64,000 nucleotides of DNA, taken from IMG/VR virus record IMGVR_UViG_3300044701_004608, positions 47,783-111,782 of that record; one strand, written 5' to 3'. This document shows, piece by piece, positions 1-64,000 of the stretch. Each line of letters starts with the position of its first letter. The first letter of the stretch is position 1. The notes below the pieces were generated by a model that was not told where the DNA came from, made no database searches, and saw nothing but the letters and a program-made list of their open reading frames with translations. This DNA comes from a virus. Position numbers and translations under genes: made by a program.

Positions 1-276
1 GTTACGGGCGAGTAGTGTGACTTCGATGCCTTTTTGTTCGGCGATCTCAAAGGGCAACACCGCTACTACAGCAGATCCGTCACTATGGATACGGACGGTG
101 ATGTCTTGGGCCCGGTCTTCGTCGTAATCGAAGATAGCTTTAAGGGTTTCGATGACGAACTCCATTGTAGTTGTCTCGTCATTGATATAGATCACCTTGA
201 AGAAGGGCGGCTCTTTGATGGAAAGGTCTTCGGCGATTCGGGGTCTCACGATAGTTTCAGTTTTTGTGTCTGCCAT
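1..276 (-). CDS. clpS: ClpS-like adaptor of the Clp protease (3' end cut by window)
   Basis: The 92 visible codons translate to a ClpS core: FKVIYINDETTTMEFVIETL, a run of acidic residues, then IHSDGSAVVAVLPFEIAEQK, matching the family pattern of NDdyTTMEFV, VHxxG and eiAE. In bacteria ClpS delivers N-degron substrates to ClpAP or ClpCP. The start ATG at 276 gives an N-terminal extension of about 25 residues before the core; no strong ribosome site is seen. The reading frame is open at base 1, so the C-terminus is missing. A phage copy could redirect or block host proteolysis; that is inference. Confidence 0.85.
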   Translation of the reverse strand, partial: MADTKTETIVRPRIAEDLSIKEPPFFKVIYINDETTTMEFVIETLKAIFDYDEDRAQDITVRIHSDGSAVVAVLPFEIAEQKGIEVTLLARN

Positions 277-333
277 GTCATGTCCAGTATTTAATCGAAA
301 GTCAAACAAGGGCGGGTCTCCCCGCCCAGGGCA

Positions 334-774
334 TCACTTAGCAAAAGTGATGGCGATCTTTTTAGGCTTCTTCTCCTCGGGAACCACATGCTCGAGTGCT
401 ACACTCAAGATACCATTCTTGACTGTGGCGGCACGCACTTCCACGTTGTCTGCCAGGGTGAATCTGCGAACGAAACTGCGAGCAGAAATACCACGATGCA
501 GATACTCAGGAGTATCTTCCTGCTTGGCACGCTCACCGGCCACGGTCAGCACGCCATCTTTGAGCTCAACGTCGAGTTCTTCTTCGTTGAACCCAGCCAC
601 TGCTACTTCGACCACATAATGTGCGTCGTCGAGCTTGACCACGTTATAAGGAGGATAGTTATCGCCTTTGCTGTTAGCGAAAGTGCGATTCAGTTCCTCA
701 AACATACGGTCGAAGCCGATAGCATGGCGGTGTAATGTAGGAAGATCAAAAGTGGAAAAAGTATATTGTGTCAT
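334..774 (-). CDS. hsp20: Hsp20/IbpA-like small heat shock protein
   Basis: 146 residues with an alpha-crystallin domain at about 40-135. The N-terminus (AIGFDRMFEELN), YPPYNV, the AVAGFNEEEL segment and the VKNGILSVAL signature with VVPEEKKPKKI align with E. coli IbpA by eye. Such proteins are ATP-independent holdases in the cytoplasm and are common in marine T4-like phages. A GGAGAA-type ribosome site precedes the ATG, and a perfect TATAAATA late-promoter box lies about 70 bases upstream, so late expression is likely. Confidence 0.95.
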   Translation of the reverse strand: MTQYTFSTFDLPTLHRHAIGFDRMFEELNRTFANSKGDNYPPYNVVKLDDAHYVVEVAVAGFNEEELDVELKDGVLTVAGERAKQEDTPEYLHRGISARSFVRRFTLADNVEVRAATVKNGILSVALEHVVPEEKKPKKIAITFAK

Positions 775-841
775 AATATTCTCCTTTATTAAGCAAGTAT
801 GACGTTAATGAAATGTAGCCCGACCATCGGCGCTACATATG

Positions 842-849
842 TATTTATA
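842..849 (-). promoter_or_regulatory. T4-type late promoter box for hsp20
   Basis: Minus-strand TATAAATA, identical to the T4 late consensus, 67 bases upstream of the hsp20 start and in a non-coding gap. Confidence 0.6.
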
Positions 850-874
850 CAGTTTTATTTGGTGAATGTCAAGA

Positions 875-1219
875 CTATTGTAAGTCTTCGTTGGGATCAT
901 CGTCCAATTCTTCGCGGGCGAGATTCAACATGATTTGGTATTGTTCCCAGGCGTGTTGCACAGCAGGGTGTGTTTCACGGATGCGTTGGTCGGCACGGTG
1001 TTGATCCAAAATCTCGCGATCTTCCAGCCAGCCACTGATTCCATCCCAGTTGGTGCCATCGAGTGTTATGGTATCTACTGTGTTTATGGTGTATGCGGGC
1101 TGTGCAGCGGCGTAATCGGAAATATCGATAGTGATATTGCTATCTGACAGATCGATGACGCAATCTGCGGATTCTGCGCCAGACTCGGCGGTGAAGATGA
1201 AGACGTCTTTATCGTCCAT
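875..1219 (-). CDS. Conserved acidic hypothetical protein
   Basis: 114 residues, strongly acidic, with no recognised domain. The N-terminal half is rich in short beta-type runs (CVIDLSDSNITIDISDYAAA), the C-terminal half is helical and ends in EELDDDPNEDLQ. The ATG at 1219 overlaps the bS21 stop codon (TGATG), so it is probably translated by coupling and co-expressed with bS21. No function can be assigned. Confidence 0.75.
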   Translation of the reverse strand: MDDKDVFIFTAESGAESADCVIDLSDSNITIDISDYAAAQPAYTINTVDTITLDGTNWDGISGWLEDREILDQHRADQRIRETHPAVQHAWEQYQIMLNLAREELDDDPNEDLQ

Positions 1220-1467
1220 CAATATAGACGTTTTGGTAGGCTTTCGTCGCGCAGTTTTTTCTGCCAGCGATTTTTCGCTGCCGCTTTCTTTTTCTTGCGG
1301 GTCACGTTGGGTTTCTCGTAAGTTTCACGATCACGGAGATCTTGTAGTTTTCCGCTTTCCATGATCTTCTTTTTGAATTTCCGGAGAGCTTTTTCCACAT
1401 TACCATCTTGCCCCACGAAAACTGTGGAACCCATAAGCCTGCGATAAGGATCTTTGTTATATGACAT
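1219..1467 (-). CDS. rpsU: Phage-encoded ribosomal protein bS21
   Basis: 82 residues. From about residue 17 it follows bS21 closely: VEKALRKFKKKIMESGKL, then RDRETYEKPNVTRKKKKA and a C-terminal KRLY that matches RRTRLY of E. coli. The N-terminus is about 12 residues longer than in E. coli. bS21 sits on the small subunit near the anti-Shine-Dalgarno helix and helps translation initiation. Viral bS21 genes are known from aquatic phages, and the proposed role is swapping into host ribosomes to favour phage mRNAs. Highly basic, as expected for an rRNA-binding protein. Confidence 0.93.
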   Translation of the reverse strand: MSYNKDPYRRLMGSTVFVGQDGNVEKALRKFKKKIMESGKLQDLRDRETYEKPNVTRKKKKAAAKNRWQKKLRDESLPKRLY

Positions 1468-1518
1468 ATCAATAAGTATTTAGCAAAATAATATAGTACT
1501 ATTTAGATTTTCGCAAGA

Positions 1519-1908
1519 CTATTCGGACAAATCAATCTTTTGCTGATTCTGTATATAAAGTAAAAAATATTCTTGTGCCGATTTGATGTGCTTGGCGGTT
1601 GATAGGAATCTTTTTGGGCCATAATGATAGGCTTTTTGGTGTTCAACTAAACGGTCTTTGATGGGAGAAATCTTTGAGGGTTCAGTATTGATCAACACCG
1701 TATCTACTAAATTAAACACAGTTTCCAACCATTTAAGATCGTCAAAGATATCAGCATAGAGATAGACATCAAAGTCTGTTCCGGCAGTTTTACATATCAT
1801 GCCTAAGTCTAATACAGTTTTTTGATTGGGGTCAATAACCAATACTGAATGGTTTTGTCTTTGTTCTAATTCGAGTATGTCTGGGGGGCTGATAAAGTTA
1901 CTATGCAT
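1519..1908 (-). CDS. Hypothetical protein
   Basis: 129 residues with no family I recognise. The middle part (SVLVIDPNQKTVLDLGMICK, later DTVLINTEPSKISPI) has the alternating beta/alpha look of a small alpha/beta fold resembling a receiver or Rossmann-like domain, but no catalytic motif is visible. It overlaps the upstream membrane-protein gene by 8 bases, so the two are co-transcribed. Confidence 0.75.
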   Translation of the reverse strand: MHSNFISPPDILELEQRQNHSVLVIDPNQKTVLDLGMICKTAGTDFDVYLYADIFDDLKWLETVFNLVDTVLINTEPSKISPIKDRLVEHQKAYHYGPKRFLSTAKHIKSAQEYFLLYIQNQQKIDLSE

Positions 1909-3574
1909 TTTTTCCCGAAATTTTTAGATATTCATCAACTTGTGCTCGTTCGATATCATTAAGATCATCGCGGTCGTATTCACCGGATTTAATGCGTTCA
2001 ACGAGATGCAGTATATATTGTTCGTTATAGGCATAAGAATCTGTGGATTTTTTATCAACCTCTATCCACTTAGTGCCGTTCCATTTGAAGAGTTTGCTTG
2101 GCAAGTAATCTACTCGAAGATAGAGATCTCCTTTGTTGGGATCGCTAGGGAAGCCGCTACCGAAACTGACCTCACCGCCGGACAGTGGCACATCATTGAC
2201 ATCAGCTACCAACGAAAACTCTTCTTCGAGATTTTTTGGCATCGTTGTTAGCTGTGATTTTTGTTTAAATTGGTTGAGTTCATTGATGGCTTGTTCAGCG
2301 GCTATCAAGGCTTCTTCCATTTGCACATGCAAATCATTTTGTTGCTGTCTTAGGTCTTCAATCTCTTTGTTTTTCTTTTCGATCTCAACCGAGAGCACCG
2401 AATTGCGCTCAGTAATTTCAAAATTTTCTTTCTTTCTTTGATCTGCTATCTCTATAAAAGACGTGAGTTCAGTATCAATAGTCCTGATCGCTGTTTCAAA
2501 TTCTTGGATCTCAGAGTTTAATTTTTCTATATGTTGAGTCTGCTGGCGTATAGTTTCTTCGTAGGCGATCTGTTGTTGTTCGATTTCTTGTATGGATCGT
2601 GCCTGATCAATTATAAGATCAACATCGATTTCGGGTTCGATCTGTTGTGCTAGTTCGTTAGCACGATCAAGGTCGGACAGATCTTCATTCGCCACTGGTG
2701 CTTGCGCCAGTTCGTTACCCTCCTCTTTCTCGATCTCTTTTTTCCTCATCACTTCTCGATGATGGTCTTCGGTTTCAAAGTTTATTCCTTTAGCCCATTC
2801 GATCTGTTTGCTACCGGCAAGGATCAGCACGATAGCCAGTGGGTCGAACACTAGAACGATGAGTATGATCACCCAGCGCACGGCTTTTTCTAGTGTATTG
2901 GTATCAGGATTGTCACCATAGATCAGTGCGGCCACATATTTCACAGGACCCACTTCGGCTTCGATCTTGCGAAGATCTTTGGCTATAGGTGCTTTCTGTT
3001 CTTGTAACTTTACGATATTGGCCTGGGCCTGTTCGACTTGCTTGGTTAGTGCGGCACGATCTCGGGCCTGCTGTCTGCGGATCTGTAATGAGCGTTCAGC
3101 CGCACTATTAAGTTTAGTGGAACCATCTTTTAATTTAACTTCTTGATCCCCACTGGCGATGACACCATTGACGGCGGCGTCCATCTGTTTGATGACTGCT
3201 TGTGCGTTGGCGATATTATCACGCTCGATCTTGATCTTCTCATCGATGAGTGCTACCTGCGCGGCCACATCACCGGTGGGTACAGTCTGATCGAGGTGTG
3301 CCTTGGAAAGGAACCCAAAGATGCCCATGCTGGTGAGTAACATCAAGAAAGCCAGGGCAGGCACTAGATAACATTTATATGTCCAGGTAGCTCGACCCCA
3401 GTTGCGATGCAACCATACAGCAGTCATGAGCTTGCCGGCCTCGAGCGCACCGCCCATGATCACGATGGGCCAGAAAGCCGCCGCGAATATGGCTGTGAGA
3501 CCTAATATGGAGTAATAGGCAGCGACCACAGAAATCACTATGGCCACTGCCAGAGTCGCTATACCTAAAAACAT
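1901..3574 (-). CDS. Membrane-anchored coiled-coil protein
   Basis: 557 residues. Membrane segments are visible at about 2-42 (one or two), 68-90 and 225-255. Between them (about 100-220) and after them (about 290-420) are long heptad-rich, charged coiled coils. The C-terminal 100 residues hold a small WNGTKWIEVDK-type domain seen in phage structural proteins. The layout suggests an inner-membrane protein spanning or bridging to the cytoplasm. No enzymatic motif is seen. Function unknown; an infection-stage membrane scaffold is one possibility. Confidence 0.85.
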   Translation of the reverse strand: MFLGIATLAVAIVISVVAAYYSILGLTAIFAAAFWPIVIMGGALEAGKLMTAVWLHRNWGRATWTYKCYLVPALAFLMLLTSMGIFGFLSKAHLDQTVPTGDVAAQVALIDEKIKIERDNIANAQAVIKQMDAAVNGVIASGDQEVKLKDGSTKLNSAAERSLQIRRQQARDRAALTKQVEQAQANIVKLQEQKAPIAKDLRKIEAEVGPVKYVAALIYGDNPDTNTLEKAVRWVIILIVLVFDPLAIVLILAGSKQIEWAKGINFETEDHHREVMRKKEIEKEEGNELAQAPVANEDLSDLDRANELAQQIEPEIDVDLIIDQARSIQEIEQQQIAYEETIRQQTQHIEKLNSEIQEFETAIRTIDTELTSFIEIADQRKKENFEITERNSVLSVEIEKKNKEIEDLRQQQNDLHVQMEEALIAAEQAINELNQFKQKSQLTTMPKNLEEEFSLVADVNDVPLSGGEVSFGSGFPSDPNKGDLYLRVDYLPSKLFKWNGTKWIEVDKKSTDSYAYNEQYILHLVERIKSGEYDRDDLNDIERAQVDEYLKISGKNA

Positions 3575-3633
3575 GATTATGTATTTAACCCTAGAGTTGT
3601 TAAAAAATATAGTAGCAGAAACTCAGAGATAAA

Positions 3634-3843
3634 TCAACCGAGAATAGTAGGTTTCCACGCCAAACACCAGTATTCTGGACGTACTGGTGCGAACCAGCGA
3701 CGGCACTGCCCAGAATCGAAATAGCCGCAATTACCACAGGCTTGGCTTCCCGGTGTTACACCGGGCACACCCGAAAGCTGATATTCGGGCGGCAGCTTTG
3801 GGCATATAGGTGTGCCATCGGGATACAGCCTCTGGTCACTCAC
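3634..3843 (-). CDS. Small cysteine-rich protein
   Basis: 69 residues starting at a GTG preceded by GGAGG at good spacing; it overlaps the upstream gene by 8 bases. Five cysteines: C14, then CGNC, QC and WC, a pattern that could bind zinc or an iron-sulfur cluster (CGNCGYFDSGQCRRW). Small proteins of this CxxC type occur in marine T4-like phages. Metal binding is inference. Confidence 0.75.
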   Translation of the reverse strand: MSDQRLYPDGTPICPKLPPEYQLSGVPGVTPGSQACGNCGYFDSGQCRRWFAPVRPEYWCLAWKPTILG

Positions 3844-4618
3844 TGGACGCCTCCGTGAAACGATCTGGGAACTGCAGGACTATGCCTTTGGCGAATATGT
3901 CCGAAAACGCTGGCGTGCCATCATACTGTCCGGCCAGGATGATACGGTGCGCTGTGTCCACCGCTTCGATATCGGCAGGCCAGTTTTTGCTGACGCGGGC
4001 ACGACATTGTTCGATCCAGGCCTGGAGCACTTTGCCAAAGATGGCCTTGACCACATCGGCGGGCCAGTGCTGGGGGTTGGCTTTTTGTGCGAAGTTGGCG
4101 AAATCGTCGAGTTCGGCATCGACTTTCTTGACTAAGGCATCGATGTTGCCGCCTTTCTTGAGCGTCTGCACGATCTCTAGTACTGTGAGTACAAACGATC
4201 TCATGTATTGTGCCAACTGTTTGCTGGCTACTAATCCATAGTAGGGGCGAACCGAGTCACCGATCTCGTCGATGTTTTGGAACAGTTGCTCTTCGACCAC
4301 GGCCAAGTCTTCGCCGTTGTGCAAGGCGCTGGTGATGTAGTTGCGCAGTCTCCACAGGTATCTAGCCCAGATGGTGCGCTGGTCCATGCGCCAAGTCACA
4401 GCGGGTTCTGTGTTGAACACCGATATCGTGCCGGGCACATACATGGCTGTTTCTGTGACCACTACGCCGTTGCCGTTGGGGTTACCGTTGCCGTTGGTGT
4501 AGCCGTTGCCGTTAGTGTAGCCGTTGCCGTTGAGTTTGACGCCGTTGATGGCTTCCAGGGCCAAGGGATGATCAAAGTGTTCTTCTTTGATGGTGTGTGT
4601 TATGAGTTTGTAAACCAT
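3836..4618 (-). CDS. Helical protein, paralogue of the 8.6 kb gene
   Basis: 260 residues. The N-terminal 60 residues include a tandem NGNGYT/NGNGNP repeat, encoded by a short DNA repeat around 4470-4535. The rest is all-helical: WARYLWRLRNYITSALHNGE, YYGLVAS, then SKNWPADIEAVDTAHR and a final FAKGIVLQFPDRF. The C-terminal half is clearly homologous to the protein at 8559-9173. From memory the pattern also recalls a bacillar family often misannotated as acetylglutamate kinase; that link is unverified. An AAGGAG site precedes the ATG. Confidence 0.82.
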   Translation of the reverse strand: MVYKLITHTIKEEHFDHPLALEAINGVKLNGNGYTNGNGYTNGNGNPNGNGVVVTETAMYVPGTISVFNTEPAVTWRMDQRTIWARYLWRLRNYITSALHNGEDLAVVEEQLFQNIDEIGDSVRPYYGLVASKQLAQYMRSFVLTVLEIVQTLKKGGNIDALVKKVDAELDDFANFAQKANPQHWPADVVKAIFGKVLQAWIEQCRARVSKNWPADIEAVDTAHRIILAGQYDGTPAFSDIFAKGIVLQFPDRFTEASSE

Positions 4619-4633
4619 TTTAAATCTCCTTTG

Positions 4634-5155
4634 TTAAGATTGTTGTACATTGGCGATGACCCACCATGCGCCGTTTTGTCCCAGCAGAGTCACTGACTCA
4701 TAGGGTTGTTGCAATTCAAGTTCTTGATCTCTGCCTTCGAGATCGTTGCCACCTTGTGGGATGATCTTGGTCTTGTAGCCGCCGGGGCCACGCTGGTCCT
4801 TGATGATCAGGATCCTACAGATGGCACCTATCACTGGCAGTTTGATATCCACTGTCTTGCCCACGGATGGTTTGACGACTCCGATGTAGTAGTCATCGCT
4901 TTGTACCGTGTAGTCGGCGTTGACATAGCGTGTGACGCAGTTGTGATTACCCCCGCCACCGTTGGCGCTCAATGTACCATCGGCGGCCACTGTGAGACCT
5001 GTGCCGACCTTGACCACGCCCAGATCAGTGGTGGTGGCGATGTCAGCATCGATTTCAAAGTCCACGTTGCCAGCAGGCGCTGTAGGATCCGGAGGTATGC
5101 TTTGTTTCAAGGCTCGCCCTGCTCGCACTGCGGTGGGTGCGCGGAAGTAACTCAT
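4634..5155 (-). CDS. Probable virion protein, family of four paralogues (1)
   Basis: 173 residues, glycine- and beta-rich. It has two modules shared with the next three genes: a TTTDLGVVKVGTGLTVAADG linker type repeat, and a C-terminal domain beginning at DDYYIGVV and ending at a tryptophan-containing strand (NGAWWVIAN). Such modules are typical of phage fibre or decoration proteins. GGAGCG precedes the ATG. Confidence 0.8.
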   Translation of the reverse strand: MSYFRAPTAVRAGRALKQSIPPDPTAPAGNVDFEIDADIATTTDLGVVKVGTGLTVAADGTLSANGGGGNHNCVTRYVNADYTVQSDDYYIGVVKPSVGKTVDIKLPVIGAICRILIIKDQRGPGGYKTKIIPQGGNDLEGRDQELELQQPYESVTLLGQNGAWWVIANVQQS

Positions 5156-5164
5156 GATCGCTCC

Positions 5165-5557
5165 TTAGACCACGTGCCATTCCGTGCCACGGAAGATGAA
5201 ACTCACTGATCCGTAAGTCACGGTGTTGACGAAAGTGGCAGATCCATCGATGGTCTCGCCGCCAGTACCTTGGATGGTGATGTTGCCGGATCCTGGGCCC
5301 AGTTCGTCTTTGATGATGAACATCTTGCCATCGGTGCCAGTGGGCAGCGTGATGGTAGTGGCCACAGCCGAGTTCACTCCGATGTAGTAGTCATCGTTGG
5401 TGGCCGCGTAGTCCACTGTGACCACTGTAGTATTGTAGATGGGATTGCTGGGCGAGCCGCCTGTGACAGAGATCACGCCCCCGGTGATGGTTATTCCTGT
5501 GCCGGCCTGTACTAGGCCGAAATCTGTGGTTGATGCTAAAGGTACTTTGTATGACAT
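5165..5557 (-). CDS. Probable virion protein, family of four paralogues (2)
   Basis: 130 residues. It begins MSYKVPLASTTDFGLVQAGT, then the DDYYIGVN module and a C-terminal FRGTEWHVV. It is nearly colinear with the protein at 6124-6558, which ends FNGTEWNVV. Beta-rich and cysteine-free, consistent with a particle surface protein. Specific role unknown. Confidence 0.8.
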   Translation of the reverse strand: MSYKVPLASTTDFGLVQAGTGITITGGVISVTGGSPSNPIYNTTVVTVDYAATNDDYYIGVNSAVATTITLPTGTDGKMFIIKDELGPGSGNITIQGTGGETIDGSATFVNTVTYGSVSFIFRGTEWHVV

Positions 5558-5569
5558 GGTGTTTTCCTT

Positions 5570-6124
5570 TTATAGTTGTATGATGGTGCATCTCACGCTG
5601 GGTGTCGCTGGTCGGATGGGCCCAACTTGTGCAGGTGTAGTCAACAATCGCATGTTGACATCAGTGCTTTGCCAAGCGACCTGTATGTTGTCGCCGGCGT
5701 TTAACGCCACGGTGAAATTCCACGACGCCACCAACACTCCCACGGTGCCTTCCACTGACACCTGAGAGTTGGTATTGGGATAGGCTGTGCCATTGCGTAT
5801 CAGCCATAGGTCTGCGAGATCCGTCCCAGCGTCGGTCTTGTCGATCTGTATCACGAACTGGAAGTTGTAGTTGGCATCCTTGCTCACAGTGATCTGGGAG
5901 CCACCCACCAATGTGATGCCCACGTTGATGGCAGAGTTGTCAAATGTGATGATGTTGACAGCGTTGGCCACTGGGTTGGTCTGTGTCTGTGTGCTGAAAA
6001 AGTAGGCTTGATCCAGCAAGGCCACCGGCACCACGCTGATCACCCCATCAGTGACAGACAGTCCGGAGCCGGACTGTACCACTCCATAGTCACCGGCGGT
6101 GCTGATGGGCTGCTTGTAGGTCAT
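5570..6124 (-). CDS. Probable virion protein, family of four paralogues (3)
   Basis: 184 residues. I chose the ATG at 6124, which overlaps the upstream stop (TAATG) and gives MTYKQPISTAGDYGVVQSG, parallel to its neighbours; an upstream in-frame start at 6139 is possible. The shared linker motif is followed by a different C-terminal domain of about 140 residues, beta-rich with a GDNIQVAWQST segment, like a compact jelly-roll or TNF-type fold. Confidence 0.78.
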   Translation of the reverse strand: MTYKQPISTAGDYGVVQSGSGLSVTDGVISVVPVALLDQAYFFSTQTQTNPVANAVNIITFDNSAINVGITLVGGSQITVSKDANYNFQFVIQIDKTDAGTDLADLWLIRNGTAYPNTNSQVSVEGTVGVLVASWNFTVALNAGDNIQVAWQSTDVNMRLLTTPAQVGPIRPATPSVRCTIIQL

Positions 6125-6558
6125 TACACCACGTTCCATTCCGTGCCGTTGAACACCAGGGTTATGCTGGCATAGTCGGTGTTGAGCACATAAGTGGCAG
6201 CACCATCTATGGTGTTGCCGTTGCCGGACACTGTTATGTTGTTGGTGTTGGCGTCACCGTCGATGTCCTTGATGATCAAGACCTGTCCCACGATGGGACT
6301 GGCTGGCAGCACCACAGTAGCTGGTGCCGCTATGTTCACGCCCAGATAGTAGTCTCCGGGTTGCACGGCGTAGGGCGTGGAATTCACTATCGTGACATTG
6401 ACCGGGCTGGGACTGCCAGTGAATGTGCCTAGATTGATGAAGTCATTTCCCCAGCCACCAATGCTGTTGTTGAGTTGTGACACTGGCGCAGGGCGTGCTA
6501 CGGGTAAGAGACCCGGGCGGCGTGGGCGGAATATTATCGGGCTGTAGTACTGGAACAT
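6124..6558 (-). CDS. Probable virion protein, family of four paralogues (4)
   Basis: 144 residues. A proline- and arginine-rich N-terminus (about 1-25) leads to a domain with GDYYLGVN and IIKDIDGDANTNNI, ending FNGTEWNVV. It closely matches the protein at 5165-5557 in its last 95 residues, so the pair arose by duplication. Probably a minor capsid, neck or fibre component. Confidence 0.8.
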   Translation of the reverse strand: MFQYYSPIIFRPRRPGLLPVARPAPVSQLNNSIGGWGNDFINLGTFTGSPSPVNVTIVNSTPYAVQPGDYYLGVNIAAPATVVLPASPIVGQVLIIKDIDGDANTNNITVSGNGNTIDGAATYVLNTDYASITLVFNGTEWNVV

Positions 6559-6948
6559 TTATTTTTCCTTGTTTTCGTCAATGATGTCTTGTGCGGTCAA
6601 CACCTGTTTGACCTTGTTGATTTTTTTGGTCACTTCGTCCAAATTGGAGAATAGTGGGCCGGCCGCGGGTGCTTGTTCCACTGGTTCTTCAACTTCTGAT
6701 TCTTTGTCGTCAACGACGAACTTGAGAAGTTGTTCGGCCCGCTCTAAAATCTGTGCTTCTGTGGGATAAGGTGCGAATGGTGGATATGGCAAGCGTTCCC
6801 GGCGAGTTTTCCACACCAGATCAGCATCTGCCAACCACTTGTTGTGATCTTCGGCGCGCTTGTTGATGTATTCTTCGTTGAGGAGGGTGCGCGCCATCCT
6901 CAAGACCTCCATCCTATGTTTGGCTAGTTCAATGTCCTTGTCTATCAT
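6559..6948 (-). CDS. Hypothetical helical protein
   Basis: 129 residues. The ATG at 6948 overlaps the upstream stop codon as ATGA and is preferred over an in-frame start at 6960. The N-terminal 70 residues are charged helix with a PYPPFAPYPTE linker; then an acidic segment (EVEEPVEQ) and a C-terminal helix. No recognised domain. Confidence 0.72.
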   Translation of the reverse strand: MIDKDIELAKHRMEVLRMARTLLNEEYINKRAEDHNKWLADADLVWKTRRERLPYPPFAPYPTEAQILERAEQLLKFVVDDKESEVEEPVEQAPAAGPLFSNLDEVTKKINKVKQVLTAQDIIDENKEK

Positions 6949-7148
6949 TGTTGTCCCCAATCACTGCGGTTCCATAATCTTTCATGTATGATATAACTGA
7001 TAGAGTTGATCACCAGTGTGGCAGCTCCTATCGATAGTCCTTTCCAGGGATCTCCAGTCACTACCCAACCCACTGTGCTGTTAGTGATCATCATCCAGAT
7101 CCTCCAGGTCAGAGTTTTGACTGCTGTGCGTGTCAGTGTGTCTGTCAT
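6945..7148 (-). CDS. DUF2061-like small membrane protein
   Basis: 67 residues. The motif RTAVKTLTWRIWMMITN followed by a second hydrophobic stretch and YIIHERLWNR matches the DUF2061 two-helix membrane family as I know it. It overlaps both neighbours by four bases (ATGA), in one translational unit with 6559-6948 and 7145-7396. Function unknown. Confidence 0.78.
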   Translation of the reverse strand: MTDTLTRTAVKTLTWRIWMMITNSTVGWVVTGDPWKGLSIGAATLVINSISYIIHERLWNRSDWGQQ

Positions 7149-7396
7149 TGCCAGCGATCTAGCACGATAATCAGCACAGAGATCAAGGCTGTGGCTATTG
7201 AAACTGCTGTACCCACTACCTTGATCGTCTCTTGTCGATGGTGGTCACGATATTCTTTGAGCCGGGCCAGATCGTGTTCGGCCTCATCTATTCGTTTCTC
7301 GAGTGCCTGGTATCGTTCATGGCACAATTCTACATGTGCCTCAAGGTTGTCGCGCTCGATGCCGAGATACTTTTTGGCTGTGACCACAAAACTCAT
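7145..7396 (-). CDS. Coiled-coil plus C-terminal membrane helix protein
   Basis: 83 residues: a short N-terminus, a charged coiled coil at about 15-55 carrying LEAHVELCHERY, and one membrane helix at about 60-80. The same LEAHVELC.ERY motif and layout recur in the gene at 24862-25131, so they are paralogues. Size and topology resemble XhlA-type hemolysin or accessory holin proteins, but this is only a possibility. Confidence 0.78.
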   Translation of the reverse strand: MSFVVTAKKYLGIERDNLEAHVELCHERYQALEKRIDEAEHDLARLKEYRDHHRQETIKVVGTAVSIATALISVLIIVLDRWQ

Positions 7397-7400
7397 TGTG

Positions 7401-7661
7401 TTAACCCACTACAGTTGGTGTAGAAGTCTGCGCAACGGTATCCATGTCGCCGGTGTTTATCAAACGCTGACCTGACACTGCACTACGGTTGTAGTTGCCT
7501 ACAAATGTGTTGTTGGCACTTTGTACCGCGCCTACCCCAGGATAACCGTATCCCACACCGTATCCGCCAAATCCATAATTTGGCCATCCCCAGCCGCCCC
7601 ATGGGTAACGACGGTGAGCAAAGCTACCGTAGAAGGGGTGGTGATGATATAAACTAAACAT
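7401..7661 (-). CDS. Small Gly/Tyr-rich protein with shared C-terminal tail
   Basis: 86 residues. The ATG at 7661 is chosen because AAGGAG precedes it at ideal spacing. Residues 5-50 are rich in His, Gly, Tyr and Trp (WGGWGWPNYGFGGYGVGYGY). The last 25 residues (QRLINTGDM...TSTPT) echo the tail of the protein at 7878-8441 (GLVNTGTM...TSTPT), suggesting a common interaction or packaging signal. Role unknown; low-complexity composition suggests a virion or assembly peptide. Confidence 0.72.
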   Translation of the reverse strand: MFSLYHHHPFYGSFAHRRYPWGGWGWPNYGFGGYGVGYGYPGVGAVQSANNTFVGNYNRSAVSGQRLINTGDMDTVAQTSTPTVVG

Positions 7662-7676
7662 ATTCAATCTCCTTGT

Positions 7677-7707
7677 TAAAAGACGAGCAGGGATCACCCG
7701 CTCGTCT
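7677..7707 (-). terminator. Hairpin terminator after the 48-residue Gly/Tyr gene
   Basis: AGACGAGC pairs with GCTCGTCT, extended by GGG/CCC, followed on the minus strand by TTTTAAC. It overlaps the leader of the next gene. Confidence 0.6.
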
Positions 7708-7715
7708 ACTCTCAA

Positions 7716-7862
7716 TTACCAGTAATAGGGACCGTAACCCCCACCGTAGTAGGGATAACCGTATCCATATCCCCAATATGGGTAGGCTAAGCCCCCATAG
7801 TAAGGATAACCAATACCGGCTGCCAGGTAAGGCCTGGCGTAACCCCAGGGCCTATAGAACAT
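7716..7862 (-). CDS. 48-residue Gly/Tyr/Pro-rich peptide
   Basis: Too short for usual gene finders but well supported: GGAGGAAG lies 6 bases before the ATG and a terminator follows the stop. The peptide is almost entirely Gly, Tyr, Pro and Trp (GYGYGYPYYGGGYGPYYW at the C-terminus). It resembles the low-complexity part of the protein at 7401-7661. Such compositions favour weak self-association; a structural or condensate role is inference. Confidence 0.72.
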   Translation of the reverse strand: MFYRPWGYARPYLAAGIGYPYYGGLAYPYWGYGYGYPYYGGGYGPYYW

Positions 7863-7877
7863 GGTCTCTTCCTCCGA

Positions 7878-8441
7878 TTAAGTGATCGAAGTTGGAGTCG
7901 ATGTCTGTGTAGTACCTGTCATGGTTCCGGTATTGACCAGACCTTGGCTAGAGATTGCACTGTTCAGTGCGTTGATAGCGGCTACGCTGTTAGCGCTCTG
8001 GTAAGCACTGACAGCACCACCGTAGGCTAGACCTAGACCACCATAGAGACCGTTAAGACCTGTCAGAGCTGTGTTGGTATTGATCAGAGCCGTGTTGAGG
8101 TTTTCACGGTTGATGCCGTTGATGAGCTGGCGTGTGAGTTCAGCTTGACCCATCACAGCTTCGCGTGTGCGAGCAGCTTCTTGCATGACGAGTGCGTCAG
8201 TGCGAGCGGCGGCCAACATAGCGGCTGTGTTAGCATCATTTACTGCCTGCTTGGTAGCAGCCAGTGCCTGGTCCGTGTGGAATGCTGTTTGCATAGCACG
8301 GTTGTTGATGTCGTTGCTTTGTGCGACTTGAAGTTTGTAGTTTTCGAAAACGCTGTCAGAAACTTTTGTGTTTACGGCCTGGATCTGTGCGCTCAGGGCG
8401 TAGAAAGGATCTGTTGTGAATGCTCCTGTTACATCTGCCAT
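7878..8441 (-). CDS. Ala-rich helical virion-like protein
   Basis: 187 residues. Residues 15-110 form a continuous alanine-rich helix (NDINNRAMQTAFHTDQALAA and similar), followed by a Gly-rich hydrophobic stretch (YGGLGLAYGG) and the TSTPT tail shared with 7401-7661. An AAGGAG site precedes the ATG. Composition suggests a structural or ejected virion protein. No enzyme motif. Confidence 0.8.
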   Translation of the reverse strand: MADVTGAFTTDPFYALSAQIQAVNTKVSDSVFENYKLQVAQSNDINNRAMQTAFHTDQALAATKQAVNDANTAAMLAAARTDALVMQEAARTREAVMGQAELTRQLINGINRENLNTALINTNTALTGLNGLYGGLGLAYGGAVSAYQSANSVAAINALNSAISSQGLVNTGTMTGTTQTSTPTSIT

Positions 8442-8466
8442 TTTAGTAGTCTCCTTGTAAATGGTG

Positions 8467-8489
8467 TTATACCGGACGTCCCGGTATAA
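8467..8489 (-). other. Leader stem-loop upstream of the Ala-rich gene
   Basis: A 9-bp perfect inverted repeat, TTATACCGG and CCGGTATAA, with a 5-base loop, located 26 bases upstream of the start at 8441. It may stabilise the mRNA 5' end. Confidence 0.5.
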
Positions 8490-8512
8490 TTACTTAGAAG
8501 CAAATGGCCAAG

Positions 8513-8535
8513 AAAAAGCCAGGCTTGAGCCTGGC
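8513..8535 (-). terminator. Rho-independent terminator after the 8.6 kb gene
   Basis: GCCAGGCT/AGCCTGGC stem with a tiny loop, then TTTTTC on the minus strand, just downstream of the stop at 8559. Confidence 0.8.
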
Positions 8536-8558
8536 CTAGTACTTGAGTGATGCGATGA

Positions 8559-9173
8559 TCACGTTGCTATGGCAAATCTATCGGGACTCTGTTGTACTAT
8601 CCCCGAAGCAAACACATGGGCCAATTGTCTAGCTGTGTCGAAGCATCTGTCAGTCGCAGTGAGATCCTCGTTCCAGTTTTTAATCAACCTCATATTGATC
8701 TGCGAAAACCATGTCTCTACTAAATCCATCAATTGATTTTTGATATTGAGCATGTTCCATGCTCCGGGATTGAGTGTAGACATGAGATCAAATAATTCAG
8801 ATGCACTGTTTTTTAATTTAGTCACTAAATCCTGCACGAACATGTCTGTGTTGATATTAAAATTTACCGGAGGTTTCTTGATATAATCTAACAACTGTAT
8901 CATTTCAGTAGTCTGTGCCTCCATGATAGTACGCCATCGCTGTGCTGAATCAGTACCATAGTAATCATTGATGGTATCGAAAAAATCAGAGATGTTAGCC
9001 ATGACCCATTCTCTCGTGACTGGCATCTCAGGCATCCCATTCATTACAGCTACTAGGTGGCTACGATTTCGCCAGACATAATCGTTCCAGAGGTCGCGGG
9101 ACCTGGCATGGAAATTGCCTACTTTGGCAGGATCTTCTTGGAAGTATTGTGTTGTGGTGACTTTGTAAACCAT
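8559..9173 (-). CDS. Helical protein, paralogue of the 3.8 kb gene
   Basis: 204 residues from the ATG at 9173 (MVYKVTTTQYFQED). It is all-helical: LWNDYVWRNRSHLVAVMNGM, DYYGTDSAQRW, LNPGAWNML, NWNEDLTATDRCFDTARQ and FASGIVQQSPDRF line up in order with the protein at 3836-4618, but the NGNGYT repeat is absent. A longer in-frame start at 9329 would overlap the LuxR gene and is not favoured. Function unknown. Confidence 0.82.
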   Translation of the reverse strand: MVYKVTTTQYFQEDPAKVGNFHARSRDLWNDYVWRNRSHLVAVMNGMPEMPVTREWVMANISDFFDTINDYYGTDSAQRWRTIMEAQTTEMIQLLDYIKKPPVNFNINTDMFVQDLVTKLKNSASELFDLMSTLNPGAWNMLNIKNQLMDLVETWFSQINMRLIKNWNEDLTATDRCFDTARQLAHVFASGIVQQSPDRFAIAT

Positions 9174-9175
9174 TT

Positions 9176-9856
9176 TTATAACCTCGCTCCATTGTTGACT
9201 GCCAGGGCCAGTTGTGTACGGTTCCTGACACCGTATCGTTTCAAGATGGCACTGACATGTATTTTCACTGTGCTTTCTGATATGTTGAGTTGGCGTGCGA
9301 TGGCTTTGTTTGACAAGCCTCGTTCGCACAACAGTTTCTGTACTTCTTGCTGACGATCTGTGAGTGTGACTTCGTCGCTGTGCGATTTGGTGTCTGCTTT
9401 AGAAGTCTGCTCCATACATTCACGGGGCCAGAAATCCTGACCTTTGGTGAACATCTCTTCATAGGCTCGCTGATTCAGATAATAGTCGAAATCGTCGATG
9501 TGTGGGATCACTCCCGAGATGCCCATGTCCTTGAATGCTTTGACCTGTTGCCGTGTCAAGGGAGTCCTTAATAATACCAGGAATTTGCTATCCACTTCGC
9601 CGAATCGACAATCAAGGAATATCTTGAAACCCAGCACGAGGTCCCGGAATCGTTCGTTAAATTCATCGACGATGTTTTGATCGATGGAGATGAACTTGGG
9701 GGGCGAGTCGAGATGGGAGATGAACCCAAACGCTTGCCTGACATTGTTGGCCGACAAGGGTTGGAACCCAAACTGTTTGCCTCGGTCATTGAATACCTGT
9801 GATTGTTTTAGATTCGCAGAGATCCTCAATCCCAGTGGTGTGTTTTCCGTGTGCAT
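9176..9856 (-). CDS. LuxR-type response regulator with degenerate receiver
   Basis: 226 residues from the ATG at 9856, which has AAGGA upstream; an in-frame start at 9928 exists. Residues about 162-226 are a LuxR/NarL helix-turn-helix: [38 protein letters not shown]. The N-terminal half keeps the end of a receiver fold ([16 protein letters not shown]) but I see no clear phosphoacceptor pocket. It should bind palindromic DNA. A perfect palindrome abuts its own -35 box, so autoregulation is plausible. Confidence 0.88.
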
Positions 9857-9963
9857 TAGAATTCCTTTTCTTACATAGATACTTACATCGTAGAAGCCAA
9901 GGAAAACTAGTACTTGGACGCGGGTCATACTTCATTAGGGTCTCGGTATGACTGTTGTATACA

Positions 9964-9991
9964 AAGATACACGATATTTTTTCACAGTCAA
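9964..9991 (-). promoter_or_regulatory. Sigma70-like promoter of the LuxR gene
   Basis: Minus strand TTGACT (9986-9991), 16-base spacer, TATCTT (9964-9969). The transcript would have about 100 bases of leader before the ATG at 9856. Confidence 0.5.
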
Positions 9992-10006
9992 TACTCCCGG
10001 GAGTAT
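9991..10006. promoter_or_regulatory. Perfect 16-bp palindromic operator
   Basis: ATACTCCCGGGAGTAT is a perfect palindrome touching the -35 box of the LuxR promoter. Candidate binding site for the LuxR protein or a host regulator. Confidence 0.6.
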
Positions 10007-10059
10007 GTATTTCGTCGTGCGGCACAACACGCATTAAGATATTTTGACACATCCACCAC

Positions 10060-10085
10060 AAAAAAAAACGGCACCTTAGTGCCGT
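10060..10085 (-). terminator. Rho-independent terminator after the GIY-YIG gene
   Basis: ACGGCAC/GTGCCGT stem with a 4-base loop followed by nine T on the minus strand. Confidence 0.9.
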
Positions 10086-10098
10086 CAATAACTATATG

Positions 10099-10431
10099 TC
10101 AGTGTGTGTTGAGACTTGGTGAATATTGCCGAATCAATTCACGCTCACGGGCATGGGCGGGTTTGCGTCCACGCACGATCTCGATGAGACCGTAAGTGTG
10201 AGCTTCGGGGCCATGCTCTCTAATACTTTCGCATAGTGCCCATGACTTGTTTTCGGTGAGTGCTCTGCGGATGTGCTTCTGGATGCGGATTTTAAGAGCG
10301 CGGCGTACTTGGCTACCGCACACAGTGATGCCGATATACTGCTCGCCAGTCTGGGTGTTAGTGATACAGTAGACAGCATGTTTGGTGTCCTGTCTACGGC
10401 GTCTTTTTGGGGTGGGATTTCTCATTTCCAT
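10099..10431 (-). CDS. GIY-YIG-type nuclease-like protein
   Basis: 110 residues. After a basic start (PKRRRRQ) comes HAVYCITNTQTGEQYIGIT, the two-strand GIY-YIG core, then several Arg (IRIQKHIRRAL) and a C-terminal ARERELIRQYSPSLN, as in GIY-YIG endonucleases. It lacks a separate DNA-binding domain, so it could be a repair or a freestanding nuclease. A perfect -10 (TATAAT) ends 6 bases before the ATG, so the message is nearly leaderless; ATG 10425 is an equally good start. Three operators lie upstream. Confidence 0.72.
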   Translation of the reverse strand: MEMRNPTPKRRRRQDTKHAVYCITNTQTGEQYIGITVCGSQVRRALKIRIQKHIRRALTENKSWALCESIREHGPEAHTYGLIEIVRGRKPAHARERELIRQYSPSLNTH

Positions 10432-10437
10432 AATAAT

Positions 10438-10466
10438 ATTATACGAAAATGGGAATAATTGGTCAA
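10438..10466 (-). promoter_or_regulatory. Early-type promoter, TTCCCATTT family (GIY-YIG gene)
   Basis: Minus strand TTGACC (10461-10466), 17-base spacer containing TTCCCATTT, TATAAT (10438-10443). One of four near-identical promoters in this window. Confidence 0.8.
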
Positions 10467-10472
10467 CCAAAA

Positions 10473-10553
10473 GGTTAGTATGCGCTAACCTATTGATTTT
10501 GGGGGGTTAGTGTGTACTAACTTAGTATTACCTCGGGTTAGTACACACTAACC
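10473..10553. promoter_or_regulatory. Three-copy phased operator array
   Basis: Three 18-bp inverted repeats of form GGTTAGT-N4-ACTAACC at 10473-10490, 10505-10522 and 10536-10553. Spacing of 32 and 31 bases puts them on one helix face. The first starts 7 bases from the -35 box of the GIY-YIG promoter. Copies 1 and 2 each carry one or two mismatches. A degenerate copy lies at 50206-50223 beside another promoter of the same family. Confidence 0.75.
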
Positions 10554-10592
10554 AATCGCGTTCGCAATATTATTACTATTTGGTCAACCTGT

Positions 10593-10808
10593 TTAATGTA
10601 GTGTCCGTTGTCCACCGAACTCGTCGATGCCAAACATAGCCAGCAGTTCTATCACGGACTCGGGTACTTCTGTCACGTCGGCCGCATGTGGGATGAAGAC
10701 GCTTTTGAGTTCCCCATCTGGACCTAATATAAAACCGTAATCACCTTCGCCTAATTCATCATCGAATGCGTCACCAATGCTGATTTCATTTTCCTGATCT
10801 TTTAACAT
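10593..10808 (-). CDS. Small acidic conserved phage protein
   Basis: 71 residues, very acidic (DAFDDELGEGDYGFILGPDG), with DGELKSVFIP in the middle. Small proteins of this pattern recur in T4-like aquatic phages; I know of no assigned role. It overlaps the upstream gene by 23 bases. Confidence 0.78.
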   Translation of the reverse strand: MLKDQENEISIGDAFDDELGEGDYGFILGPDGELKSVFIPHAADVTEVPESVIELLAMFGIDEFGGQRTLH

Positions 10809-11412
10809 GGTCTGGCTCCAGTCGTTTTAGATATTTAACTATTTCTTTTTCGAGTTTTCGTACTATATTTGGATCGGCCACGAAGAGTCCTTCGTAGATT
10901 TTGTACATGGCTGTCTCGTGATAATCGATACCGTGTACTAGAGAATCTGCCGCGATGCTGAATCCGTATGCTTCGATCTCTTCAGTGGCACCTAGATATT
11001 CTTGTTCGTTCTTGGTCGCGGGGTCAGTGTCCTCGCTGATATACGGACGATTTTTTTCTTTCTTGTGATGCTGTTTTTGATGTACATGTTCGTGGCCTAC
11101 GCATTCCGCGACATCAAAGGCTAGTCTCTCCCAATCGATGATGTCAACGAAATATACTTCTTGTTGGGGGTGGTAGCAAAGATCTATATCTATCGATGGC
11201 TCGCCGACTGATTCGTTCCAACAATCATATATCCCTGCCACTAATATCATGTCCGGAGCGACCGCTTCATCTCTCACGGTACGGAAACGGTATTCGTGCC
11301 CGTGTACTGCCCGGCGCAATATCTTCGTGATATCAGACGGTGACTTTTTTTGACCATGATACCTACCAGGGATATCTAGTATCCTGCGGTACAGGTCAAA
11401 AAAGTCGTACAT
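10786..11412 (-). CDS. Zincin-like (HExxH) protein
   Basis: 208 residues. A helix carries GHEHVHQKQ with H107, E108 and H111 in zincin spacing, and E145 in ATEEIEAYG could be the third ligand. The N-terminal half is beta-rich (IDLCYHPQQEVYFVDIIDW). This suggests a small zinc peptidase or a SprT/minimal-gluzincin-like fold. It lies in the same run as a small membrane protein and a lysin. Peptidase activity is inference. Confidence 0.75.
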   Translation of the reverse strand: MYDFFDLYRRILDIPGRYHGQKKSPSDITKILRRAVHGHEYRFRTVRDEAVAPDMILVAGIYDCWNESVGEPSIDIDLCYHPQQEVYFVDIIDWERLAFDVAECVGHEHVHQKQHHKKEKNRPYISEDTDPATKNEQEYLGATEEIEAYGFSIAADSLVHGIDYHETAMYKIYEGLFVADPNIVRKLEKEIVKYLKRLEPDHVKRSGK

Positions 11413-11419
11413 CTATCTA

Positions 11420-11725
11420 TTATTTGAAAAGTATCAGTGCCATCAACGATGCTTGGATCACGAAACCGATGCTGATAGTGATCATTATCACCAGGTCTTT
11501 GACTAATATAGATCTGATGAAATATAACAGCAATGATGTCCATACGAAAAACACGACATCTATGCTTGGTACTTTATCAGTCAGTCCTTTGAGCACGGCC
11601 AGCAGGCTTGGGATAGTCGCCGCATGTAACATCACGACAGCGAGCCAACCCATGGTGTCTGCGCCCATGCGGCCGAGATTGGTTTTAAGATAATTCTTTG
11701 CGGTATCAAACAATGATTTAAACAT
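11420..11725 (-). CDS. Three-helix small membrane protein, holin candidate
   Basis: 101 residues with hydrophobic segments at about 25-45, 56-72 and 76-99 and a basic N-terminus. It overlaps the stop/start of the SleB-like lysin gene by one base. Position directly after a lysin and its size suit a class I holin, but no sequence signature proves it. Confidence 0.7.
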   Translation of the reverse strand: MFKSLFDTAKNYLKTNLGRMGADTMGWLAVVMLHAATIPSLLAVLKGLTDKVPSIDVVFFVWTSLLLYFIRSILVKDLVIMITISIGFVIQASLMALILFK

Positions 11726-12324
11726 CAGATATCCTTACTTTTATCTTTGTAAAAAATATGTCTACCGATCTTGGTGATCTTTTCTTTGTTCCAGCGAGGG
11801 TTGACATAATCGGCATGATAATACAAGGCGCTATTGAGTCCGGGAAGTCTAAAGTTTTCTAATAGCACACGTTTGGCTACATCATAGCTTTCTTGGTAGA
11901 CCGTATCATTGACTGGTCGCTGGCGATGCGTGCCATCACAGTACCAGCTGAACTGGCAGACCACTTTTTCATAGACGATATTCTTTTGATAAACTACCTG
12001 GCAGATCTCGCTGGGGAATTGTCCCGAAGCGGCCCGGTTCAATGTCACTTGGGCGACTGCTACTTTGCCTTCGAATGATTCATATCCTGCTTCTTTGTAG
12101 ATATTCATCGCCAAGCATGAAAGTTGTTTGTCCCGGTCGGCCATGGTCACGAAATTCTGTTTCCAGGGTGCGCCGGACGATTTGAGTTTGTCGAACTTGT
12201 GATCAGTCACGAAGGTGATCACCGAAACTGCTAATACCACAGAGACGAAGGCCATGAATACTTCTACCAACATCTCCACTACTTTTGAAGTCGACGAATC
12301 ATCTGCTAATGTTACGAATTGCAT
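11725..12324 (-). CDS. SleB/CwlJ-type cell wall hydrolase with N-terminal anchor
   Basis: 199 residues. A hydrophobic helix at about 20-40 acts as a signal anchor. The catalytic domain starts at CLAMNIYKEAGYESFEGKVA, the SleB signature, with the likely catalytic glutamate E78, followed by VAQVTLNRA and PSEICQVVYQ. Such enzymes cut peptidoglycan glycan strands (lytic transglycosylase or glucosaminidase type). With the small membrane protein downstream this is probably the lysis cassette. GGAGAACG precedes the ATG. Confidence 0.85.
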   Translation of the reverse strand: MQFVTLADDSSTSKVVEMLVEVFMAFVSVVLAVSVITFVTDHKFDKLKSSGAPWKQNFVTMADRDKQLSCLAMNIYKEAGYESFEGKVAVAQVTLNRAASGQFPSEICQVVYQKNIVYEKVVCQFSWYCDGTHRQRPVNDTVYQESYDVAKRVLLENFRLPGLNSALYYHADYVNPRWNKEKITKIGRHIFYKDKSKDI

Positions 12325-12385
12325 TGTTTTCGTTCTCCTTTTTTAAGAGTCTAAGTTATGTAGTGCTCTATAGTGATAGAAAAAC

Positions 12386-12427
12386 ACCGCTATAACCCAA
12401 TATAATAGTATATTATAGCGGTTTTTT
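12386..12427. terminator. Bidirectional hairpin terminator
   Basis: ACCGCTATAA pairs with TTATAGCGGT (10 bp); T-runs follow on both strands. It ends the baseplate-PAAR-glutaredoxin transcript on the minus strand. Confidence 0.75.
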
Positions 12428-12465
12428 AGTACGAAATCAAGGTTTTCTGGGGTTTTAATCTGGGC

Positions 12466-14451
12466 TTATGTAGCCAGATTACGGCCTTCGTAGAGAGCGG
12501 CGATCACAGCATCACCACCTCTGGAATCTGCGGATAGGCCCAATTCTTCGATGAATCGGCCCAAACCTAAGTTCTGTTTGTCCACACCATATTGATGTAG
12601 TTTTTCAGCGAAACCGGTCACTCCCATATATCCAGTGGGGCCATCGTATTTGAGATTTATGCTGGCGGCGGTGAGTGCGCCTTGCTCTTGATCCAGCGCC
12701 ATTTGTATCTGGGCCAACGCTTTATTGACTTTATCTACATCAACTGGATTTGGTAATGTCTTCGAAACAGAAACTAGATATTGTAGATGCTCGAGTATAG
12801 GGCCCTCTGAGGATATAGATCCCAACATCTGGAATACGCCCGGAGTTCCGTTTGGTGTGGCTGTTGCTGGAACAGGTGGCTCTTCGGGGCGCGGAGAACC
12901 GATAGCCGCCAGATCAGGCAGACCACGATTCAGACGTTCAGTGTTCACACGATCCCAAACGATATGGTCATCACCGGTATAAGTGAGATCCTCGTCAGGT
13001 GTTTTCGTGTACAACGATGTATCGATGGCGCCACCGGCTGCGAATCCGTCCATCTTTAATGGAATGCTAGGGACGCCAGGTATGTTAGGTACCTTGGGTA
13101 TATGTCCGGGCATCGATGGTGCGCTGAGATTTTTAGGAATGCTTATACCCGACAAGGAGAACATCTCCGATAGCCCTTCCCGTGACTCGTCGGGTACCAA
13201 TGCTTCATTCATCGGTGGCAGGGATAACGATGTAAATTTACCTTTGAGAGAATCGCTGAGTTGGCTGAAATCGGGAGGGGCTGCCATGAGATGCTTGAGA
13301 TCAGGGACTTTAGTTCCAGAAAGTTTTTTCCCGATATCCGAGAAATTTCCAGTACCAGCTACTGTTTGTAATCCAGCGCCTAACGACGACATATCTCCGC
13401 CACCGGAAAAACTGGTAGATGATGCTTCTGCATCTTTCTCAGGTTGTGGGGATCCAATCTCTTCTAGCCCGGGCAAGTTTCTTTTAAGACGCTCAGCATT
13501 GACCCTCTCCCATACGATATAATCGTCCCCGGTGTAAGTGAGATCCTCGTCGGCGGTTTTAGCATAAAGTGCTCCTGTAAACGGGACATCAAATTTTGGA
13601 GCGCCGGCTGCTGATGGTGTCGCTGACAACGCGGCCGGAGAAAGTACTTTAGAAGCATCAAGCGCATCGCCAAGATTACCTAGTTTTTCTACTGGGAATC
13701 CGGTCGACCTTCCTACCGCTAAAAGGTCGCTGCCCCCGACTTCCGACAAGACTTTTTTCAAAGTAGTTTCGTCATCGTCTGACAGGTCGTTGATATCAAT
13801 GCCTGCGCTCGATAGTCTTTCAGTGACCGAACTAGGTAATGCTCCTTGGGCACTGAGGTTCTTAATCAATGATGAAGCTTTGCCTAAGTCAGCTAGGGAA
13901 TTAGTATCATACATAGAACCAAATCCCTTGAGGTTGTCCCCCAACTTGGACATAGCAGCGGCTCCGCCGGGGAAAGAACCAGTCTTGCCGCCTGTGACGA
14001 GATCCTGAATATTATTGATGTTGGGACCAAAGTCAGTGAATGATTTAAAAGAGTTTAAGGCCGCGGCCGAATCTAATATACCATTACTAGTGGCAGATGC
14101 CCCGCTCGATGCCTGGAAGATACTGACGAATCTTCGTATCGCTTGTTCATCGGGTACGATCTGATATGTTCCCTGGTCATCGAATTGGACTGTGCCTAAC
14201 AAACGTCCAATACGTGCTCGAAGATTACCTAGAACGACCGACCGTGGTAGATCTGCTAAATCTGATGCTCCAGGCCATAACTCGGTCACTGTTGGTTCTT
14301 CGCCTTCGGCGACAGGAGTACTACTCGTACCAGTCCACTCTTCGAGCTTTTTACAATCCACGATAGCATCTAGTATGTCTCTAGATGGTGCTAGTCCATC
14401 ACCTTTGAGCAGGAAATCCATCGCTAATAAAACTATAGGAGTCTGTGCCAT
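12466..14451 (-). CDS. Large baseplate-like structural protein
   Basis: 661 residues, rich in Ser, Gly, Pro and Ala. A segment of about 45 residues occurs twice, near 295-340 and 485-530 (LTYTGDDYIVWERVNAERLK and LTYTGDDHIVWDRVNTERLN, each followed by GLPxLxxIGSPxPE). It is directly upstream-coupled to the PAAR spike-tip gene, so it is probably part of the baseplate hub or central spike. No enzymatic motif. Confidence 0.8.
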   Translation of the reverse strand: MAQTPIVLLAMDFLLKGDGLAPSRDILDAIVDCKKLEEWTGTSSTPVAEGEEPTVTELWPGASDLADLPRSVVLGNLRARIGRLLGTVQFDDQGTYQIVPDEQAIRRFVSIFQASSGASATSNGILDSAAALNSFKSFTDFGPNINNIQDLVTGGKTGSFPGGAAAMSKLGDNLKGFGSMYDTNSLADLGKASSLIKNLSAQGALPSSVTERLSSAGIDINDLSDDDETTLKKVLSEVGGSDLLAVGRSTGFPVEKLGNLGDALDASKVLSPAALSATPSAAGAPKFDVPFTGALYAKTADEDLTYTGDDYIVWERVNAERLKRNLPGLEEIGSPQPEKDAEASSTSFSGGGDMSSLGAGLQTVAGTGNFSDIGKKLSGTKVPDLKHLMAAPPDFSQLSDSLKGKFTSLSLPPMNEALVPDESREGLSEMFSLSGISIPKNLSAPSMPGHIPKVPNIPGVPSIPLKMDGFAAGGAIDTSLYTKTPDEDLTYTGDDHIVWDRVNTERLNRGLPDLAAIGSPRPEEPPVPATATPNGTPGVFQMLGSISSEGPILEHLQYLVSVSKTLPNPVDVDKVNKALAQIQMALDQEQGALTAASINLKYDGPTGYMGVTGFAEKLHQYGVDKQNLGLGRFIEELGLSADSRGGDAVIAALYEGRNLAT

Positions 14452-14452
14452 G

Positions 14453-14740
14453 TTAACCTCCTATATCTACATCAGGGCTTCCAGCAGCAACGATGTGACC
14501 ACATTCAAATGGGTCTCCGACTCGCGCGGCGGCACGGCCTTCAATGAATACTGTTGACGATGCCGCCACGATGGGATTAGGCACATGCGGTGGGTGAGGA
14601 GGACCATAAGGCGCATGGTCTACGTCTAAGCTGCCTATAATAGCCGCAGGAAGACCGTTAGTAAACACGGTAGTAGCGACGTCGGCGTTGACCATTCCGT
14701 CACTATTATCTGGGTCTGTTTTTCTTGCGGCCGCCGGCAT
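14453..14740 (-). CDS. PAAR-domain spike tip protein
   Basis: 95 residues with PAAR-type repeats: MPAAARKTDPDN, HPPHVPNPIVAASSTVFIEG, RAAARVGDPFECGHIVAAGS. PAAR proteins cap the gp5/VgrG spike of contractile tails and bind a metal through His and Cys. It overlaps 14740-15030 by one base and leads into the baseplate-like gene. Confidence 0.9.
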   Translation of the reverse strand: MPAAARKTDPDNSDGMVNADVATTVFTNGLPAAIIGSLDVDHAPYGPPHPPHVPNPIVAASSTVFIEGRAAARVGDPFECGHIVAAGSPDVDIGG

Positions 14741-15030
14741 TATAGTGCGATTCCCGTTGTAGTCTGTATGTAATGATTCTTGATCGCATCGCTGGTCAAT
14801 GCCATCATCATGATATGTTGACGCAGTAATTCGATAGGCTTACCATTGTCCACGCTGAACATCACTGGCATGATTCCCAGACCGTTTTGATTAGGGATTA
14901 CCACGAAGGGTTTTTCGATCTTGAATCCGTCGCTGATTTTTTCCGTGACTTTGGCCACGATCTCGTCACCATTGACGAGCTTGAATGACACGACGTCATT
15001 GACGTCTATAGTTGAAGGGCTGATTAACAT
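14740..15030 (-). CDS. Conserved T4-like small protein, SH3/Sm-like fold
   Basis: 96 residues. It starts LISPSTIDVNDVVSFKLVNG and has a five-strand look (DEIVAKVTEK, FVVIPNQNGLGIMPVMFSVD) before a C-terminal HYIQTTTGIAL. Proteins with this pattern are common in marine T4-like phages. The fold guess comes from strand spacing only; role unknown. Confidence 0.78.
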   Translation of the reverse strand: MLISPSTIDVNDVVSFKLVNGDEIVAKVTEKISDGFKIEKPFVVIPNQNGLGIMPVMFSVDNGKPIELLRQHIMMMALTSDAIKNHYIQTTTGIAL

Positions 15031-15278
15031 TATCTTCCTAATCTCTCATTGAGTTCTTCTGTGGATAGTTTTGAAAGGCCCATCCAACCGCCTTCTACGA
15101 ATAATTCACCGTCTTTATAGATCTGTGGTACAGTACGATGATTCTGGCTACGCAAAAATTCTCTCGCAGCTTCGTCCTCTTCGATGTTGACTTCCTGGAA
15201 GTCGATACCACGGGCCTTTAGCAAATTCTTGGCGTTGACGCAGTAAGGGCACACGGTTTTTGAATAAACAGTCAGCAT
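15030..15278 (-). CDS. grx: Glutaredoxin
   Basis: 82 residues with the dithiol site C10-P-Y-C13, the cis-proline motif TVPQIYKDG and the GG motif (VEGGWMGLSKL) for glutathione binding. It reduces ribonucleotide reductase using glutathione. It sits immediately after nrdA and nrdB, as in other T4-like phages. A late-promoter box in the hairpin upstream may give it separate late expression. Confidence 0.95.
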   Translation of the reverse strand: MLTVYSKTVCPYCVNAKNLLKARGIDFQEVNIEEDEAAREFLRSQNHRTVPQIYKDGELFVEGGWMGLSKLSTEELNERLGR

Positions 15279-15310
15279 TTTTTACCTCTTTGTTATTGTT
15301 TTTCATAGGA

Positions 15311-15353
15311 AAAGCCAGCGCAATATCCTTGTTAGATATTTATCGCTGGCTTT
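15311..15353 (-). terminator. Terminator hairpin after nrdB
   Basis: AAAGCCAGCG pairs with CGCTGGCTTT across a 23-base loop; TTTT follows on the minus strand. The loop holds a late-promoter box. Confidence 0.7.
15335..15344 (-). promoter_or_regulatory. Late promoter box inside the nrdB terminator loop
   Basis: Minus strand GATAAATATC, 57 bases upstream of the glutaredoxin start. Confidence 0.5.
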
Positions 15354-15362
15354 CTTGGGGGT

Positions 15363-16487
15363 TTAAAGACTGAAACCTTTAAAGGTGTCGTTGGTGACGT
15401 CCTGTTTGGTTCCGCCTATCACATAGGTGGTGATTTCAGTTTCTTGTGGTGCCACTTGTACTTCGGCACCGGCGATCCACTTAGCGGTCCATGGCAATGG
15501 GTTCGAGCCAGGTTTGATGCCACAGTTGAGTCCCACAGCAGTCATGCGCTTACACAATACCCAGTCCACATAGTCGCAGAGAAGTTGCTTGTTCAAGCCG
15601 ATCATGCTGCCGTCTTTGAACAAATATTCAGCCCAGGACTTTTCCTGCTCGGCGGCTTCGAAATAGATCTGTTCGCATTCTCTCTGGGTCTCTTCGCGGA
15701 TCTCAGCAAACTCCGGGTCATCTTGTGGCAGCAATTTGAGTAAGGTTTGCGTGGACCCTAAATGTATGTTTTCATCCCGGCAGATGAGCTTGATGATCTT
15801 GGCATTGCCTTCCATCTTCTTGAGTTCAGCGAAGGCCCAGGAGCAAGCGAACGAAACATAAAAACGGATGCCTTCTAGGGCATTCACTGATGTCAGTGCC
15901 AACCACAGTTTCTTCTTGAGATCTCTGCGATCGACTACTACTGTTTGACCATTGACAGTGTGAGTACCTTCGCCCAAGACTTGATACCATTGGCTAGCAT
16001 CGATGAGTTCATCATAGTAACGGCTGATGCCAACGGCACAGTCCACGATCTCTTTGGTGTCCAAGAGTTCGTCGAAGATCTTAGAAGGATCCGAATACAC
16101 GTTACGGATGATGTGGGTGTAACTGCGACTGTGGATGGTCTCGTTGAACGCCCAAGTCTCGATCCAAGTCTCTAGTTCAGGTAGGCTGGCCAGTGGCAGG
16201 AATGCCAGATTGGGACTGCGGCCTTGTACCGAGTCCAGGAGGATCTGGCGCTTGAGGTTTGAAGTGAAAATGTGTTGTTCGTGCTCTGTGAGTTCTTTGA
16301 AGTCCTTGGCGTCACGCAAGACGTCGACTTCTTCGGGTCTCCAGAAAAAGCCTAATTGTTTGTCTGTGAGTTTGTCAAATTGTCTGTATTTTAATGTTTC
16401 GTAGCGTTGTATGCCCACTGGACCGTTAGGGTCTAGGAAGGCCAGTGCCTTGGTATGGTCAGATGATTTAGTATTGAATACGGTCAT
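15363..16487 (-). CDS. nrdB: Ribonucleotide reductase class Ia small subunit
   Basis: 374 residues. All diiron ligands are present: D85, E116, H119, E205, E239 and H242, and the radical tyrosine is Y123 (ETIHSRSYTHIIRN). It aligns with E. coli NrdB along its whole length, including SVNALEGIRFYVSFACSWAF and the C-terminal tail that docks to NrdA. With NrdA it makes deoxynucleotides for phage replication in the cytoplasm. Confidence 0.97.
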   Translation of the reverse strand: MTVFNTKSSDHTKALAFLDPNGPVGIQRYETLKYRQFDKLTDKQLGFFWRPEEVDVLRDAKDFKELTEHEQHIFTSNLKRQILLDSVQGRSPNLAFLPLASLPELETWIETWAFNETIHSRSYTHIIRNVYSDPSKIFDELLDTKEIVDCAVGISRYYDELIDASQWYQVLGEGTHTVNGQTVVVDRRDLKKKLWLALTSVNALEGIRFYVSFACSWAFAELKKMEGNAKIIKLICRDENIHLGSTQTLLKLLPQDDPEFAEIREETQRECEQIYFEAAEQEKSWAEYLFKDGSMIGLNKQLLCDYVDWVLCKRMTAVGLNCGIKPGSNPLPWTAKWIAGAEVQVAPQETEITTYVIGGTKQDVTNDTFKGFSL

Positions 16488-16507
16488 TTTTGTTCAGCCT
16501 TGTTTTT

Positions 16508-18814
16508 TTAAATCACACAGCTCTCGCAATTTTCCTGATCATCAGCTGGTGCCAGTTCAGGTTCTTGCTGTTTAGATACTAATTTATCTACATCAATCTC
16601 GCCTTGGCCGTCATTGGTGTTAAAGTAGTAGAGTTGCTTAGTGCCATACTTATAACACATGATCAGGTGCTTGAGCATTTCACTCATAGGAATCTTTTCG
16701 TCTTCATAGAATCTAGGATTGTATGAAGTGTTGGTACTGATGCCCTGATCTATATACTTCTGGAGGACGGCGCAGATCTTGAGATAACCCTCAGGGCTCT
16801 GCTGATCCCACAGGAGTTCGTATTTATTTTTCAGTTTGCGGAATTCTGGGACTACTTGTTTGAGCACGCCATGTTTGCTTTGTTTCACTGATACATAACT
16901 TCTTGGTGGTTCGATGCCGTTAGTGGCGTTGGAGATCTGTGCCGAAGTTTCTGCTGGCATGATGGCCATGAGTGTGGCATTGCGCTGACCAAACTTCCGT
17001 GTCTCTTCACGCAGTTCTGCCCAAGGCATGCGTTCTTTGTGTGGCACCAGTTCGTCCACTTCGGCTTTGCGAGTGTCGATGGGCAGGATACCGCGGGCAG
17101 ACTTGAGATCGTGCCAGCGATCACAGGCGCCTTGTTCTTTGGCCAGATCCACACTGGCTTTGATGAGATAGTAGCTCCAAGCTTCTGCGTATTCATCGAC
17201 CAAGGCCAGTGCTTCGTGGTCACTGTATCCAAGGTCGTTCTTGGCCAACCAATAAGCGAAATTGATGATACCGATGCCCAGTGGGCGGAATTCTCGTGTA
17301 GAAAGTTCTGCGGCTTTGACTGGGTAGTTCTGATAACTCAGTAGGGCATCTAATCCACGCACCGCTAATGTACACATGTTTTCAAAGTCAGCGGGTGTCT
17401 TGACATTGCCCCAGTTGATGGCGCTCAACGTACAAAGAGCGATACGGCCTTCTTCGTCGTTGATGTCATTGAGTGGTACTGTGGGAAGATCGATCTCACA
17501 GCAGAGGTTGCTCATCTTGATTGGCGCGACTTGTTCATTGAATGGACTGTGTGTATTAGCATGGTCCACATTCTGTAAGTAGATACGACCAGTGTCTTTT
17601 CGTTCCTGCATAAAGCGGCTGAAAAGGTCGATGGCCTTGAGAGTCTTCTTGCGGAGTTTGGTGTTGCGTTCGGCACGTTCGTATAGTTCTTTGAACTTGT
17701 CCTGATCATTGAAGAAGGCATTATACATCTCGGGCACATCGTGCGGTGAGAATAGTGTGATGTCACCACCGGTGATCAAGCGTTCATACATGAGTTTGTT
17801 AAACTGTACACCATAGTCAACATGACGGACACGATTGTCGTCGGTGCCTTTGTTGTTCTTGAGAACTAGCAGGTCTTCGACTTCCAAGTGCCAGATGGGA
17901 TAGTACAGAGTAGCCGCACCGTTACGCACACCGCCTTGGCTGCAACTACGAGTGGCACTCTGGAAATGCTTGTAGAAAGGAACCACACCAGTGTGATAGG
18001 CGTCGCCATTACGGATGGGTGAGCCCAGCGCACGGATGCGTCCGGCGCCAATGCCGATACCAGCCTTCTGCGAAACGTAGCGCACGACTGAGGCGGCGGT
18101 AGCAGAGATAGAGTCCAAAGAATCATCCGATTCGATGAGGACGCATGAACTGAATTGTTTCTGTGGTGTGCGCACGCCGGCCATCACAGGAGTGGGCAGG
18201 CTGATGTCATAGTTGCTGATGCCATCATAGTAACGCTTGACCCAGGTCATTCGTGTGTGTCGGGGATAGGCCATGAATAGCGTGGCAGCGATCAGCATGT
18301 AGGCCACCTGGGGCGTTTCAAAGATCTCGCCAGTGACACGATTCTGTACTAGGTACTTGCCGCGCCATTGTTCCATGGCCACATAAGTGAAGCCTTCGTC
18401 CTTGGAATGATCGAAGTGACGATCCATCTCCGCGAACTCTTCCTCAGTGTAGTTGTCCAGGAGTTCCTGGGTGTAGTAACCGATCTCTACATTTCGCTTG
18501 ACGATGTCATAGAGCGGCCAAGGTTTGTAGTCACCGTAGACTTGTTTGTGGATGTGATAGGTCAACAAGCGACCTGCCACGTATTGATAATTGGGATGTT
18601 CTTCGCTGATGAGATCGGCTGCCGACTTGATCAAAGTCTCTTGGATGTCTTCGGTCTTGATCCCATTGTAAAACTGTATGTGGCTTTTGATTTCTACTTC
18701 GCTGGCGCTGACTCCTGTGATACCCTCAGTCGCCCAAAAAACTACTTTGTGTAGCTTTTCGATATCGAGAAGCTCACGACGGCCGTCTCTTTTTAACACT
18801 AATATTTGACTCAT
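16508..18814 (-). CDS. nrdA: Ribonucleotide reductase class Ia large subunit
   Basis: 768 residues, close to the usual 760. It has an ATP cone at the N-terminus (ILVLKRDGRRELLDIEKLHK), the active-site loop MSNLCCEI with upstream N/C/E residues, the finger MPAETSAQISNATNGIEPPR, the radical-path tyrosines in YYFNTND, and the reducible C-terminal pair CESC. It pairs with NrdB just downstream and is recharged by the glutaredoxin. The ATP cone implies normal dATP control. Confidence 0.97.
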   Translation of the reverse strand: MSQILVLKRDGRRELLDIEKLHKVVFWATEGITGVSASEVEIKSHIQFYNGIKTEDIQETLIKSAADLISEEHPNYQYVAGRLLTYHIHKQVYGDYKPWPLYDIVKRNVEIGYYTQELLDNYTEEEFAEMDRHFDHSKDEGFTYVAMEQWRGKYLVQNRVTGEIFETPQVAYMLIAATLFMAYPRHTRMTWVKRYYDGISNYDISLPTPVMAGVRTPQKQFSSCVLIESDDSLDSISATAASVVRYVSQKAGIGIGAGRIRALGSPIRNGDAYHTGVVPFYKHFQSATRSCSQGGVRNGAATLYYPIWHLEVEDLLVLKNNKGTDDNRVRHVDYGVQFNKLMYERLITGGDITLFSPHDVPEMYNAFFNDQDKFKELYERAERNTKLRKKTLKAIDLFSRFMQERKDTGRIYLQNVDHANTHSPFNEQVAPIKMSNLCCEIDLPTVPLNDINDEEGRIALCTLSAINWGNVKTPADFENMCTLAVRGLDALLSYQNYPVKAAELSTREFRPLGIGIINFAYWLAKNDLGYSDHEALALVDEYAEAWSYYLIKASVDLAKEQGACDRWHDLKSARGILPIDTRKAEVDELVPHKERMPWAELREETRKFGQRNATLMAIMPAETSAQISNATNGIEPPRSYVSVKQSKHGVLKQVVPEFRKLKNKYELLWDQQSPEGYLKICAVLQKYIDQGISTNTSYNPRFYEDEKIPMSEMLKHLIMCYKYGTKQLYYFNTNDGQGEIDVDKLVSKQQEPELAPADDQENCESCVI

Positions 18815-18839
18815 TGATTCCTCTGTTCACTCAGTACCA

Positions 18840-19274
18840 CTATTCAAACAATCCAGACACATCGTGCCGATATTTCAATTCAAATGTTTTTGGGATATGT
18901 TTGTTATTTAAGACCTCTCCGTCGACCATATTAAGCACATATTTTCCATCATCGATCCAGGCTAAATTGTAGTTTAGTTTTTGTTCGGTGTCATAATATA
19001 TTCTTATTTCACCGTGCAAGCCATGATCAGTCAATAATGCAGTATAAAGCATTCCTAGAGATTTTGCAATATCACAATAATAATTTTCGGAGATCAAAGT
19101 CCACGGATCGGGCCAACTTCTGCTGTCTCGAGGATCGAGATAATAAGGACTAAAAGGCGCAGACTGCCAGAAATCGGAAATTTTTTTTAGGGCTTGCTCG
19201 AGATCTAACTCGTCAAGATTTTTACGAAAAGATCGCCAATACGCGAGGCGTTCGCCCTCGTTGAGTTTCCACAT
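18840..19274 (-). CDS. Conserved hypothetical protein
   Basis: 144 residues from the ATG at 19274 (a TTG is one codon upstream). Sequence landmarks are PDPWTLISENYYCDIAKSLG and a beta-rich second half (IRIYYDTEQKLNYNLAWIDD). No recognised domain. It follows the tail fibre gene with only three bases between, so is in its operon; a fibre chaperone is one idea. Confidence 0.75.
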   Translation of the reverse strand: MWKLNEGERLAYWRSFRKNLDELDLEQALKKISDFWQSAPFSPYYLDPRDSRSWPDPWTLISENYYCDIAKSLGMLYTALLTDHGLHGEIRIYYDTEQKLNYNLAWIDDGKYVLNMVDGEVLNNKHIPKTFELKYRHDVSGLFE

Positions 19275-19277
19275 CAA

Positions 19278-20600
19278 TTATTGATAAAATTTAACAGTAT
19301 AAAAAATATCTGCAGAATCTACCGAAGTGTACTTGAGTTGACCAGTAGATGAGTCAACAAAAATTTCCACTCCGGTGTCGGCAGACTCGACATATTCATC
19401 TTGGAAAAAATAGGAACTACCATTGCCTGAAGATGTAAATTTTCCTGTTCGTTGATCTTCGCCTTTTGTAATGACATAATCAATGACAAGATTTTTGTAG
19501 GCCTCGACCTGCAAAGATATATCACCACTGGATCCCGACGGCAATGTTTGCTGCAAGCCGATGGTTTTGTTTTCTGTGCCACGATGTGTGACTAGATTTT
19601 TCGTCTCGTTGTCTGATGTCGAGGTCTCGATTACTGTTCCAATAGTTCCGTCTGAAAAAACAGTATCAACGACTAACTCACGGAATTGGCAACTAGAAAA
19701 TACTATTCCATCGACCTCGCCAATGGTTTCAACACCTCTATTGTGATTATGAAATTCGCAATGATCAAAAAATATTTTTGAAGTTTCAAAAAATTGACTT
19801 TCTGATCTAAAATAGACTGCAGACTTTCCCGACCCCAAATCTTGAGTGCGACTCGCTTGGTTTCCCGAGAAAGATGTACGGACGAAATAAAAATCCGAAC
19901 CACCATCAATGATCACACATGGTTTGTCAGATGCCGATCTATTGTTAATACCGATATCACAGATGATATAATCTCTGGCCCGAGGGGGTATAGTACCGGG
20001 TTGCTGTCCTAGAGACTCGCCGGTTTCTCCATTGCTGTCAGCGAAATGAAAGATTGGGCCGATATCTTGTAAATTACGTATGATGGTATTTTGTTTACCG
20101 TCACCTTGTATTTTAATAAAAGGAGGAACTTTTATAGTGTCTGAAACCAGATAATAACCGGCTGGGAAAAATATAGTCCTACGCATGTCAACGCCGCCGA
20201 TGGTAGTAGAATAAGCATAGGTATTGTTTAAGGCACGAACGATAGCATCAGTATCGTCAGTTTGGCCGTCACCCATTGCACCAAAGTCCCTGACATTAAC
20301 AAAGTCGTCGAGTTTTTCTTGTAGATTTCTTTTAAAACCTTCGTTATCGCCTGATGTATTAGCAACGAAACCTGCAGGTTCGCCTTTGAATTGGAAATTC
20401 TGGAAAAGTGCAAAAAGGTCTGTATGTTCGGTGAGGATTTCTGTACGACCCTCTACTGGTGCTCCTTCTGAGAGAGTTCCGTTACCGATAAAAAGCCGGC
20501 GAGCATCGACGCTCCAGCCTAGTTCAGCCGACGAGAGATTAGGTAGATCCTGTTGCAGACCACGTCGGTGTTGGATACGAGAAATTTGAATAATTGCCAT
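19278..20600 (-). CDS. Tail fibre/spike with pectate-lyase-type beta-helix
   Basis: 440 residues. Residues 1-45 (ISRIQHRRGLQQDLPNLSSA, then ELGWSVDARRLFIGNG) form the particle-attachment module common to marine phage fibres. From about residue 100, VRDFGAMGDGQTDDTDAI is the pectate_lyase_3 start, followed by a beta-helix with repeated short strands and IIDGGSDFYFVRTSF. It may bind or degrade surface glycans; catalytic residues cannot be placed by eye. Confidence 0.9.
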   Translation of the reverse strand: MAIIQISRIQHRRGLQQDLPNLSSAELGWSVDARRLFIGNGTLSEGAPVEGRTEILTEHTDLFALFQNFQFKGEPAGFVANTSGDNEGFKRNLQEKLDDFVNVRDFGAMGDGQTDDTDAIVRALNNTYAYSTTIGGVDMRRTIFFPAGYYLVSDTIKVPPFIKIQGDGKQNTIIRNLQDIGPIFHFADSNGETGESLGQQPGTIPPRARDYIICDIGINNRSASDKPCVIIDGGSDFYFVRTSFSGNQASRTQDLGSGKSAVYFRSESQFFETSKIFFDHCEFHNHNRGVETIGEVDGIVFSSCQFRELVVDTVFSDGTIGTVIETSTSDNETKNLVTHRGTENKTIGLQQTLPSGSSGDISLQVEAYKNLVIDYVITKGEDQRTGKFTSSGNGSSYFFQDEYVESADTGVEIFVDSSTGQLKYTSVDSADIFYTVKFYQ

Positions 20601-20624
20601 CTTTTACAGAATCCTGTGTTTTTT

Positions 20625-20634
20625 GATATTTATG
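20625..20634 (-). promoter_or_regulatory. Late promoter box for the beta-helix fibre
   Basis: Minus strand CATAAATATC, 25 bases before the ATG at 20600; matches the GATAAATATC form seen at other late genes here. Confidence 0.5.
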
Positions 20635-21340
20635 ACAATCTATAGTATTGCTCGACACGCCGCATCCACTGTTCGCTCCAATGGGAGAACTCATCTTCTT
20701 CGACGACGAATTCTAGGTATTCTGGTGTCGAAAACGTGCCGTCTGGTAGTTCTTTTGGCTGGACAGCCATCAAAATCACACCGGTCTTGATGTCAGTGCC
20801 GTGCATGTTGTTATGGGCGGCGGCATAGGCCGCGAGCTGTAGGAAATAATCCTCGATCCACTCGCGCTTCTTGGGCTTGTTGGTCTGCTTGAAGTCCATG
20901 ATAGCCGGCCGGCCTTTCCAGACACCCAAGCAATCAGTGGTACCAGCGTAGAGCCCGCTGTAGTACAAGGGCACTTCTACTCCCCAGAATTCGTCGACGT
21001 TGCCCAGTCCCTTTAGTATGACTTCTGCGGCCATGAACCATGAAGGATGCGCGAAAGGATTGCCAGGCAAGTCTTTCATTTCGTCAGTTTTGACAAAGTG
21101 TTCAAGGTAACTGTGCATCCTGGTGCCACGGTTCGCGGCTTCGGTGACGATCTGCTGGGCTTTAGCTTCGCCCACGCTTTTCTTCCATCGCTCTAATGCG
21201 TCGCGTTTTTCTTGTGGCTTTGTCTTATCCAAGATGGTAGTGACGCTGGGGACTTTGCTACCATCAGGTAAGCAATAGTGTCTCTTGCCATCGATGGTTT
21301 CTCGATCGCAAGGTGTATAGTCATAACGATGTGTGATCAA
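20630..21340 (-). CDS. PD-(D/E)XK family exonuclease
   Basis: 236 residues. The nuclease core is VPSVTTILDK, then HSYLEHF, YAGTTDCLGVWKGRPAIMDF followed by KQTNKPK, with D136 (in TTDCLG), D147 and K149 as likely D..DxK metal-binding residues, and QLAAYAAAHN as the RecB QxxxY motif. Cas4/RecB-type exonucleases act on DNA ends in recombination or host DNA breakdown. It is the last gene of the IscU-Def-IscA-ErpA operon. Only three Cys are seen, too few for the usual 4Fe-4S nuclease staple. Confidence 0.87.
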   Translation of the reverse strand: MITHRYDYTPCDRETIDGKRHYCLPDGSKVPSVTTILDKTKPQEKRDALERWKKSVGEAKAQQIVTEAANRGTRMHSYLEHFVKTDEMKDLPGNPFAHPSWFMAAEVILKGLGNVDEFWGVEVPLYYSGLYAGTTDCLGVWKGRPAIMDFKQTNKPKKREWIEDYFLQLAAYAAAHNNMHGTDIKTGVILMAVQPKELPDGTFSTPEYLEFVVEEDEFSHWSEQWMRRVEQYYRLS

Positions 21341-21664
21341 TTAGATTCCAAAACTACTACCACATCCACAGGTAGTTTGTGCGTTGGGGTTTTTGATAGA
21401 GAAGTTACTGCCCATGATATCTTCTTTGTAGTCAATGACGGCGCCTTGTAGATACTGCATGCTCATGGCATCCACCACTACCTTGGATTCGCCGATGCTG
21501 ATCTCAAAGTCGTCTTCGTTCTGTTCTTCATCGAAGGTGAATCCATACTGGAAGCCCGAACATCCGCCGCCTTGCACGAAGGTGCGCAGGAAGAGACCGG
21601 GATTGTTTTCTTCAGCTAACAAATCCAAGATCTTAGTTTTTGCTGATTCTGTTATTTCGATCAT
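21341..21664 (-). CDS. erpA: A-type Fe-S carrier, ErpA-like
   Basis: 107 residues from the ATG at 21664, which overlaps the upstream stop as ATGA. The three cluster-binding cysteines are in [20 protein letters not shown] and [23 protein letters not shown] and [13 protein letters not shown] follow E. coli ErpA rather than IscA. ErpA passes Fe-S clusters to target enzymes. In the phage it forms the end of a cassette after IscU and IscA. Confidence 0.93.
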
Positions 21665-21984
21665 ACTCGGAAACTTTCTCCGCATCCACAGCGGTCTTTT
21701 TCATTAGGGTTGATGAATTCGAAACCTTCGTTTAACCCGTTCTTTTGCCAATCCATGGTCATACCGTGCATATAGACCATGTGCTTCGAGTCGATATAAA
21801 CACGGATACCACTGATATCATAATGCGGAGCATCTACTAATCTCTCGTCATCGACATATTCTAACACATAAGCGAGTCCAGAGCAACCGGTCGTTTTGAT
21901 TCCGATACGGATGCCGATACCCTTTCCGCGCTGTTCTAGGAAGTATTTTATTTTTTCACTGGCCAGGTTTGTTATCGTGATCAT
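21661..21984 (-). CDS. iscA: A-type Fe-S carrier, IscA-like
   Basis: 107 residues, same length as E. coli IscA, with [35 protein letters not shown] and ESFRV at the end. All three conserved cysteines are present. It overlaps Def upstream and ErpA downstream by ATGA, so all are translated together. Role: accept or deliver clusters made on IscU. Confidence 0.95.
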
Positions 21985-22475
21985 CGTTTACGGGCCTTTT
22001 TGGCAGCAGTCTGGAATCGAAGATCACTGACATGATTCTTGAATGTCAGCCCATCTAAATGATCCAGTTCATGTAGGAAACATTTAGCATCTATGCCTTG
22101 GAACATGCGTTCTTGCCAGATACCGTCTCGATCCTGCCATTGTGCCGTAGCATACTTGGGCCTAGCTATCTCGAGTTCAACGCCAGGGAAACTGAGACAT
22201 CCTTCGGGTGCGAACCATTGTTCTTGGCTGGCATGTTTGAGCATGGGATTGTACATCACGATGACTTGACCGTTTTCTTGTATGTGCATGGCCAACACAC
22301 GGAACTGGTATCCGACTTGGTTGGCAGCGAGACCGATCCCGCGTTCTTCTAACATAGTCTCGATCAAGTCAGTCTCAAGTCGATCTATATCGTCGACAGG
22401 AGGTTGGGAGAAATCCCAAGGCGAGCAAGGCTCAAGCAGGACAGGGTCCGGCCAAGTCAGTATAGCGAGTTTCAT
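21981..22475 (-). CDS. def: Peptide deformylase
   Basis: 164 residues from the ATG at 22475, overlapping the iscU stop as ATGA; a longer reading frame upstream is only a shadow of iscU. All three motifs are present: GIGLAANQVG (46-55), EGCLS (91-95) and HELDH (135-139), giving the Cys-His-His metal site. It removes the formyl group from new proteins. Phage deformylases are known; here the enzyme is embedded in an Fe-S operon, and its iron needs may explain the linkage (inference). Confidence 0.95.
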   Translation of the reverse strand: MKLAILTWPDPVLLEPCSPWDFSQPPVDDIDRLETDLIETMLEERGIGLAANQVGYQFRVLAMHIQENGQVIVMYNPMLKHASQEQWFAPEGCLSFPGVELEIARPKYATAQWQDRDGIWQERMFQGIDAKCFLHELDHLDGLTFKNHVSDLRFQTAAKKARKR

Positions 22476-22849
22476 TGGTGTTTCTTTATATAATCTTCGA
22501 TGGCCGCTTTGATCGCATCTTCGGCCAGTATCGAACAATGTATCTTCACTGGCGGTAGGGCCAGCTCGTTGGCGATCTCTGTGTTCTTGATGGTGGCTGC
22601 TTCGTTGAGTGTCTTGCCTTTGACCCACTCAGTGACTAGGCTGGAGGAAGCGATGGCCGAGCCACAGCCGTAAGTCTTGAATCGTGCGTCAGTGATGATG
22701 CCATCCTCGACTTTGATCTGTAGTTTCATCACATCGCCACAGGCGGGTGCGCCGACCATGCCTGTACCGACATCTGGGTCGTCCTTAGGCAAGGAACCCA
22801 CGTTACGTGGGTTCTCATAATGATCTAATACTTTGTCTGAGTAAGCCAT
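22472..22849 (-). CDS. iscU: Fe-S cluster scaffold IscU
   Basis: 125 residues, very close to E. coli IscU along the whole chain: MAYSDKVLDHYENPRNVGS, VGAPACGDVMKLQIKV, YGCGSAIASSSLVTEWVKGK, LPPVKIHCSILAEDAIKAA. Ligands C37, C62, H104 and C105 and D39 are intact. The LPPVK motif that HscA recognises is kept, so it should use the host chaperones and the host desulfurase IscS; none of those are in the window. High similarity suggests fairly recent capture from a beta/gamma-proteobacterium. Confidence 0.97.
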   Translation of the reverse strand: MAYSDKVLDHYENPRNVGSLPKDDPDVGTGMVGAPACGDVMKLQIKVEDGIITDARFKTYGCGSAIASSSLVTEWVKGKTLNEAATIKNTEIANELALPPVKIHCSILAEDAIKAAIEDYIKKHQ

Positions 22850-22873
22850 GAACTAACCTTTCGGTTTAGTTTA

Positions 22874-22990
22874 CTACTTTTTGCTGAACATGTCAACGAG
22901 TTTGGCTTGGATGGCTTTGGCCCAGAAAGGCTGCGGAAAGTTCCAACCAACGAAAGCACCTACTGCTATCCAGAATAGTGTATCCATCAT
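22874..22990 (-). CDS. 38-residue membrane peptide
   Basis: Short gene with a strong AAGGAG site. The peptide begins MMDTLFWIAVGAFVGWNFPQ and has one membrane helix at about 4-20, then an amphipathic basic tail. Very similar short peptides occur in marine T4-like phages to my knowledge. It lies just upstream of iscU, whose leader it precedes. Function unknown. Confidence 0.72.
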   Translation of the reverse strand: MMDTLFWIAVGAFVGWNFPQPFWAKAIQAKLVDMFSKK

Positions 22991-23005
22991 GTCTTGCTCC
23001 TTAGT

Positions 23006-23419
23006 TTATGAACGATTTTTGAGAGCACGCTGGGCCATGGCATCAACGGTCTTCTCGGGATTCATTGCGCGGCTGCCGCCAGCTAATGTCGGGGCATCGT
23101 CAATAGCGTCGTCGCTGAATGTTTTAAGGTACACATACTTGACGCCATGTTCGTCGTCTTTGATGTCTTTGATGAGGTTCTTTACTGACTCGTTAGTCTT
23201 GAAGGCACCTAGCAGACTGTCGAGGTTGAACTCTTCGTGGCCTGTGCCTTTGACCATACCAATCAGGCTGTCAACACGCACCTTGGGAACAAGGTGCTTG
23301 TCATGGCTGCGATTGCGCAGGAACTCTAGAGCAGTGATGAGGTTGGCATCACCGCGAGCATCGGCTTCATCTTCGATGATATCGTCAGCTAACTTATCGT
23401 TAAACTCGCGGAGTCTCAT
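23006..23419 (-). CDS. Conserved hypothetical phage protein
   Basis: 137 residues, charged and helical, starting RLREFNDKLADDIIEDEADA. Near the end VDAMAQRALKNRS. It overlaps the next upstream gene by one base. No recognised domain; the small, acidic helix-rich composition fits a virion or scaffold component. Confidence 0.75.
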   Translation of the reverse strand: MRLREFNDKLADDIIEDEADARGDANLITALEFLRNRSHDKHLVPKVRVDSLIGMVKGTGHEEFNLDSLLGAFKTNESVKNLIKDIKDDEHGVKYVYLKTFSDDAIDDAPTLAGGSRAMNPEKTVDAMAQRALKNRS

Positions 23420-24120
23420 TATCTGCGCTCACGTCCGATTTCTTCGTCGCCGCCGGCTGCTGCGTCTGTGGCAGCGAATTCGTCAGCTGGTTCTTCGGTG
23501 TCAAGGTCGCTAGTCGGAGCTGGAAGCTCGCCGGCAACTTCGGCACCAGGAAGTGCCATATCAGTAGGAGCTACTTGTTCTCCGGCTAGAGCACGAGCGG
23601 CCTGGTCGGCACCTTCACGGCTTTGTTGTAGGCTCTGTGCTAGTGTGTCTAGCATAGGAGCCACGGCTGCTTTGAAAGCATCAGCTTGTTCCATACCAAT
23701 CTGGTCACGGATAGCATCTAGTAGAGCAGGCATCTGCTCGTTTTGCATCTTGCCAACACGTTCCATCATGTCTTGCATGCTGTCAACGATATCACGAGCA
23801 GCCAGGATGGCCTCGCTCTTGGCAGTTTCTGATTCAGTTACCACTGTCTCCTCAGCGACGATTTCTGCCGAAGCATTGGAGAGCCAACTGTCGAGTCCTT
23901 CTTTGACCAATAGCATTTCCATATACTTAGGATTTTTCTCTGCTGTATGTACTCCGTGGCTAGCACGGATCGTAGCAAGGCTTTCACCGATGGCTTTAAC
24001 CAGGCGCTGAGCTTTTTCTGTGGTAAGATTAGCGTAGTCGATGGCAAAACCAAAACGGCTTTCCATGACACGATTTAGTTTTTTTGTGCGGCTTGCGCCA
24101 CCAATTTCTGTAAGTTTCAT
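23419..24120 (-). CDS. Conserved helical phage protein with acidic tail
   Basis: 233 residues. The N-terminus KLTEIGGASRTKKLNRVMES is conserved-looking, the centre is helix (VDSMQDMMERVGKMQNEQMP) and the last 60 residues are Ala, Asp and Glu rich. The features resemble internal scaffold or core proteins of T4-like phages, but identity is not established. It overlaps 24117-24683 as ATGA. Confidence 0.78.
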   Translation of the reverse strand: MKLTEIGGASRTKKLNRVMESRFGFAIDYANLTTEKAQRLVKAIGESLATIRASHGVHTAEKNPKYMEMLLVKEGLDSWLSNASAEIVAEETVVTESETAKSEAILAARDIVDSMQDMMERVGKMQNEQMPALLDAIRDQIGMEQADAFKAAVAPMLDTLAQSLQQSREGADQAARALAGEQVAPTDMALPGAEVAGELPAPTSDLDTEEPADEFAATDAAAGGDEEIGRERR

Positions 24121-24683
24121 GATTTAGGGTCCCAAACTTTCAAGTATTTAGTTGACTTTAGGCTTTTTTCGAGATTGTTTTTGACGTTGTCAAACTGTGC
24201 TTTTGCTTGTAAATAACGATTCCAGATAAACTCAGTTTTCACGACATCTTTTTTACGAATACTATTTTCGATGCTTTTTTTATAAAAAGTCAGATCGATG
24301 AACAACTTCGTCATTTTATTGTCTAACAACAAAATCTGATGAGCTTCACGGAATTTACCGAGATGCTCGAGTACACAATAAGCGACAGCCGCGCTTTTCC
24401 ATAGAAAAAATCCCTTGGCATCTTTTGCTTGGTCAGACACTTTCCAGGTATCATTTGGTAGATGTTCTACTAAAAATCGCCCCACACGATATCCATCCCC
24501 GCGAGGTATTATCAACGGTTCTCGACGTGTGATTAGTGCTTGGTTAGCTTCTTCCCGGGCCCAGTGTTTGATATATGCTGCGGCGAGATCGGCGGCGATC
24601 TCTACGTCTCTTACATCAGATTTATTGGCAGTTTTGCGAGATGATCGCTTACGAGATTTTTTTGGTGTAGATGATCCTACCAT
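24117..24683 (-). CDS. Conserved hypothetical protein with basic N-terminus
   Basis: 188 residues. The first 22 are Lys, Arg and Ser (PKKSRKRSSRKTANKS), followed by a helical body with YIKHWAREEANQAL and a C-terminal KSTKYLKVWDPKS. No recognised fold. It overlaps the downstream neighbour by 4 bases and the upstream one by 35 bases. Confidence 0.75.
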   Translation of the reverse strand: MVGSSTPKKSRKRSSRKTANKSDVRDVEIAADLAAAYIKHWAREEANQALITRREPLIIPRGDGYRVGRFLVEHLPNDTWKVSDQAKDAKGFFLWKSAAVAYCVLEHLGKFREAHQILLLDNKMTKLFIDLTFYKKSIENSIRKKDVVKTEFIWNRYLQAKAQFDNVKNNLEKSLKSTKYLKVWDPKS

Positions 24684-24858
24684 TTTGATTCGTTCTCAAC
24701 AAGACGTCCTTGTTGACTAGTTGATTTGCTACAACGACTTGACGCTCTGTCAAGTCCGCTTTGTGTACTTCGTTATCGTCTTCAAACACACCCAACAGAT
24801 CGCTTTCCTCATTGCTGATGGGAAGTTGGATCTTGTTGAGCAGTTCTACTATCTTCAT
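24649..24858 (-). CDS. Small winged-helix-like hypothetical protein
   Basis: 69 residues: KIVELLNKIQLPISNEES at the start, then ADLTERQVVVANQLVNKDVL and a strand pair (RTNQNGRIIYTKK). The helix-helix-strand-strand order looks like a small winged helix, which is only a guess. Conserved-looking and in operon with its neighbours. Confidence 0.72.
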   Translation of the reverse strand: MKIVELLNKIQLPISNEESDLLGVFEDDNEVHKADLTERQVVVANQLVNKDVLLRTNQNGRIIYTKKIS

Positions 24859-24861
24859 TGA

Positions 24862-25131
24862 TTAATACGGTGTTGATTTGATGAGATGGACTAGCAGTCC
24901 GATTATGGCGGTTATACCCACGCCCAATAATGTTGTACCAATGGTTATCAGTTGTTTGGACTGTGCCAACGACGATCTACCGATCGCCTGTTTGATGTCA
25001 TCGATGCCGTGCTCGATCTTGGCCACGCGATTGTCCAACGAATTAAGTTTATGTTCCAATTGTTCATACCTTTCCGCGCAAAGTTCTACGTGCGCCTCAA
25101 GGCTTTTCTTTTCAATATCAGTAGAAGACAT
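24862..25131 (-). CDS. Coiled-coil plus membrane helix protein, paralogue of 7.1 kb gene
   Basis: 89 residues: LEAHVELCAERYEQLEHKLN coiled coil at about 10-55, then one membrane helix at about 62-85 (LITIGTTLLGVGITAIIGLL). The LEAHVELC.ERY motif is shared with 7145-7396. Possibly a holin accessory or envelope protein. Confidence 0.78.
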   Translation of the reverse strand: MSSTDIEKKSLEAHVELCAERYEQLEHKLNSLDNRVAKIEHGIDDIKQAIGRSSLAQSKQLITIGTTLLGVGITAIIGLLVHLIKSTPY

Positions 25132-25219
25132 CGACTTCTGTTCCTCGCTCTTTCAAATAGGGCGATGCTGTGAATGTGCCAAAATGTGCCTTAAGAGGTG
25201 CCTGTGTATGCCTATCGCA

Positions 25220-25675
25220 TCAAAGTATATTTAAGTCAAATGCTGTAGGTTTAAAATATATGTTTTTGATACTTCCGTGCGGATAGAAAATCGGAAGCAT
25301 GAATTTAGCTGTTTCGGTGAGCCCGGTGATCACAGGAACCTGTTCGAAGTCGCGTTTTAGTCCGTCGACTGGATCAGATTCTGATGCCCACACATCATCG
25401 TGTTCCACAGAGAAGTTCATGACCCATACACGGTGAGATCCTTGGTATAGATCCCCGAACTCCAACGAGTCCAGCGGACCTTCGAGGATCATTGGTCCTT
25501 GTATATTCATTGGTTGAGCACAGAGTCCGATGGTTTGTAAAATCGTCTCCCAGTTCCTTTGCTGATCTCTCTCTAGGCCGCTACCGTGCGTCACTTTGGT
25601 GTTTGTGATGTCCACTAAAGTGAGTAACGTGTATTCTCTAGTATGCTTGGATCCCATGCTAATACTTATGGCCAT
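25220..25675 (-). CDS. Conserved structural-type hypothetical protein
   Basis: 151 residues, beta-rich: YTLLTLVDITNTKVTHGSGL, PMILEGPLDSLEFGDLY, HRVWVMNFSVEHDDVW. The layout resembles conserved T4-like virion-assembly proteins, but I cannot name it. A bidirectional terminator lies just upstream of its start. Confidence 0.75.
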   Translation of the reverse strand: MAISISMGSKHTREYTLLTLVDITNTKVTHGSGLERDQQRNWETILQTIGLCAQPMNIQGPMILEGPLDSLEFGDLYQGSHRVWVMNFSVEHDDVWASESDPVDGLKRDFEQVPVITGLTETAKFMLPIFYPHGSIKNIYFKPTAFDLNIL

Positions 25676-25677
25676 AA

Positions 25678-25705
25678 AAAAAGCACTTCCGGAGAAGTGC
25701 TTTTT
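25678..25705. terminator. Bidirectional terminator
   Basis: AAGCACTTC/GAAGTGCTT 9-bp stem with a CGGA loop, flanked by an A-run and a T-run, placed between 25675 and 25724. Confidence 0.85.
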
Positions 25706-25723
25706 GATTTTGCTAGACTAAAA

Positions 25724-26002
25724 TTAGTTAGCGAATGTAGCTTCGATTGTTGCAACTACGCCTGTAACGCCGAAAGCGTCACTGGAGTCAGCGGCAACTG
25801 TTGTGCCTTCTACTAGCAGGAAAGCGGCGCCTGTTTGCAGGTCGATCGCGCTAACTGTGCCTGTTGCTTGGATAGCAGCAACACACGATGTCACTTCAGC
25901 AGCTGTCAGACCGGACTTAGCCAGCTTGACTACTTGCATTGTGCGACCAATTGCGTTGTTGTCGGCAACTACTGTGCCATTTACTTTTGTTACGTCAGCC
26001 AT
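25724..26002 (-). CDS. Probable abundant virion protein (small)
   Basis: 92 residues, rich in Ala, Val and Thr: MADVTKVNGTVVADNNAIGR, then VVKLAKSGLTAAEVTSCVAA and FLLVEGTTVAADSS. It has its own terminator, a strong AAGGAGA site and a late-type box upstream, all consistent with high late expression such as a capsid decoration protein. That role is inference. Confidence 0.75.
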   Translation of the reverse strand: MADVTKVNGTVVADNNAIGRTMQVVKLAKSGLTAAEVTSCVAAIQATGTVSAIDLQTGAAFLLVEGTTVAADSSDAFGVTGVVATIEATFAN

Positions 26003-26046
26003 TTTATTTCTCCTTAGAATGTTGGACGCTCAGGGCGTCTCACAAA

Positions 26047-26054
26047 TATATTTA
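26047..26054 (-). promoter_or_regulatory. Late promoter-like box
   Basis: Minus strand TAAATATA, 45 bases upstream of the small virion-type gene; a short GACGC/GCGTC stem-loop lies between. Confidence 0.4.
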
Positions 26055-26069
26055 CCATCTCGGAAAAAA

Positions 26070-27188
26070 TTAAGGGTTCTTAGCGAAGTTGGCCGCCGAG
26101 AAGCCAGCGCGATTGACTAGTTTCACCAGCCCTTCCGGGGTGCTGAAAACATACCCCTCCCCACCCGCGGCATCACCTATAGAAGCTTTTATGCTAGATT
26201 GCTGGCTATCTAACTGCTGTATATAACTGAGCTTGACTTGTGTTATAGCATCAAATAGCGCGAATGCGGCATTCACCCCTGTTCCGTTCTGGAACAGATA
26301 ACCGTCTTGATTTTCGCCCAACAGAGTCTTTAATTTACCAGCAGATGTACCCGATGTTCCGAGCCAATCAGCGAAATTACGCTGTTCTCCCTTGACCCTA
26401 GCATTGACATATCGTTGCATCAGTGCCGGTAAGTCAGTGATACGATTCTGTCTTAATGTGATAGGATCCAACAATGTAGCGATATCATTGCCGCGCTGAT
26501 TGAGTATACGTTTAGCGGCGTCGATCAACCGCACCGGTTTCTTGAGAGCAGGTGTGTCGGGCAATTCTGGGGACATGATGACCGCTGGACCGCTTGCGCC
26601 TAAGTCACCTAGATTACCGTTCAATGGCTGAGCCGGGACATCAAAGTCTTCGAACCATTGATGTACCACTATACCTACGACGCTATTGGCTATGCGTTTG
26701 CCCAATGCGCTGTCGGCTGCTACACGATATGTCACGGTGTTAGGCTTGAAGACGAATTCGCCGCGGATAGGAGAAAGTCGTCCTGTCCACAGCAGATCAC
26801 CCCAATAATATCCCTTTGATGTTTTAGGGACGGTTTGCTCCAGAGCAGGCCAGATGACTGATAACTTTTCGTACAGGTCACCGCGATTGACTCCGCGATT
26901 CGCGTCATACTGTAAGAACGCTTCGGGGCTCGTGATGTTACGACCCGACCCGTCTTTTTTAAGGAACATGTGTTTGTCCACGATCACTAACTGTCCATCG
27001 TGGTTGCGACCGAAGATCAAAGCAGGATATCCGTCCCACTTTACTGTGATATTCTTTTCGTTATCGGGTATAGATTCTAAAGCAGACAATGCTGACGCGG
27101 CACCATTTACTCCATCAGAAAACAACAGATCCTCTGGGTGGGCTATACGGATGCCTTCCGTCAGCGTGGAAATAAATTCTAACAACAT
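26070..27188 (-). CDS. Ligase-superfamily-like protein (KWDG motif)
   Basis: 372 residues from the ATG at 27188, overlapping the upstream stop. ITVKWDGYPALIFGR has the KxDG form of nucleotidyltransferase motif I of DNA/RNA ligases, with a downstream GEFVF and a late GEGYVF...LVKLVNR resembling motifs IV and V. Middle part has a helical insertion of about 130 residues. Covalent AMP transfer is inferred; the residues could be vestigial. Related proteins are widespread in aquatic T4-like phages as hypotheticals. Confidence 0.7.
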   Translation of the reverse strand: MLLEFISTLTEGIRIAHPEDLLFSDGVNGAASALSALESIPDNEKNITVKWDGYPALIFGRNHDGQLVIVDKHMFLKKDGSGRNITSPEAFLQYDANRGVNRGDLYEKLSVIWPALEQTVPKTSKGYYWGDLLWTGRLSPIRGEFVFKPNTVTYRVAADSALGKRIANSVVGIVVHQWFEDFDVPAQPLNGNLGDLGASGPAVIMSPELPDTPALKKPVRLIDAAKRILNQRGNDIATLLDPITLRQNRITDLPALMQRYVNARVKGEQRNFADWLGTSGTSAGKLKTLLGENQDGYLFQNGTGVNAAFALFDAITQVKLSYIQQLDSQQSSIKASIGDAAGGEGYVFSTPEGLVKLVNRAGFSAANFAKNP

Positions 27189-28084
27189 CACCACTTGCGG
27201 CAGCTCCAATAACGTGCTTTGGTGCGTGGCCCGGGGTTGGCGCAGTTGTGTCTTGCGCGGAAACTCTTGCGGGCCTTGGGATTGCTTTTACGGATCTTCA
27301 TGTCGGGGTCACCAAAGTTGACTTTTTTGACATTGCCGGTCTTGGGATCTTTGACATAGACCTTGAACTTCTTGACGTCACCACGCATGGGTTTACCCAG
27401 CGGGACTTTGCGACCTTGGTATTCGGCTTCTTCTAATGTCTCTTCTACTTCACCGTAGGCTTCGTAGAAAGAATCACCTTCGTATGTTTCTTCGAGGCTC
27501 TCGGGAACACAGTTAGGCACAGTGCGACCGTCTTTTTTCTTAGTACCTACTGGATGATACCCTTTCCAGCAGGGATTATCTGTGCGCAGGCTTTCCCGGG
27601 CTGGCTGATATCCTCCTAGTCCCATTGGGTCTCCGGCGTTTTTGCCGGCTGATGCGAGGCCGGCTGCGATTCCTTTGGCAGCTCCGCCCAAGGCCTGCCC
27701 CACAGCACTTTTGGTCACTGTGTCATAAGCTGTAACCGCTTTTTGCGCGACGGTTTTAACACCTTGACGGAATTTAAATTTTGAAGCGAGTTTGGCCGCT
27801 ATATCCTTAGAAGCTATACGACCTTGTCCGCCACGCTGGCCAGGTTTTTGCACCCATTGTTGACCTTGGAATTGATACCATAACCCATCTGGCCCCCATA
27901 CTTCAGTGCCAACTGGGATCGTTCCTGGAGCCGCAGGTTGCTGAGGCTGTGCGGGTTGTGCTGGGGGTGTCGCTTGCGTGGCGGCCTGTTGTCGTTGTTG
28001 TATAGCTTGTCTACGTTGCTTCAGGGCGGCTACTTGTGCTGGTACCTCTCCTCGAGCCTCTCGCATGATCTCATCGATTTTCAT
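27188..28084 (-). CDS. Probable virion protein with C-terminal Cys motif
   Basis: 298 residues. Residues 20-60 are Gln, Pro and Ala rich, followed by GTEVWGPDGLWYQFQGQQWV, an Ala/Gly segment and two cysteine-containing modules: NPCWKGYHPVGTKKKDGRTV and, at the C-terminus, RARHNCANPGPRTKARYWSC. The last module is common in structural proteins of marine phages in my recollection. It could bind zinc. Confidence 0.75.
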   Translation of the reverse strand: MKIDEIMREARGEVPAQVAALKQRRQAIQQRQQAATQATPPAQPAQPQQPAAPGTIPVGTEVWGPDGLWYQFQGQQWVQKPGQRGGQGRIASKDIAAKLASKFKFRQGVKTVAQKAVTAYDTVTKSAVGQALGGAAKGIAAGLASAGKNAGDPMGLGGYQPARESLRTDNPCWKGYHPVGTKKKDGRTVPNCVPESLEETYEGDSFYEAYGEVEETLEEAEYQGRKVPLGKPMRGDVKKFKVYVKDPKTGNVKKVNFGDPDMKIRKSNPKARKSFRARHNCANPGPRTKARYWSCRKW

Positions 28085-28325
28085 TTTTAGTCCTTTTAAT
28101 ACCGCGGGAGAACTTAGAGGAATTTTGGGATTTGATGCTGTTTAGCAAGCGGCGTTCAAGATCGCCGGCTGTTTCTTCATCAAAACTTTCTCGTATGTAG
28201 TTGATCAGATTAATAGCGCCTTGTATGACATGAACGGCGCGACTTTCGACGATAGCAGATCTGTCGCGGCGAGTGGATGCAAAGGAATCCAATTCATCTA
28301 GGATACTGCGTGTATTTTTCTGCAA
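28071..28325 (-). CDS. Conserved small phage protein
   Basis: 84 residues starting at a TTG; no ATG is available near the N-terminus. ESRAVHVIQGAINLINYIRE and LERRLLNSIKS, KFSRGIKR form a helical core repeatedly seen in T4-like aquatic phages as I recall. It overlaps 27188-28084 by 14 bases. Role unknown. Confidence 0.75.
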   Translation of the reverse strand: MQKNTRSILDELDSFASTRRDRSAIVESRAVHVIQGAINLINYIRESFDEETAGDLERRLLNSIKSQNSSKFSRGIKRTKNENR

Positions 28326-28356
28326 GATCTAATCTCCGTGGCAATCGTAGTGTTTT

Positions 28357-28364
28357 ATATTTAT
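28357..28364 (-). promoter_or_regulatory. Late promoter-like box
   Basis: Minus strand ATAAATAT, 32 bases before the TTG start at 28325. Confidence 0.45.
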
Positions 28365-28367
28365 GGC

Positions 28368-29372
28368 TTAACAGCCACAAACATCATCACAGATCAACAG
28401 GCGCCCGTCCACGTGTTTTTCTATGTTCCAGGATTGTTTAACAGCAGAAAACCATTGTATGCAGTGCTCCAAAGGATATTCTAGGGCATTATTTTCCCGT
28501 ATCAACGGGGCGATCTGATCGTTAGTGATCTGTCCATAGTTGTTATGACCATAGGTCTTTGGATACATGCCTGTGAAACAGCAAGGAAAAACATCGCCGG
28601 TAGCAGAAACATAGATAGATCGTTTTTCTATAGTTTCACATGTATGCCCGGTTATGTTGGACTTACGTGGATGATAATTTTTGATATCTTGGCGTTCCGA
28701 GCGATAGTCATAAAATACCACCTGGAAATCAGTTGATCCTCGGTAATCTCCTAACACATGAGTGAGATTACCATTTTTGTCAAATACCGGCCCAGTGTCT
28801 CTACCATGGTCAACGAGTTCAAACCAACTGAACCCCATTTCTTGAGAAAGTCTGCGGCAGGCATCAATCTGATGTTCGTTATGCCGGAATTTTATCATCT
28901 TCCAAGTGGCATTGCCACCAGCATCAATGAATGTCTGTGCGTTCTTGATCACTGTGCTCCAAGATGTATTTTGTCGATAAAGATGATGTGTGTCTTCGAG
29001 ACCGTCTAAGCAAAAGAGTACTGTAGAATTGGTCTCGGCTAATGCCTTCCAAAATTCTCGATTGCGAGCACCGCCATTAGTGCTGATCACTATTTTTAAA
29101 TTGGGTGCCTGTTGTTTGAAATAACGCACGATGTCTAAAGTTTCGGGATTCATGACCATATCGCCGAAGTTGCCATTGATCAATATGCGATTCAGCCTGG
29201 ACAGGAATTCTTGTGGGAAGATCCGCTTGACCATTTCCAAGGTCATATTGACTTCAGGGTAGCCATCATTTTGTGGATAGCCATTAAAATTCCTAGGGCA
29301 TTGTGGGCAAGCGGCGTTGCATAAGGTGGAGATCTCTAGATGTACCTCACGTATGTCTTGATAGGCTATCAT
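28368..29372 (-). CDS. Radical SAM protein with SPASM-like C-terminus
   Basis: 334 residues. C18, C22 and C25 (CNAACPQC) bind the SAM 4Fe-4S cluster; the TIM-barrel strands follow (ILINGNFGD, KIVISTNGGAR, STVLFCLDGL). The C-terminal third has further cysteines (GHTCETI, DVFPCCFTG, EHCIQW, CDDVCGC), as in SPASM proteins that carry extra clusters and modify peptides or proteins. Substrate unknown. It needs Fe-S clusters, which the phage IscU cassette could supply. It overlaps the helicase gene as ATGA. Confidence 0.9.
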   Translation of the reverse strand: MIAYQDIREVHLEISTLCNAACPQCPRNFNGYPQNDGYPEVNMTLEMVKRIFPQEFLSRLNRILINGNFGDMVMNPETLDIVRYFKQQAPNLKIVISTNGGARNREFWKALAETNSTVLFCLDGLEDTHHLYRQNTSWSTVIKNAQTFIDAGGNATWKMIKFRHNEHQIDACRRLSQEMGFSWFELVDHGRDTGPVFDKNGNLTHVLGDYRGSTDFQVVFYDYRSERQDIKNYHPRKSNITGHTCETIEKRSIYVSATGDVFPCCFTGMYPKTYGHNNYGQITNDQIAPLIRENNALEYPLEHCIQWFSAVKQSWNIEKHVDGRLLICDDVCGC

Positions 29373-30766
29373 TCTGAACGAGATTTCAATGAAGCTAACA
29401 TGTTATGTAGTTTAGCCGATTGCACCGAGGCTGTGACCTTGGGCGTGTCTTCTGCAGGAGTATCAGTGAGGTTGCTCTTAGGCTTGATCTGCCCCAGTAT
29501 CGAAGACCCCATGCTTCGTGGTGCATCTTCGCCATCAGTCTGTTCCAAGGTGTCAGTGATGCGCATGGTCTCGATGTCATAGGCTAGATCGATCTTCTGC
29601 CCCACGCCGTTACTGGAACGAGTCTTCATAGCTTGGATCTGATAACGTCCACGCTCACGCATGGCACGGCTAGTGAAGATACCAAACACGTTGTCTGCTG
29701 TATTGATCTTAGAGATACCACCGGAGATGTGGCTGTGGTCAAACTCGATCTCTTCTACGGCACTACGGTTCAACTGCGAAGCTGTCACTAACAAGATGTT
29801 GAGTTCATCACTCAAGTTACGCAGTTCTTCTGAAACATACTTGTCTTTGACGAACAAGTCGTTAGGTGATACTTTAGCACTCACGGGCATCAGCAAGTCC
29901 AAGTAGTCCACCATCACGAAGTCTACCTTCATGCCAGTCTGGATCTGTACTTCTTTCAAATAAGCACGGATGTCATTGATGTTTGATTGTGCTGGCAAGG
30001 CTTTGATCTGATAGCGGCCTGACTTCTTGCCCACGAGGTTGACCTTCATAGTGGCCGTGTCGAGATCCTTCCGGATGTCTTTGGTGCCCATGGATGCCAG
30101 CATGGCCGTGGTGCGTAAGGTACATAGTTCTTCTGACAGCTCTAGACTGATGTAGACACCACTGAGTCCTTGTTGTAGCCAATTGAGTGCCATGTTCATC
30201 ATGACCAATGATTTGCCTGATCCCGAACCACCTGCGAAGATGTTCAACTGCCCACGGCTGAATCCACCATATAACACTTTGTCAAGGCTGGGCCAGCCTG
30301 TGCTGACTTGCCCGCCATTGTCGTAGTAACTCTCGATCGCACCACGGGCATCATGGAAATAGTTGGTACCCATGTCTTTGGTCAGGGAAATCTGTACAGC
30401 ATCCTTGACCAGTTTCTCTACGGGATCATACTCGCCTTTTTCGATCATGTCCGCGGCTTTGAGGATAGCCCGTTCCAGTTCCTGCCGTTTAGAGAAACCT
30501 TCGAACTCTTTCAAGAACCACTCGTTGTGTCCTTCGCCCACATCGGGCACTTCTCGTAACTCTACGCCACATGCGGCTTTGACTTGCTCTCTCGTAGGCA
30601 AGGTCTTGTGGTCAGTGGCATGCTCGCGGAAAAACTCGGCCGCGCTTCTCAGACTGCGATCAAAGTTTTCGGGGTTGTAGATGTTTTGCACACGGATGAA
30701 GTTCTGTGCGTCCTGGAGCATCATCTCCAGGAATAGTTTCTGTAGATCTGGGGAATAGTCTTTCAT
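29369..30766 (-). CDS. DnaB-type replicative helicase, gp41-like
   Basis: 465 residues. Walker A is GGSGSGKS at 179-186 and Walker B VDFVMVDYLDLL near 285; later motifs include NILLVTASQLNRSA and YQIQAMKTRSSNGVG. The N-terminal 150 residues are helical, as in gp41 and DnaB. It unwinds DNA ahead of the phage fork with the primase encoded next to it. The C-terminal 60 residues are low-complexity. Confidence 0.92.
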   Translation of the reverse strand: MKDYSPDLQKLFLEMMLQDAQNFIRVQNIYNPENFDRSLRSAAEFFREHATDHKTLPTREQVKAACGVELREVPDVGEGHNEWFLKEFEGFSKRQELERAILKAADMIEKGEYDPVEKLVKDAVQISLTKDMGTNYFHDARGAIESYYDNGGQVSTGWPSLDKVLYGGFSRGQLNIFAGGSGSGKSLVMMNMALNWLQQGLSGVYISLELSEELCTLRTTAMLASMGTKDIRKDLDTATMKVNLVGKKSGRYQIKALPAQSNINDIRAYLKEVQIQTGMKVDFVMVDYLDLLMPVSAKVSPNDLFVKDKYVSEELRNLSDELNILLVTASQLNRSAVEEIEFDHSHISGGISKINTADNVFGIFTSRAMRERGRYQIQAMKTRSSNGVGQKIDLAYDIETMRITDTLEQTDGEDAPRSMGSSILGQIKPKSNLTDTPAEDTPKVTASVQSAKLHNMLASLKSRSE

Positions 30767-30769
30767 AGG

Positions 30770-31798
30770 TTAATTATATAGCCTCTTTTTGTGTAACTCG
30801 ATCTTTAATCGTCCGCGCACCCGTGCCGCCAATATGCTTTTGAGCACGAACAGTTGGCCCAACTCGGCCACTGCCTCTGATATGTCTTTGTAGTCTTTCT
30901 GCCATATGGGGTAACTCACGGTCCAACCATATTCGATGGCGGCATCTATGAGCGCAGAGCCCGCACGGTCCGCGTCGGGCACCACTATGACTTCGCGATC
31001 CAGGTCTTCGATGATCTCGGCTTGCCGCAATGATATCCTGTTACTTAAAACAGCCACGCCACCGATGGCTAAGGCATCAAAGGGTCCTTCTGACACGATG
31101 ACGAACTTGCTGTCGGCTCGCTGATGATCCACGCCATACACATAGTCGGGTTCGTAGTTCGAGTGATACTTGGGCTTGACATCGTCGTCGATGCCGCGAG
31201 CCGTGTAGCCTATGATCTCGCCCCGCCAAGTGAACGGGATTATGATGCGCCGATGTAGATTGTAAGCAGTCTCGGGTGTCCAGTAAAAGTCCTGCGAGGA
31301 CAAGTCCAGGCCTCGTTCAGCGGCATATATCACAGCGGCATGGAACTCACGGGGCACATCCCGGTCCGCGTTGAGCGTGTAGAAGTTGCTGAGTGCCTGG
31401 AATGTCTGTGCTTCCTCGGGCAAGCTCCGTTTTTTAAATGTGATCTCTTCGCGGGGCTCGTCGGGGATAGCTTCGGGATTGACCAAGTCCTTGATGCGTA
31501 GTGCTTCGATGCCTAGTCGCTGGATGGTGTTTTCGTCGGCGCCCAACCAACCCAGCAATCGTTTGAAACGGAAGTTGAGATTGCGGCCGGGAGTGTAGTT
31601 GGCCTTGTAGCCGCAGTTGAAGCAGTGATAGTTGATGGCGCCTGACTCGTTGATGATGTAGCCACCTCTGCCTCGACGGTCCGCGCTTTCGCCGTTGTGT
31701 GCGCAACAGGGTGCGTTGAAACTGGTCCAGCCCGAAGCCGAAGTCTTTTTTCGGGCAGGAGTCAGTGATTGGAAAGCGTCTCGGATCGCATCTAGCAT
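30770..31798 (-). CDS. DNA primase, gp61-like
   Basis: 342 residues from the ATG at 31798. An N-terminal zinc motif (C31, C32, and CFNC at 59-62) is followed by a TOPRIM domain: KFVIVSEGPFDALAIGG and EVIVVPDADRAG, with the catalytic Glu and DxD. It makes RNA primers for lagging-strand synthesis with the helicase directly downstream. Confidence 0.92.
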   Translation of the reverse strand: MLDAIRDAFQSLTPARKKTSASGWTSFNAPCCAHNGESADRRGRGGYIINESGAINYHCFNCGYKANYTPGRNLNFRFKRLLGWLGADENTIQRLGIEALRIKDLVNPEAIPDEPREEITFKKRSLPEEAQTFQALSNFYTLNADRDVPREFHAAVIYAAERGLDLSSQDFYWTPETAYNLHRRIIIPFTWRGEIIGYTARGIDDDVKPKYHSNYEPDYVYGVDHQRADSKFVIVSEGPFDALAIGGVAVLSNRISLRQAEIIEDLDREVIVVPDADRAGSALIDAAIEYGWTVSYPIWQKDYKDISEAVAELGQLFVLKSILAARVRGRLKIELHKKRLYN

Positions 31799-31843
31799 CA
31801 CGCTAGTATACAGGATTTTTTGAAGAAATCAAAGAGATTTTGG

Positions 31844-33205
31844 TTATGCTAGACCGTAAATGGATTTGGTAGCATTGTAGTTCTGTGCCACTTGGCTGGC
31901 TGTGAGTGCGGCGTTGTACAATCTGGTGATGCCTATTCGACCGTTCATATATTGGCTATACTCACCGCCGTTATACGAGCCTATGTACAAGTTGGATGAT
32001 GTGTTGAGTATGTCGGAGAAACTGTGTGACTTACTACTTACACTGACTCCATCGATATAGGCTTCCAGTGAGTTGGTGGCCGCATTTGTCCAGACATAAG
32101 CTACATGCGTCCAAGTGTTCAGGGGCAATGTATAAAGAGCGGTGTCTACTACGGTGCTGCCGTTGCCTAGTTGAGCATAAATGCCGGCCCCTTGGATACG
32201 GATACTGTATGACACATCTTGTGAAGCACCACCGGGATCAAACTTGCCCAATACCACTTTACTGCCGGTACCGCTGCTCAAATATACCCAGGCTTCCATA
32301 GTCCAGTCACCCGACCCAGGTTCCAATGCAGCCGCATCAGCGATGGTGATCTGGCTGCTGGTGCCGTTGTAGGCGAAGTAAGGATCGGTGTAGGTGATGT
32401 TGCTCATGGTGCCATTCAGGGAGGAACTGGCCAAGTTAGAGATGGCAGTGCCTGTGCCGGGATAACTCACTGGATCGCTGGGATCATACCACAAGACCAG
32501 ATTAGAGGTCACGATCTCAGACTCAACGAATCTATCACGCAGGGCATAGTAGTTCTGCTGTATCTGTTCCTGTGTGAGTTTCGTGGTATACAGGAATGTA
32601 TTGGCGACGTAGCCAAATGGTTGACCATTGCTGACGCTACCTATATACCAATGGCTATTACCTGCGGCTGAGGCCGTGGTAGAACCCACCAGCACACCAT
32701 TGATGTAGAACTGCTGTCCTAAACCGTCGCCGACCACAGCCCATTGTGCCCATACACCAGCGAGATCACTGACATCATAGTTGGCAGTAACGAAACTAAG
32801 TCCATCATTGTCCCACATACCTAAATCGTCGGTGTTTATGTTGGTCAACAATGGGTGATCATTGGGACTGGTGCGGAATAGTGTACGGAAGGTCGAGTCG
32901 ATGGTATTCATCCGTGCCCAGGCGATATATGTGAAGCCTGTGGTGGGCAGCACTGGTCCTATGACATTGGCCGTGATTTGTCCTGTGGTCGTACAATCAA
33001 AACATTTCACACCATCCAGTACTGTATAGATACCAGCACTTGATAGATTCTGTGTCCGGCCATTGCCCGATAGATCAAAAACACTTGTGCCGGTACCGGA
33101 ATAACTGGCTGCATCGTTGGCATCGATCCAGATAGCGAGATTGTCTGTGACAATGCTGGCATCTACTACACGCACACCCTGTAATCTCACACCCGATATG
33201 ATCAT
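31844..33205 (-). CDS. Tail fibre protein with two LamG-like domains
   Basis: 453 residues. Two copies of a concanavalin/LamG-type module occupy about 18-225 and 235-450. Each begins NLxxWxDxxDxxSYxGTGT (IVTDNLAIWIDANDAASYSG and IVTSNLVLWYDPSDPVSYPG) and ends with a TxLTxxQxxQNYxAxxxxF stretch. Such modules bind glycans, so this is a likely host-recognition tip. It is coupled to the fibre at 33205-34959 by one base. Confidence 0.85.
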   Translation of the reverse strand: MIISGVRLQGVRVVDASIVTDNLAIWIDANDAASYSGTGTSVFDLSGNGRTQNLSSAGIYTVLDGVKCFDCTTTGQITANVIGPVLPTTGFTYIAWARMNTIDSTFRTLFRTSPNDHPLLTNINTDDLGMWDNDGLSFVTANYDVSDLAGVWAQWAVVGDGLGQQFYINGVLVGSTTASAAGNSHWYIGSVSNGQPFGYVANTFLYTTKLTQEQIQQNYYALRDRFVESEIVTSNLVLWYDPSDPVSYPGTGTAISNLASSSLNGTMSNITYTDPYFAYNGTSSQITIADAAALEPGSGDWTMEAWVYLSSGTGSKVVLGKFDPGGASQDVSYSIRIQGAGIYAQLGNGSTVVDTALYTLPLNTWTHVAYVWTNAATNSLEAYIDGVSVSSKSHSFSDILNTSSNLYIGSYNGGEYSQYMNGRIGITRLYNAALTASQVAQNYNATKSIYGLA

Positions 33206-34959
33206 TAGTACAATCTTTCGATGCTGATGAAGTTGTTGAGATAGGCAGGACCTATCATCAGTGTCACACGATACATCCTGTTGTTGGTTTTGTCATAGAT
33301 GGTGTATTGTGCGGTATTGGCTTCGGCCACAAAGTTCCAATCAAACAGAGAAACGGACGGTGTGGTAGTGACTTCCAAGTTGTTGACTGAACTGCCACCT
33401 GTTCCGCCCGACCCGCCGTACCAGGCACCTATGTTAGCGAAGAATGATCCGGATACTGCGGCCACGCTCAATCCACGATTGCCGGTCGTTGGCACAGTGA
33501 CTTTGAGATTGTCCAGAGTTACGAATGTGCCAGCATCAACTACACCACTGGCTTTCCACAGTAGTTCGCCGCCCACGCCAGCAGGTGCCTTGGCTAAATC
33601 TACATAAACACCTCTAGCATCGCCGCCCTGGAATATTCTTACTTGATCTCGATATACATCAACAGTTACCATTCCACTAAGTGTAGTATTGGCCGCTGGT
33701 AAAGAAAGGTTTATCTCACCACCTTCGTCACCCACAGAGTTGGTCGAAACCAATACCGGTGCTGAGAACGATCCAGTGTCGTCCATGGTCGCTGTATAAC
33801 TACCGGCCACCAGTTCTACATTGGCCGATGTGCCGACCACATCTCCGGTGATGGTGATGTTGCCTTCGAAGTTGCTGGCTGTGACTGTGCCCGATACTGT
33901 GAGATTGCCAGTGACAGTATTGGTTATGTATCCGGCATCGTTGGTGAGTTCGCTGATGTTTGTTGGGACATCGGCTGGTGTGTATTCTACAGCGATCGCG
34001 CTGCCTACGGTGCTTACTGAAAGGGCTCCGTTACCGCTGGGCAAGTTCGTGATTTGGCTTACGCTGGTCGTGCCGGTCCAAGCAGTGGTTTGTACTGTGC
34101 TGTCTGGGAATGTCACGGTGCCATCGACACCAAATGTCCAGACATTATTGCTGCCTTCCATACCACTGTCTGTGGTGAGATTTATACCTAACCCGATTGG
34201 AGCATCGATCCTAAACACTGGCGTACCTGCTCCACCTTCGTCGCCGATGAAACTTCCATCTTTGAAGTTGATGTAGTTTGGAACGGTCAGGTCGCCATTC
34301 GTGTCAAATGTCCATTCCTTGCCGGCATTGGTACTATCGGTGCGCAGGTTGATGTCGCCGATCGCTGCCAGTTGAGCCCTATTGCTGTTATCGGTATCAT
34401 ACAATACTAATCCAGCATTGTCGTCTACAGGATGTAATGCGCCCTTGACAGGTAGATAGATCGCGCCATCTGTGCCAAGCGTCCATTGATTGTCGTTGGC
34501 TTTGAGGTACAAGGGAGGATTCAAACCTGCGCCAACACTGAAGTGACTGATTTCGCCGCCCAGGAACAGTTGGGCATTGCTTTCGTCTTGTGTGCCACCA
34601 GCACGGATGTGTATGTGGTTGGGTAATGTAGGATCTACTATCAGATACTGATCGTTGCCGTAACTGCCACCGTTGTAATGTAAGGTGATGTCGGGTATGA
34701 GTTTGATGGTGTCAAGACCATAACCATCGCCACTGTCGGCGTTCGATCCGTAAAAGATACCAGGACTCAGGACTTTGCTTTTTAAGTGGACTCTCTTGCC
34801 GTCGAATATCAAGAGTTCTAAGCGATCAGCGTCGATGTTTTGATTATAATCGCCCGCGAACAAGCCAATCTCACCATATGGGCGTATTTCATCCTGATCA
34901 TCGTTATTGGCACTGTTGCCTTCGACTTGACTTACATTGATTCTGCGTATTCTTGCCAT
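33205..34959 (-). CDS. Tail fibre protein
   Basis: 584 residues, beta-rich and low in Cys. The N-terminus (ARIRRINVSQVEGNSANNDD) is attachment-like; several repeats of the form WTFGxDGxxxxP or WTLGTDGAIYLP and a TVQTTAW segment mark the shaft found in marine T4-like fibres. The C-terminus has a probable tip domain. Part of an operon of three fibre genes plus 37101-37598. Confidence 0.85.
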   Translation of the reverse strand: MARIRRINVSQVEGNSANNDDQDEIRPYGEIGLFAGDYNQNIDADRLELLIFDGKRVHLKSKVLSPGIFYGSNADSGDGYGLDTIKLIPDITLHYNGGSYGNDQYLIVDPTLPNHIHIRAGGTQDESNAQLFLGGEISHFSVGAGLNPPLYLKANDNQWTLGTDGAIYLPVKGALHPVDDNAGLVLYDTDNSNRAQLAAIGDINLRTDSTNAGKEWTFDTNGDLTVPNYINFKDGSFIGDEGGAGTPVFRIDAPIGLGINLTTDSGMEGSNNVWTFGVDGTVTFPDSTVQTTAWTGTTSVSQITNLPSGNGALSVSTVGSAIAVEYTPADVPTNISELTNDAGYITNTVTGNLTVSGTVTASNFEGNITITGDVVGTSANVELVAGSYTATMDDTGSFSAPVLVSTNSVGDEGGEINLSLPAANTTLSGMVTVDVYRDQVRIFQGGDARGVYVDLAKAPAGVGGELLWKASGVVDAGTFVTLDNLKVTVPTTGNRGLSVAAVSGSFFANIGAWYGGSGGTGGSSVNNLEVTTTPSVSLFDWNFVAEANTAQYTIYDKTNNRMYRVTLMIGPAYLNNFISIERLY

Positions 34960-34974
34960 TTTGTTAGGTCCGTG

Positions 34975-37104
34975 TTAATCGTAGTATTCTTCGCCATAGA
35001 AGACCTTGGCGGTCCAATGGATCTTGAGTGTTTTGGCTTCGCCGTCGATCCTGCGATAACTGATGGTTCCTTCGTTCTGTACCAACCACAGGTCATCGTT
35101 TTCGCTGTCGGTGCTGCCACTGGAGACTTCGGTGTGTGCGATATTTTCATCGCCGCTGTCGTCGACTATGTGTATGGTACCGATCCAAGTGGCCTCGCCT
35201 GTGTAAGCGTGGTAGTCGATGACTGCTCCGCGGAAGTTCGCTCCGCCACTGGGAAGATCGTTCCGATCCCACCACACCTGAGGAGTTCCGCCGGTTTCGT
35301 ACTTGAAGTAGACGGTGTCACCTTGATTGTAGGCGAAAGGGCCTCCGGTTACACTGATGTTCATCTCAACACCGTTGTTGCCGTAGCCACCGTAGGTGTG
35401 CCAGTTCAAGTTGTCTAGGCTGAATTGTATAGTCGAAGTATCAGTGATGCCAAACGAAGCAGGATCGTTGAGTATCTCATCGATGTTGGTGTCAGCATTG
35501 ACTATCCAGATGCTATAATCGCCTGTGACGGTCCTGCCTGCTGTGGTAGTGAGGTAGTTCGTGATCACTGAAGTCACGCTCACGGTGCTTTCACCTGACA
35601 CTTCTTCGATCCTGCGGCCGGCCGACGCTGTGGATTTGACTCGACCAATACCATCGGCTGATGTCAACACCGTGCCGTCAGGAAATGTGATGCCTTGTTG
35701 CAGTTGGGTGATATCTAGTTCGCGGCGTGTGTAACTGAAACCGCCGCCGGCGTTATTTTGTGTCCAACTCAACCATTCTATGGCATAGTATTTGCCCGTA
35801 TCAGGCACATACATCACTGCGCGGGATCCTGGAACCACGTTTCCTAGGTTGCCGCCATAGGCCGCATAGAAATTGGTGTAGACTCTAGTTTCAACATCGC
35901 TCAGATCATCCCAACCACCTGTATTCCACTGAGTACCACCGGGACTGGTAGCACTATTCCACGATCCTTCTCGATATGGGTTGTAGATGCCTTGGTTGTT
36001 GCCACGAGTGATGGCAACACCAGAACCCGCACCGTCGTCAGGAACGATGACATCAACTTGACTGCCGTAGTCGGTTTTCACAAAGTAGTTGGGATCTGTG
36101 ACCTGTGTCCTGGTATAGGCAAAGCTGCCACCGTTGTTCTGCCCCCAGTCTGAGAATTCAAACTTGTAGTATTTGTCATTGAGGGTGTCGTGCATGATCA
36201 ACTGGGCACCAATGATGTTGTTGCCAATCGCACCACCAAGAGCAGATCTCAGAGTGGTGTAACTTCTGGTGCCTAATCCCAATAGATCGCCCCAGCCATC
36301 ACTGTTCCACTCGGTGCCTGCAGGACTGGTGTGATTAGTATTGTCGTAACCAACCTCAGAGTCCATGTTGTAAAGTGCATATTGACTGCCTCGAGCCAAT
36401 GTCAAACCTTCGTCGATGGCGTCGGTTTCTGTGCCGCTTGCTGTGCGGACAAACTCGACTGGTGTGCCTAGCACCGCCGGGGCAGTAATGAATGGATAAT
36501 TGGTCAGTTCTAGATAACCGACTTCGTTGCTACTAGCAACAGCCTCGTCCACGTAAGCCTCGGTAGCTAGACCAGTTAAGTCTGGGGAAGGGATAGCAGC
36601 GATGGCCGAATCAACATAACTAATATCTGCTTTGAGTGCCAGCAACGATGCCGTGGCACTGTCTAAGTCTCCGATTGATGTGTCAACATAGGCTTCGGTG
36701 GCCAGCCCAGTGGGATCAAATGCCGCGGGCTTATCTGTCAAGTCATCGTAACTGCCCGATGTGGCTACAGTAGCAAGGTCTGCGGAGTTGGCTTTGTTGG
36801 CCAGCGTGGTCAGGATATCTGTGATGGAATCGGAGTTTTCTCCGAAAGCATCTGCTAGTTCTTTGAGTGTGTCTAGGGCTTCGGGAGCACCATTGAGCAG
36901 ATCAGCTATGGCCTGTTCGATCAGTACTTGTGTAGTTGTAGCAGTGACCGCAACGATCTCGCCGCCGGGTGTTTCTCCGTCGTGTATGCGCAGGCAGTTT
37001 AAATCCGTATCAATGGTGACTTCGCCCAGGAGTCCAGTGTAGGCTTCGCTCTGGGCCGTGTTGCCGCGCTTCAGTAATACTTTCTTAATCTCAATGGTAT
37101 TCAT
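34975..37104 (-). CDS. Long tail fibre protein
   Basis: 709 residues. Residues 5-50 (VLLKRGNTAQSEAYTGLLGE, LRIHDGETPGG) are the particle-binding module; coiled-coil and TGLATEAYVDEAVAS repeats follow, then two related domains of about 90 residues around 265-460 (the YTTLRSALGGAIGNNIIGAQ and YTNFYAAYGGNLGNVVPGSR repeats), and a C-terminal domain. Duplicated domains suggest a multi-knob fibre. Confidence 0.88.
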   Translation of the reverse strand: MNTIEIKKVLLKRGNTAQSEAYTGLLGEVTIDTDLNCLRIHDGETPGGEIVAVTATTTQVLIEQAIADLLNGAPEALDTLKELADAFGENSDSITDILTTLANKANSADLATVATSGSYDDLTDKPAAFDPTGLATEAYVDTSIGDLDSATASLLALKADISYVDSAIAAIPSPDLTGLATEAYVDEAVASSNEVGYLELTNYPFITAPAVLGTPVEFVRTASGTETDAIDEGLTLARGSQYALYNMDSEVGYDNTNHTSPAGTEWNSDGWGDLLGLGTRSYTTLRSALGGAIGNNIIGAQLIMHDTLNDKYYKFEFSDWGQNNGGSFAYTRTQVTDPNYFVKTDYGSQVDVIVPDDGAGSGVAITRGNNQGIYNPYREGSWNSATSPGGTQWNTGGWDDLSDVETRVYTNFYAAYGGNLGNVVPGSRAVMYVPDTGKYYAIEWLSWTQNNAGGGFSYTRRELDITQLQQGITFPDGTVLTSADGIGRVKSTASAGRRIEEVSGESTVSVTSVITNYLTTTAGRTVTGDYSIWIVNADTNIDEILNDPASFGITDTSTIQFSLDNLNWHTYGGYGNNGVEMNISVTGGPFAYNQGDTVYFKYETGGTPQVWWDRNDLPSGGANFRGAVIDYHAYTGEATWIGTIHIVDDSGDENIAHTEVSSGSTDSENDDLWLVQNEGTISYRRIDGEAKTLKIHWTAKVFYGEEYYD

Positions 37105-37598
37105 TCTAGTGTCCCTGCGTCTAGGATAGCGTCGTCCACTGTGGGAGCAGGCTGGCTGGCAGCATAGTAGGCTTCGCGCACTTCCATGGGGATGGGAGCA
37201 CCAAAGTTGTCGTCCATGTACATGGGCTGTTCGCTATTATCTGATGTTTTAATGGCCTTGAAAGTGATGTGATAGAAACGCTGGTCCAGGGCTAAAGCAG
37301 TGGTCTTGTCGATTACGAAACTACCCAACCCTTTGGTGGCGTCTGACATTGTCACAGCAAAACTCTCTACAGTGACACGGTTCAAGGGATCTTGTATGTC
37401 GGCTTGCACAGCATAACCTGTGACGTTAAAGGGTCGTTGTTCTTGGTTTTTTATCACCACTTGTATGGGATTATCTATTCCTTGATAGATGGTCACGGGT
37501 CTTGAGTACACTCGTCTGCTCCTTGGGCCATTGGAGGAGTCGTCCAAAAATTGGACCTCCAATCTGTTAGCATATAAATAAGTCTGGATGCGTTGCAT
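37101..37598 (-). CDS. Structural protein at head of tail-fibre operon
   Basis: 165 residues, beta-rich: RVYSRPVTIYQGIDNPIQVV, FNVTGYAVQADIQDPLNR and VIDKTTALALDQRFYHITF. The pattern suggests a fold like phage tail or baseplate wedge adaptor proteins. A late box ends 6 bases before the ATG and no ribosome site is visible, so the message may be leaderless. It overlaps the fibre gene as ATGA. Confidence 0.75.
   Translation of the reverse strand: MQRIQTYLYANRLEVQFLDDSSNGPRSRRVYSRPVTIYQGIDNPIQVVIKNQEQRPFNVTGYAVQADIQDPLNRVTVESFAVTMSDATKGLGSFVIDKTTALALDQRFYHITFKAIKTSDNSEQPMYMDDNFGAPIPMEVREAYYAASQPAPTVDDAILDAGTLE
37573..37580 (+). promoter_or_regulatory. Perfect late promoter box on plus strand
   Basis: TATAAATA, 41 bases upstream of the plus-strand GTG start at 37621; lies inside the coding start of the divergent gene. 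Confidence 0.5.
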
Positions 37599-37603
37599 TA
37601 TTT

Positions 37604-37613
37604 GATATTTATC
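37604..37613 (-). promoter_or_regulatory. Late promoter box, divergent
   Basis: Minus strand GATAAATATC, 6 bases upstream of the ATG at 37598. Confidence 0.45.
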
Positions 37614-37620
37614 GGAAACC

Positions 37621-38001
37621 GTGGAAGATCAAGATTACCTCAGAAACCTTTTACAACAGTACCCATTCTTGAGTTACCTCGTCTACGGCGGTAACGAATA
37701 TATCGGTATAATACAGAACTGCGACGAGCAGATCACTACACTTTATGATTTTGGTTTGCTTAAAGATGTAGAGCAGAAACGCCGTTACCTAGAGTTAGGC
37801 GAAGCATGGTGGTGGGAAAGTAATAGGATAATCCCCATCAATGTGTTTTTAAAGCAGGATTGGGGAGTGTTTAAATTCTGCATCCGCACCATGAACAGCA
37901 AGGATGTGGATGTAAAGATGGGCCCTCAGATCAATCTCAAAGACATCGGTGCCAAGCGCAGCAAGCGTCGATCGATCACACTAGTCCGTAGGACTTCTTA
38001 A
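37621..38001 (+). CDS. Conserved hypothetical protein on plus strand
   Basis: 126 residues from a GTG. It starts EDQDYLRNLLQQYPFLSYLV and includes GGNEYIGIIQNCDEQITTLY and EAWWWESNRIIPINVFLKQD; the last 20 residues are strongly basic (KRSKRRSITLVRR). It is convergent with the DnaE-like gene, overlapping by 4 bases. A perfect late box lies upstream. Function unknown. Confidence 0.75.
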   Translation: MEDQDYLRNLLQQYPFLSYLVYGGNEYIGIIQNCDEQITTLYDFGLLKDVEQKRRYLELGEAWWWESNRIIPINVFLKQDWGVFKFCIRTMNSKDVDVKMGPQINLKDIGAKRSKRRSITLVRRTS

Positions 38002-38591
38002 CTATACCCCTGGCTGATCGATTCGCAGATCAGATTCATATGTACTGCTACTAGATGCGCATACGCCACGGCGTGGCTTTTCTTGAAATAATACCCATCA
38101 TCAGCGGGACGTTCCCATACTGTTTCAGCTACTTCAGCCCATGTCTTTCCTATGAGATGACGTTTAGCTGGTCGTATCACGCTCAGGAACATGGCCATGC
38201 GTGGGATACTGTCCACCGGCTCGGGCATCTTCATCAGCGTTTCGTGATGATCCCCGATGTGTATGACGAGGCTACAAAAACCCGGGTCTCGCAGTAGATC
38301 CCATAATGGTTCTGTGGCCATCAACTCCTGCAAGTGATCACGATTCCTTACTTGCTGATAGACTCCCACATTCAAGAGATCCAGTTTGACATAACCACGG
38401 TCTTCGGCTTCGCGGTGATCGATAGTTGACAGTCCCGTAAATGGGTCTACGGGGATATCAGTGACATAGACACCAGTGTTATGACGTACTATTTGCCCGT
38501 CACGATCGATGCTGGCAGGATGATGTTTTATCAATTCCAAGGCCCGATTCCGATCACCAAAGTCGATGTCGATGTCTGATTTAAATTTCAT
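37998..38591 (-). CDS. Miniature DnaE-like (PolIII alpha) protein
   Basis: 197 residues from the ATG at 38591; upstream codons in this frame are a shadow of the membrane-protein gene. KFKSDIDIDFGDRNRALELI resembles the PDFDIDF catalytic loop of bacterial DNA polymerase III alpha, GYVKLDLLNVGVYQQV recalls the KFDFLGL segment with the third acidic residue, and YYFKKSHAVAYAHLVAVHMN recalls FNKSHAVAYALVSYQ. The three catalytic-site regions are thus kept but the intervening about 600 residues are missing. Polymerase activity seems unlikely. Similar proteins are conserved hypotheticals in cyanophages, as I recall. Confidence 0.72.
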   Translation of the reverse strand: MKFKSDIDIDFGDRNRALELIKHHPASIDRDGQIVRHNTGVYVTDIPVDPFTGLSTIDHREAEDRGYVKLDLLNVGVYQQVRNRDHLQELMATEPLWDLLRDPGFCSLVIHIGDHHETLMKMPEPVDSIPRMAMFLSVIRPAKRHLIGKTWAEVAETVWERPADDGYYFKKSHAVAYAHLVAVHMNLICESISQGYS

Positions 38592-38842
38592 CGTATGAAA
38601 TGTAAGTAATGATTGATGAATCCGGCAAGCCATGATAATCCCATGATCACGAAAACCGACGCCGCGGCCCATTCTCGCATCTTGATCAGTATCAGCGCCC
38701 AGAACGAATTTCCTGCGACCAGGAACACGAACCCCGCATAAGGATGTAATTTCAATCCTGTGATCAACGATCCGCATAACATGAATCCTGTACAGATCCA
38801 TTTGATCGAATCGGCGTTATTCTTTAAAAAATTTACTACCAT
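38588..38842 (-). CDS. Small three-helix membrane protein
   Basis: 84 residues with hydrophobic segments at about 14-34, 36-53 and 58-80. It overlaps the DnaE-like gene as ATGA and the upstream 42-residue gene by 7 bases. Function unknown. Confidence 0.72.
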   Translation of the reverse strand: MVVNFLKNNADSIKWICTGFMLCGSLITGLKLHPYAGFVFLVAGNSFWALILIKMREWAAASVFVIMGLSWLAGFINHYLHFIR

Positions 38843-38964
38843 GTTACTCCTTTTGATACTTTGATCGCATCCATGTATGTCTGCGATGGGAAAAGTACCG
38901 GCAACGATGCTATCAGTATCAATAGTATCGTCACTAATAATAAAATCAAAAAATCTTTTTTCAT
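38836..38964 (-). CDS. 42-residue membrane peptide
   Basis: MKKDFLILLLVTILLILIAS is a membrane helix or uncleaved signal, followed by about 20 polar residues. The ATG overlaps the upstream zinc-finger gene stop (ATGA), and its stop lies just inside the next ATG, so it fits the operon frame. Too short for standard gene finders. Confidence 0.65.
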   Translation of the reverse strand: MKKDFLILLLVTILLILIASLPVLFPSQTYMDAIKVSKGVTW

Positions 38965-39653
38965 AGTCCTGCGTCTGCGAGTATCTTTTTTGCCCATTCT
39001 GTATCTGCCAGATAGTCCACGAATTTCTTAGACCAAAAGTCAGGATCGATCCATGGCATGACTATCTCTAGTTGTTCTTCGTTGAGTGTCTCCAAGAACG
39101 CCAAGCCTGTCTCGCAGTTGAATACCACCCACGGACTAATCCTACCATTGACAATATGGAAGCAAACACTATTAGCAGGGGCAAGCCTAAAGTAATCACG
39201 AAAACCATTCCTAAGATCTGGATGATCTCCGGAATATCGTTCCATTTCTTCCAACGCTCTCGCCAGTGCATCTTGTACGTTCTCCTTGCGTATGTATTGG
39301 TGAAGCCATTCTAGATACATAGCCTCATGGTGCCAATGATCTAGTTTCTTGTTGTTCTTCAGCAGCCAATCAGTGAAACTAGCGTAGTTCACGCACCGTA
39401 TGCTTTGACAATGCCTTCCAAATTTCACGAACGCATTATAAAAACCGCTGTCGACGAAATCCTCGTAAGTCTTTAATTTAGCCGACCCTTGTGTGATCTC
39501 ATAGAATCTCAGATAGGCCCGGAATCCCATCTGGACTCTTGTTTCTTTTTCCTGTTGCCATCGTCGTTTGGGCTCACAGAGATGTGCCAACAAGGTGCTC
39601 TCCTTGCGGAACTCTTTTTTACAATAGCGACAAACAAAAAACTCTGTTTCCAT
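38961..39653 (-). CDS. C2H2 zinc-finger phage protein
   Basis: 230 residues. An N-terminal finger FVCRYCKKEFRKESTLLAHL-C-E has CxxC and H..C spacing. The rest is helical with LKTYEDFVDSGFYNAFVKFG, then YLEWLHQYIRKENVQDALAR and WIDPDFWSKKF. Similar zinc-finger proteins occur widely in T4-like cyanophages as I recall. A DNA- or RNA-binding regulator is likely; the target is unknown. Confidence 0.78.
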   Translation of the reverse strand: METEFFVCRYCKKEFRKESTLLAHLCEPKRRWQQEKETRVQMGFRAYLRFYEITQGSAKLKTYEDFVDSGFYNAFVKFGRHCQSIRCVNYASFTDWLLKNNKKLDHWHHEAMYLEWLHQYIRKENVQDALARALEEMERYSGDHPDLRNGFRDYFRLAPANSVCFHIVNGRISPWVVFNCETGLAFLETLNEEQLEIVMPWIDPDFWSKKFVDYLADTEWAKKILADAGL

Positions 39654-39654
39654 T

Positions 39655-40761
39655 TTATCCCGATATTGAACGACACAGAGCGATCGCGGCTGCGTTGGCT
39701 TCTTCCTCTGTGATCCTGGAATAACTCATTCTAATCGAAAAAAGATCAGGATCCTGCACATAAAATTCTCGTCCAGGTACGATGCTAACTCCTTCGGCTA
39801 ACGCTCGATCTCTCAATGACAAAGAAGATATCGTACTATGAGCCCAAAGAAAAATACCCCCTGTCGGAACGGGAAATTTTAGTTCCGGACAATGCCGAGA
39901 CAATGCGTCCACTAGGAAATCTCTTTTCCTGTGATACGATTTCCTTAGTTTTGATAGATGCACATTGATGTCTATTTTATGCAACATTTCGGCCGTCACT
40001 GATTGCAAAAAATACGAAGAGGCCATGTCAGTGATTTTTTTAGCTTCTACGAGTTTATTAATGATTTTGGGCTCTGCGATCACATAGGATAATCTTATTC
40101 CAGGGTTAAGAATTTTGGAAAAAGATCCCAGATAAATGACTCGTGTGGCATCAATGTCTCTCAATGGAGTACTGGTTTCGTCGAAGAAAATATCAGCATA
40201 AGCCGCATCTTCGACTACCAAGATGTCACGCTTTTGTGCTTCGCTCATAAAAGATTTTCTTTGGTCTAGAGTCCAACAACGACCAGTGGGATTTTGATAG
40301 GATGGCTCGACGTAGGCTATTTTAAAAACACCATCGGGTATCTCTGCAACATCTGGCATAGGTGTGATATCGGCTTGCACCCACGAAAATACATCTAGAG
40401 CGCCGCTGTAAGCGGGAGTTTCGACCAGCACTGGATCTCTTTGATCGATGAAAACTTTAGAGATAAGATCGATGCTCTGCTGGCTGCCACTAGTTATCAT
40501 CACTTGATTGACTTCTACTCCATGATACTGAGCGAGCCATTCCAACAATTCAGTACACCCTTGTGCAGGGCCATACTGGAAAGAAAGATATTTTTTATCC
40601 TGTAAAACTCTGGTCATGGCCGTCTGGAAATCATCGATAGGCATCAACCCCAATGCTGGGCTACCGCTGGAAAGATTCATGGTGCCGGGCGGAAGATCAC
40701 TGGAAAATTCTGAAACCGGACGACGATTAAAACAACGAGCGCGACTAGAAAACTCTGTCAT
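39655..40761 (-). CDS. PLP-dependent class I/II aminotransferase
   Basis: 368 residues. The fold-type I hallmarks are present: SGSQQSIDLISKVFID, EPSYQNPTGRCW, VVEDAAYADIFFD and the lysine site YLGSFSKILNPGIRLSY. Closest to the MocR/kynurenine-type 2-aminoadipate group by eye. Substrate unknown. Its place between replication genes, next to a PIG-L and an SGNH enzyme, suggests a sugar or amino-acid modification rather than core metabolism. It overlaps the upstream gene as ATGA. Confidence 0.9.
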   Translation of the reverse strand: MTEFSSRARCFNRRPVSEFSSDLPPGTMNLSSGSPALGLMPIDDFQTAMTRVLQDKKYLSFQYGPAQGCTELLEWLAQYHGVEVNQVMITSGSQQSIDLISKVFIDQRDPVLVETPAYSGALDVFSWVQADITPMPDVAEIPDGVFKIAYVEPSYQNPTGRCWTLDQRKSFMSEAQKRDILVVEDAAYADIFFDETSTPLRDIDATRVIYLGSFSKILNPGIRLSYVIAEPKIINKLVEAKKITDMASSYFLQSVTAEMLHKIDINVHLSKLRKSYHRKRDFLVDALSRHCPELKFPVPTGGIFLWAHSTISSLSLRDRALAEGVSIVPGREFYVQDPDLFSIRMSYSRITEEEANAAAIALCRSISG

Positions 40762-41225
40762 TTAAGATATTCCTTGATCTTTTTGTCATCCCAGCCATGT
40801 TGCTTTGCGAGATCCTTGATCTCATCGTCAGAATTGATTGATGCTAATGTTTCGATTTCCGATTCCCTGAGATCCGGTCTCAGTTCTCTGAGTATCTTGA
40901 CTATCTTGTTATTCTTTTCTTTCTTCTTAGGAGAGATCCATTGATGATACTGACTACCCATGCCGGGGCTGACGGTCGTCGCTAACAGCCACAAGAATTT
41001 CTTGTGCTGGCTAGCGGATATGTCAAAGAAGTTCTTATTTAATCTCTCATTGGCACTCATGAGATAGTAGCTCTGTAACATGGGATCGCCACCAACGCAG
41101 GAACTCCAGCGTACCATCAGATAAGGAGAAAACTTTTTCTTTTCTTCGTCAGTCATGGCATCGTAGTAATCTCGATCCTTGCGATCCACCGCGGCCATTT
41201 CATTCTTGATGTTAAGTCTGTCCAT
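40758..41225 (-). CDS. Conserved phage protein, possible gp62-like clamp-loader subunit
   Basis: 155 residues. DYYDAMTDEEKKKFSPYLMV, RWSSCVGGDPMLQSYYLMSA, NERLNKNFFDIS, HKKFLWLLATTVSPGMGSQY, HQWI. The order (F.PYL..R..S, then AN..LN and a basic tail) recalls T4-like gp62, the small clamp-loader subunit, and the neighbours include UvsW. The match is weak and the identity is a hypothesis. Confidence 0.55.
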   Translation of the reverse strand: MDRLNIKNEMAAVDRKDRDYYDAMTDEEKKKFSPYLMVRWSSCVGGDPMLQSYYLMSANERLNKNFFDISASQHKKFLWLLATTVSPGMGSQYHQWISPKKKEKNNKIVKILRELRPDLRESEIETLASINSDDEIKDLAKQHGWDDKKIKEYLK

Positions 41226-41460
41226 TTTGTTTACTTAATTCGTAGATTATTATAGCACGATCCAAGGCTTCTTGTAAAGCAGGATTGGTTTTGGCTGCTG
41301 CCAAAATGTCGTGCCAGAGTTGTTGTTCTCGCAATCTCGCTCTCGTACCGTGTTGGTCAGTTCCGATCAGTATACGTTCGGATTTACCGATCTCTCGGGC
41401 GTAGATATCGCCGTCGGCGTTTTCATAGATATAAGTCGCGCCCGGAGTCAGTCTACCCAT
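41212..41460 (-). CDS. Conserved small phage protein
   Basis: 82 residues from the ATG at 41460 (MGRLTPGATYIYENADGDIY). It ends LQEALDRAIIIYELSKQNG. This pattern is frequent in T4-like aquatic phages; function unknown. It overlaps the PIG-L gene by 13 bases. Confidence 0.78.
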   Translation of the reverse strand: MGRLTPGATYIYENADGDIYAREIGKSERILIGTDQHGTRARLREQQLWHDILAAAKTNPALQEALDRAIIIYELSKQNGQT

Positions 41461-41987
41461 CCTAATATCTCCATCGCTTCTTTTTCGACACAGTATCTTC
41501 CAATGAACCGATCCACGAATCCTTCGATCACTTCTTGATGTAAAGGTAAACACGAAGAGTCGTACTGTTCTTTACACTCTATCTCCAGATTGTTATTGAA
41601 TGTGCTGGCAAAATATATCTTTGGTATAGGACACGGGATCACACACATGTTCACGAACTTATGATGTGGGTGCCCGTAATCGCCATCTTGATTATGAGTC
41701 AGTAATAGATCAAAGTCACGACAATGATCTTGTATATCCAACCTAGCAGACTCAGCATCGAAACTCAAGTTACCACTTTCAATGTCTCGATAGTCATCCA
41801 CATATCCCAAGAATATCGTTTTTACTTCGTGTCGATCCCAGAATCGTTTTATCTCTTGGGCACGAGGTTCAGCTTCAGTGTAGGTAAGATAAATTATCGT
41901 CCAGTCTAGTTGTTTTAGTTTCCGCATCAGCGGCCAAGCGAATATTACGCAATCGTCGGGATGAGCCACGATCACTCCCGCTCGCAT
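41448..41987 (-). CDS. PIG-L family deacetylase
   Basis: 179 residues. VIVAHPDDCVIFAWPL has the AHPDD zinc motif (residues 8-12), then KTIFLGYVDDY and THNQDGDYGHPHHKFV with the conserved His. These enzymes remove acetyl groups from N-acetylglucosamine-linked substrates. In the usual AHPDDE motif the last Glu is replaced by Cys, so activity may differ. It precedes an unknown and an SGNH-type protein that could act on related glycans. Confidence 0.82.
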   Translation of the reverse strand: MRAGVIVAHPDDCVIFAWPLMRKLKQLDWTIIYLTYTEAEPRAQEIKRFWDRHEVKTIFLGYVDDYRDIESGNLSFDAESARLDIQDHCRDFDLLLTHNQDGDYGHPHHKFVNMCVIPCPIPKIYFASTFNNNLEIECKEQYDSSCLPLHQEVIEGFVDRFIGRYCVEKEAMEILGWVD

Positions 41988-42491
41988 TTACCACACCTTC
42001 GAATAATTGATCACTTCGTTTTGGCGACCGATATCCTTGACAAAAAACACACACATGGGCTTTTCTTTGTTGCTTTCTAATGGCACGGCCAACAGTTGCC
42101 CGGACTTGAGTTTAGGAAAATACCATTTGACATCTTGATAGATGTCCACTATCTCTACGGGATGAAACTCAGGGCGGAAACTACTAATGGGATTAAAGGC
42201 AAACACATTGAACCCACGGTCATTGATCGAGGTGAGTGGTACTACTTCAAGATCGCCGAGATCGGGTTCGCCGATCAATATCTGCCAGTCCACCGGCATC
42301 TTAACTGTATGCTCTCCGATCTTTAGAACCAAAGCCGGACTATTAAAACTTTCAAGGAAGATCAATGGTATGTAAAAATAATCGGGATTCTTGGGGTCGG
42401 AGTTATCGAGGACACAGAATCGTAAATCGTCGACTTCCTCGGGTATCTCATTCATTTCGAAACTATGATTATCTAGGGTCAATATCCTCAT
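41988..42491 (-). CDS. Conserved hypothetical beta-rich protein
   Basis: 167 residues. Core: RFCVLDNSDPKNPDYFYIPL, EHTVKMPVDWQILIGEPDLG, DVKWYFPKLKSGQLLAVPL. All-beta look and no catalytic motif. It overlaps the SGNH gene by four bases. Role unknown. Confidence 0.75.
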   Translation of the reverse strand: MRILTLDNHSFEMNEIPEEVDDLRFCVLDNSDPKNPDYFYIPLIFLESFNSPALVLKIGEHTVKMPVDWQILIGEPDLGDLEVVPLTSINDRGFNVFAFNPISSFRPEFHPVEIVDIYQDVKWYFPKLKSGQLLAVPLESNKEKPMCVFFVKDIGRQNEVINYSKVW

Positions 42492-43306
42492 GGGGTGATT
42501 CCAAACCTTTCTGTTATTATTTTGTAGTAGACGTCAGCTAGGTATTCTTGGCTCTTGGGGTCGCCATGATACCCAGGGTCTTCGCCTTTGAACGGCCATT
42601 CGTTAGTGGCATACGCTGGTGTTTCTTCGTAGTCTAGAGTCATGTATCGATCCGGAAGAACAGACGGAAACGCTTCTCTCACTGTATTGCTGTTCCATAC
42701 ATTACAAGCGATATGTAGGAAAGGGATACCGGCATAGAAAAGTTCCATGATACCGTCGCGGATGATCCATTCGTCCTGCTGTCGTTTCCACTCGCTGTCA
42801 TAGAGATAATTGATCCAAGACTTGACAGCCTTCTGTGTATCTCGATCTATCTTGCTAGAGCGGTATGGGTGGTCATAGTTTTCTGCGAGGCTGAAGATCG
42901 TTTCACAGATCATGCGATAAGGATTGTTACCGTAGTTGACGTTGTTGATCCCGGCTTCTCGATCATACCCATTCAGATGGGCCTTCTGTAGATGTTGCTG
43001 TAGTTCGCTGTTCCAACCCTTCCAATCATTGTCGCGGAAGTCATAAGGAGCAGACCTTGCTGGGATTTCTGTGCGGTCGTGGAATGTAGGTGCGATGATC
43101 GCGAAGTCGGGTCGCTGTCGGATCACTTCGTCGATCTGTATGCGTATGCCGCCATTGGAACAGCCCTGGCGTGCTAGTATCTCTACGTCCCATCCTAGTT
43201 TCTTGGCCAGCACTTCGCCATAAGAAGTTCCTGCTAGTTCAGGGAATCTACTACTCGCTGGTGCGCTGAAGCTACATCCGCATACTATGAGTTTTTTCTT
43301 TTTCAT
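42488..43306 (-). CDS. SGNH-hydrolase-like protein
   Basis: 272 residues from the ATG at 43306, overlapping the UvsW stop (ATGA). CGCSFSAPA is block I with the catalytic Ser, LARQGCSNGGI gives the Gly/Asn blocks, and PGYHGDPKSQEYLADVYYK resembles the C-terminal His/Asp block. Esterases or deacetylases of this fold act on acetylated sugars or lipids. Substrate not known. Confidence 0.75.
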   Translation of the reverse strand: MKKKKLIVCGCSFSAPASSRFPELAGTSYGEVLAKKLGWDVEILARQGCSNGGIRIQIDEVIRQRPDFAIIAPTFHDRTEIPARSAPYDFRDNDWKGWNSELQQHLQKAHLNGYDREAGINNVNYGNNPYRMICETIFSLAENYDHPYRSSKIDRDTQKAVKSWINYLYDSEWKRQQDEWIIRDGIMELFYAGIPFLHIACNVWNSNTVREAFPSVLPDRYMTLDYEETPAYATNEWPFKGEDPGYHGDPKSQEYLADVYYKIITERFGITP

Positions 43307-44760
43307 TTCCAATCTACCTTCTCCAAAGTGAACGGGTAGTTCGCTTCTCGGTAAAATTGCTTCCGTTTGGTAAGATGTCGTTTTGAAAACTTACATGTCG
43401 ATGTGATGTCCCAGATCTGTACAAAGTCTTTGTCCTCTGCCTTCCTAATACCTCGCCCAATAGATTGAATAACGCGGACAAAGCTCTTTCCGGGTTCCAT
43501 AAGAACCAGATTAAAGATCCTAGGAATATTAATGCCCACAGCGGCCACACCATAAGTCGCCACAATAATCTTCCCATCTGATATAGCCACTTCATCGTAC
43601 TCTTCCTTCCTATCTTTGGCCTTGGTGGCACCCGACACGAATACCGATCGGTCACCAAGTCTATTAACTAATTCTTTTCCTGTGCTGATACGATCTACCA
43701 ACACCAAGGTGTTGCCTGTTTCATTCACAGAGGCGATTAGTTTAGAAATATAATCCAGTCGCTCTCCGGTCTCTACTAGATACTTGAGCTCGCTCTGATA
43801 ATTCGTATACTCAACGTGATCTACTAATTGAACTATATTTACGTGACAATTCGCCAGGTGGCCAGCTTCTTGCAATTCGCTGGCACTGAGTTTTCCTACC
43901 ACGTTGCCTAGGCTACAGAAGATGCTGATCTTCTCGAAATCCTCTTTAGGGATAGTGCCAGTAAGTCCCCAGCGGATAGGGATATGACTCATGATTCCTG
44001 TGAGTAGAGTCTTGAGTGCGTCAGCCTTGGCCATGTGTACTTCGTCTACGATGATACACACTACATCCTCGATGAACTCACCGATAGTACAATCCGCTAC
44101 GCCGTTCTTGGTGTTCTTGAGCAGTACGTTCAGAGACTGCCAAGTACAGATCGTGTGTTGGCGACCCCACTCTTTCCTGTCACCGAAATACACACCTACA
44201 TCTAGGCCTAGGTTCTTATAATCATCCTCGGTCTGTGTGACCAAGCTCTTGTTAGGAACGATGACTATGCTCCGTCCTAGATGCTCTACGCTCTGGCTCA
44301 AGGCCGCTGTCATGATAGTCTTGCCAGCACCGGTAGCCACTTCTTGTACGCTCTGCGGATTGGCCAAGAAGTTGTTGATGATCTCTACCTGGTAGTCACG
44401 CAACAATATCGGTTCACCGGCTTTAGGATGGCCAGCAGGCCATTTCGTCTCAGCAAACGTGGTCTCGCACACTTGACGGAACTCGAAGTTCGTAGAGTAT
44501 TCACGCAGATCTTCTACTTCGAGATCGTACCCAGCACTCTCGAGCATAGGGATGATCTCAGGTAGCAAGTTGATATAAGTGCTACCGCCCAGCTGGAAGA
44601 ACGCTACACGGCCGTCCCAACGTCCCAGACGCACCGCAGGCAAGTATCTCGCCCCCGGGATCTCAAACTTAAACTTGTCTACTAGACGTTTCCGTGTGGT
44701 GAGATCAAGCCCTTCGATCTTCACATTCACTTCATCGCGTATATAGAGTTTGGCTAACAT
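43303..44760 (-). CDS. uvsW: UvsW-like RNA/DNA helicase
   Basis: 485 residues. Motif I TGAGKT (143-148), motif II VDEVH, motif III GLTGTI, motif V VATYGVAAVGINIP, motif VI QSIGRGIRK mark an SF2 helicase; the first 100 residues are the UvsW N-terminal domain (FKFEIPGARYLPAVRLGRWD). T4 UvsW unwinds R-loops and branched DNA and shuts off origin replication. Confidence 0.93.
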   Translation of the reverse strand: MLAKLYIRDEVNVKIEGLDLTTRKRLVDKFKFEIPGARYLPAVRLGRWDGRVAFFQLGGSTYINLLPEIIPMLESAGYDLEVEDLREYSTNFEFRQVCETTFAETKWPAGHPKAGEPILLRDYQVEIINNFLANPQSVQEVATGAGKTIMTAALSQSVEHLGRSIVIVPNKSLVTQTEDDYKNLGLDVGVYFGDRKEWGRQHTICTWQSLNVLLKNTKNGVADCTIGEFIEDVVCIIVDEVHMAKADALKTLLTGIMSHIPIRWGLTGTIPKEDFEKISIFCSLGNVVGKLSASELQEAGHLANCHVNIVQLVDHVEYTNYQSELKYLVETGERLDYISKLIASVNETGNTLVLVDRISTGKELVNRLGDRSVFVSGATKAKDRKEEYDEVAISDGKIIVATYGVAAVGINIPRIFNLVLMEPGKSFVRVIQSIGRGIRKAEDKDFVQIWDITSTCKFSKRHLTKRKQFYREANYPFTLEKVDWK

Positions 44761-45923
44761 TATAGGTGTGGTACCTTTGACTTTTTCTTGCTATTATACA
44801 CGCCCGGCGAAAGGAAAACAACCTTTTCAGAATTTTGCACCATCATCTGTCGCTCTCCCCCGGTTATTATGCCAGCTGAAGTGATTAACAACGGTATAGC
44901 GTGTCGAGTTATGGGTTTGATCGAGTGTACCACTTTCGCGCCGGGCAAGAAATCTCGGTTTTTCTTTGAGTTACCAATGACATCTATTTCATTTTCATCG
45001 AACACTTGTCTTAATACTTGTAGTAGTCGATTGGAAAGGTCGGGTTCATAGACCACGATCGGGTATCGTTTCGTCACTGAAGAATAGTCCTTGATTAGCA
45101 AAGCCAATGGAAGCAAATCGTCGGAATTGTGCTGTGATTCTCGGTTTAGCATCAATGACATTAGATTTTTTCCAAATCTTTTTTCGAAATCTTCTACTAT
45201 CTCATTGCTAACTGTGTAGCCCAATAATGACGAACTGTCTACTAATTCAACAATGTTTTCTAGGTCTAGTTTTCCTATATTGTCATTGATGTAATACATC
45301 AATGAATCATGGGCATTGGTGATTTCAAATACTTCCCCAACTTGTCTCAACTTGATATCATAAGGGTGAAGTTCAATACTCTTGATAGCTTCTGCGAAGG
45401 ATCTCGCATGTGCAGAGATTTCAAAAACATTTAGTTCTCCCCAAGTTACTGCCCAATTGATGTTGTATTCAGTTAATGCCATCTTCCATACCCGTGCTTC
45501 AGCGTCCCAATAGCAGTACCCTTGGCTTTTCTTTGAGAACTCACGTATCTCCTCGATGCTGGATTTTTCGTAACAGAACTTCAGCACTATCTCTCCATCA
45601 ACGACATCGATGCTCTTAGTAGTGTCGACTACTCGAAAAGGTTGTCGGAACTGGTTGAGATTTTCACGACGTGAATCAATTCCCATAGAGGCCAGTTGTC
45701 GGTGATACTTGTCGATGATTTTAACCAACAATTCACCTTGTCGCTCAGTGAGGGCATTACCGCCGATGGTAGTTTCGCTCATGTTTTGCAATACCGACAC
45801 ATCATAACGGGCTAAATTGATGATGGGGTTGAACCAGTTTAGGCCAGACGTCTTGAGTGTAGTAGGATCACGCAGCCCGGAAATCACTTCAAGATAGTCC
45901 TCAACATATTCGTATTTCTTCAT
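44760..45923 (-). CDS. Hypothetical protein coupled to UvsW
   Basis: 387 residues from the ATG at 45923. No named domain. Residues about 95-165 (RQPFRVVDTTKSIDVVDGEI, CYEKSSIEEIREFS, YCYWDAEARVWKM) look like a HARP-type strand-helix domain found beside SWI2/SNF2 helicases, and residues 300-380 look like a degenerate second helicase lobe (YPIVVYEPDLSNRLLQVLRQ, LLITSAGIITGG). It may be a helicase remnant that works with UvsW. Confidence 0.65.
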   Translation of the reverse strand: MKKYEYVEDYLEVISGLRDPTTLKTSGLNWFNPIINLARYDVSVLQNMSETTIGGNALTERQGELLVKIIDKYHRQLASMGIDSRRENLNQFRQPFRVVDTTKSIDVVDGEIVLKFCYEKSSIEEIREFSKKSQGYCYWDAEARVWKMALTEYNINWAVTWGELNVFEISAHARSFAEAIKSIELHPYDIKLRQVGEVFEITNAHDSLMYYINDNIGKLDLENIVELVDSSSLLGYTVSNEIVEDFEKRFGKNLMSLMLNRESQHNSDDLLPLALLIKDYSSVTKRYPIVVYEPDLSNRLLQVLRQVFDENEIDVIGNSKKNRDFLPGAKVVHSIKPITRHAIPLLITSAGIITGGERQMMVQNSEKVVFLSPGVYNSKKKSKVPHL

Positions 45924-45960
45924 CCTGTAAGTATATGCTAACCGAGAACAAAAAGTCAAT

Positions 45961-45991
45961 AAAAAAACCCCGGACTGTTACCAATCCGGGG
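45961..45991 (-). terminator. Rho-independent terminator after the AAA+ gene
   Basis: CCCCGGA/TCCGGGG stem followed by seven T on the minus strand. Confidence 0.9.
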
Positions 45992-46044
45992 CAAAAACAG
46001 GTCGGGGCTAGGAGCTAGACAAGGGATGCCACGACCCGAACGGC

Positions 46045-47100
46045 TTACGCCGATTTCATACAAGTCACTGACGCCATCGACTTCCACTTCAGTGGGAAGG
46101 ATTTACGCAAGTCAGCGATCTTGATAGCCATACGCAACGACATCTCACGCATCTTGTTCTTGTTCTCGTCCAAGAAGTTCAAGATCTCGTCTTTGGCACA
46201 CTCGTCGAAGTCATACTCTTCGAACAGTTGACCGTCACCAGCGATCTGCTTGATTCGCAGGATCTTGTCACGCATGGTGTCCAGTGTGAGATCCAGATAG
46301 TGACAACGGCTTTGGAGAGCGTCCAAGTGGTCACGGAGTTTCTGGGATTTCATCTGATCGAACTTCAAGTTGGTGATGAAGATCACGGAGCCTTTGAACT
46401 CGAAACTGTCAGGCACACCTTCACGACGGAGCATGTGGCTGTCCGACAACCAGGAAATCTTGCGCTTCTTGCCTGAGTCCAGAGCACCTTTGAGCAGGTT
46501 CAACGAAGTGTCGTCCAGCAATACGCTGTCACAGTCGTCAAACACCAGGACGCAATTGGGGTCGGAATACTTGTAGAGGGTACAGTATAAGCCCAGAGCA
46601 GAAGTGCTACCTTTGACCACTTCGGCACGGAGACGCTTACCGGCTACTTGATCGAACAGGCAAGCCTTTTCCACGATGCGCTCGACACCGTATGACTTAC
46701 CAACTCCGGGAGGGCCCGAAACGATCATAGCACGGATCTCGCCATTGGTAGCGGCAGTGGCCATTTCGTCTAGGATTTCAAAACGCTCACGGATACGAGC
46801 CATGATCTCTTCGTCAGTCTCGGCAGATTTGGCTTCGGCACCTTTAGACTCAACCACGGGTTCGTTGCCGGCTTCGACGAACTCGGCTTCAGAAACGAAC
46901 TCGTATGCTGTCATGGAATCTACCTTTACGCGGATCTCATCGGGGAAGCCAGGAAACTGGCCGGAATTCTTCACTGTCACATACCCGCCTTTGGCAGTCA
47001 TTTTAAACTGCTCAACGAGTTGGAACACTTGACCCGACACATCGTTGGTGCGATAAGCGCCGGATTTGATACGAACGAAAGTGCTTTGTTTTGACATCAT
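46045..47100 (-). CDS. AAA+ ATPase of T4-like/podovirus type
   Basis: 351 residues. Walker A GPPGVGKS (129-136), Walker B LVFDDCDSVL, sensor region SVIFITNLKFDQ, and arginine-rich segment KLRDHLDALQSRCHYLDLT. The N-terminal 90 residues are basic then acidic. ATPases of this shape are abundant in aquatic phages with unknown task. The second of two ATG codons has the better distance to AGGAG. It has its own early-type promoter and terminator. Confidence 0.88.
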   Translation of the reverse strand: MMSKQSTFVRIKSGAYRTNDVSGQVFQLVEQFKMTAKGGYVTVKNSGQFPGFPDEIRVKVDSMTAYEFVSEAEFVEAGNEPVVESKGAEAKSAETDEEIMARIRERFEILDEMATAATNGEIRAMIVSGPPGVGKSYGVERIVEKACLFDQVAGKRLRAEVVKGSTSALGLYCTLYKYSDPNCVLVFDDCDSVLLDDTSLNLLKGALDSGKKRKISWLSDSHMLRREGVPDSFEFKGSVIFITNLKFDQMKSQKLRDHLDALQSRCHYLDLTLDTMRDKILRIKQIAGDGQLFEEYDFDECAKDEILNFLDENKNKMREMSLRMAIKIADLRKSFPLKWKSMASVTCMKSA

Positions 47101-47129
47101 CTGCTCCTGTTTTTTTACTGTATGTCTAT

Positions 47130-47158
47130 ATTATATAGAAATGGGAAATATCGGTCAA
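47130..47158 (-). promoter_or_regulatory. Early-type promoter, TTCCCATTT family (AAA+ gene)
   Basis: TTGACC (47153-47158), 17-base spacer with TTCCCATTT, TATAAT (47130-47135). The transcript leader carries the GACATACAGTAAAA segment shared with the other copies. Confidence 0.85.
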
Positions 47159-47160
47159 CC

Positions 47161-47215
47161 ACCCCAAAATCCCCCAAATTCTAGGTGTTGTTTTTACGCA
47201 ACACCCCAAAATCCC
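47161..47215. promoter_or_regulatory. Repeats upstream of the AAA+ gene promoter
   Basis: Direct repeat ACCCCAAAATCCC at 47161-47173 and 47203-47215 flanks the inverted repeat GGTGTTG/CAACACC (47184-47205). Next to the -35 box; probable regulator sites. Confidence 0.5.
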
Positions 47216-47237
47216 TTGTTTTTATTATGCGTTTATT

Positions 47238-47678
47238 TTACGAAATCACGAAATATTGGTCAACCTCTTTGGCACGGACATAGGCCTCGATGAGTTGGGT
47301 GTTTGGGACACCATGTTGGGCGTAGCCCTTGGTGACCATGAAATAGTAGGAAGTAGAGGGTATCGCTGGGATCTGATTTTCGGGGTTCATCTGGTAAGTG
47401 ATAGCCCGCACGGTCTCCCCGTTCCATTCCACATCCACTTCGAATCGTGTGTAGTAGAGAGGATACCCTTCCAAGGCATCCAACGCCATCAAACAATCCT
47501 CGGTGATCTCCCACAGCACACCATCACAGTATTCGTCGCCCATGTTCATGAGATCGGCGTGGCGGTTGAATGTGAACTTGTAGCCGGGCAATCGGGCGTG
47601 GCCCAGGCTCCGGGCATCGGGGCAACGATGTGCCATCTCCCCCACGTTGGTGTTCATACCATAAGCGAAATATTTCAT
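47238..47678 (-). CDS. Gamma-glutamylcyclotransferase-like protein
   Basis: 146 residues: KYFAYGMNTNVGEMAHRCPD is the GGCT/AIG2 glycine loop, followed by YKFTFNRHADLMNM, DGVLWEITEDCLMALDALEG and FMVTKGYAQHGVP. The family cyclises gamma-glutamyl amines; the catalytic Glu is usually in DxxEGY, here DALEGYP. Its stop region carries a TTGACC box with a good -10 that overlaps the coding end. Confidence 0.85.
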   Translation of the reverse strand: MKYFAYGMNTNVGEMAHRCPDARSLGHARLPGYKFTFNRHADLMNMGDEYCDGVLWEITEDCLMALDALEGYPLYYTRFEVDVEWNGETVRAITYQMNPENQIPAIPSTSYYFMVTKGYAQHGVPNTQLIEAYVRAKEVDQYFVIS

Positions 47679-47986
47679 GACTGTCGCATACTCTCCATAG
47701 TGATCATTTTACCCAACTCGGCGTTGAAATCCTGCTCGTCGGTGATGATGTAGGCCCGATCATCTGTGCGATCTGTTTTTCGATCATAGACCCGGAAACT
47801 AACAACGAACCCGCCGATCATCTTTTTCACGTTGATGCGGAGTCCATCGTTCCATGGTGTCACATCCTCTTCTACTGTGGCATATTTCGCCGAACTGAGA
47901 CGCGATGTCTCTGCCACATCGGCGATATCTCGATTATCCCAGGCCCACTTACACTTGCGGACAAACCATCGATCAAACCATTTCAT
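47675..47986 (-). CDS. Conserved small phage protein
   Basis: 103 residues beginning KWFDRWFVRKCKWAWDNR and including NDGLRINVKKMIGGFVVSFR, YIITDEQDFNAELGKMITME. No domain recognised. Four-base overlaps on both sides place it in the early-type operon. Confidence 0.78.
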   Translation of the reverse strand: MKWFDRWFVRKCKWAWDNRDIADVAETSRLSSAKYATVEEDVTPWNDGLRINVKKMIGGFVVSFRVYDRKTDRTDDRAYIITDEQDFNAELGKMITMESMRQS

Positions 47987-48372
47987 ACTGCGATCCTTTC
48001 TGTTTCTTTCTTTGTTTTGTTGGCCAGCACGCCAAACACTTCTCGTTTCTCGGCGTTGAGTTTGGCCACACGCTGGCGCTCACGTTCAGCATCTTCAAAC
48101 TTTTTTCGACGCTTGTCATCGGTCATGCGCAACATAGCATCATACTGATGGGCTTTGGCCCAGCCGGTCAAGAATCGTTCCACGTCCGCGAATGTGCCTG
48201 TGTAGATCTCAGCATCTCGGCTGTAGACAGGCAAGGCATCGTCCAAGGGATACAACGACACTACGTCGCCGGTCTCTTTGTAATAGTGTCGGGGTTGATC
48301 CAATCGGAAGCCTAAACCGCGGGCTTGCGATTCTACCCGCTGATACCATTGATAGGTAGCGTAACCGCTCAT
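47983..48372 (-). CDS. Hypothetical protein
   Basis: 129 residues. The N-terminus (YATYQWYQRVESQARGLGFR) and VYSRDAEIYTGTFADVERFL contain no known motif; the C-terminal third is a basic helix (DDKRRKKFEDAERERQRVAK). In operon with neighbours by four-base overlaps. Confidence 0.75.
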   Translation of the reverse strand: MSGYATYQWYQRVESQARGLGFRLDQPRHYYKETGDVVSLYPLDDALPVYSRDAEIYTGTFADVERFLTGWAKAHQYDAMLRMTDDKRRKKFEDAERERQRVAKLNAEKREVFGVLANKTKKETERIAV

Positions 48373-48935
48373 AGATCTTCCTCGTTATTCTTGTTTCGGC
48401 GATGGCTCTTGAGACCTGTCTCTTCAACACCATCTTCATACCATACAGTGACTTCGTCACGCTCTGCGTCTTCCCACTCGGCCATGCTCTCTGATATTCC
48501 AAACATGTCGTCGAGGTCTGCGCCGATCACATCTCGCACGGTGTCAGATTTTTCTCCCGAATACTCGTAATACTCGTCGTCGCCATTGTCATATCGTCCC
48601 ACGAAACACATGCCGGGTTCGTAGTAATATGCCACGACTTCAAAACCTTGCGCCAGCAGTGCTTCATACACTCCCATGGGCGGTGACCATGCTGAGTTAA
48701 ACACCAGTTGTAGTTCATGGGCATCGATGCGATCATCGTTGCCATCGTCCCCACCCACGTCCCACTTGGTGCCCCAGTTTGATACGCAGAAGTCATACCA
48801 TTCGTCTTCTTTATCTTTGGGTAACGGGACGAACTCGCGACAGAACTCGCCGCGCTTGAACGCCGCTTGAGCACGATCCACTTGTGTGGGGTCTTCGTGT
48901 CTCAGTGTCACTGAATTGTCGCACCAATTAGGCAT
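48369..48935 (-). CDS. YubB/DUF1281 ferredoxin-like domain protein
   Basis: 188 residues from the ATG at 48935, with GGAGATAGAG ahead of it. MPNWCDNSVTLRH is the signature start, and FNSAWSPPMGVYEALLAQGF, YYYEPGMCFVGRYDNGDDEY follow as in that family of plasmid and phage proteins. Acidic, highly likely cytosolic; function unknown. Confidence 0.82.
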   Translation of the reverse strand: MPNWCDNSVTLRHEDPTQVDRAQAAFKRGEFCREFVPLPKDKEDEWYDFCVSNWGTKWDVGGDDGNDDRIDAHELQLVFNSAWSPPMGVYEALLAQGFEVVAYYYEPGMCFVGRYDNGDDEYYEYSGEKSDTVRDVIGADLDDMFGISESMAEWEDAERDEVTVWYEDGVEETGLKSHRRNKNNEEDL

Positions 48936-49047
48936 CTCTATCTCCAAAAGTTAAAAACTGCTCTGACGGCTCCGTCGCGGTGCATTACTTGTCGACCTAC
49001 CAACGCCTGGTTAGTTCCCACGGGCGGCCATCGCCCCCGTGAACCCC

Positions 49048-49200
49048 TCAGCAGGACAAATAAGGTGGTAGGATCCTCCGCTCGCCACAGGCCCGTTTAC
49101 GCATTGCCAGCGCCAGTTCGGTTGGACTGGGACCACCCGTGGCCACCACGGCCACTTCATCCTCTGGGTCAGAGTAGGGGGCGGTTAGTCCCCCGCGCAT
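49048..49200 (-). CDS. 50-residue protein
   Basis: Starts at an ATG three bases after the stop of 49204-49461 and runs 50 codons, ending ILPPYLSC. MRGGLTAPYSDPEDEVAVVA and TELALAMRKRACGERR look like real coding (GC-rich but codon-like). No homology recognised. About 110 bases separate it from 48369-48935; they contain a strong GTTCACGGG hairpin. Confidence 0.5.
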   Translation of the reverse strand: MRGGLTAPYSDPEDEVAVVATGGPSPTELALAMRKRACGERRILPPYLSC

Positions 49201-49203
49201 GGT

Positions 49204-49461
49204 TCATCGATGGCGGATGCCGTCGATATAATCTTTGACTTCTTCGCTCACTGTGTCAATCTCGTCGATAGTGGCCAACACCATCATCGTCATAAGTGTG
49301 CGGCATTCTTGCTGATCTCGTTCGGGCAAACTGGCAACGAATGTCTGTGCCTGCTCCATGGTTTCCATGCCCCAGAGTATCTCGCACAGGGCTTTCTGCC
49401 GTTTGTTCAAGCCACCGATCTCAATCACGTTGGATCCTTTGTTGCTCAAGGGCATCGGCAC
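49204..49461 (-). CDS. Small hypothetical protein
   Basis: 85 residues from ATG 49461, or 74 from a GTG at 49428, which has AAGGAT at better distance. Core NKRQKALCEILWGMETMEQA and a helical C-terminus. Overlaps the membrane-peptide gene by 41 bases if the ATG is used. Function unknown. Confidence 0.65.
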   Translation of the reverse strand: MPMPLSNKGSNVIEIGGLNKRQKALCEILWGMETMEQAQTFVASLPERDQQECRTLMTMMVLATIDEIDTVSEEVKDYIDGIRHR

Positions 49462-49597
49462 CCCACCACATGATCGCGAGTCCCACGAACGCCACTAATG
49501 CTTGGATGCCAAGATCAGCATGTGGGTCATAGTCCATAGTGCCAACGGCACCGGCAGTGATCAAAAAACCTACCATGAATCGTATAGTGCCTTTCAT
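49421..49597 (-). CDS. 58-residue membrane protein
   Basis: MKGTIRFMVGFLITAGAVGT is a membrane helix; a second runs from about 30 to 46 (IQALVAFVGLAIMWWGADAL). AGGAGG precedes the ATG, and its start overlaps the upstream gene stop as ATGA. Confidence 0.75.
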   Translation of the reverse strand: MKGTIRFMVGFLITAGAVGTMDYDPHADLGIQALVAFVGLAIMWWGADALEQQRIQRD

Positions 49598-49749
49598 CGT
49601 TGTTCCTCCTGTGCCTGTAGGCGCAAGTATTCTTGATTGAGCTCGGCGATACGCTTTTCGTTGCGAGCGTTAGACTCTAGATCCAGTTCGCCGCGGATTT
49701 CAGAAAGATAGATCAACTCTTCTACCACATCGTTCAGGGTCTTAGCCAC
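49594..49749 (-). CDS. 51-residue helical protein (GTG start)
   Basis: GTG start with AAGGAGG eight bases upstream; 51 codons to an ATGA overlap with the membrane peptide. VAKTLNDVVEELIYLSEIRG and LNQEYLRLQAQEEQR form one charged helix. Overlap of both ends fits the operon. Confidence 0.72.
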   Translation of the reverse strand: MAKTLNDVVEELIYLSEIRGELDLESNARNEKRIAELNQEYLRLQAQEEQR

Positions 49750-50137
49750 GGATATTGCCTCCTTGTTCGATCAATTGATTGGCTTCGTCGATACACATCT
49801 TGGCACGGACGATGTCGTCATACTCCATGAGGTGCTGGGCATCCGAAAGGATCGAGTATGCTTGGCCTTCGGGTTCAAAGAAGAAGCCACGCTCCTCGCC
49901 GGAATAGAATCGCTGGATAGTGATCTTCACGCGGTTCAGGGTCTGGCGGGCATCTTCGGCTTCGCCCCAGTTCAACTCCTTCCAGGCCGCCATCAGCATC
50001 TCAGTCACGACTTCCTTGGGCGACTTCTGTGCGAGGTAACTGGTCACTGCTTCTTCCACTTGCTCACGGGTGGCACCAAACATGCGGACTTCGCGTTTTT
50101 GGGCGTCTGTGAGTTCTTCGTAAATCGCTGTAGACAT
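49742..50137 (-). CDS. First gene of early-type operon, hypothetical
   Basis: 131 residues: YEELTDAQKREVRMFGATRE, VVTEMLMAAWKELNWGEAED and a second half with YSGEERGFFFEPEGQAYSIL. AAGGAGCAG precedes the ATG. Driven by the TTCCCATTT-type promoter at 50170-50198 and followed without terminator by genes down to 47238. No recognised domain. Confidence 0.75.
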   Translation of the reverse strand: MSTAIYEELTDAQKREVRMFGATREQVEEAVTSYLAQKSPKEVVTEMLMAAWKELNWGEAEDARQTLNRVKITIQRFYSGEERGFFFEPEGQAYSILSDAQHLMEYDDIVRAKMCIDEANQLIEQGGNIRG

Positions 50138-50169
50138 CGTCTGCTCCTTGTTTTTTACTGTATGTCTAT

Positions 50170-50198
50170 ATTGTACGAAAATGGGAATTTCGGGTCAA
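50170..50198 (-). promoter_or_regulatory. Early-type promoter, TTCCCATTT family (50.1 kb operon)
   Basis: TTGACC (50193-50198), 17-base spacer with TTCCCATTT, TACAAT (50170-50175); same leader as the AAA+ gene. A degenerate GGTTAGT operator lies at 50206-50223. Confidence 0.85.
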
Positions 50199-50218
50199 CC
50201 GCTTTGGTTAGTGCTCAC

Positions 50219-50374
50219 TTACCTTTGGGCACGGTAAGCAGCCACTAACTTATCAGTGAGTTCGTCCTGGATCTTGTGCTGGCGCCGTGCTTCACGCACT
50301 TCGCCCAGTAGATAGGCCATATACATGGCATTGCCAAAAGTCAGGATGAACAGGATGGTGTTGAGGGTCGTCAT
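50219..50374 (-). CDS. 51-residue membrane peptide
   Basis: MTTLNTILFILTFGNAMYMA is a membrane helix followed by basic VREARRQHKIQDELTDKLVA. AAAGGA precedes the ATG, and a TTGACC promoter with TATTAT at 18-base spacing lies at 50411-50440. The 3' end overlaps the degenerate operator of the next gene. Confidence 0.72.
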   Translation of the reverse strand: MTTLNTILFILTFGNAMYMAYLLGEVREARRQHKIQDELTDKLVAAYRAQR

Positions 50375-50410
50375 TTTTTGGTCCTTTCAGTGCTTTGTTT
50401 GATTGTTGCT

Positions 50411-50440
50411 ATAATACAACAGAACGTATTTTTTGGTCAA
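50411..50440 (-). promoter_or_regulatory. TTGACC promoter without the conserved spacer
   Basis: TTGACC (50435-50440), 18-base spacer, TATTAT (50411-50416), 37 bases before the 50374 start. Confidence 0.55.
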
Positions 50441-50441
50441 C

Positions 50442-50741
50442 CTACATGCTCCAGTAGGATTCACTGCTAGGTGAGCAATAGTGCGGGGTGTTCACTCGCT
50501 CCTGGAACTCCTCGCCGCTCATGAGGTTGGTCTTGGTCACATGCTTTTCGATCAGCATGTGGAACAGTTCGCTGTCAGCGATGCTCCACTCTGACTCGTT
50601 GATCTCACCTTTTTTGACTAAGCGAGTGAAGGCGGCTTTCACGGCAGCCAAGGTAGCATATGACTCCACTCTCTTCCAGGGATTGTGGCGAGTGTAAGTG
50701 TAGATCCTGGTCGATTCTTTATGGTAAATGACGAAACTCAT
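50442..50741 (-). CDS. Hypothetical protein
   Basis: 99 residues from the ATG at 50741, with AAGGAGCAAG ahead. MSFVIYHKESTRIYTYTRHN, then VKAAFTRLVKKGEINESEWS; a basic helical middle and Tyr/Ser tail. Longer upstream frame is the promoter region. No known domain. Confidence 0.75.
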   Translation of the reverse strand: MSFVIYHKESTRIYTYTRHNPWKRVESYATLAAVKAAFTRLVKKGEINESEWSIADSELFHMLIEKHVTKTNLMSGEEFQERVNTPHYCSPSSESYWSM

Positions 50742-50772
50742 TGCCTTGCTCCTTTTTTTACTATATGTCATT

Positions 50773-50801
50773 ATTTTAGCAAAATGGGAATTTCGGGTCA
50801 A
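50773..50801 (-). promoter_or_regulatory. Early-type promoter, TTCCCATTT family (50.7 kb gene)
   Basis: TTGACC (50796-50801), 17-base spacer with TTCCCATTT, TAAAAT (50773-50778); leader GACATATAGTAAAA. Confidence 0.8.
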
Positions 50802-50811
50802 CCATTATTTT

Positions 50812-50850
50812 GTGGCAAAAAAGCCACAAAAAACCCCGCTATCTGCGGGG
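50812..50850 (-). terminator. Double hairpin terminator
   Basis: CCCCGC/GCGGGG stem, T6 on the minus strand, then GTGGC/GCCAC with a T6 loop, directly after the stop at 50839. Confidence 0.85.
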
Positions 50851-51051
50851 TTCTAGTGCTTGTAGGCTCTGGCGTTTTTGCTCACGCTGTAAGTGATGCC
50901 GATACTCGCGGCGCAACCACCAGCGGAACTTTTGGAAATACTCCCGTTCGCTCAACACCGGTTCGGCCAGAGAGAAATGCTCCTCGCAGTTCTCTACCCA
51001 AAGGTTGTGTACCCAACCGCGGAATGGTCCCCAGGGCCGGGTGCTACTCAT
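50839..51051 (-). CDS. Small basic hypothetical protein
   Basis: 70 residues, Trp- and Arg-rich (RPWGPFRGWVHNLWVENCEE, FRWWLRREYRHHLQREQKRQ). The ATG overlaps the upstream stop as ATGA. A terminator overlaps its 3' end. No domain recognised. Confidence 0.72.
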   Translation of the reverse strand: MSSTRPWGPFRGWVHNLWVENCEEHFSLAEPVLSEREYFQKFRWWLRREYRHHLQREQKRQSLQALEPRR

Positions 51052-51200
51052 TCTTCTTTGCCCCGGGGGTCTAGATATTGCTTGAGTGCCCGCATGGCCT
51101 TGCGGGCGGTGTCAAACACGAATTCTTGATCTTCATCTTCCATATGCACCACTAGGATGAAGCCATTAGCCGCTTTGCGGATTTCGATCGATTCAAACAT
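51048..51200 (-). CDS. 50-residue protein
   Basis: MFESIEIRKAANGFILVVHM, then EDQEFVFDTARKAMRALKQY: a small alpha/beta peptide. Its stop overlaps the next ATG as ATGA. A promoter with a perfect -35 lies 33-61 bases upstream. Confidence 0.75.
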   Translation of the reverse strand: MFESIEIRKAANGFILVVHMEDEDQEFVFDTARKAMRALKQYLDPRGKEE

Positions 51201-51232
51201 CACTTTACCTCACTTTGATTGACGATAGTGAT

Positions 51233-51261
51233 ATGTTAGCAGGTCTAGACTTTGTTGTCAA
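51233..51261 (-). promoter_or_regulatory. Consensus-like sigma70 promoter
   Basis: TTGACA (51256-51261), 17-base spacer, TAACAT (51233-51238). Drives 51200 leftward. Confidence 0.75.
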
Positions 51262-51268
51262 TGACATA

Positions 51269-52432
51269 TCATTCCAAAAAGTATGGTGGCGAGATCATAC
51301 CTTTGAGTCCTGCTTCGATATTGTTAGTGTTCTGATACCAATATTTGTCAAGGCTAGCTAGATGTTCTGTTAACCGTTGGAAAGGTTGATCGAAGATGAC
51401 GTCTTTCCTCCAATATTCATCACGTAGACTACGCAATACGCTCATTGGTTTGCCCATGCTGAACGTATATGGATTAAAGCCTGGATAGATCAGCCAATTC
51501 AATATCTCACGATAACTGAGTCCGTCGCTGGTTCCTGGCTTGCAAAAAGTCTCCTCGATCATCGGTATACGGATTCGTCGATTATCGTCACGTATGTCCT
51601 CGTTGATCTGCATGATCTCTCGATTCTTTTTAAGGAACCTCATCAGGACATGTCCTTGCTTACAAATTAAATCACAAGATTCAGGCGCCCAATAAAATAA
51701 TTCATCATGTTCCCAGTCTCGAGCTAGTATCTGTGTCCGTATGCTCGGTCCAGTGTCAATCATGTCAACGAAACGAATACAATATTTTCCATCGACGATA
51801 TAAATTCGTGGCTTTTCTATACCAAATATAAACGCATGTGTCAATGACTGTTCGGCCAGTCGAAGATAGTCGGGATCTGACTCTCTCACGAAACCCAGCG
51901 CAAGATGAGTGATTCCAAACGCCGAATTAGTCCAATATGCTAGATTATTTTGAAGGGATGGGTTCAACAGTATTTTATAAACGATGTCGCTAAGATCGAT
52001 CACTTTGTGTTTGAAAGATACTCCACGCTTTTTGAGTTCTTCTAACTTAGGATAGCTGACTTGGTATTGTTCGGCATGGAAAAAATTGTCCCGGCGCGGA
52101 TCTAGTGCGTGGAAGTTGTAAGTGACGATCTCATCTATCTTCAACCCATTGTCGACGAATGTGTTGACTATGTTACCCGAGTCGGCACCGCCACTGTAGA
52201 AGATCGAAACGTAGTCGTACTTTTCTCTGATCTCTTTCGCCCGGCGAGCATAAAGGTCTTCCAATGATTCGGTGGGCTCGACACGCCAGTTGTATGATTT
52301 AAAAACCTCTTCATTGAAATGCCAATGGGGATGTATCCCGGTCCTGGCATGCGCTTCGATGGCTTCGACCTTGCTGTAGGTTTTAAATTCCCCCACACGA
52401 TAGTAGCCGAGTTTATCTTTTTCTGGATTCAT
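51269..52432 (-). CDS. PP-loop (SGGxDS) ATP-pyrophosphatase-like enzyme (copy A)
   Basis: 387 residues from the ATG at 52432. The PP-loop YDYVSIFYSGGADSGNIVNT (SGGADS 80-85) is preceded by NPEKDKLGYYRVGEFKTYSK. The second half has WEHDELFYWAPESCDLICKQ, H and R residues conserved in copy B, and no glutaminase domain. PP-loop enzymes adenylate a carbonyl or amide for amidation, thiolation or ring closure. It is divergent from the 2OG oxygenase and SDR genes; the product is unknown. Confidence 0.82.
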   Translation of the reverse strand: MNPEKDKLGYYRVGEFKTYSKVEAIEAHARTGIHPHWHFNEEVFKSYNWRVEPTESLEDLYARRAKEIREKYDYVSIFYSGGADSGNIVNTFVDNGLKIDEIVTYNFHALDPRRDNFFHAEQYQVSYPKLEELKKRGVSFKHKVIDLSDIVYKILLNPSLQNNLAYWTNSAFGITHLALGFVRESDPDYLRLAEQSLTHAFIFGIEKPRIYIVDGKYCIRFVDMIDTGPSIRTQILARDWEHDELFYWAPESCDLICKQGHVLMRFLKKNREIMQINEDIRDDNRRIRIPMIEETFCKPGTSDGLSYREILNWLIYPGFNPYTFSMGKPMSVLRSLRDEYWRKDVIFDQPFQRLTEHLASLDKYWYQNTNNIEAGLKGMISPPYFLE

Positions 52433-52440
52433 CGTTATAT

Positions 52441-52480
52441 AAGAAAACACCGAGACCGGTCCCTAAACCGACTCGGTGTT
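52441..52480 (-). terminator. Terminator between tRNA-Thr and PP-loop gene
   Basis: AACACCGAG/CTCGGTGTT 9-bp stem, then TTTTC on the minus strand. Confidence 0.6.
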
Positions 52481-52488
52481 GTGTTTGG

Positions 52489-52560
52489 TGCTGGTTGTCG
52501 GATTTGAACTGACGACCTACCGCTTACAAGGCGGTTGCTCTACCCCTGAGCTAAACCAGC
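52489..52560 (-). tRNA. tRNA-Thr (TGT)
   Basis: Standard cloverleaf, acceptor GCTGGTT/AACCAGC, loop CTTGTAA, T-loop TTCAAAT. Discriminator A. The 3' CCA is only partly encoded (CC). Confidence 0.95.
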
Positions 52561-52583
52561 GTTTACTTCAATCAAGTTATATT

Positions 52584-52766
52584 TTAGCCTAAGCCGACGT
52601 TGTTGTCAACTTCTTCGAGCTCTTTAGTGATGTCAATGTCACCGTCTTCAGTGACGATTGTCTCGACTACGTTTTGTTTCTTCTTGCTGAAGATACGATC
52701 GAAGTTGTTGGAGAACTCTTCCTGGCTAACAGAAAAAGGTCTTGGAGAGGATCCTTTGCCTGACAT
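52584..52766 (-). CDS. Small conserved phage protein
   Basis: 60 residues: SGKGSSPRPFSVSQEEFSNN, then FDRIFSKK and an acidic tail (EDGDIDITKELEEVD). AAGGAGATAAG precedes the ATG. Similar short proteins (with a PxPxSVS.EEF..NFD motif) occur in T4-like phages as I recall. Function unknown. Confidence 0.75.
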   Translation of the reverse strand: MSGKGSSPRPFSVSQEEFSNNFDRIFSKKKQNVVETIVTEDGDIDITKELEEVDNNVGLG

Positions 52767-52780
52767 CGTTACTTATCTCC

Positions 52781-53353
52781 TTAATCAAACCAGATATTAT
52801 TATTTACACTCACTTGGAAACTCACACGCACGTTTTCGATGTCTTGTACACCATGTAGGACCATGGTGTTGAGCAGCACCCATTGTCCCAGTGGAAATTG
52901 GACCTTTTCTAGTACGCGGAGCTTGCTGAAATCATTACAGACATCTTGTCGATTCGTCCTCACGATGGGCTTGCCTTCTTCCTCATAGAAGTAAGTAGCG
53001 GTATTTGGGCCGCCGGGCTCGATTAAGTATAGCATGGTAAAATCTCGGGTCAAGTCCGTGTGTGGGCCTTGATGCCGTCCTAGCTTACCGTTTGTGAAGC
53101 TCACTCCACAGTCGAAGCCTTCGGGGTGGATGTTCTCATGCACCCAATCATAGAACTCACGATTGATGTCCAAGCGAGTCTGATACGTGACAGGTTCTTC
53201 TTTACCGTCGATGATGAGCTTGCGGCTCTTATACCAGTCATCAAGATTGTCCTCGGGCTTGTCTGTGTCTACGAACTGTTTCAAATCTAGTGCCGAGTCG
53301 ATGAAATGCTGTGGCACAGGAGGGAGATTTTTTAGTACGACATAAGTGAACAT
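52781..53353 (-). CDS. 2OG-Fe(II) oxygenase-like protein (copy 1)
   Basis: 190 residues. H98-x-D100 (PHTDLTRDFTMLYL) and H167 with R176 (VLHGVQDIENVRVSFQ) are the Fe(II) and 2-oxoglutarate ligands in a jelly roll. FTYVVLKNLPPVPQHF at the start. Same positions as copies 2 and 3, so three paralogues lie within 4 kb. Substrate unknown. Confidence 0.85.
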   Translation of the reverse strand: MFTYVVLKNLPPVPQHFIDSALDLKQFVDTDKPEDNLDDWYKSRKLIIDGKEEPVTYQTRLDINREFYDWVHENIHPEGFDCGVSFTNGKLGRHQGPHTDLTRDFTMLYLIEPGGPNTATYFYEEEGKPIVRTNRQDVCNDFSKLRVLEKVQFPLGQWVLLNTMVLHGVQDIENVRVSFQVSVNNNIWFD

Positions 53354-53364
53354 TTGATTTTCCT

Positions 53365-53646
53365 TTAAAACCAGCCCATAGCTCGGCTGAATCCTAATAT
53401 ATTAGCGGCCACGAAGTAAGCTGTCAATAGCATCGGCCATGCTAACTTCCTGCGATAGTAGGAGATCACAGCACAGATCGATCCAACGAAGAACCCAGGA
53501 TAAACGACTCGCATGTCTGGGGCCGCGGCCGACCATGCCAGTGTCAAGCTCGCTCCTACTGTGAACACGAAGCTAACTATCTCAAGGTAGAACGCTATGC
53601 GATCACTATGATAGCTTTGCTTCCAAAAATTTATGATGGTTTGCAA
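53365..53646 (-). CDS. Small membrane protein
   Basis: 93 residues with three hydrophobic segments at about 17-37, 45-64 and 70-86. It lies just downstream of the start of the divergent block, so it may be expressed separately. Function unknown. Confidence 0.7.
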   Translation of the reverse strand: MQTIINFWKQSYHSDRIAFYLEIVSFVFTVGASLTLAWSAAAPDMRVVYPGFFVGSICAVISYYRRKLAWPMLLTAYFVAANILGFSRAMGWF

Positions 53647-53685
53647 TCTAAGTATCTCATTGTGGGTAGGTATTTTAGTGCCGAT

Positions 53686-53693
53686 AATAAATA
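53686..53693 (+). promoter_or_regulatory. Late promoter-like box, plus strand
   Basis: AATAAATA (7 of 8 to consensus), 25 bases before the ATG at 53718. Confidence 0.4.
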
Positions 53694-53717
53694 CAAAAAA
53701 TAACAGGATTCGGTGCC

Positions 53718-53885
53718 ATGGACTATAAAATTTACATTAACGATCAGCTTTACAAGACGGTTACTACGTCTGACGGTTATAACTATGTTGAAATCATGCA
53801 AGACATCCAGCGTGACAAAGATGCTGGTGAATTGAATGCTTTTGGTATCAATGCCGGAATGTCTGTCAAAGTCGAACAACAGTAA
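53718..53885 (+). CDS. Small conserved phage protein
   Basis: 55 residues: MDYKIYINDQLYKTVTTSDG, YNYVEIMQDIQRDKDAGELN, FGINAGMSVKVE. A small beta-hairpin plus helix protein, widespread in T4-like aquatic phages as I recall. AGGAT lies upstream. The minus-strand open frame here is its shadow. Confidence 0.75.
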   Translation: MDYKIYINDQLYKTVTTSDGYNYVEIMQDIQRDKDAGELNAFGINAGMSVKVEQQ

Positions 53886-53912
53886 TCTACTACTTTTATT
53901 TAGCATTTCGAG

Positions 53913-53938
53913 TTTGGTTGGGAATTATCCCAGCCAAA
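53913..53938 (+). terminator. Hairpin terminator of 53.7 kb gene
   Basis: TTTGGTTGGGA/TCCCAGCCAAA 11-bp stem with one wobble pair and a 4-base loop; no long T-run follows. Confidence 0.45.
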
Positions 53939-53941
53939 TTC

Positions 53942-53962
53942 ATAACGATTAAATATCGTTAT
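53942..53962. promoter_or_regulatory. Late-type box in an 8-bp inverted repeat
   Basis: ATAACGAT and ATCGTTAT form an 8-bp inverted repeat with TAAAT as the loop; the TTAAATATC box lies at 53949-53957. It precedes the plus-strand 2OG oxygenase gene. Confidence 0.5.
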
Positions 53963-53985
53963 ATCCTTCAAATTTAAAATCACCA

Positions 53986-54561
53986 ATGGAAAAAAATTTC
54001 ACCTATAGGTTACTTCCTGACCTTCCTGCTCCTCCAAAAGCCCTCATCGATCAGATCGATCGTTCTTTTCGCCCCGAGGTCAATGATATTGGGGCCATGG
54101 GGAAACGGACTTTAACAAACTGGAACGGAAATTATACAGGCCCGGCGACAAGAAATATAAGGCGCCAGTTCAATGAAGAATACTTGGAATGGGTCCGAAC
54201 GCATATTACCCCTAATTTCCAGAACGCCAGTCTTATGTATTGCTGGGGTTCAAAAGATATTCCTAGCACCGGGGCACATACCGACTATACAAGAGATTAT
54301 GTATTACTCTATAATCTTTCTGTTGGTGGGCCCAATGCAAAGTTGTGCTTTTGGAAACAAGAGGGCCAAGAGCTTATAAGAGACCGCGGGGCAGAAGTCG
54401 GCGAATTTGAGGGCCTCGACTTAGTTGACAGCATCATCGGTCCCGAAAACGTGTGGTATCTTACCAATACAAGAATACTCCACAGCACAGAAAACGTAGA
54501 TAGCCTCAGGCTCAATCTACAAGTAAGTTTCGACACAAAACTTCCCAAGGAAATATTATGA
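53986..54561 (+). CDS. 2OG-Fe(II) oxygenase-like protein (copy 2)
   Basis: 191 residues. Ligands H98-x-D100 (GAHTDYTRDYVLLYN), H166 and R175 (ILHSTENVDSLRLNLQVSF). N-terminus KNFTYRLLPDLPAPPKAL matches copy 3. The stop overlaps the SDR ATG (ATGA), so the two are one transcript. Modest clear ribosome site. Substrate unknown, but linkage to an SDR and a PP-loop enzyme suggests a modification pathway. Confidence 0.87.
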   Translation: MEKNFTYRLLPDLPAPPKALIDQIDRSFRPEVNDIGAMGKRTLTNWNGNYTGPATRNIRRQFNEEYLEWVRTHITPNFQNASLMYCWGSKDIPSTGAHTDYTRDYVLLYNLSVGGPNAKLCFWKQEGQELIRDRGAEVGEFEGLDLVDSIIGPENVWYLTNTRILHSTENVDSLRLNLQVSFDTKLPKEIL

Positions 54562-55109
54562 AAGTCGGTATAACCGGTTCGACATGGGGCATTGGCGCTT
54601 CGATAAGAGAACGACTCGAAGAACTAGGACACGAAGTCCAGGACTTCAGCCGTAGCGGAGGTTGGGATATTTCTGATCCCGGGACTCGTAAACGCATCGT
54701 GGAAGCACTCGCCGACTGCGACATGTTCGTCAACAACGCACACTCGGGGTTCGCACAAGTAGAGATGTTGTTTGAAGCACAAGAAGCCTGGCGTGGCCAA
54801 AAGAAACTCATAGTCAACATCGGTTCCAGCATCACCATGCGCTGGGATACCAAGAATCGAGACAGCAGATATCGCAACGAAAAGCTGGCCTTAGACGATG
54901 CTTGTGAATTCCTATGGAATCGTGATGCTTGGCCTCACATCATGCTGTTCAAACCCTGTGCCACTGACACCGCTCGCATGGCACACTGGTCGGGTGCCAA
55001 GGTAGATCCCGCAGACATCGCGGACTTCCTGGTCTATTGCGCTGGCCAAAAAAAATTCAGGATACAACAGGTTGGCATAGCCATCAATCCTGCTGATCCT
55101 GAAGAATAA
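54558..55109 (+). CDS. Short-chain dehydrogenase/reductase
   Basis: 183 residues, shorter than the usual 230-250. The nucleotide loop TGSTWGIG (6-13), NNAHSG and catalytic Tyr105 with Lys109 (RYRNEKLALD) plus Ser91 upstream give the classical SDR set. It is nested between the 2OG copy 2 and the PP-loop copy B genes. Lack of the C-terminal part may mean a restricted substrate pocket. Confidence 0.88.
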   Translation: MKVGITGSTWGIGASIRERLEELGHEVQDFSRSGGWDISDPGTRKRIVEALADCDMFVNNAHSGFAQVEMLFEAQEAWRGQKKLIVNIGSSITMRWDTKNRDSRYRNEKLALDDACEFLWNRDAWPHIMLFKPCATDTARMAHWSGAKVDPADIADFLVYCAGQKKFRIQQVGIAINPADPEE

Positions 55110-55134
55110 AAATTCTATCTGACATCATTCAATT

Positions 55135-56394
55135 ATGACCGACATCACTAATCCCAAAGATAAATTTGGTTATCATACCATGGGAGATCTCAGAGTCTAC
55201 AATAAAATCGAGACTATTAAACCACCGTTTCAACTTAATTCCAAAGATAAATTTGGGTATTATACTGTAGACGATTTCAAAACCTATAGTAAAATCGAGG
55301 CCGTTGAAACCGCCGATCGAACGAAACGACTTGTTAAATGGCATTTTAACGATTTCGAATATTCCAATTACAATTGGAAGATTGAGCCAACAGAGACATT
55401 AGATGAACTGTACGCTCGCCGGGCATGGCAGATACGGAAAGACTATGATTATGTAGTGATTTTATACAGCGGCGGTATCGACTCACAGAACATCGTTGAC
55501 ACATTTATCAAAAATAACATACCCATCGACGAGTTGGCTACCTTAGACTATCATCAACTCGACCCTCGTCCCGATAGCCATTTCCATGCCGAGCATACTT
55601 ATGTCACTTATCCGGCAATCAAGATGCTTAAAGACAAAGGAATAAGATTCCGACATCGTGCGATCGACCTTTCTGAAATATCAAGAGATGTCTTACTAGA
55701 TCCCAAATGGGATGCGGATCGACCATACTATGGAAATACACATTCCTCTGTGATGCACATATCAAAAACTTATATACGAGAGAGAACTAAAGATTACATG
55801 GATATCATTGATTCCGGGAAAAAACTAGTTCTCGTATGGGGGTGTGATAAACCACGCCTCAAAATTGGATCTGCAGGAAATCTAGAGGTTGAGTTTGTCG
55901 ATACAGTAGGATCGGCTGTTGGTATACGAACTCAGATGTTGAATCGAGAATGGGAACACGACGAATGCTTTTATTGGGCCCCCGAGACTTGTGACATAAT
56001 CTGTAAACAGATACATATACTTAAACGATTCATCCAAACCAATCAGTTTTTTTCCCTTGTTCCAAAATTGTTATTAGACGATAAGATCGATGACCCTGTG
56101 TTATTAAAGTTCCTCGGTGATCGAGGCATCAACAAAGGGTTAGTATACCGAAACATATTAAACTGGCTGATATATACAAATTTCAACTGGGGCATGTTTA
56201 GTACCGGAAAACCACCACTAACGATAGCCAATGTATATAGCCCCAGGGACGAATGCTGGCACAAAGACATAGTTTTTCGCAGACAGTCCGACTTGGTCGC
56301 TCAGTATTATCATACTATCGGAAAACACTGGCTCAGGAATCCCGATACCCCTGCTGCTGGAATGAAAATATTTGGAATCAGATATCCAATCTGA
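55135..56394 (+). CDS. PP-loop (SGGxDS) ATP-pyrophosphatase-like enzyme (copy B)
   Basis: 419 residues. SGGIDS at 112-117; WEHDECFYWAPETCDIICKQ and FGIEKPR-type loop matched by VWGCDKPRLKI. The N-terminus carries a tandem duplication of the segment before the PP-loop (residues 8-28 and 37-57: KDKFGYHTMGDLRVYNKIE and KDKFGYYTVDDFKTYSKIE), present once in copy A. Probably activates a carbonyl with ATP. Confidence 0.83.
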   Translation: MTDITNPKDKFGYHTMGDLRVYNKIETIKPPFQLNSKDKFGYYTVDDFKTYSKIEAVETADRTKRLVKWHFNDFEYSNYNWKIEPTETLDELYARRAWQIRKDYDYVVILYSGGIDSQNIVDTFIKNNIPIDELATLDYHQLDPRPDSHFHAEHTYVTYPAIKMLKDKGIRFRHRAIDLSEISRDVLLDPKWDADRPYYGNTHSSVMHISKTYIRERTKDYMDIIDSGKKLVLVWGCDKPRLKIGSAGNLEVEFVDTVGSAVGIRTQMLNREWEHDECFYWAPETCDIICKQIHILKRFIQTNQFFSLVPKLLLDDKIDDPVLLKFLGDRGINKGLVYRNILNWLIYTNFNWGMFSTGKPPLTIANVYSPRDECWHKDIVFRRQSDLVAQYYHTIGKHWLRNPDTPAAGMKIFGIRYPI

Positions 56395-56406
56395 CCAAAA
56401 AGAAGG

Positions 56407-56415
56407 TTAAATATC
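56407..56415 (+). promoter_or_regulatory. Late promoter-like box, plus strand
   Basis: TTAAATATC, ending 3 bases before the ATG at 56419, so the transcript would be leaderless. Confidence 0.35.
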
Positions 56416-56418
56416 TAT

Positions 56419-57012
56419 ATGAATGAAAAAAATTGGTTGTTTAAAAAAGTTTCCTTGCCACATGTCCCCGAGTATCTAATAGAAATGGCCAGCGAAGAGT
56501 CTGCGCCCGGCATCGGAGACCAAGGCGGAATATACTCAACTCCATACCAACTCGATGGTTGGAAAGGACAATCCTATGCAGCTCCTAGAATAGTGCGGAA
56601 GTCATTCGATGAGAGATTCACTGAATGGGTAAAAGAAAATATCACAGAAAACTTCCAAATTGCAGGAATCATGGTGTGCGAAGGAACACCGGATACGCCG
56701 AGCACCGGAGCACACTCTGATCTCACTAGAGATTTCGCATTGATCTACACGGCTACTCCAGGTGGCGATCACACAGACATTTCATTCTGGAAAGAAGAAA
56801 ATAATCCTGTGTGGAGAGGGAGGGGAGTGCGAGTATCTGATTTTAGCTCTCTTGAGTTTGTCGAATCATTCCCAACGCCGGTAAGGCATTGGTATCTTCT
56901 TAATGTAGGCGTACTACATAGCGTAGAAAATTTATCTGGCAAGAGAGTCAATTTTCAAGTCAGCTTCGAGGGAGAGCTCCCCGAAGAAATACAAAATCTG
57001 TTGACGTCTTAA
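56419..57012 (+). CDS. 2OG-Fe(II) oxygenase-like protein (copy 3)
   Basis: 197 residues. Ligands H99-x-D101 (GAHSDLTRDFALIYT), H167, R176 (VLHSVENLSGKRVNFQVSF). Same length and motif order as copy 2 (about 45% identical by eye). Last gene of the divergent plus-strand operon. It ends just before tRNA-Leu. Confidence 0.85.
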   Translation: MNEKNWLFKKVSLPHVPEYLIEMASEESAPGIGDQGGIYSTPYQLDGWKGQSYAAPRIVRKSFDERFTEWVKENITENFQIAGIMVCEGTPDTPSTGAHSDLTRDFALIYTATPGGDHTDISFWKEENNPVWRGRGVRVSDFSSLEFVESFPTPVRHWYLLNVGVLHSVENLSGKRVNFQVSFEGELPEEIQNLLTS

Positions 57013-57019
57013 TTTTTGG

Positions 57020-57101
57020 TGCCTCGGGCCGGACTCGAACCGGCACACCTTGCGGCGAGGGATTTTAAGTCCCTTGTGTCTACCTATTTCACCACCGAGG
57101 C
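57020..57101 (-). tRNA. tRNA-Leu (TAA)
   Basis: Class II with long variable arm (CTCGCCGCAAGG region), anticodon loop CTTAAAA. Acceptor GCCTCGG/CCGAGGC. Confidence 0.95.
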
Positions 57102-57111
57102 GCCTTTCAAT

Positions 57112-57717
57112 TTACATACACGGCCCATTGCCGTTGCGGAAACCCACTACCCCACCTTCCTCTTCGATTCTTTTGATCACATCTTCAAAAAGGATGGGGG
57201 CGAAATCGGGTGTCTGTTCCACGCACACACAATGGTAACGAGTATCAATCTCGTTTGAGTATAGCACTTCGCCTGTTCTAGCGTCAACTCCTCTGGCTTT
57301 CATAACACGGTTGGCATGTAAGTGCCCATGGATGTTCACACCAAAACGGCCAAGGCTTGCTTCATGGACGGGAATATGGCTGAGTATCATTCCGTTCATC
57401 ACATGGTAAGCACGAAGTTCACGGAAATACTGACCGTATTCGACGTCACGGAAGATGTCATGATTGCCGCGGATAAGAACTTTGTCACCGTTGAGGCGGC
57501 TGAGCGTTTGCAATGCTCGTCTATTGATAACGACATCGCCTAGGTGATAGACTTTGTCGTTGGGCCTCACACGGGCGTTCCACGCGGCAATCATGGCTTC
57601 GTCCATTTCATCCGGGTCGTCCCAGGGACGCAGTTTGGTCACACCATCATTGCGTGTAAAGCGACATACGCCTGCGTGACCGAAGTGCGTGTCGCTGACT
57701 AAAAATACTGCGGGCAT
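57112..57717 (-). CDS. Calcineurin-like metallophosphatase
   Basis: 201 residues. Motifs DTHFGH (9-14), GDVVINR, GNHD, and HIPVHE..GVNIHGHLH give the binuclear metal site. Family members cleave phosphodiesters or phosphomonoesters of nucleic acids or proteins. It ends just before tRNA-Leu. With the neighbouring tyrosine phosphatase it makes a two-phosphatase pair in the tRNA region. Confidence 0.92.
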   Translation of the reverse strand: MPAVFLVSDTHFGHAGVCRFTRNDGVTKLRPWDDPDEMDEAMIAAWNARVRPNDKVYHLGDVVINRRALQTLSRLNGDKVLIRGNHDIFRDVEYGQYFRELRAYHVMNGMILSHIPVHEASLGRFGVNIHGHLHANRVMKARGVDARTGEVLYSNEIDTRYHCVCVEQTPDFAPILFEDVIKRIEEEGGVVGFRNGNGPCM

Positions 57718-57731
57718 AGTCTCCTCCTTTC

Positions 57732-58295
57732 TTAAACGTCTTCGTTGTTATTAAAACGATACTTACGTCTCGCGTCAGCAAGTGTAAACACCTTTTCGTT
57801 ATCGTTAGTCCAATCTTCTGCTAAAGGAACCCCATTGATTGAATGAGGCTCCTGTTCGTCGTAGGTCCAACCTAGCGACTTCATCATCAGATGCTTGACT
57901 AATAAGTTAGGACTGCGGAATACTTCTGTGTCGTTGAAGCCCATCATCACCCCTACTTCGCAGACAGCGCCACTACGGCAAACACCTGCGTGACAATGTA
58001 CTACAACATTCATCCTCTTGTCTAGTGCGTGTTGTAACAATCGTACAAGTTGCTCTGCCTGCGCTTCGGTGATTGCAAATTCACTAACGTCAGACCACTC
58101 GCCTTCACCGTTGTTAGTCAAGCCGTCGGCTTCTACGTCAAGGAACTCGAATTGATGGATTTCTTTGAACTGCTTTAGCGGAATAGGAAACTCGTATGCT
58201 GGATCGACGATCTGTATCAGCATAGAATTTTCTCCAGCTTCGAAGTGACGAGCAGACTTGATATCGCTCATCGATACGTTTTGGATCCAAGGCAT
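57732..58295 (-). CDS. Cys-based protein tyrosine phosphatase
   Basis: 187 residues. VVVHCHAGVCRSGAVCEVGV carries the HCx5R signature with nucleophile C101, R107 and S108. The rest is a compact DSP-like fold with a WxxD helix upstream. May counter host kinase signalling or act on phosphoinositide-like or RNA substrates; the family includes both protein and RNA phosphatases. Confidence 0.88.
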   Translation of the reverse strand: MPWIQNVSMSDIKSARHFEAGENSMLIQIVDPAYEFPIPLKQFKEIHQFEFLDVEADGLTNNGEGEWSDVSEFAITEAQAEQLVRLLQHALDKRMNVVVHCHAGVCRSGAVCEVGVMMGFNDTEVFRSPNLLVKHLMMKSLGWTYDEQEPHSINGVPLAEDWTNDNEKVFTLADARRKYRFNNNEDV

Positions 58296-58315
58296 GATTT
58301 ACTCCTGATTGTTGG

Positions 58316-58388
58316 TTGCGGGGGGAGGATTCGAACCTCCGGCTTCCAGGTTATGAGCCTGGCGGTCTGACCACTGACGTACCCCGCG
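58316..58388 (-). tRNA. Initiator-like tRNA-Met (CAT)
   Basis: Acceptor CGCGGGG/CCCCGCA leaves a C1:A72 mismatch, the initiator mark, and the 3' end is AACC as in E. coli fMet. The anticodon stem is CCAGG/CCTGG, with only two of the usual three bottom G:C pairs, and the D-stem is irregular. Confidence 0.85.
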
Positions 58389-58394
58389 GCAGAA

Positions 58395-58582
58395 ATATAG
58401 TTAAAAGCACCGTCTCATGTTTAAGAGGGTCCTTCACGAGTCGTCCCTCCCCCACGACATACTCATCCTGTAGCCAACAGGCTCGCCCGGATATCGGGTG
58501 TAGGAGTCTGGGGTGGAGTCATTCCCTGACGGTTAGGAGGTGGCCGGCTAAGCCTTTCTTTCGCTCACGCTTTTAACTATAT
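58395..58582 (-). ncRNA. Candidate structured RNA between tRNA genes
   Basis: About 160 GC-rich non-coding bases bounded by a perfect 14-bp inverted repeat (ATATAGTTAAAAGC and its complement). Inside are hairpins CCTGT/ACAGG, CCCG/CGGG and GTCGT/ACGAC. No long open frame. It lies inside the tRNA transcript and would fold as one arm-closed unit. Strand taken from neighbouring tRNAs. Confidence 0.5.
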
Positions 58583-58592
58583 ATTGTATTGG

Positions 58593-58672
58593 TGCCCCAG
58601 GACGGACTCGAACCGTCACTCCGAAGAACTAGTTCCTAAGACTAGCGTGTCTACCAATTCCACCACCAGGGC
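58593..58672 (-). tRNA. tRNA-Leu (TAG)
   Basis: Class II, anticodon loop CTTAGGA, acceptor GCCCTGG/CTGGGGC with one G:T pair. Confidence 0.93.
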
Positions 58673-58684
58673 ATGATTACCGAA

Positions 58685-58837
58685 TCAACTCGGAACGATA
58701 TGCGGTATGTAAGGCACTGCTCTAGGGCCACCGTACAGTTGCTCGAAAAGTTTTTTGGCTTCTTGCGGGGTGTCCGCATAGATCCTTTTCTTTTCTTCAC
58801 CCTGTGGTGTCCTTACAGTAGTTTCATACATCGGCAT
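58685..58837 (-). CDS. 50-residue conserved phage protein
   Basis: 50 codons with AGGAA before the ATG: MPMYETTVRTPQGEEKKRIY, then PQEAKKLFEQLYGGPRAVPY. Short proteins with this pattern occur in marine phages as I recall. Located between two tRNA genes. Confidence 0.75.
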   Translation of the reverse strand: MPMYETTVRTPQGEEKKRIYADTPQEAKKLFEQLYGGPRAVPYIPHIVPS

Positions 58838-58857
58838 ATCAATTTCCTAAATATTGG

Positions 58858-58931
58858 TCGGAGTACAAGGATTCGAACCTTGGACCCCCTGGTCCCAAAC
58901 CAGGTGCGCTACCAGACTGCGCCACACTCCG
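58858..58931 (-). tRNA. tRNA-Pro (TGG)
   Basis: Anticodon loop TTTGGGA; acceptor CGGAGTG/TACTCCG. Confidence 0.93.
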
Positions 58932-58947
58932 ATAAACTAACACTTGG

Positions 58948-59021
<74 letters not shown>

Positions 59022-59031
59022 AGATCGTTGG

Positions 59032-59103
59032 TGCGGGATCACGGTTTCGAACCGCGGACCCACGGCGTGTAAAGCCGTTGCTCTACCCCTGAGCTAATCC
59101 CGC
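59032..59103 (-). tRNA. tRNA-Val (TAC)
   Basis: Loop TTTACAC, acceptor GCGGGAT/ATCCCGC. Its 5' end overlaps the 3' end of the HNH gene by 21 bases. Confidence 0.93.
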
Positions 59104-59535
59104 CTTATATTCTTGAAGATACAAATTTCTTTTTGTATTCTTCCTGTACCTACTACCTTGTCCCTTGCTGCCAAAGTTTTCTGTCTGTGTATGGCAATTC
59201 GGGCAAAGTAATCTTAAATTTTTTGGATAATTGTTATCGCTATCCCCATCTATATGATCTACTTGTAATACTAAAGGTTTATTATTCCAGGTACTTTCTT
59301 GACCGCACTCAAAGCATCGATCTCCGAACTTTTCTATTAGATATTTTTTTAAAGCAGGTGAACCGTCGGGGACTTCACCTCGCTCGATTCTTCCCATTGT
59401 TTCGTTGACCCATTTGTAATTTCCCTGGCAGACATTGTCACAAAATTTATTGATTTTGCTACTGCCCCACAAATTCTCTTTATTACAATGTAGGCAATTA
59501 TATCTTTTAGTACTTCCTTTTATCCCTTTTGGCAT
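59083..59535 (-). CDS. HNH endonuclease (homing type), hairpin-controlled
   Basis: 150 residues from the ATG at 59535. CxxC zinc pairs (CLHC, CDNVC, CFEC, CPNC) and the HNH core VLQVDHIDGDSDNNYPKNLR-LLCPNCHTQ. A hairpin in the leader covers the GGAGG site with a late box in its loop. The gene replaces most of a tRNA-Lys and ends inside tRNA-Val, so it is a mobile intruder of the array. Confidence 0.88.
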   Translation of the reverse strand: MPKGIKGSTKRYNCLHCNKENLWGSSKINKFCDNVCQGNYKWVNETMGRIERGEVPDGSPALKKYLIEKFGDRCFECGQESTWNNKPLVLQVDHIDGDSDNNYPKNLRLLCPNCHTQTENFGSKGQGSRYRKNTKRNLYLQEYKAGLAQG

Positions 59536-59537
59536 AT

Positions 59538-59570
59538 ATAGACCTCCACATATATTTAGTGTAGGTCTAT
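59538..59570 (-). promoter_or_regulatory. RBS-sequestering hairpin with late box in its loop
   Basis: ATAGACCT/AGGTCTAT 8-bp and ACAC/TGTG 4-bp stems with one bulged G; loop TAAATATA. The GGAGG site of the HNH gene (59543-59547) is in the 3' arm. Confidence 0.7.
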
Positions 59571-59576
59571 GTTTTT

Positions 59577-59597
59577 TACCAACTGAGCTAACGACCC
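59577..59597 (-). pseudogene. 5' fragment of a tRNA-Lys gene
   Basis: 21 bases beginning GGGTCGTTAGCTCAGTTGGT, identical as I recall to the 5' end of bacterial tRNA-Lys, then broken at the D-loop by the HNH leader. The intact tRNA-Lys at 62907-62978 is different. Confidence 0.7.
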
Positions 59598-59606
59598 GGA
59601 ATCTGG

Positions 59607-59678
59607 AGCGGGTGAGGAGATTCGAACTCCTGACATTCACTTTGGCAAAGTGACATTCTACCCCTGAATTACACCCGC
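59607..59678 (-). tRNA. tRNA-Gly (GCC)
   Basis: Loop TTGCCAA, acceptor GCGGGTG/CACCCGC. Confidence 0.93.
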
Positions 59679-59685
59679 AGACTCT

Positions 59686-59913
59686 TTATTTAACTTTCCT
59701 GAGATACTCTCGGCCGATTTGTTCATTCTGTAATTCTAACAAAGCCGAAACTACTGGATAAGATCCTTTGCTGGGATCTGTTTCTCGATCACGTTTAGAA
59801 ATTTCTCGTGCCCTTGCGGCCAACATCAGTATCATATCAAATCTGTTGTTGCCGGCATTTTCCACACAGCGTTCGACATCAATTTCTTGTGTGCGACTTA
59901 GTGATTTAGTCAT
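59686..59913 (-). CDS. rpoZ: RNA polymerase omega subunit
   Basis: 75 residues. IDVERCVENAGNNRFDMILM, then LAARAREISK and YPVVSALLELQNEQIGREYL match omega: the NRFDLVL helix, the RAR helix and the TVIAL.EI segment. The C-terminal IGREYLRKVK resembles beta-proteobacterial omega. Omega binds beta-prime and affects assembly and ppGpp response. AAGGAAAGAT precedes the ATG. Phage omega genes are rare in my knowledge. Confidence 0.88.
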   Translation of the reverse strand: MTKSLSRTQEIDVERCVENAGNNRFDMILMLAARAREISKRDRETDPSKGSYPVVSALLELQNEQIGREYLRKVK

Positions 59914-59934
59914 ATCTTTCCTTTATGAAATTGG

Positions 59935-60005
59935 AGCGGCGAGCGGGAATCGAACCCGCGGCTCTAGCTTGGAAGGCTAGGGTATTACCATTATACGACC
60001 GCCGC
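59935..60005 (-). tRNA. tRNA-Gly (TCC)
   Basis: Loop CTTCCAA, acceptor GCGGCGG/TCGCCGC, T-loop TTCGATT. Confidence 0.93.
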
Positions 60006-60007
60006 AT

Positions 60008-60580
60008 CTATTTAAATCGTGGGCCAGCGACCCATCCTACTAAACTCAATCTATTCCCCGAGGTTACTGGCGTGACTTCGTGTAACACCCAACTTGGGAA
60101 AAATATCAATTTTCCTTTTTCTCTTGGTGCTACTGTCGCTTCCTCACCAAAATACAACTTTAAATCTCCGCCTGTGTAATCATCATCATTTGATAATTGT
60201 AACACGAAACTTAATTTCCTACAACCGCCGATTCGCTCACCTATGTCGATATGTGTTCCATATTTTCCTTGGATTTCACCAGAATATCGAGTAAATTGGA
60301 GATCCTCAATATGAGTGAGATCGTAATGAAAATATTTGTCATTGACTGCTTTGACGTTCCAGGTCAAGGTATTATAGATCCACTGGTACTCTACGTTGCT
60401 GTGTTCGAACCATGATATATCACTGACACGATGACCTGGGGAAGACTTGACGGCTTCCCCAGGCACCATTGGTGCCGACAGTCCTAGTTTGATAATTTTA
60501 TCAAGTTCGTCGTTGGAGAACATATCTGCTCTCCAGGTCCAGAATTTGTTATCATGTGGCGGATCTAGTAACCAACTCAT
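60008..60580 (-). CDS. PKHD-type 2OG-Fe(II) oxygenase
   Basis: 190 residues. H110-x-D112 (GTHIDIGERIGG), H167 and R177 (SWVLHEVTPVTSGNRLSLVG) give the Fe(II)/2-oxoglutarate site. YTGGDLKLYFG and RKLSFVLQLSN are family marks. Common in T4-like aquatic phages. Substrate unknown; protein hydroxylation is one possibility. Confidence 0.9.
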   Translation of the reverse strand: MSWLLDPPHDNKFWTWRADMFSNDELDKIIKLGLSAPMVPGEAVKSSPGHRVSDISWFEHSNVEYQWIYNTLTWNVKAVNDKYFHYDLTHIEDLQFTRYSGEIQGKYGTHIDIGERIGGCRKLSFVLQLSNDDDYTGGDLKLYFGEEATVAPREKGKLIFFPSWVLHEVTPVTSGNRLSLVGWVAGPRFK

Positions 60581-60581
60581 A

Positions 60582-61055
60582 CTAAGCTGCCTTCGTGATG
60601 CTCTTTAGGCGATCTGCGGCATAGCTGGCGGCAAAGGCACGTGGTTTCACCATCGGGATCACGTTACAAGTACCACGGATATAACCGATCGCTTGGTTGA
60701 TCACACACGAACTGCCGTGCATTTCATTCGGGTTGATGTCCAGATGTACTTCCACTTCTCGATCTACTAGTGCTGGTTGTAATCGTTGGAACATTTCTGA
60801 TACGCGATACACTTCGTTCATGAGTCGCATAGATGGACGATCGACCTTTTGATCATAATCTCGTTCCCGAGACACTTCACCAAAAATCTTACACCCATGC
60901 CGGCCACCGATATGTATCACTATCGCTACAGTATACTCGGCCCACCATACATTTTTTTCTAGATATCTTTCCGAATCGGCACCAAGATAGACCCGTGTGT
61001 TGGGTGGTTGTGCCTCGATAAATGCGACGATTTCGTCGATATTGAGCAACTTCAA
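60582..61055 (-). CDS. RNase H-fold protein (YkuK-like)
   Basis: 157 residues; the start is TTG with GGAGG four bases upstream. VYLGADSERYLEKNVWWAEY and VEVHLDINPNEMHGSSCVIN carry acidic residues of an RNase H-like fold of the DUF458/YkuK kind. Active nuclease function is not shown. A late TATAAATA box lies 20 bases upstream. Confidence 0.75.
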   Translation of the reverse strand: MKLLNIDEIVAFIEAQPPNTRVYLGADSERYLEKNVWWAEYTVAIVIHIGGRHGCKIFGEVSRERDYDQKVDRPSMRLMNEVYRVSEMFQRLQPALVDREVEVHLDINPNEMHGSSCVINQAIGYIRGTCNVIPMVKPRAFAASYAADRLKSITKAA

Positions 61056-61074
61056 GTTACCTCCGATGTTTTGA

Positions 61075-61082
61075 TATTTATA
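61075..61082 (-). promoter_or_regulatory. Perfect late promoter box
   Basis: Minus strand TATAAATA in TTATAAATATC, 19 bases upstream of the TTG start at 61055. Confidence 0.6.
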
Positions 61083-61097
61083 AGTCAGGATGGGTGG

Positions 61098-61185
61098 CAG
61101 AGAGTAAGGGATTCGAACCCTTGATACGCTTTTGGCGTATACTCACTTAGCAGGCGAGCACCTTCGGCCTCTCGGTCAACTCTCT
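61098..61185 (-). tRNA. tRNA-Ser (GCT)
   Basis: Class II with variable arm TACGCC/GGCGTA, loop CTGCTAA, discriminator G. Confidence 0.94.
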
Positions 61186-61193
61186 AAAGATGG

Positions 61194-61267
61194 CGATGCG
61201 TAGGGGACTCGAACCCCTGACCACCGGCGTGACAGGCCGGTATTCTAACCAACTGAACTAACGCACC
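61194..61267 (-). tRNA. tRNA-Asp (GTC)
   Basis: Loop CTGTCAC; acceptor GGTGCGT/ACGCATC with one wobble pair; discriminator G. Confidence 0.93.
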
Positions 61268-61275
61268 ACATTTGG

Positions 61276-61348
61276 TGGAGATGGACGGGATCGAACCGAC
61301 GACATCCAGCTTGCAAAGCTGGCGCTCTCCCAACTGAGCTACATCCCC
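61276..61348 (-). tRNA. tRNA-Ala (TGC)
   Basis: Loop TTTGCAA; acceptor GGGGATG/CATCTCC; discriminator A. Confidence 0.94.
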
Positions 61349-61358
61349 AAAAACTTGG

Positions 61359-61430
61359 TACACCGTAGGGGAATCGAACCCCTCTTACCTGCGTGAAAGG
61401 CGGGTGTCCTAACCGATAGACGAACGGTGC
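61359..61430 (-). tRNA. tRNA-Glu (TTC)
   Basis: Loop CTTTCAC; acceptor GCACCGT/ACGGTGT with G1:T72. Confidence 0.93.
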
Positions 61431-61460
61431 CTAACTAATACTTCCGTACTACCCGATCGG

Positions 61461-61467
61461 TAAATAC
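61461..61467 (+). promoter_or_regulatory. Late promoter-like box, plus strand
   Basis: TAAATAC, 5 bases before the ATG at 61473; a leaderless transcript is implied. Confidence 0.35.
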
Positions 61468-61472
61468 GAAAG

Positions 61473-62078
61473 ATGGAACTACACTTCAATAGAATACGAG
61501 ATTTCGTTTATAAAGTCAACCTCGATCTAGGATATACTCACGACGAAATCATCCAAGACTTATCAAACGAATCGTGGACTCCCGATCGTGGCGCTTATGG
61601 CCAGGGCGATCTCGTCGAACGATATTATATCGGATGGGATCAGATCAAAAGTCCCAGATTACAGCAGATACAAGACTATGCCTGTGGCGACAAGTTCCGT
61701 AGATCAGTGATCGATCGTCTTTATAGCGAACCAACATTCGCTGGTTACTGGAGCATCGGCCCCGACGAAATGTTCCACGCTACCGCAAGTTCTGGTCGTT
61801 TCCTACGTGATCGACCAGGATACCACTGCGGCTTACACCTAGACAACAGACTACAAGTCGCCAGTGGCATGATCTACTTCGCTGACAGCGACGACGAATC
61901 TATATCCACTACATTTTATACTACAGAGACCCGACTCAATCCTGTGCGCATACCAACTGGGTTTGGCGCAGGATGGATCTCAGCCAACATGCACGATAGC
62001 TGGCATGATGGATGGAATCGCAGTGATCATGACCGTTATAGCATGATACTGAGTCTGGGACTCAAACTAAATCGATGA
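61473..62078 (+). CDS. 2OG-Fe(II) oxygenase-like protein
   Basis: 201 residues. GYHCGLHLDNRLQVASGMIY gives H122-x-D124; SANMHDSWHDGWNRSDHDRY supplies the distal His (H174 or H178) and R188. Unlike the three paralogues it has a longer N-terminus. Lone plus-strand gene in the minus-strand tRNA array; transcription probably late. Confidence 0.82.
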   Translation: MELHFNRIRDFVYKVNLDLGYTHDEIIQDLSNESWTPDRGAYGQGDLVERYYIGWDQIKSPRLQQIQDYACGDKFRRSVIDRLYSEPTFAGYWSIGPDEMFHATASSGRFLRDRPGYHCGLHLDNRLQVASGMIYFADSDDESISTTFYTTETRLNPVRIPTGFGAGWISANMHDSWHDGWNRSDHDRYSMILSLGLKLNR

Positions 62079-62081
62079 TGG

Positions 62082-62154
62082 CTCCGAAACCTGGGCTCGA
62101 ACCAGGGACCCACGGATTAACAGTCCGTTGCTCTACCGACTGAGCTATTTCGGA
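62082..62154 (-). tRNA. tRNA-Asn (GTT)
   Basis: Loop CTGTTAA; acceptor TCCGAAA/TTTCGGA; discriminator G. Confidence 0.94.
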
Positions 62155-62199
62155 ACGGTAAACTACTTATCAATCAAAATGACCGACAAAAAATCTTGG

Positions 62200-62273
62200 T
62201 GCCTGTTCGTGGGTTCGAACCACGGACCCCCGCGTTATCAACACGGTGCTCTAACCGACTGAGCTAAACAGGC
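62200..62273 (-). tRNA. tRNA-Ile (GAT)
   Basis: Loop TTGATAA; acceptor GCCTGTT/AACAGGC. Confidence 0.94.
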
Positions 62274-62278
62274 ATTGG

Positions 62279-62365
62279 CGGAAGCGGTGAGATTCGAACT
62301 CACGGAACATTTCTGTTCGTCTGTTTTCAAGACAGGTGCAATCAACCGGGCTCTGCCACACTTCC
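62279..62365 (-). tRNA. tRNA-Ser (TGA)
   Basis: Class II with variable arm GAACA/TGTTC, loop CTTGAAA. Confidence 0.93.
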
Positions 62366-62368
62366 TAT

Positions 62369-62476
62369 TCAGTCACACCATGTCTTGTGAGGATTCACAA
62401 GCATGACGCAATCTAATACTTCTCCGGTGCCGATCAGGATCACCGCGAATAAAAATAAACCGATAACTATCTTCAT
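62369..62476 (-). CDS. 35-residue membrane peptide
   Basis: MKIVIGLFLFAVILIGTGEV is a membrane helix; tail LDCVMLVNPHKTWCD. AAGGACG lies before the ATG. Lies between two tRNA genes; function unknown. Confidence 0.65.
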   Translation of the reverse strand: MKIVIGLFLFAVILIGTGEVLDCVMLVNPHKTWCD

Positions 62477-62495
62477 ACAGCGTCCTTTATCTTGG

Positions 62496-62568
62496 TGGTG
62501 ATGGAGGGAATCGAGCCCCCGACAGCCTCCGTATGAAGGAGGTGCTCTACCAACTGAGCTACATCACC
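62496..62568 (-). tRNA. tRNA-Met (CAT), elongator-like
   Basis: Acceptor GGTGATG/CATCACC pairs fully, so not initiator; loop TTCATAC. The T-loop is CTCGATT (T54 is C), which is unusual. tRNA-Ile(CAT) with lysidine is possible. Confidence 0.88.
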
Positions 62569-62579
62569 TTATTTCATGG

Positions 62580-62660
62580 TGCCTCAGACGGGATTCGAAC
62601 CCGCACAGGGTCTGTCTCTTGAACAGATGCGTCTACCATTTGCGATTGCGCCACTGAGGC
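62580..62660 (-). tRNA. tRNA-Leu (CAA)
   Basis: Class II; loop TTCAAGA; acceptor GCCTCAG/CTGAGGC. Confidence 0.92.
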
Positions 62661-62669
62661 ATTGTTTGG

Positions 62670-62742
62670 TGCCGAAGACCGGGATCGAACCAGTGACACA
62701 CGGATTTTCAATCCGCTGCTCTACCATCTGAGCTACATCGGC
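62670..62742 (-). tRNA. tRNA-Phe (GAA)
   Basis: Loop TTGAAAA; acceptor GCCGATG/CTTCGGC. Confidence 0.94.
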
Positions 62743-62746
62743 TTGG

Positions 62747-62819
62747 GGTGAAGGATGGGATTCGAACCCACGACAACTGGAATCACAATCCAGGATTCTA
62801 CCGCTGAACTACCCTCACC
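62747..62819 (-). tRNA. tRNA-His (GTG)
   Basis: Loop TTGTGAT; the extra G-1 pairs with C73; acceptor GTGAGGG/CCTTCAC. Confidence 0.93.
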
Positions 62820-62829
62820 ACTGACTTGG

Positions 62830-62902
62830 CCCGTCCTGAGAGACTCGAACTCCCAACCGCTGGTTTCGAAGACCAGAACTCTATCCATTGAGCTAAGGAC
62901 GG
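62830..62902 (-). tRNA. tRNA-Arg (TCG)
   Basis: Loop CTTCGAA; acceptor CCGTCCT/AGGACGG; discriminator G. Confidence 0.93.
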
Positions 62903-62906
62903 ATGG

Positions 62907-62978
62907 TGGGAGCACCAGGGATCGAACCTGGGACCAATAGATTAAAAGTCTACTGCTCTACCTCTGAGCTATACTCCC
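62907..62978 (-). tRNA. tRNA-Lys (TTT)
   Basis: Loop CTTTTAA; acceptor GGGAGTA/TGCTCCC. Its 5' end overlaps the small basic gene by 29 bases. Confidence 0.93.
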
Positions 62979-63099
62979 GCTGATTTTGTTGCCGTCGCAG
63001 AGCCTTGTTGCTCTTGCGATGTGATCCGGCTTTCCTAAAATGCGCCAGGACAGCGAATGCGTTACGCTGTCTTGGCATAGTAAGTCGACGCTTCTTCAT
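62950..63099 (-). CDS. 49-residue basic protein
   Basis: From the ATG at 63099 with AAGGAACAG upstream: KKRRLTMPRQRNAFAVLAHF, then RKAGSHRKSNKALRRQQ. Similar short basic proteins occur in podo- and myoviruses as I recall. Its 3' end runs into tRNA-Lys. Confidence 0.72.
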   Translation of the reverse strand: MKKRRLTMPRQRNAFAVLAHFRKAGSHRKSNKALRRQQNQREYSSEVEQ

Positions 63100-63124
63100 T
63101 GCTGTTCCTTTCAGAGTTAAATGG

Positions 63125-63198
63125 CTGGGGATCGAGGATTCGAACCTCGGAATGTCGGAATCAAAATCCGATGCCTTGACCAACTTGGCGAATCCCCA
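63125..63198 (-). tRNA. tRNA-Gln (TTG)
   Basis: Loop TTTTGAT; acceptor TGGGGAT/ATCCCCA; discriminator G. Confidence 0.94.
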
Positions 63199-63202
63199 AT
63201 GG

Positions 63203-63277
63203 AGTGCGGGGTCGGATTCGAACCGACGGTTTTACGGATTTGCAGTCCGTTGCCTTGGGCCACTCGGCCACCCACAC
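63203..63277 (-). tRNA. tRNA-Cys (GCA)
   Basis: Loop CTGCAAA; acceptor GTGTGGG/CCCGCAC with one T:G pair; discriminator T. Confidence 0.92.
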
Positions 63278-63311
63278 ATTGAATATTTGTGGAACTGAAC
63301 TCCACCTTAGG

Positions 63312-63320
63312 TATAAATAA
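63312..63320 (+). promoter_or_regulatory. Late promoter box, plus strand
   Basis: TATAAATAA, 4 bases before the ATG at 63325, so the message should be leaderless. Confidence 0.5.
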
Positions 63321-63324
63321 TATT

Positions 63325-63792
63325 ATGAAATGCCTTACTTGTCAGTCTGATTTACTAAAAAGAGATCAAAAAAAATTCTGTTCTCGATCTTGTGCCGCTA
63401 CTTTCAATAATACAGGAAGAAGAAGGCATTCTAAGCCCGAATCTAAATATAGTATTGTTAAGAGTTGCTTCACTTGTGGTAAACCATCGGGTCATAGAAA
63501 ATATTGCTCGGATGTATGTAATCCGAAAAGATTGAGTCTCACTCCCGAAGAAAAGATTGCAAGACACAAAGCAATTCATAACGAAGCATGGCATCGCTAT
63601 ATGGCCAAGAGAAAAAATCAAACGCCTGCTGGGGTCGATATTAAAGCCCTACAACAGTTCTATCTAAACTGCCCCGAAGGTTATGAAGTTGATCATATTA
63701 TTCCAATTTCTAAGGGAGGGTTGCATACTTTAGAAAATCTGCAATATTTGACCGTTAGCGAAAACCGTAAAAAATCGAATAAAATATTATAA
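63325..63792 (+). CDS. HNH endonuclease
   Basis: 155 residues from the ATG at 63325. Two zinc ribbons (CLTC...CSRSC, CFTCGKPSGHRKYCSDVC) and the HNH site YEVDHIIPISKGGLHTLENL followed by SENRKKSN. Similar to free-standing homing endonucleases. Second such gene in the tRNA array, on the opposite strand. Confidence 0.88.
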   Translation: MKCLTCQSDLLKRDQKKFCSRSCAATFNNTGRRRHSKPESKYSIVKSCFTCGKPSGHRKYCSDVCNPKRLSLTPEEKIARHKAIHNEAWHRYMAKRKNQTPAGVDIKALQQFYLNCPEGYEVDHIIPISKGGLHTLENLQYLTVSENRKKSNKIL

Positions 63793-63795
63793 TGG

Positions 63796-63867
63796 CATCC
63801 CGGGAGGGCCACGATCCCCCAACGCCAGTTTTGGAGACTGGAATGTTGCCAATTACACCACCGAGAC
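63796..63867 (-). tRNA. tRNA-Trp (CCA), unusual T-loop
   Basis: Loop CTCCAAA, acceptor GTCTCGG/CCGGGAT. The T-loop is ATCGTGG instead of TTCRANY, losing T54 and A58. Possibly a decaying or modified tRNA. Confidence 0.75.
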
Positions 63868-63876
63868 ATTGTTTGG

Positions 63877-63968
63877 TACTCCCACTAGGATTCGAACCTA
63901 GATCATCCCCTCATCTAGAGGCATCGCCGAGGTATAAGCTCGGAGCTTTACCATTAAGCTATGGGAGC
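63877..63968 (-). tRNA. Class II tRNA with TAT anticodon (Ile AUA)
   Basis: Loop CTTATAC, stem CCGAG/CTCGG. A long variable region (CCTC/GAGG hairpin) follows, unexpected for Ile. Acceptor GCTCCCA/TGGGAGT with G1:T72, discriminator A. Identity uncertain; could be a Tyr-type backbone with altered anticodon. Confidence 0.75.
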
Positions 63969-63978
63969 GAAATCATGG

Positions 63979-64000
63979 TGGAGACGGCTGGAGTCGAACC
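63979..64000 (-). tRNA. 3' end of a further tRNA (cut by window)
   Basis: Acceptor 3' half, T-stem CTCCA with TTCGACT loop, discriminator A (GTTCGACTCCAGCCGTCTCC). Anticodon lies outside the window; Tyr is the only standard isotype missing so far. Confidence 0.7.

Follow-up and report, generated by a model that had tools for sequence, protein, structure and literature searches.

Six genes in the window (the whole stretch of 64,000 nucleotides that was analysed) encode PP-loop enzymes, 2OG/Fe(II) oxygenases and a short SDR, and may supply the local enzymes of a set of phage genes that captures and converts a small carboxylate. We place the probability of this reading at about 0.4. It is preferred because the phage's own genome also holds a TctA permease, a leaderless DctP-type protein and a TctC-like protein, because PP-loop genes are linked to transport genes in relatives, and because the DctP keeps R158. 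Adenylation of carboxylates or carbonyls is common among PP-loop enzymes, which fits the same reading. The source record, 111,782 bp long, is that of a real phage, uncultured and rich in tRNAs: it encodes a ribonucleotide reductase, a DnaB-like helicase, a primase, a UvsW-type helicase and 25 tRNAs.

All six ORFs listed by an earlier, sequence-only reading were present, and their coordinates and enzyme classes held. The minus strand carries PP1, a PP-loop ATP-pyrophosphatase-type protein of 393 aa with the motif SGGADS (51269-52450; either the GTG at 52450 or the ATG at 52432 is possible as its start), and oxygenase 1, a 2OG/Fe(II) oxygenase-like protein of 190 aa from the OG-A lineage (52781-53353; H98, D100, H167 and R176). 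Between them ARAGORN placed a tRNA-Thr(UGU) on the same strand (52486-52560). A 93-aa membrane protein, also on the minus strand (53365-53646), lies between oxygenases 1 and 2 and clusters with proteins that adjoin the same genes in other phage contigs (L012, L015/L067 and L018). The plus strand carries oxygenase 2, of 191 aa and the OG-B lineage, with its HxD/H/R motif (53986-54561); the SDR, of 183 aa, with TGxxxGIG, S90 and Y105xxxK109 (54558-55109); PP2, a PP-loop enzyme of 419 aa with the motif SGGIDS (55135-56394); and oxygenase 3, of 197 aa (56419-57012). The proposed coupling of the plus-strand genes was borne out, as an ATGA overlap at 54558-54561 joins oxygenase 2 to the SDR, and the gaps that follow, between the SDR and PP2 and between PP2 and oxygenase 3, are about 25 bases each.

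The cluster is not a chance grouping, because the same set recurs in other phage contigs. PP-loop, oxygenase and SDR genes were found together in IMG/VR contigs of uncultured phages: the order 2OG-SDR-PP is the same in the window, L068 and L069, the set has a divergent arrangement in L012 and L015, and in L013 the genes for 2OG, TctC, PP and SDR stand in a row. The OG-B oxygenase directly adjoins the SDR in the window, L012, L015, L068 and L069. The sequence-only reading had staked its module on relatives that are not scattered singly and on functional PP-loop residues; we found co-occurrence and intact catalytic motifs. That reading also held that the pathway had been duplicated and inverted, and here the trees spoke against it. 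PP1 and PP2 share 44% identity over 378 aa, but in the tree PP1 pairs with L012:9983 (77-78% identity, support 100/100) and PP2 with L012:8814 (58% identity, support 99/96). Likewise, oxygenase 1 and L066:9968 share 91% identity, oxygenase 2 falls in a clade with L066:8166, L067:8773, L069:1574, L068:4040 and L032:13366 (support 98/98), and oxygenase 3 is a deep branch nearest OG-B. Since the paralogues have separate orthologues in related phages, they predate these phages, and the order and orientation of the genes alone have changed. A recent duplication-inversion was thus rejected for the PP-loop enzymes and for the two main oxygenase lineages, which are old paralogues.

By motif and modelled HUP core, PP1 and PP2 belong to the PP-loop ATP pyrophosphatase superfamily, with a predicted conversion of ATP to AMP and PPi. 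The SGGxDS motif is intact in both and in 54 of 59 aligned relatives, the other five having near variants. In the AlphaFold model of PP2 (pLDDT 89.5, pTM 0.88), Foldseek matched the core to those of beta-lactam synthetase, AsnB, LarE and TilS, that is, to a HUP (Rossmann-like) core. This core alone superposes on known folds (TM 0.2-0.3); long alignments have an rmsd of about 16 A at 12-13% identity, and the full-length structural matches were solely unnamed proteins of uncultured phages. The PP-loop proteins had no significant match in Pfam, PHROGs or NCBIfam. While they share the motif and the core with AsnB, beta-lactam synthetase, LarE and TilS, the phage enzymes have an N-terminal region of their own, a C-terminal part of about 200 residues and no Ntn glutaminase domain. 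Membership in the asparagine/beta-lactam synthetase family was rejected: at 393-419 aa, PP1 and PP2 have neither an N-terminal Ntn glutaminase-like domain nor a Pfam Asn_synthase match, and they are not alignable lengthwise with that family.

The best PDB fold match of PP2 was beta-lactam synthetase, with carbapenam synthetase also listed, which raises the thought of a small bioactive product made in parallel to clavam and carbapenem pathways and handled by the binding proteins. Those pathways use the same enzyme classes (PP-loop, 2OG and SDR), and clavulanic acid clusters hold a beta-lactam synthetase, a 2OG synthase, an SDR and SBP_bac_5 proteins; an SBP_bac_5 protein also lies near the PP-loop genes of L054. 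However, the phage proteins do not belong to these families by sequence, the full-length superposition is poor, an N-terminal Ntn-like domain is lacking, and clavaminate synthase is much longer than the oxygenases. We regard such a product as highly improbable.

The facial triad, the downstream arginine and a modelled double-stranded beta-helix fold place the three oxygenases in the 2OG/Fe(II) superfamily. All three have the HxD...H...R pattern, and its two histidines, aspartate and arginine are invariant in 18 relatives. For oxygenase 3 (AlphaFold pLDDT 88.7), Foldseek returned 2OG/Fe(II) hydroxylases with a jelly roll, or double-stranded beta-helix; the fold of oxygenase 1 is taken from that of the family. 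Together with the model of PP2, this confirmed a PP-loop and a 2OG fold. Although they share fold and pattern with known 2OG/Fe(II) oxygenases, none of the three had a significant match in Pfam, PHROGs, NCBIfam or the curated 2OG families, and the cluster and its relatives define new PP-loop and 2OG families. A nearby gene (60008-60580) is an ordinary member of PF13640. In the SDR, TGxxxGIG, S90, Y105 and K109 are kept in six relatives, as in the SDR superfamily; matches in Pfam, PHROGs and NCBIfam were weak at best (Pfam adh_short, 0.0024 for the L069 copy and 0.15 for the window copy).

If the cluster acted on macromolecules, tRNA, nucleobases or a virion protein would be thiolated or amidated by the PP-loop enzymes, with the 2OG and SDR enzymes completing the modification. 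The 25 phage tRNAs found by ARAGORN lie within and after the cluster, and the Foldseek matches include TilS and LarE for PP2 and, for oxygenase 3, TYW5, which hydroxylates tRNA, and hydroxylases that act on proteins or ribosomes. This explanation is nonetheless unlikely: the superposition with PP2 is confined to the HUP core, sequence searches matched no tRNA-modifying family, and relatives of the PP-loop genes keep company with secreted binding proteins and permeases. The sequence-only reading had left the target among a virion protein, a nucleobase and a small molecule; the link to TctC, TctA and DctP favours the last, as small-carboxylate chemistry, over the other two.

The uptake genes lie in the same record, outside the window (C1:3904-7079). 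They encode a leaderless DctP (C1:3904-4845; PF03480, 4.6e-52), a secreted TctC-like protein recognised by a purpose-built HMM only and too diverged for Pfam (C1:4903-5760), and a TctA permease (C1:5772-7079; PF01970, 6.8e-39); permease and receptor are thus present together, and inspection of the ORFs next to TctA showed no recognisable TctB. The DctP family matched the solved TRAP binding protein 4p47 at 1.7e-42, and R158 of its GLKxR motif, the arginine that in known TRAP proteins binds the ligand carboxylate, is invariant in six aligned copies. A TRAP receptor is expected in the periplasm, but a signal-peptide-like N terminus was found in 0 of 80 distinct phage DctP proteins, as against 89 of 102 TctC proteins. 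Lacking a leader, this DctP cannot work with a normal TRAP transporter, and the family is odd in itself, being a transport receptor kept inside the cell. This split in location would suit sequestration or sensing, in which TctC, once secreted, and DctP, in the cytoplasm, would soak up or sense one of the host's metabolites or signals, made or destroyed by the enzymes. We consider that improbable, as no DctP fused to another domain (nor any Rosetta-stone fusion) was seen among the families scanned, and TctA adjoins TctC in L069, L200, L206, L232 and the phage's own genome, which argues for transport.

In the linear record about 92 kb separate the uptake genes from the cluster, so the link between enzymes and uptake here rests on relatives. 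There, in many uncultured phages, PP-loop genes stand in overlapping operons with TctC, which is a secreted protein that binds tricarboxylates, TctA, a leaderless DctP-like protein and sometimes porins; the order in L069, for instance, is 2OG-2OG-SDR-PP-PP-TctA-TctC-TctA-TctC-PP. A transporter, binding-protein or porin gene lay within 1.5 kb in 17 of 45 PP-loop loci found by sequence and in 0 of 71 comparison loci. Reverse scans, whose seeds came partly from PP-loop neighbourhoods and whose profiles PP2-PP4 were built from the DctP and TctC loci themselves, placed a PP-loop gene within 1.5 kb in 33/48 DctP-found and 22/33 TctC-found loci (comparison, 1/71); with the original PP family alone, the counts were 15/48, 15/33 and 1/71. 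Adjacent PP-transport pairs were on the same strand in 127 of 138 cases, and 62 overlapped.

A loose accessory region, in which independent auxiliary metabolic genes gather in the same variable places and form no single pathway, would also bring such genes together. The neighbours of PP loci do vary much (radical SAM, nitronate monooxygenase-like, DUF3050, DUF2061 and other PP-loop families), a partner for transport or a porin was recognised within 4 kb of only 19/45 of them, and uptake genes and enzymes are far apart in this genome. Yet overlaps of a few bases in PP-TctC, PP-TctA and 2OG-SDR pairs recur across diverged families, and the reverse-scan excess persists after clustering at 60% identity (p 4.5e-4 and 3e-5), which leaves the accessory region a somewhat unlikely account.

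In the preferred reading, capture and conversion of a small carboxylate, the class of substrate, the sequence of the steps, the part played by the leaderless DctP and any gain for the phage are inferred. The secreted TctC-type protein would bind an acid in the periplasm, and the phage TctA permease would import it. Once inside, the acid or a product made from it could be bound by the leaderless DctP-type protein, serving as a carrier or a sensor in the cytoplasm. The PP-loop enzymes may then use ATP to adenylate the carboxylate and couple it to ammonia, an amine or sulfur, after which the small oxygenases may hydroxylate it and the SDR may oxidise or reduce the hydroxyl or carbonyl. In a variant that we think very improbable, a widespread phage system would produce or alter the carboxylate itself, by PP-loop synthetases and tailoring by 2OG and SDR enzymes; secreted TctC and TctA would recapture it and the leaderless TRAP-type protein would sense it inside.

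Single nutrient-binding proteins are known in phages, such as PstS in cyanophages. Viruses of SUP05 carry tctA, its role called unknown, and a 2OG oxygenase as separate single genes (PMC4164917), whereas here they are linked to PP-loop, SDR, TctC and DctP genes. As in the TctABC/Bug and TRAP DctP systems, the phage proteins match TctC (PF03401), TctA (PF01970) and DctP (PF03480), and solved relatives include terephthalate-binding and Bug proteins; they differ in the leaderless DctP, in that no TctB was recognised beside TctA, and in being joined to PP-loop enzymes. In the searchable literature we found no account of a recurrent phage operon coupling PP-loop enzymes to secreted and cytoplasmic carboxylate-binding proteins. 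The linkage suggests that phages have a hitherto undescribed means of capturing and transforming a small molecule; it places hundreds of phage homologues of DctP in one common gene context and yields a testable claim on the metabolites that phages import and alter in the course of infection.

In 50,697 phage records, tblastn with five PP-loop, SDR and 2OG queries gave no match, the PP-loop and oxygenase families being absent there, and TctC likewise gave none; DctP gave matches of 23-27% in unannotated or apparently bacterial records, and TctA two weak ones. Scans of genome contigs with the PP-loop alignment and with DctP, using short patterns that reach close relatives only, gave no relative and therefore pointed to no bacterium as host or source. 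Among the matches listed, megablast with 24 kb around the cluster returned tRNA-sized ones only. Outside the window, the record also carries a third PP-loop gene (C1, about 45.4-46.7 kb) and a radical SAM gene (C1:21554-22693).

All six open reading frames claimed by the sequence-only reading were confirmed as described: two PP-loop enzymes (PP1, 51269-52450, or to 52432 if the ATG start is used, minus strand; PP2, 55135-56394, plus strand), three 2OG/Fe(II)-type oxygenases (oxygenase 1, 52781-53353, minus; oxygenase 2, 53986-54561, plus; oxygenase 3, 56419-57012, plus), and one SDR (54558-55109, plus). PP1 and PP2 share 44% identity over 378 aa and both retain SGGxDS, HxD...H...R is retained in oxygenases 1, 2, and 3, and the SDR retains TGxxxGIG and the catalytic S, Y, and K. 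The proposed coupling of the plus-strand genes also held, with an ATGA overlap joining oxygenase 2 and the SDR, followed by two gaps of ~25 bases each (SDR-PP2 and PP2-oxygenase 3). The 64-kb window spans bases 47,783-111,782 of a 111,782-bp virus record. This record is a phage, because it carries ribonucleotide reductase, DnaB-like helicase, primase, and UvsW-type helicase genes and 25 tRNAs. Near the tRNA array lie a PF13640 (PKHD-type) 2OG enzyme (60008-60580) and an unassigned ORF with HxD...H...R-like residues (61473-62078), both kept in viral loci L066/L067.

Viral contigs were scanned with the PP-loop alignment (54 loci) and the oxygenase alignment (5 loci). Conserved co-localization, the check suggested earlier, was found: 2OG, SDR, and PP genes occur together again in L012, L015/L067, L068, L069, and L013, with the order 2OG-2OG-SDR-PP in L068 and L069. 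For the oxygenase scan alone, a PP-loop gene lies near 4/5 loci; in the fifth, L070 (5 kb), the 2OG gene adjoins TctC, a tricarboxylate-binding protein gene. The module had been thought duplicated and inverted. In our trees, PP1, PP2, and the lineages of oxygenases 1 and 2 (OG-A and OG-B) each have separate orthologues in relatives, which places all four as old lineages; a copied module was therefore rejected, and the local inversion is a rearrangement.

The PP-loop and oxygenase proteins had no significant match in Pfam, PHROGs, or NCBIfam, and tblastn of PP-loop, SDR, and oxygenase queries against phage records found no relative. A pattern scan covering 84,980 species of bacteria and archaea, each represented by a single genome, did not find the PP-loop family; distant relatives would escape such a scan. 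The AlphaFold model of PP2 (59-sequence alignment; pLDDT 89.5, pTM 0.88) matched beta-lactam synthetase, asparagine synthetase, LarE, and TilS in Foldseek, but superposition was limited to the common HUP core; full-length matches were solely uncharacterised proteins from uncultured phages. The oxygenase model (pLDDT 88.7) matched 2OG/Fe(II) hydroxylases. Two rival readings are biosynthesis of a clavam-type product and modification of a macromolecule.

Outside the window, the same record (whole-record coordinates, C1) encodes a TRAP-type binding protein, DctP (C1:3904-4845, equal to L004:3904-4845), a TctC-like secreted protein (C1:4903-5760), the permease TctA (C1:5772-7079), and a third PP-loop gene (about C1:45.4-46.7 kb). 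On the record taken as linear, about 92 kb separates the DctP, TctC-like, and TctA genes from the enzyme cluster. Beside TctA is an unassigned 317-aa ORF with hydrolase-like motifs and no Pfam match (L004:7082-8035), and past it are AhpF-like and AhpC peroxide-detoxification genes (L004:9649-11726), unusual for a phage.

The commonest recognised neighbours of PP-loop genes were other PP-loop genes, TctC, TctA, DctP, and porins. A transport or porin gene lay ≤1.5 kb from 17/45 nonredundant PP loci, compared with 0/71 comparison loci, which were brought in by distant SDR relatives and are shorter. Reverse scans gave 49 loci from TctC and 80 from DctP. Of the loci found from DctP, 33/48 had a PP-loop gene of any family ≤1.5 kb away, as did 22/33 of those found from TctC, versus 1/71 comparison loci, where the seeds were drawn in part from PP neighbourhoods and the profiles of further PP-loop families (labelled PP2-PP4) derived from the DctP/TctC loci themselves; for the original PP-loop family alone, the fractions were 15/48 and 15/33. 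The excess remained significant after 60% identity clustering, and related phages in these counts are not independent events. Adjacent PP-transport pairs were on the same strand in 127/138 cases and overlapped in 62/138. Recurrent operons were PP-TctC-DctP (L151, L156, L157, L158, L205, L223), PP-TctA-TctC(-TctC)-DctP (L200, L232), PP-DctP-TctA-TctC (L206), and PP-TctC-DctP-TctC-2OG (L152, L153, L237). The rival reading of a loose accessory-gene region is opposed by this linkage and favoured by the 92-kb distance. Three more unnamed PP-loop families often lie beside phage DctP/TctC (L225:6443-7690, L182:5039-5959, L247:4497-5369), and Gram-negative porins with signal peptides occur near PP-loop, TctC, and DctP genes (L024, L032, L053, L013, L047, L062).

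TRAP receptors are normally periplasmic. The phage DctP proteins belong to the same sequence family (match to solved TRAP receptors at 1.7e-42, with the Arg of the GLKxR motif retained), but by a crude hydrophobicity rule a signal-peptide-like stretch was absent from 80/80 distinct proteins, most of which begin a few residues from the mature domain. By the same rule, 89/102 TctC proteins have a signal-peptide-like N terminus. Phage DctP therefore probably binds its ligand in the cytoplasm and could not serve a normal TRAP transporter. Sequestration or sensing is a further rival reading. Given the observed genes, motifs, folds, and linkage, the best-supported reading is that the phage gene set captures and converts a small carboxylate, where the substrate, the order of steps, and the benefit are our inference. 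TctC would capture the carboxylate, TctA would import it, and DctP would bind it in the cytoplasm; the PP-loop enzymes may then activate it in an ATP-dependent manner, the 2OG oxygenases hydroxylate it, and the SDR perform a redox step.

SUP05 viral contigs were reported to carry tctA, whose role was called unknown, and 2OG oxygenase as single genes (PMC4164917), whereas here PP-loop, 2OG, and SDR genes are combined with TctA, TctC, and DctP. Searches of open-licence papers on phage TRAP/TTT genes or PP-loop plus oxygenase turned up no account of the combination.

The distant SDR relatives (L079-L149) revealed a recurrent radical SAM-SDR-radical SAM cassette in other phage contigs, with radical SAM ≤1.5 kb away in 57/71 loci. 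Phage DctP-like proteins, a probably cytoplasmic TRAP-receptor family corresponding to PHROG 31178, which has no functional annotation, account for 305 tblastn-confirmed stretches in IMG/VR (L004, L020, L032, L053, L058, L199-L276). A DUF2061 membrane protein often adjoins them (≤300 bases in 12/53 loci; e.g., L028, L042, L051, L225), and a weaker DUF2061 homologue is found at 6945-7148 in the window.
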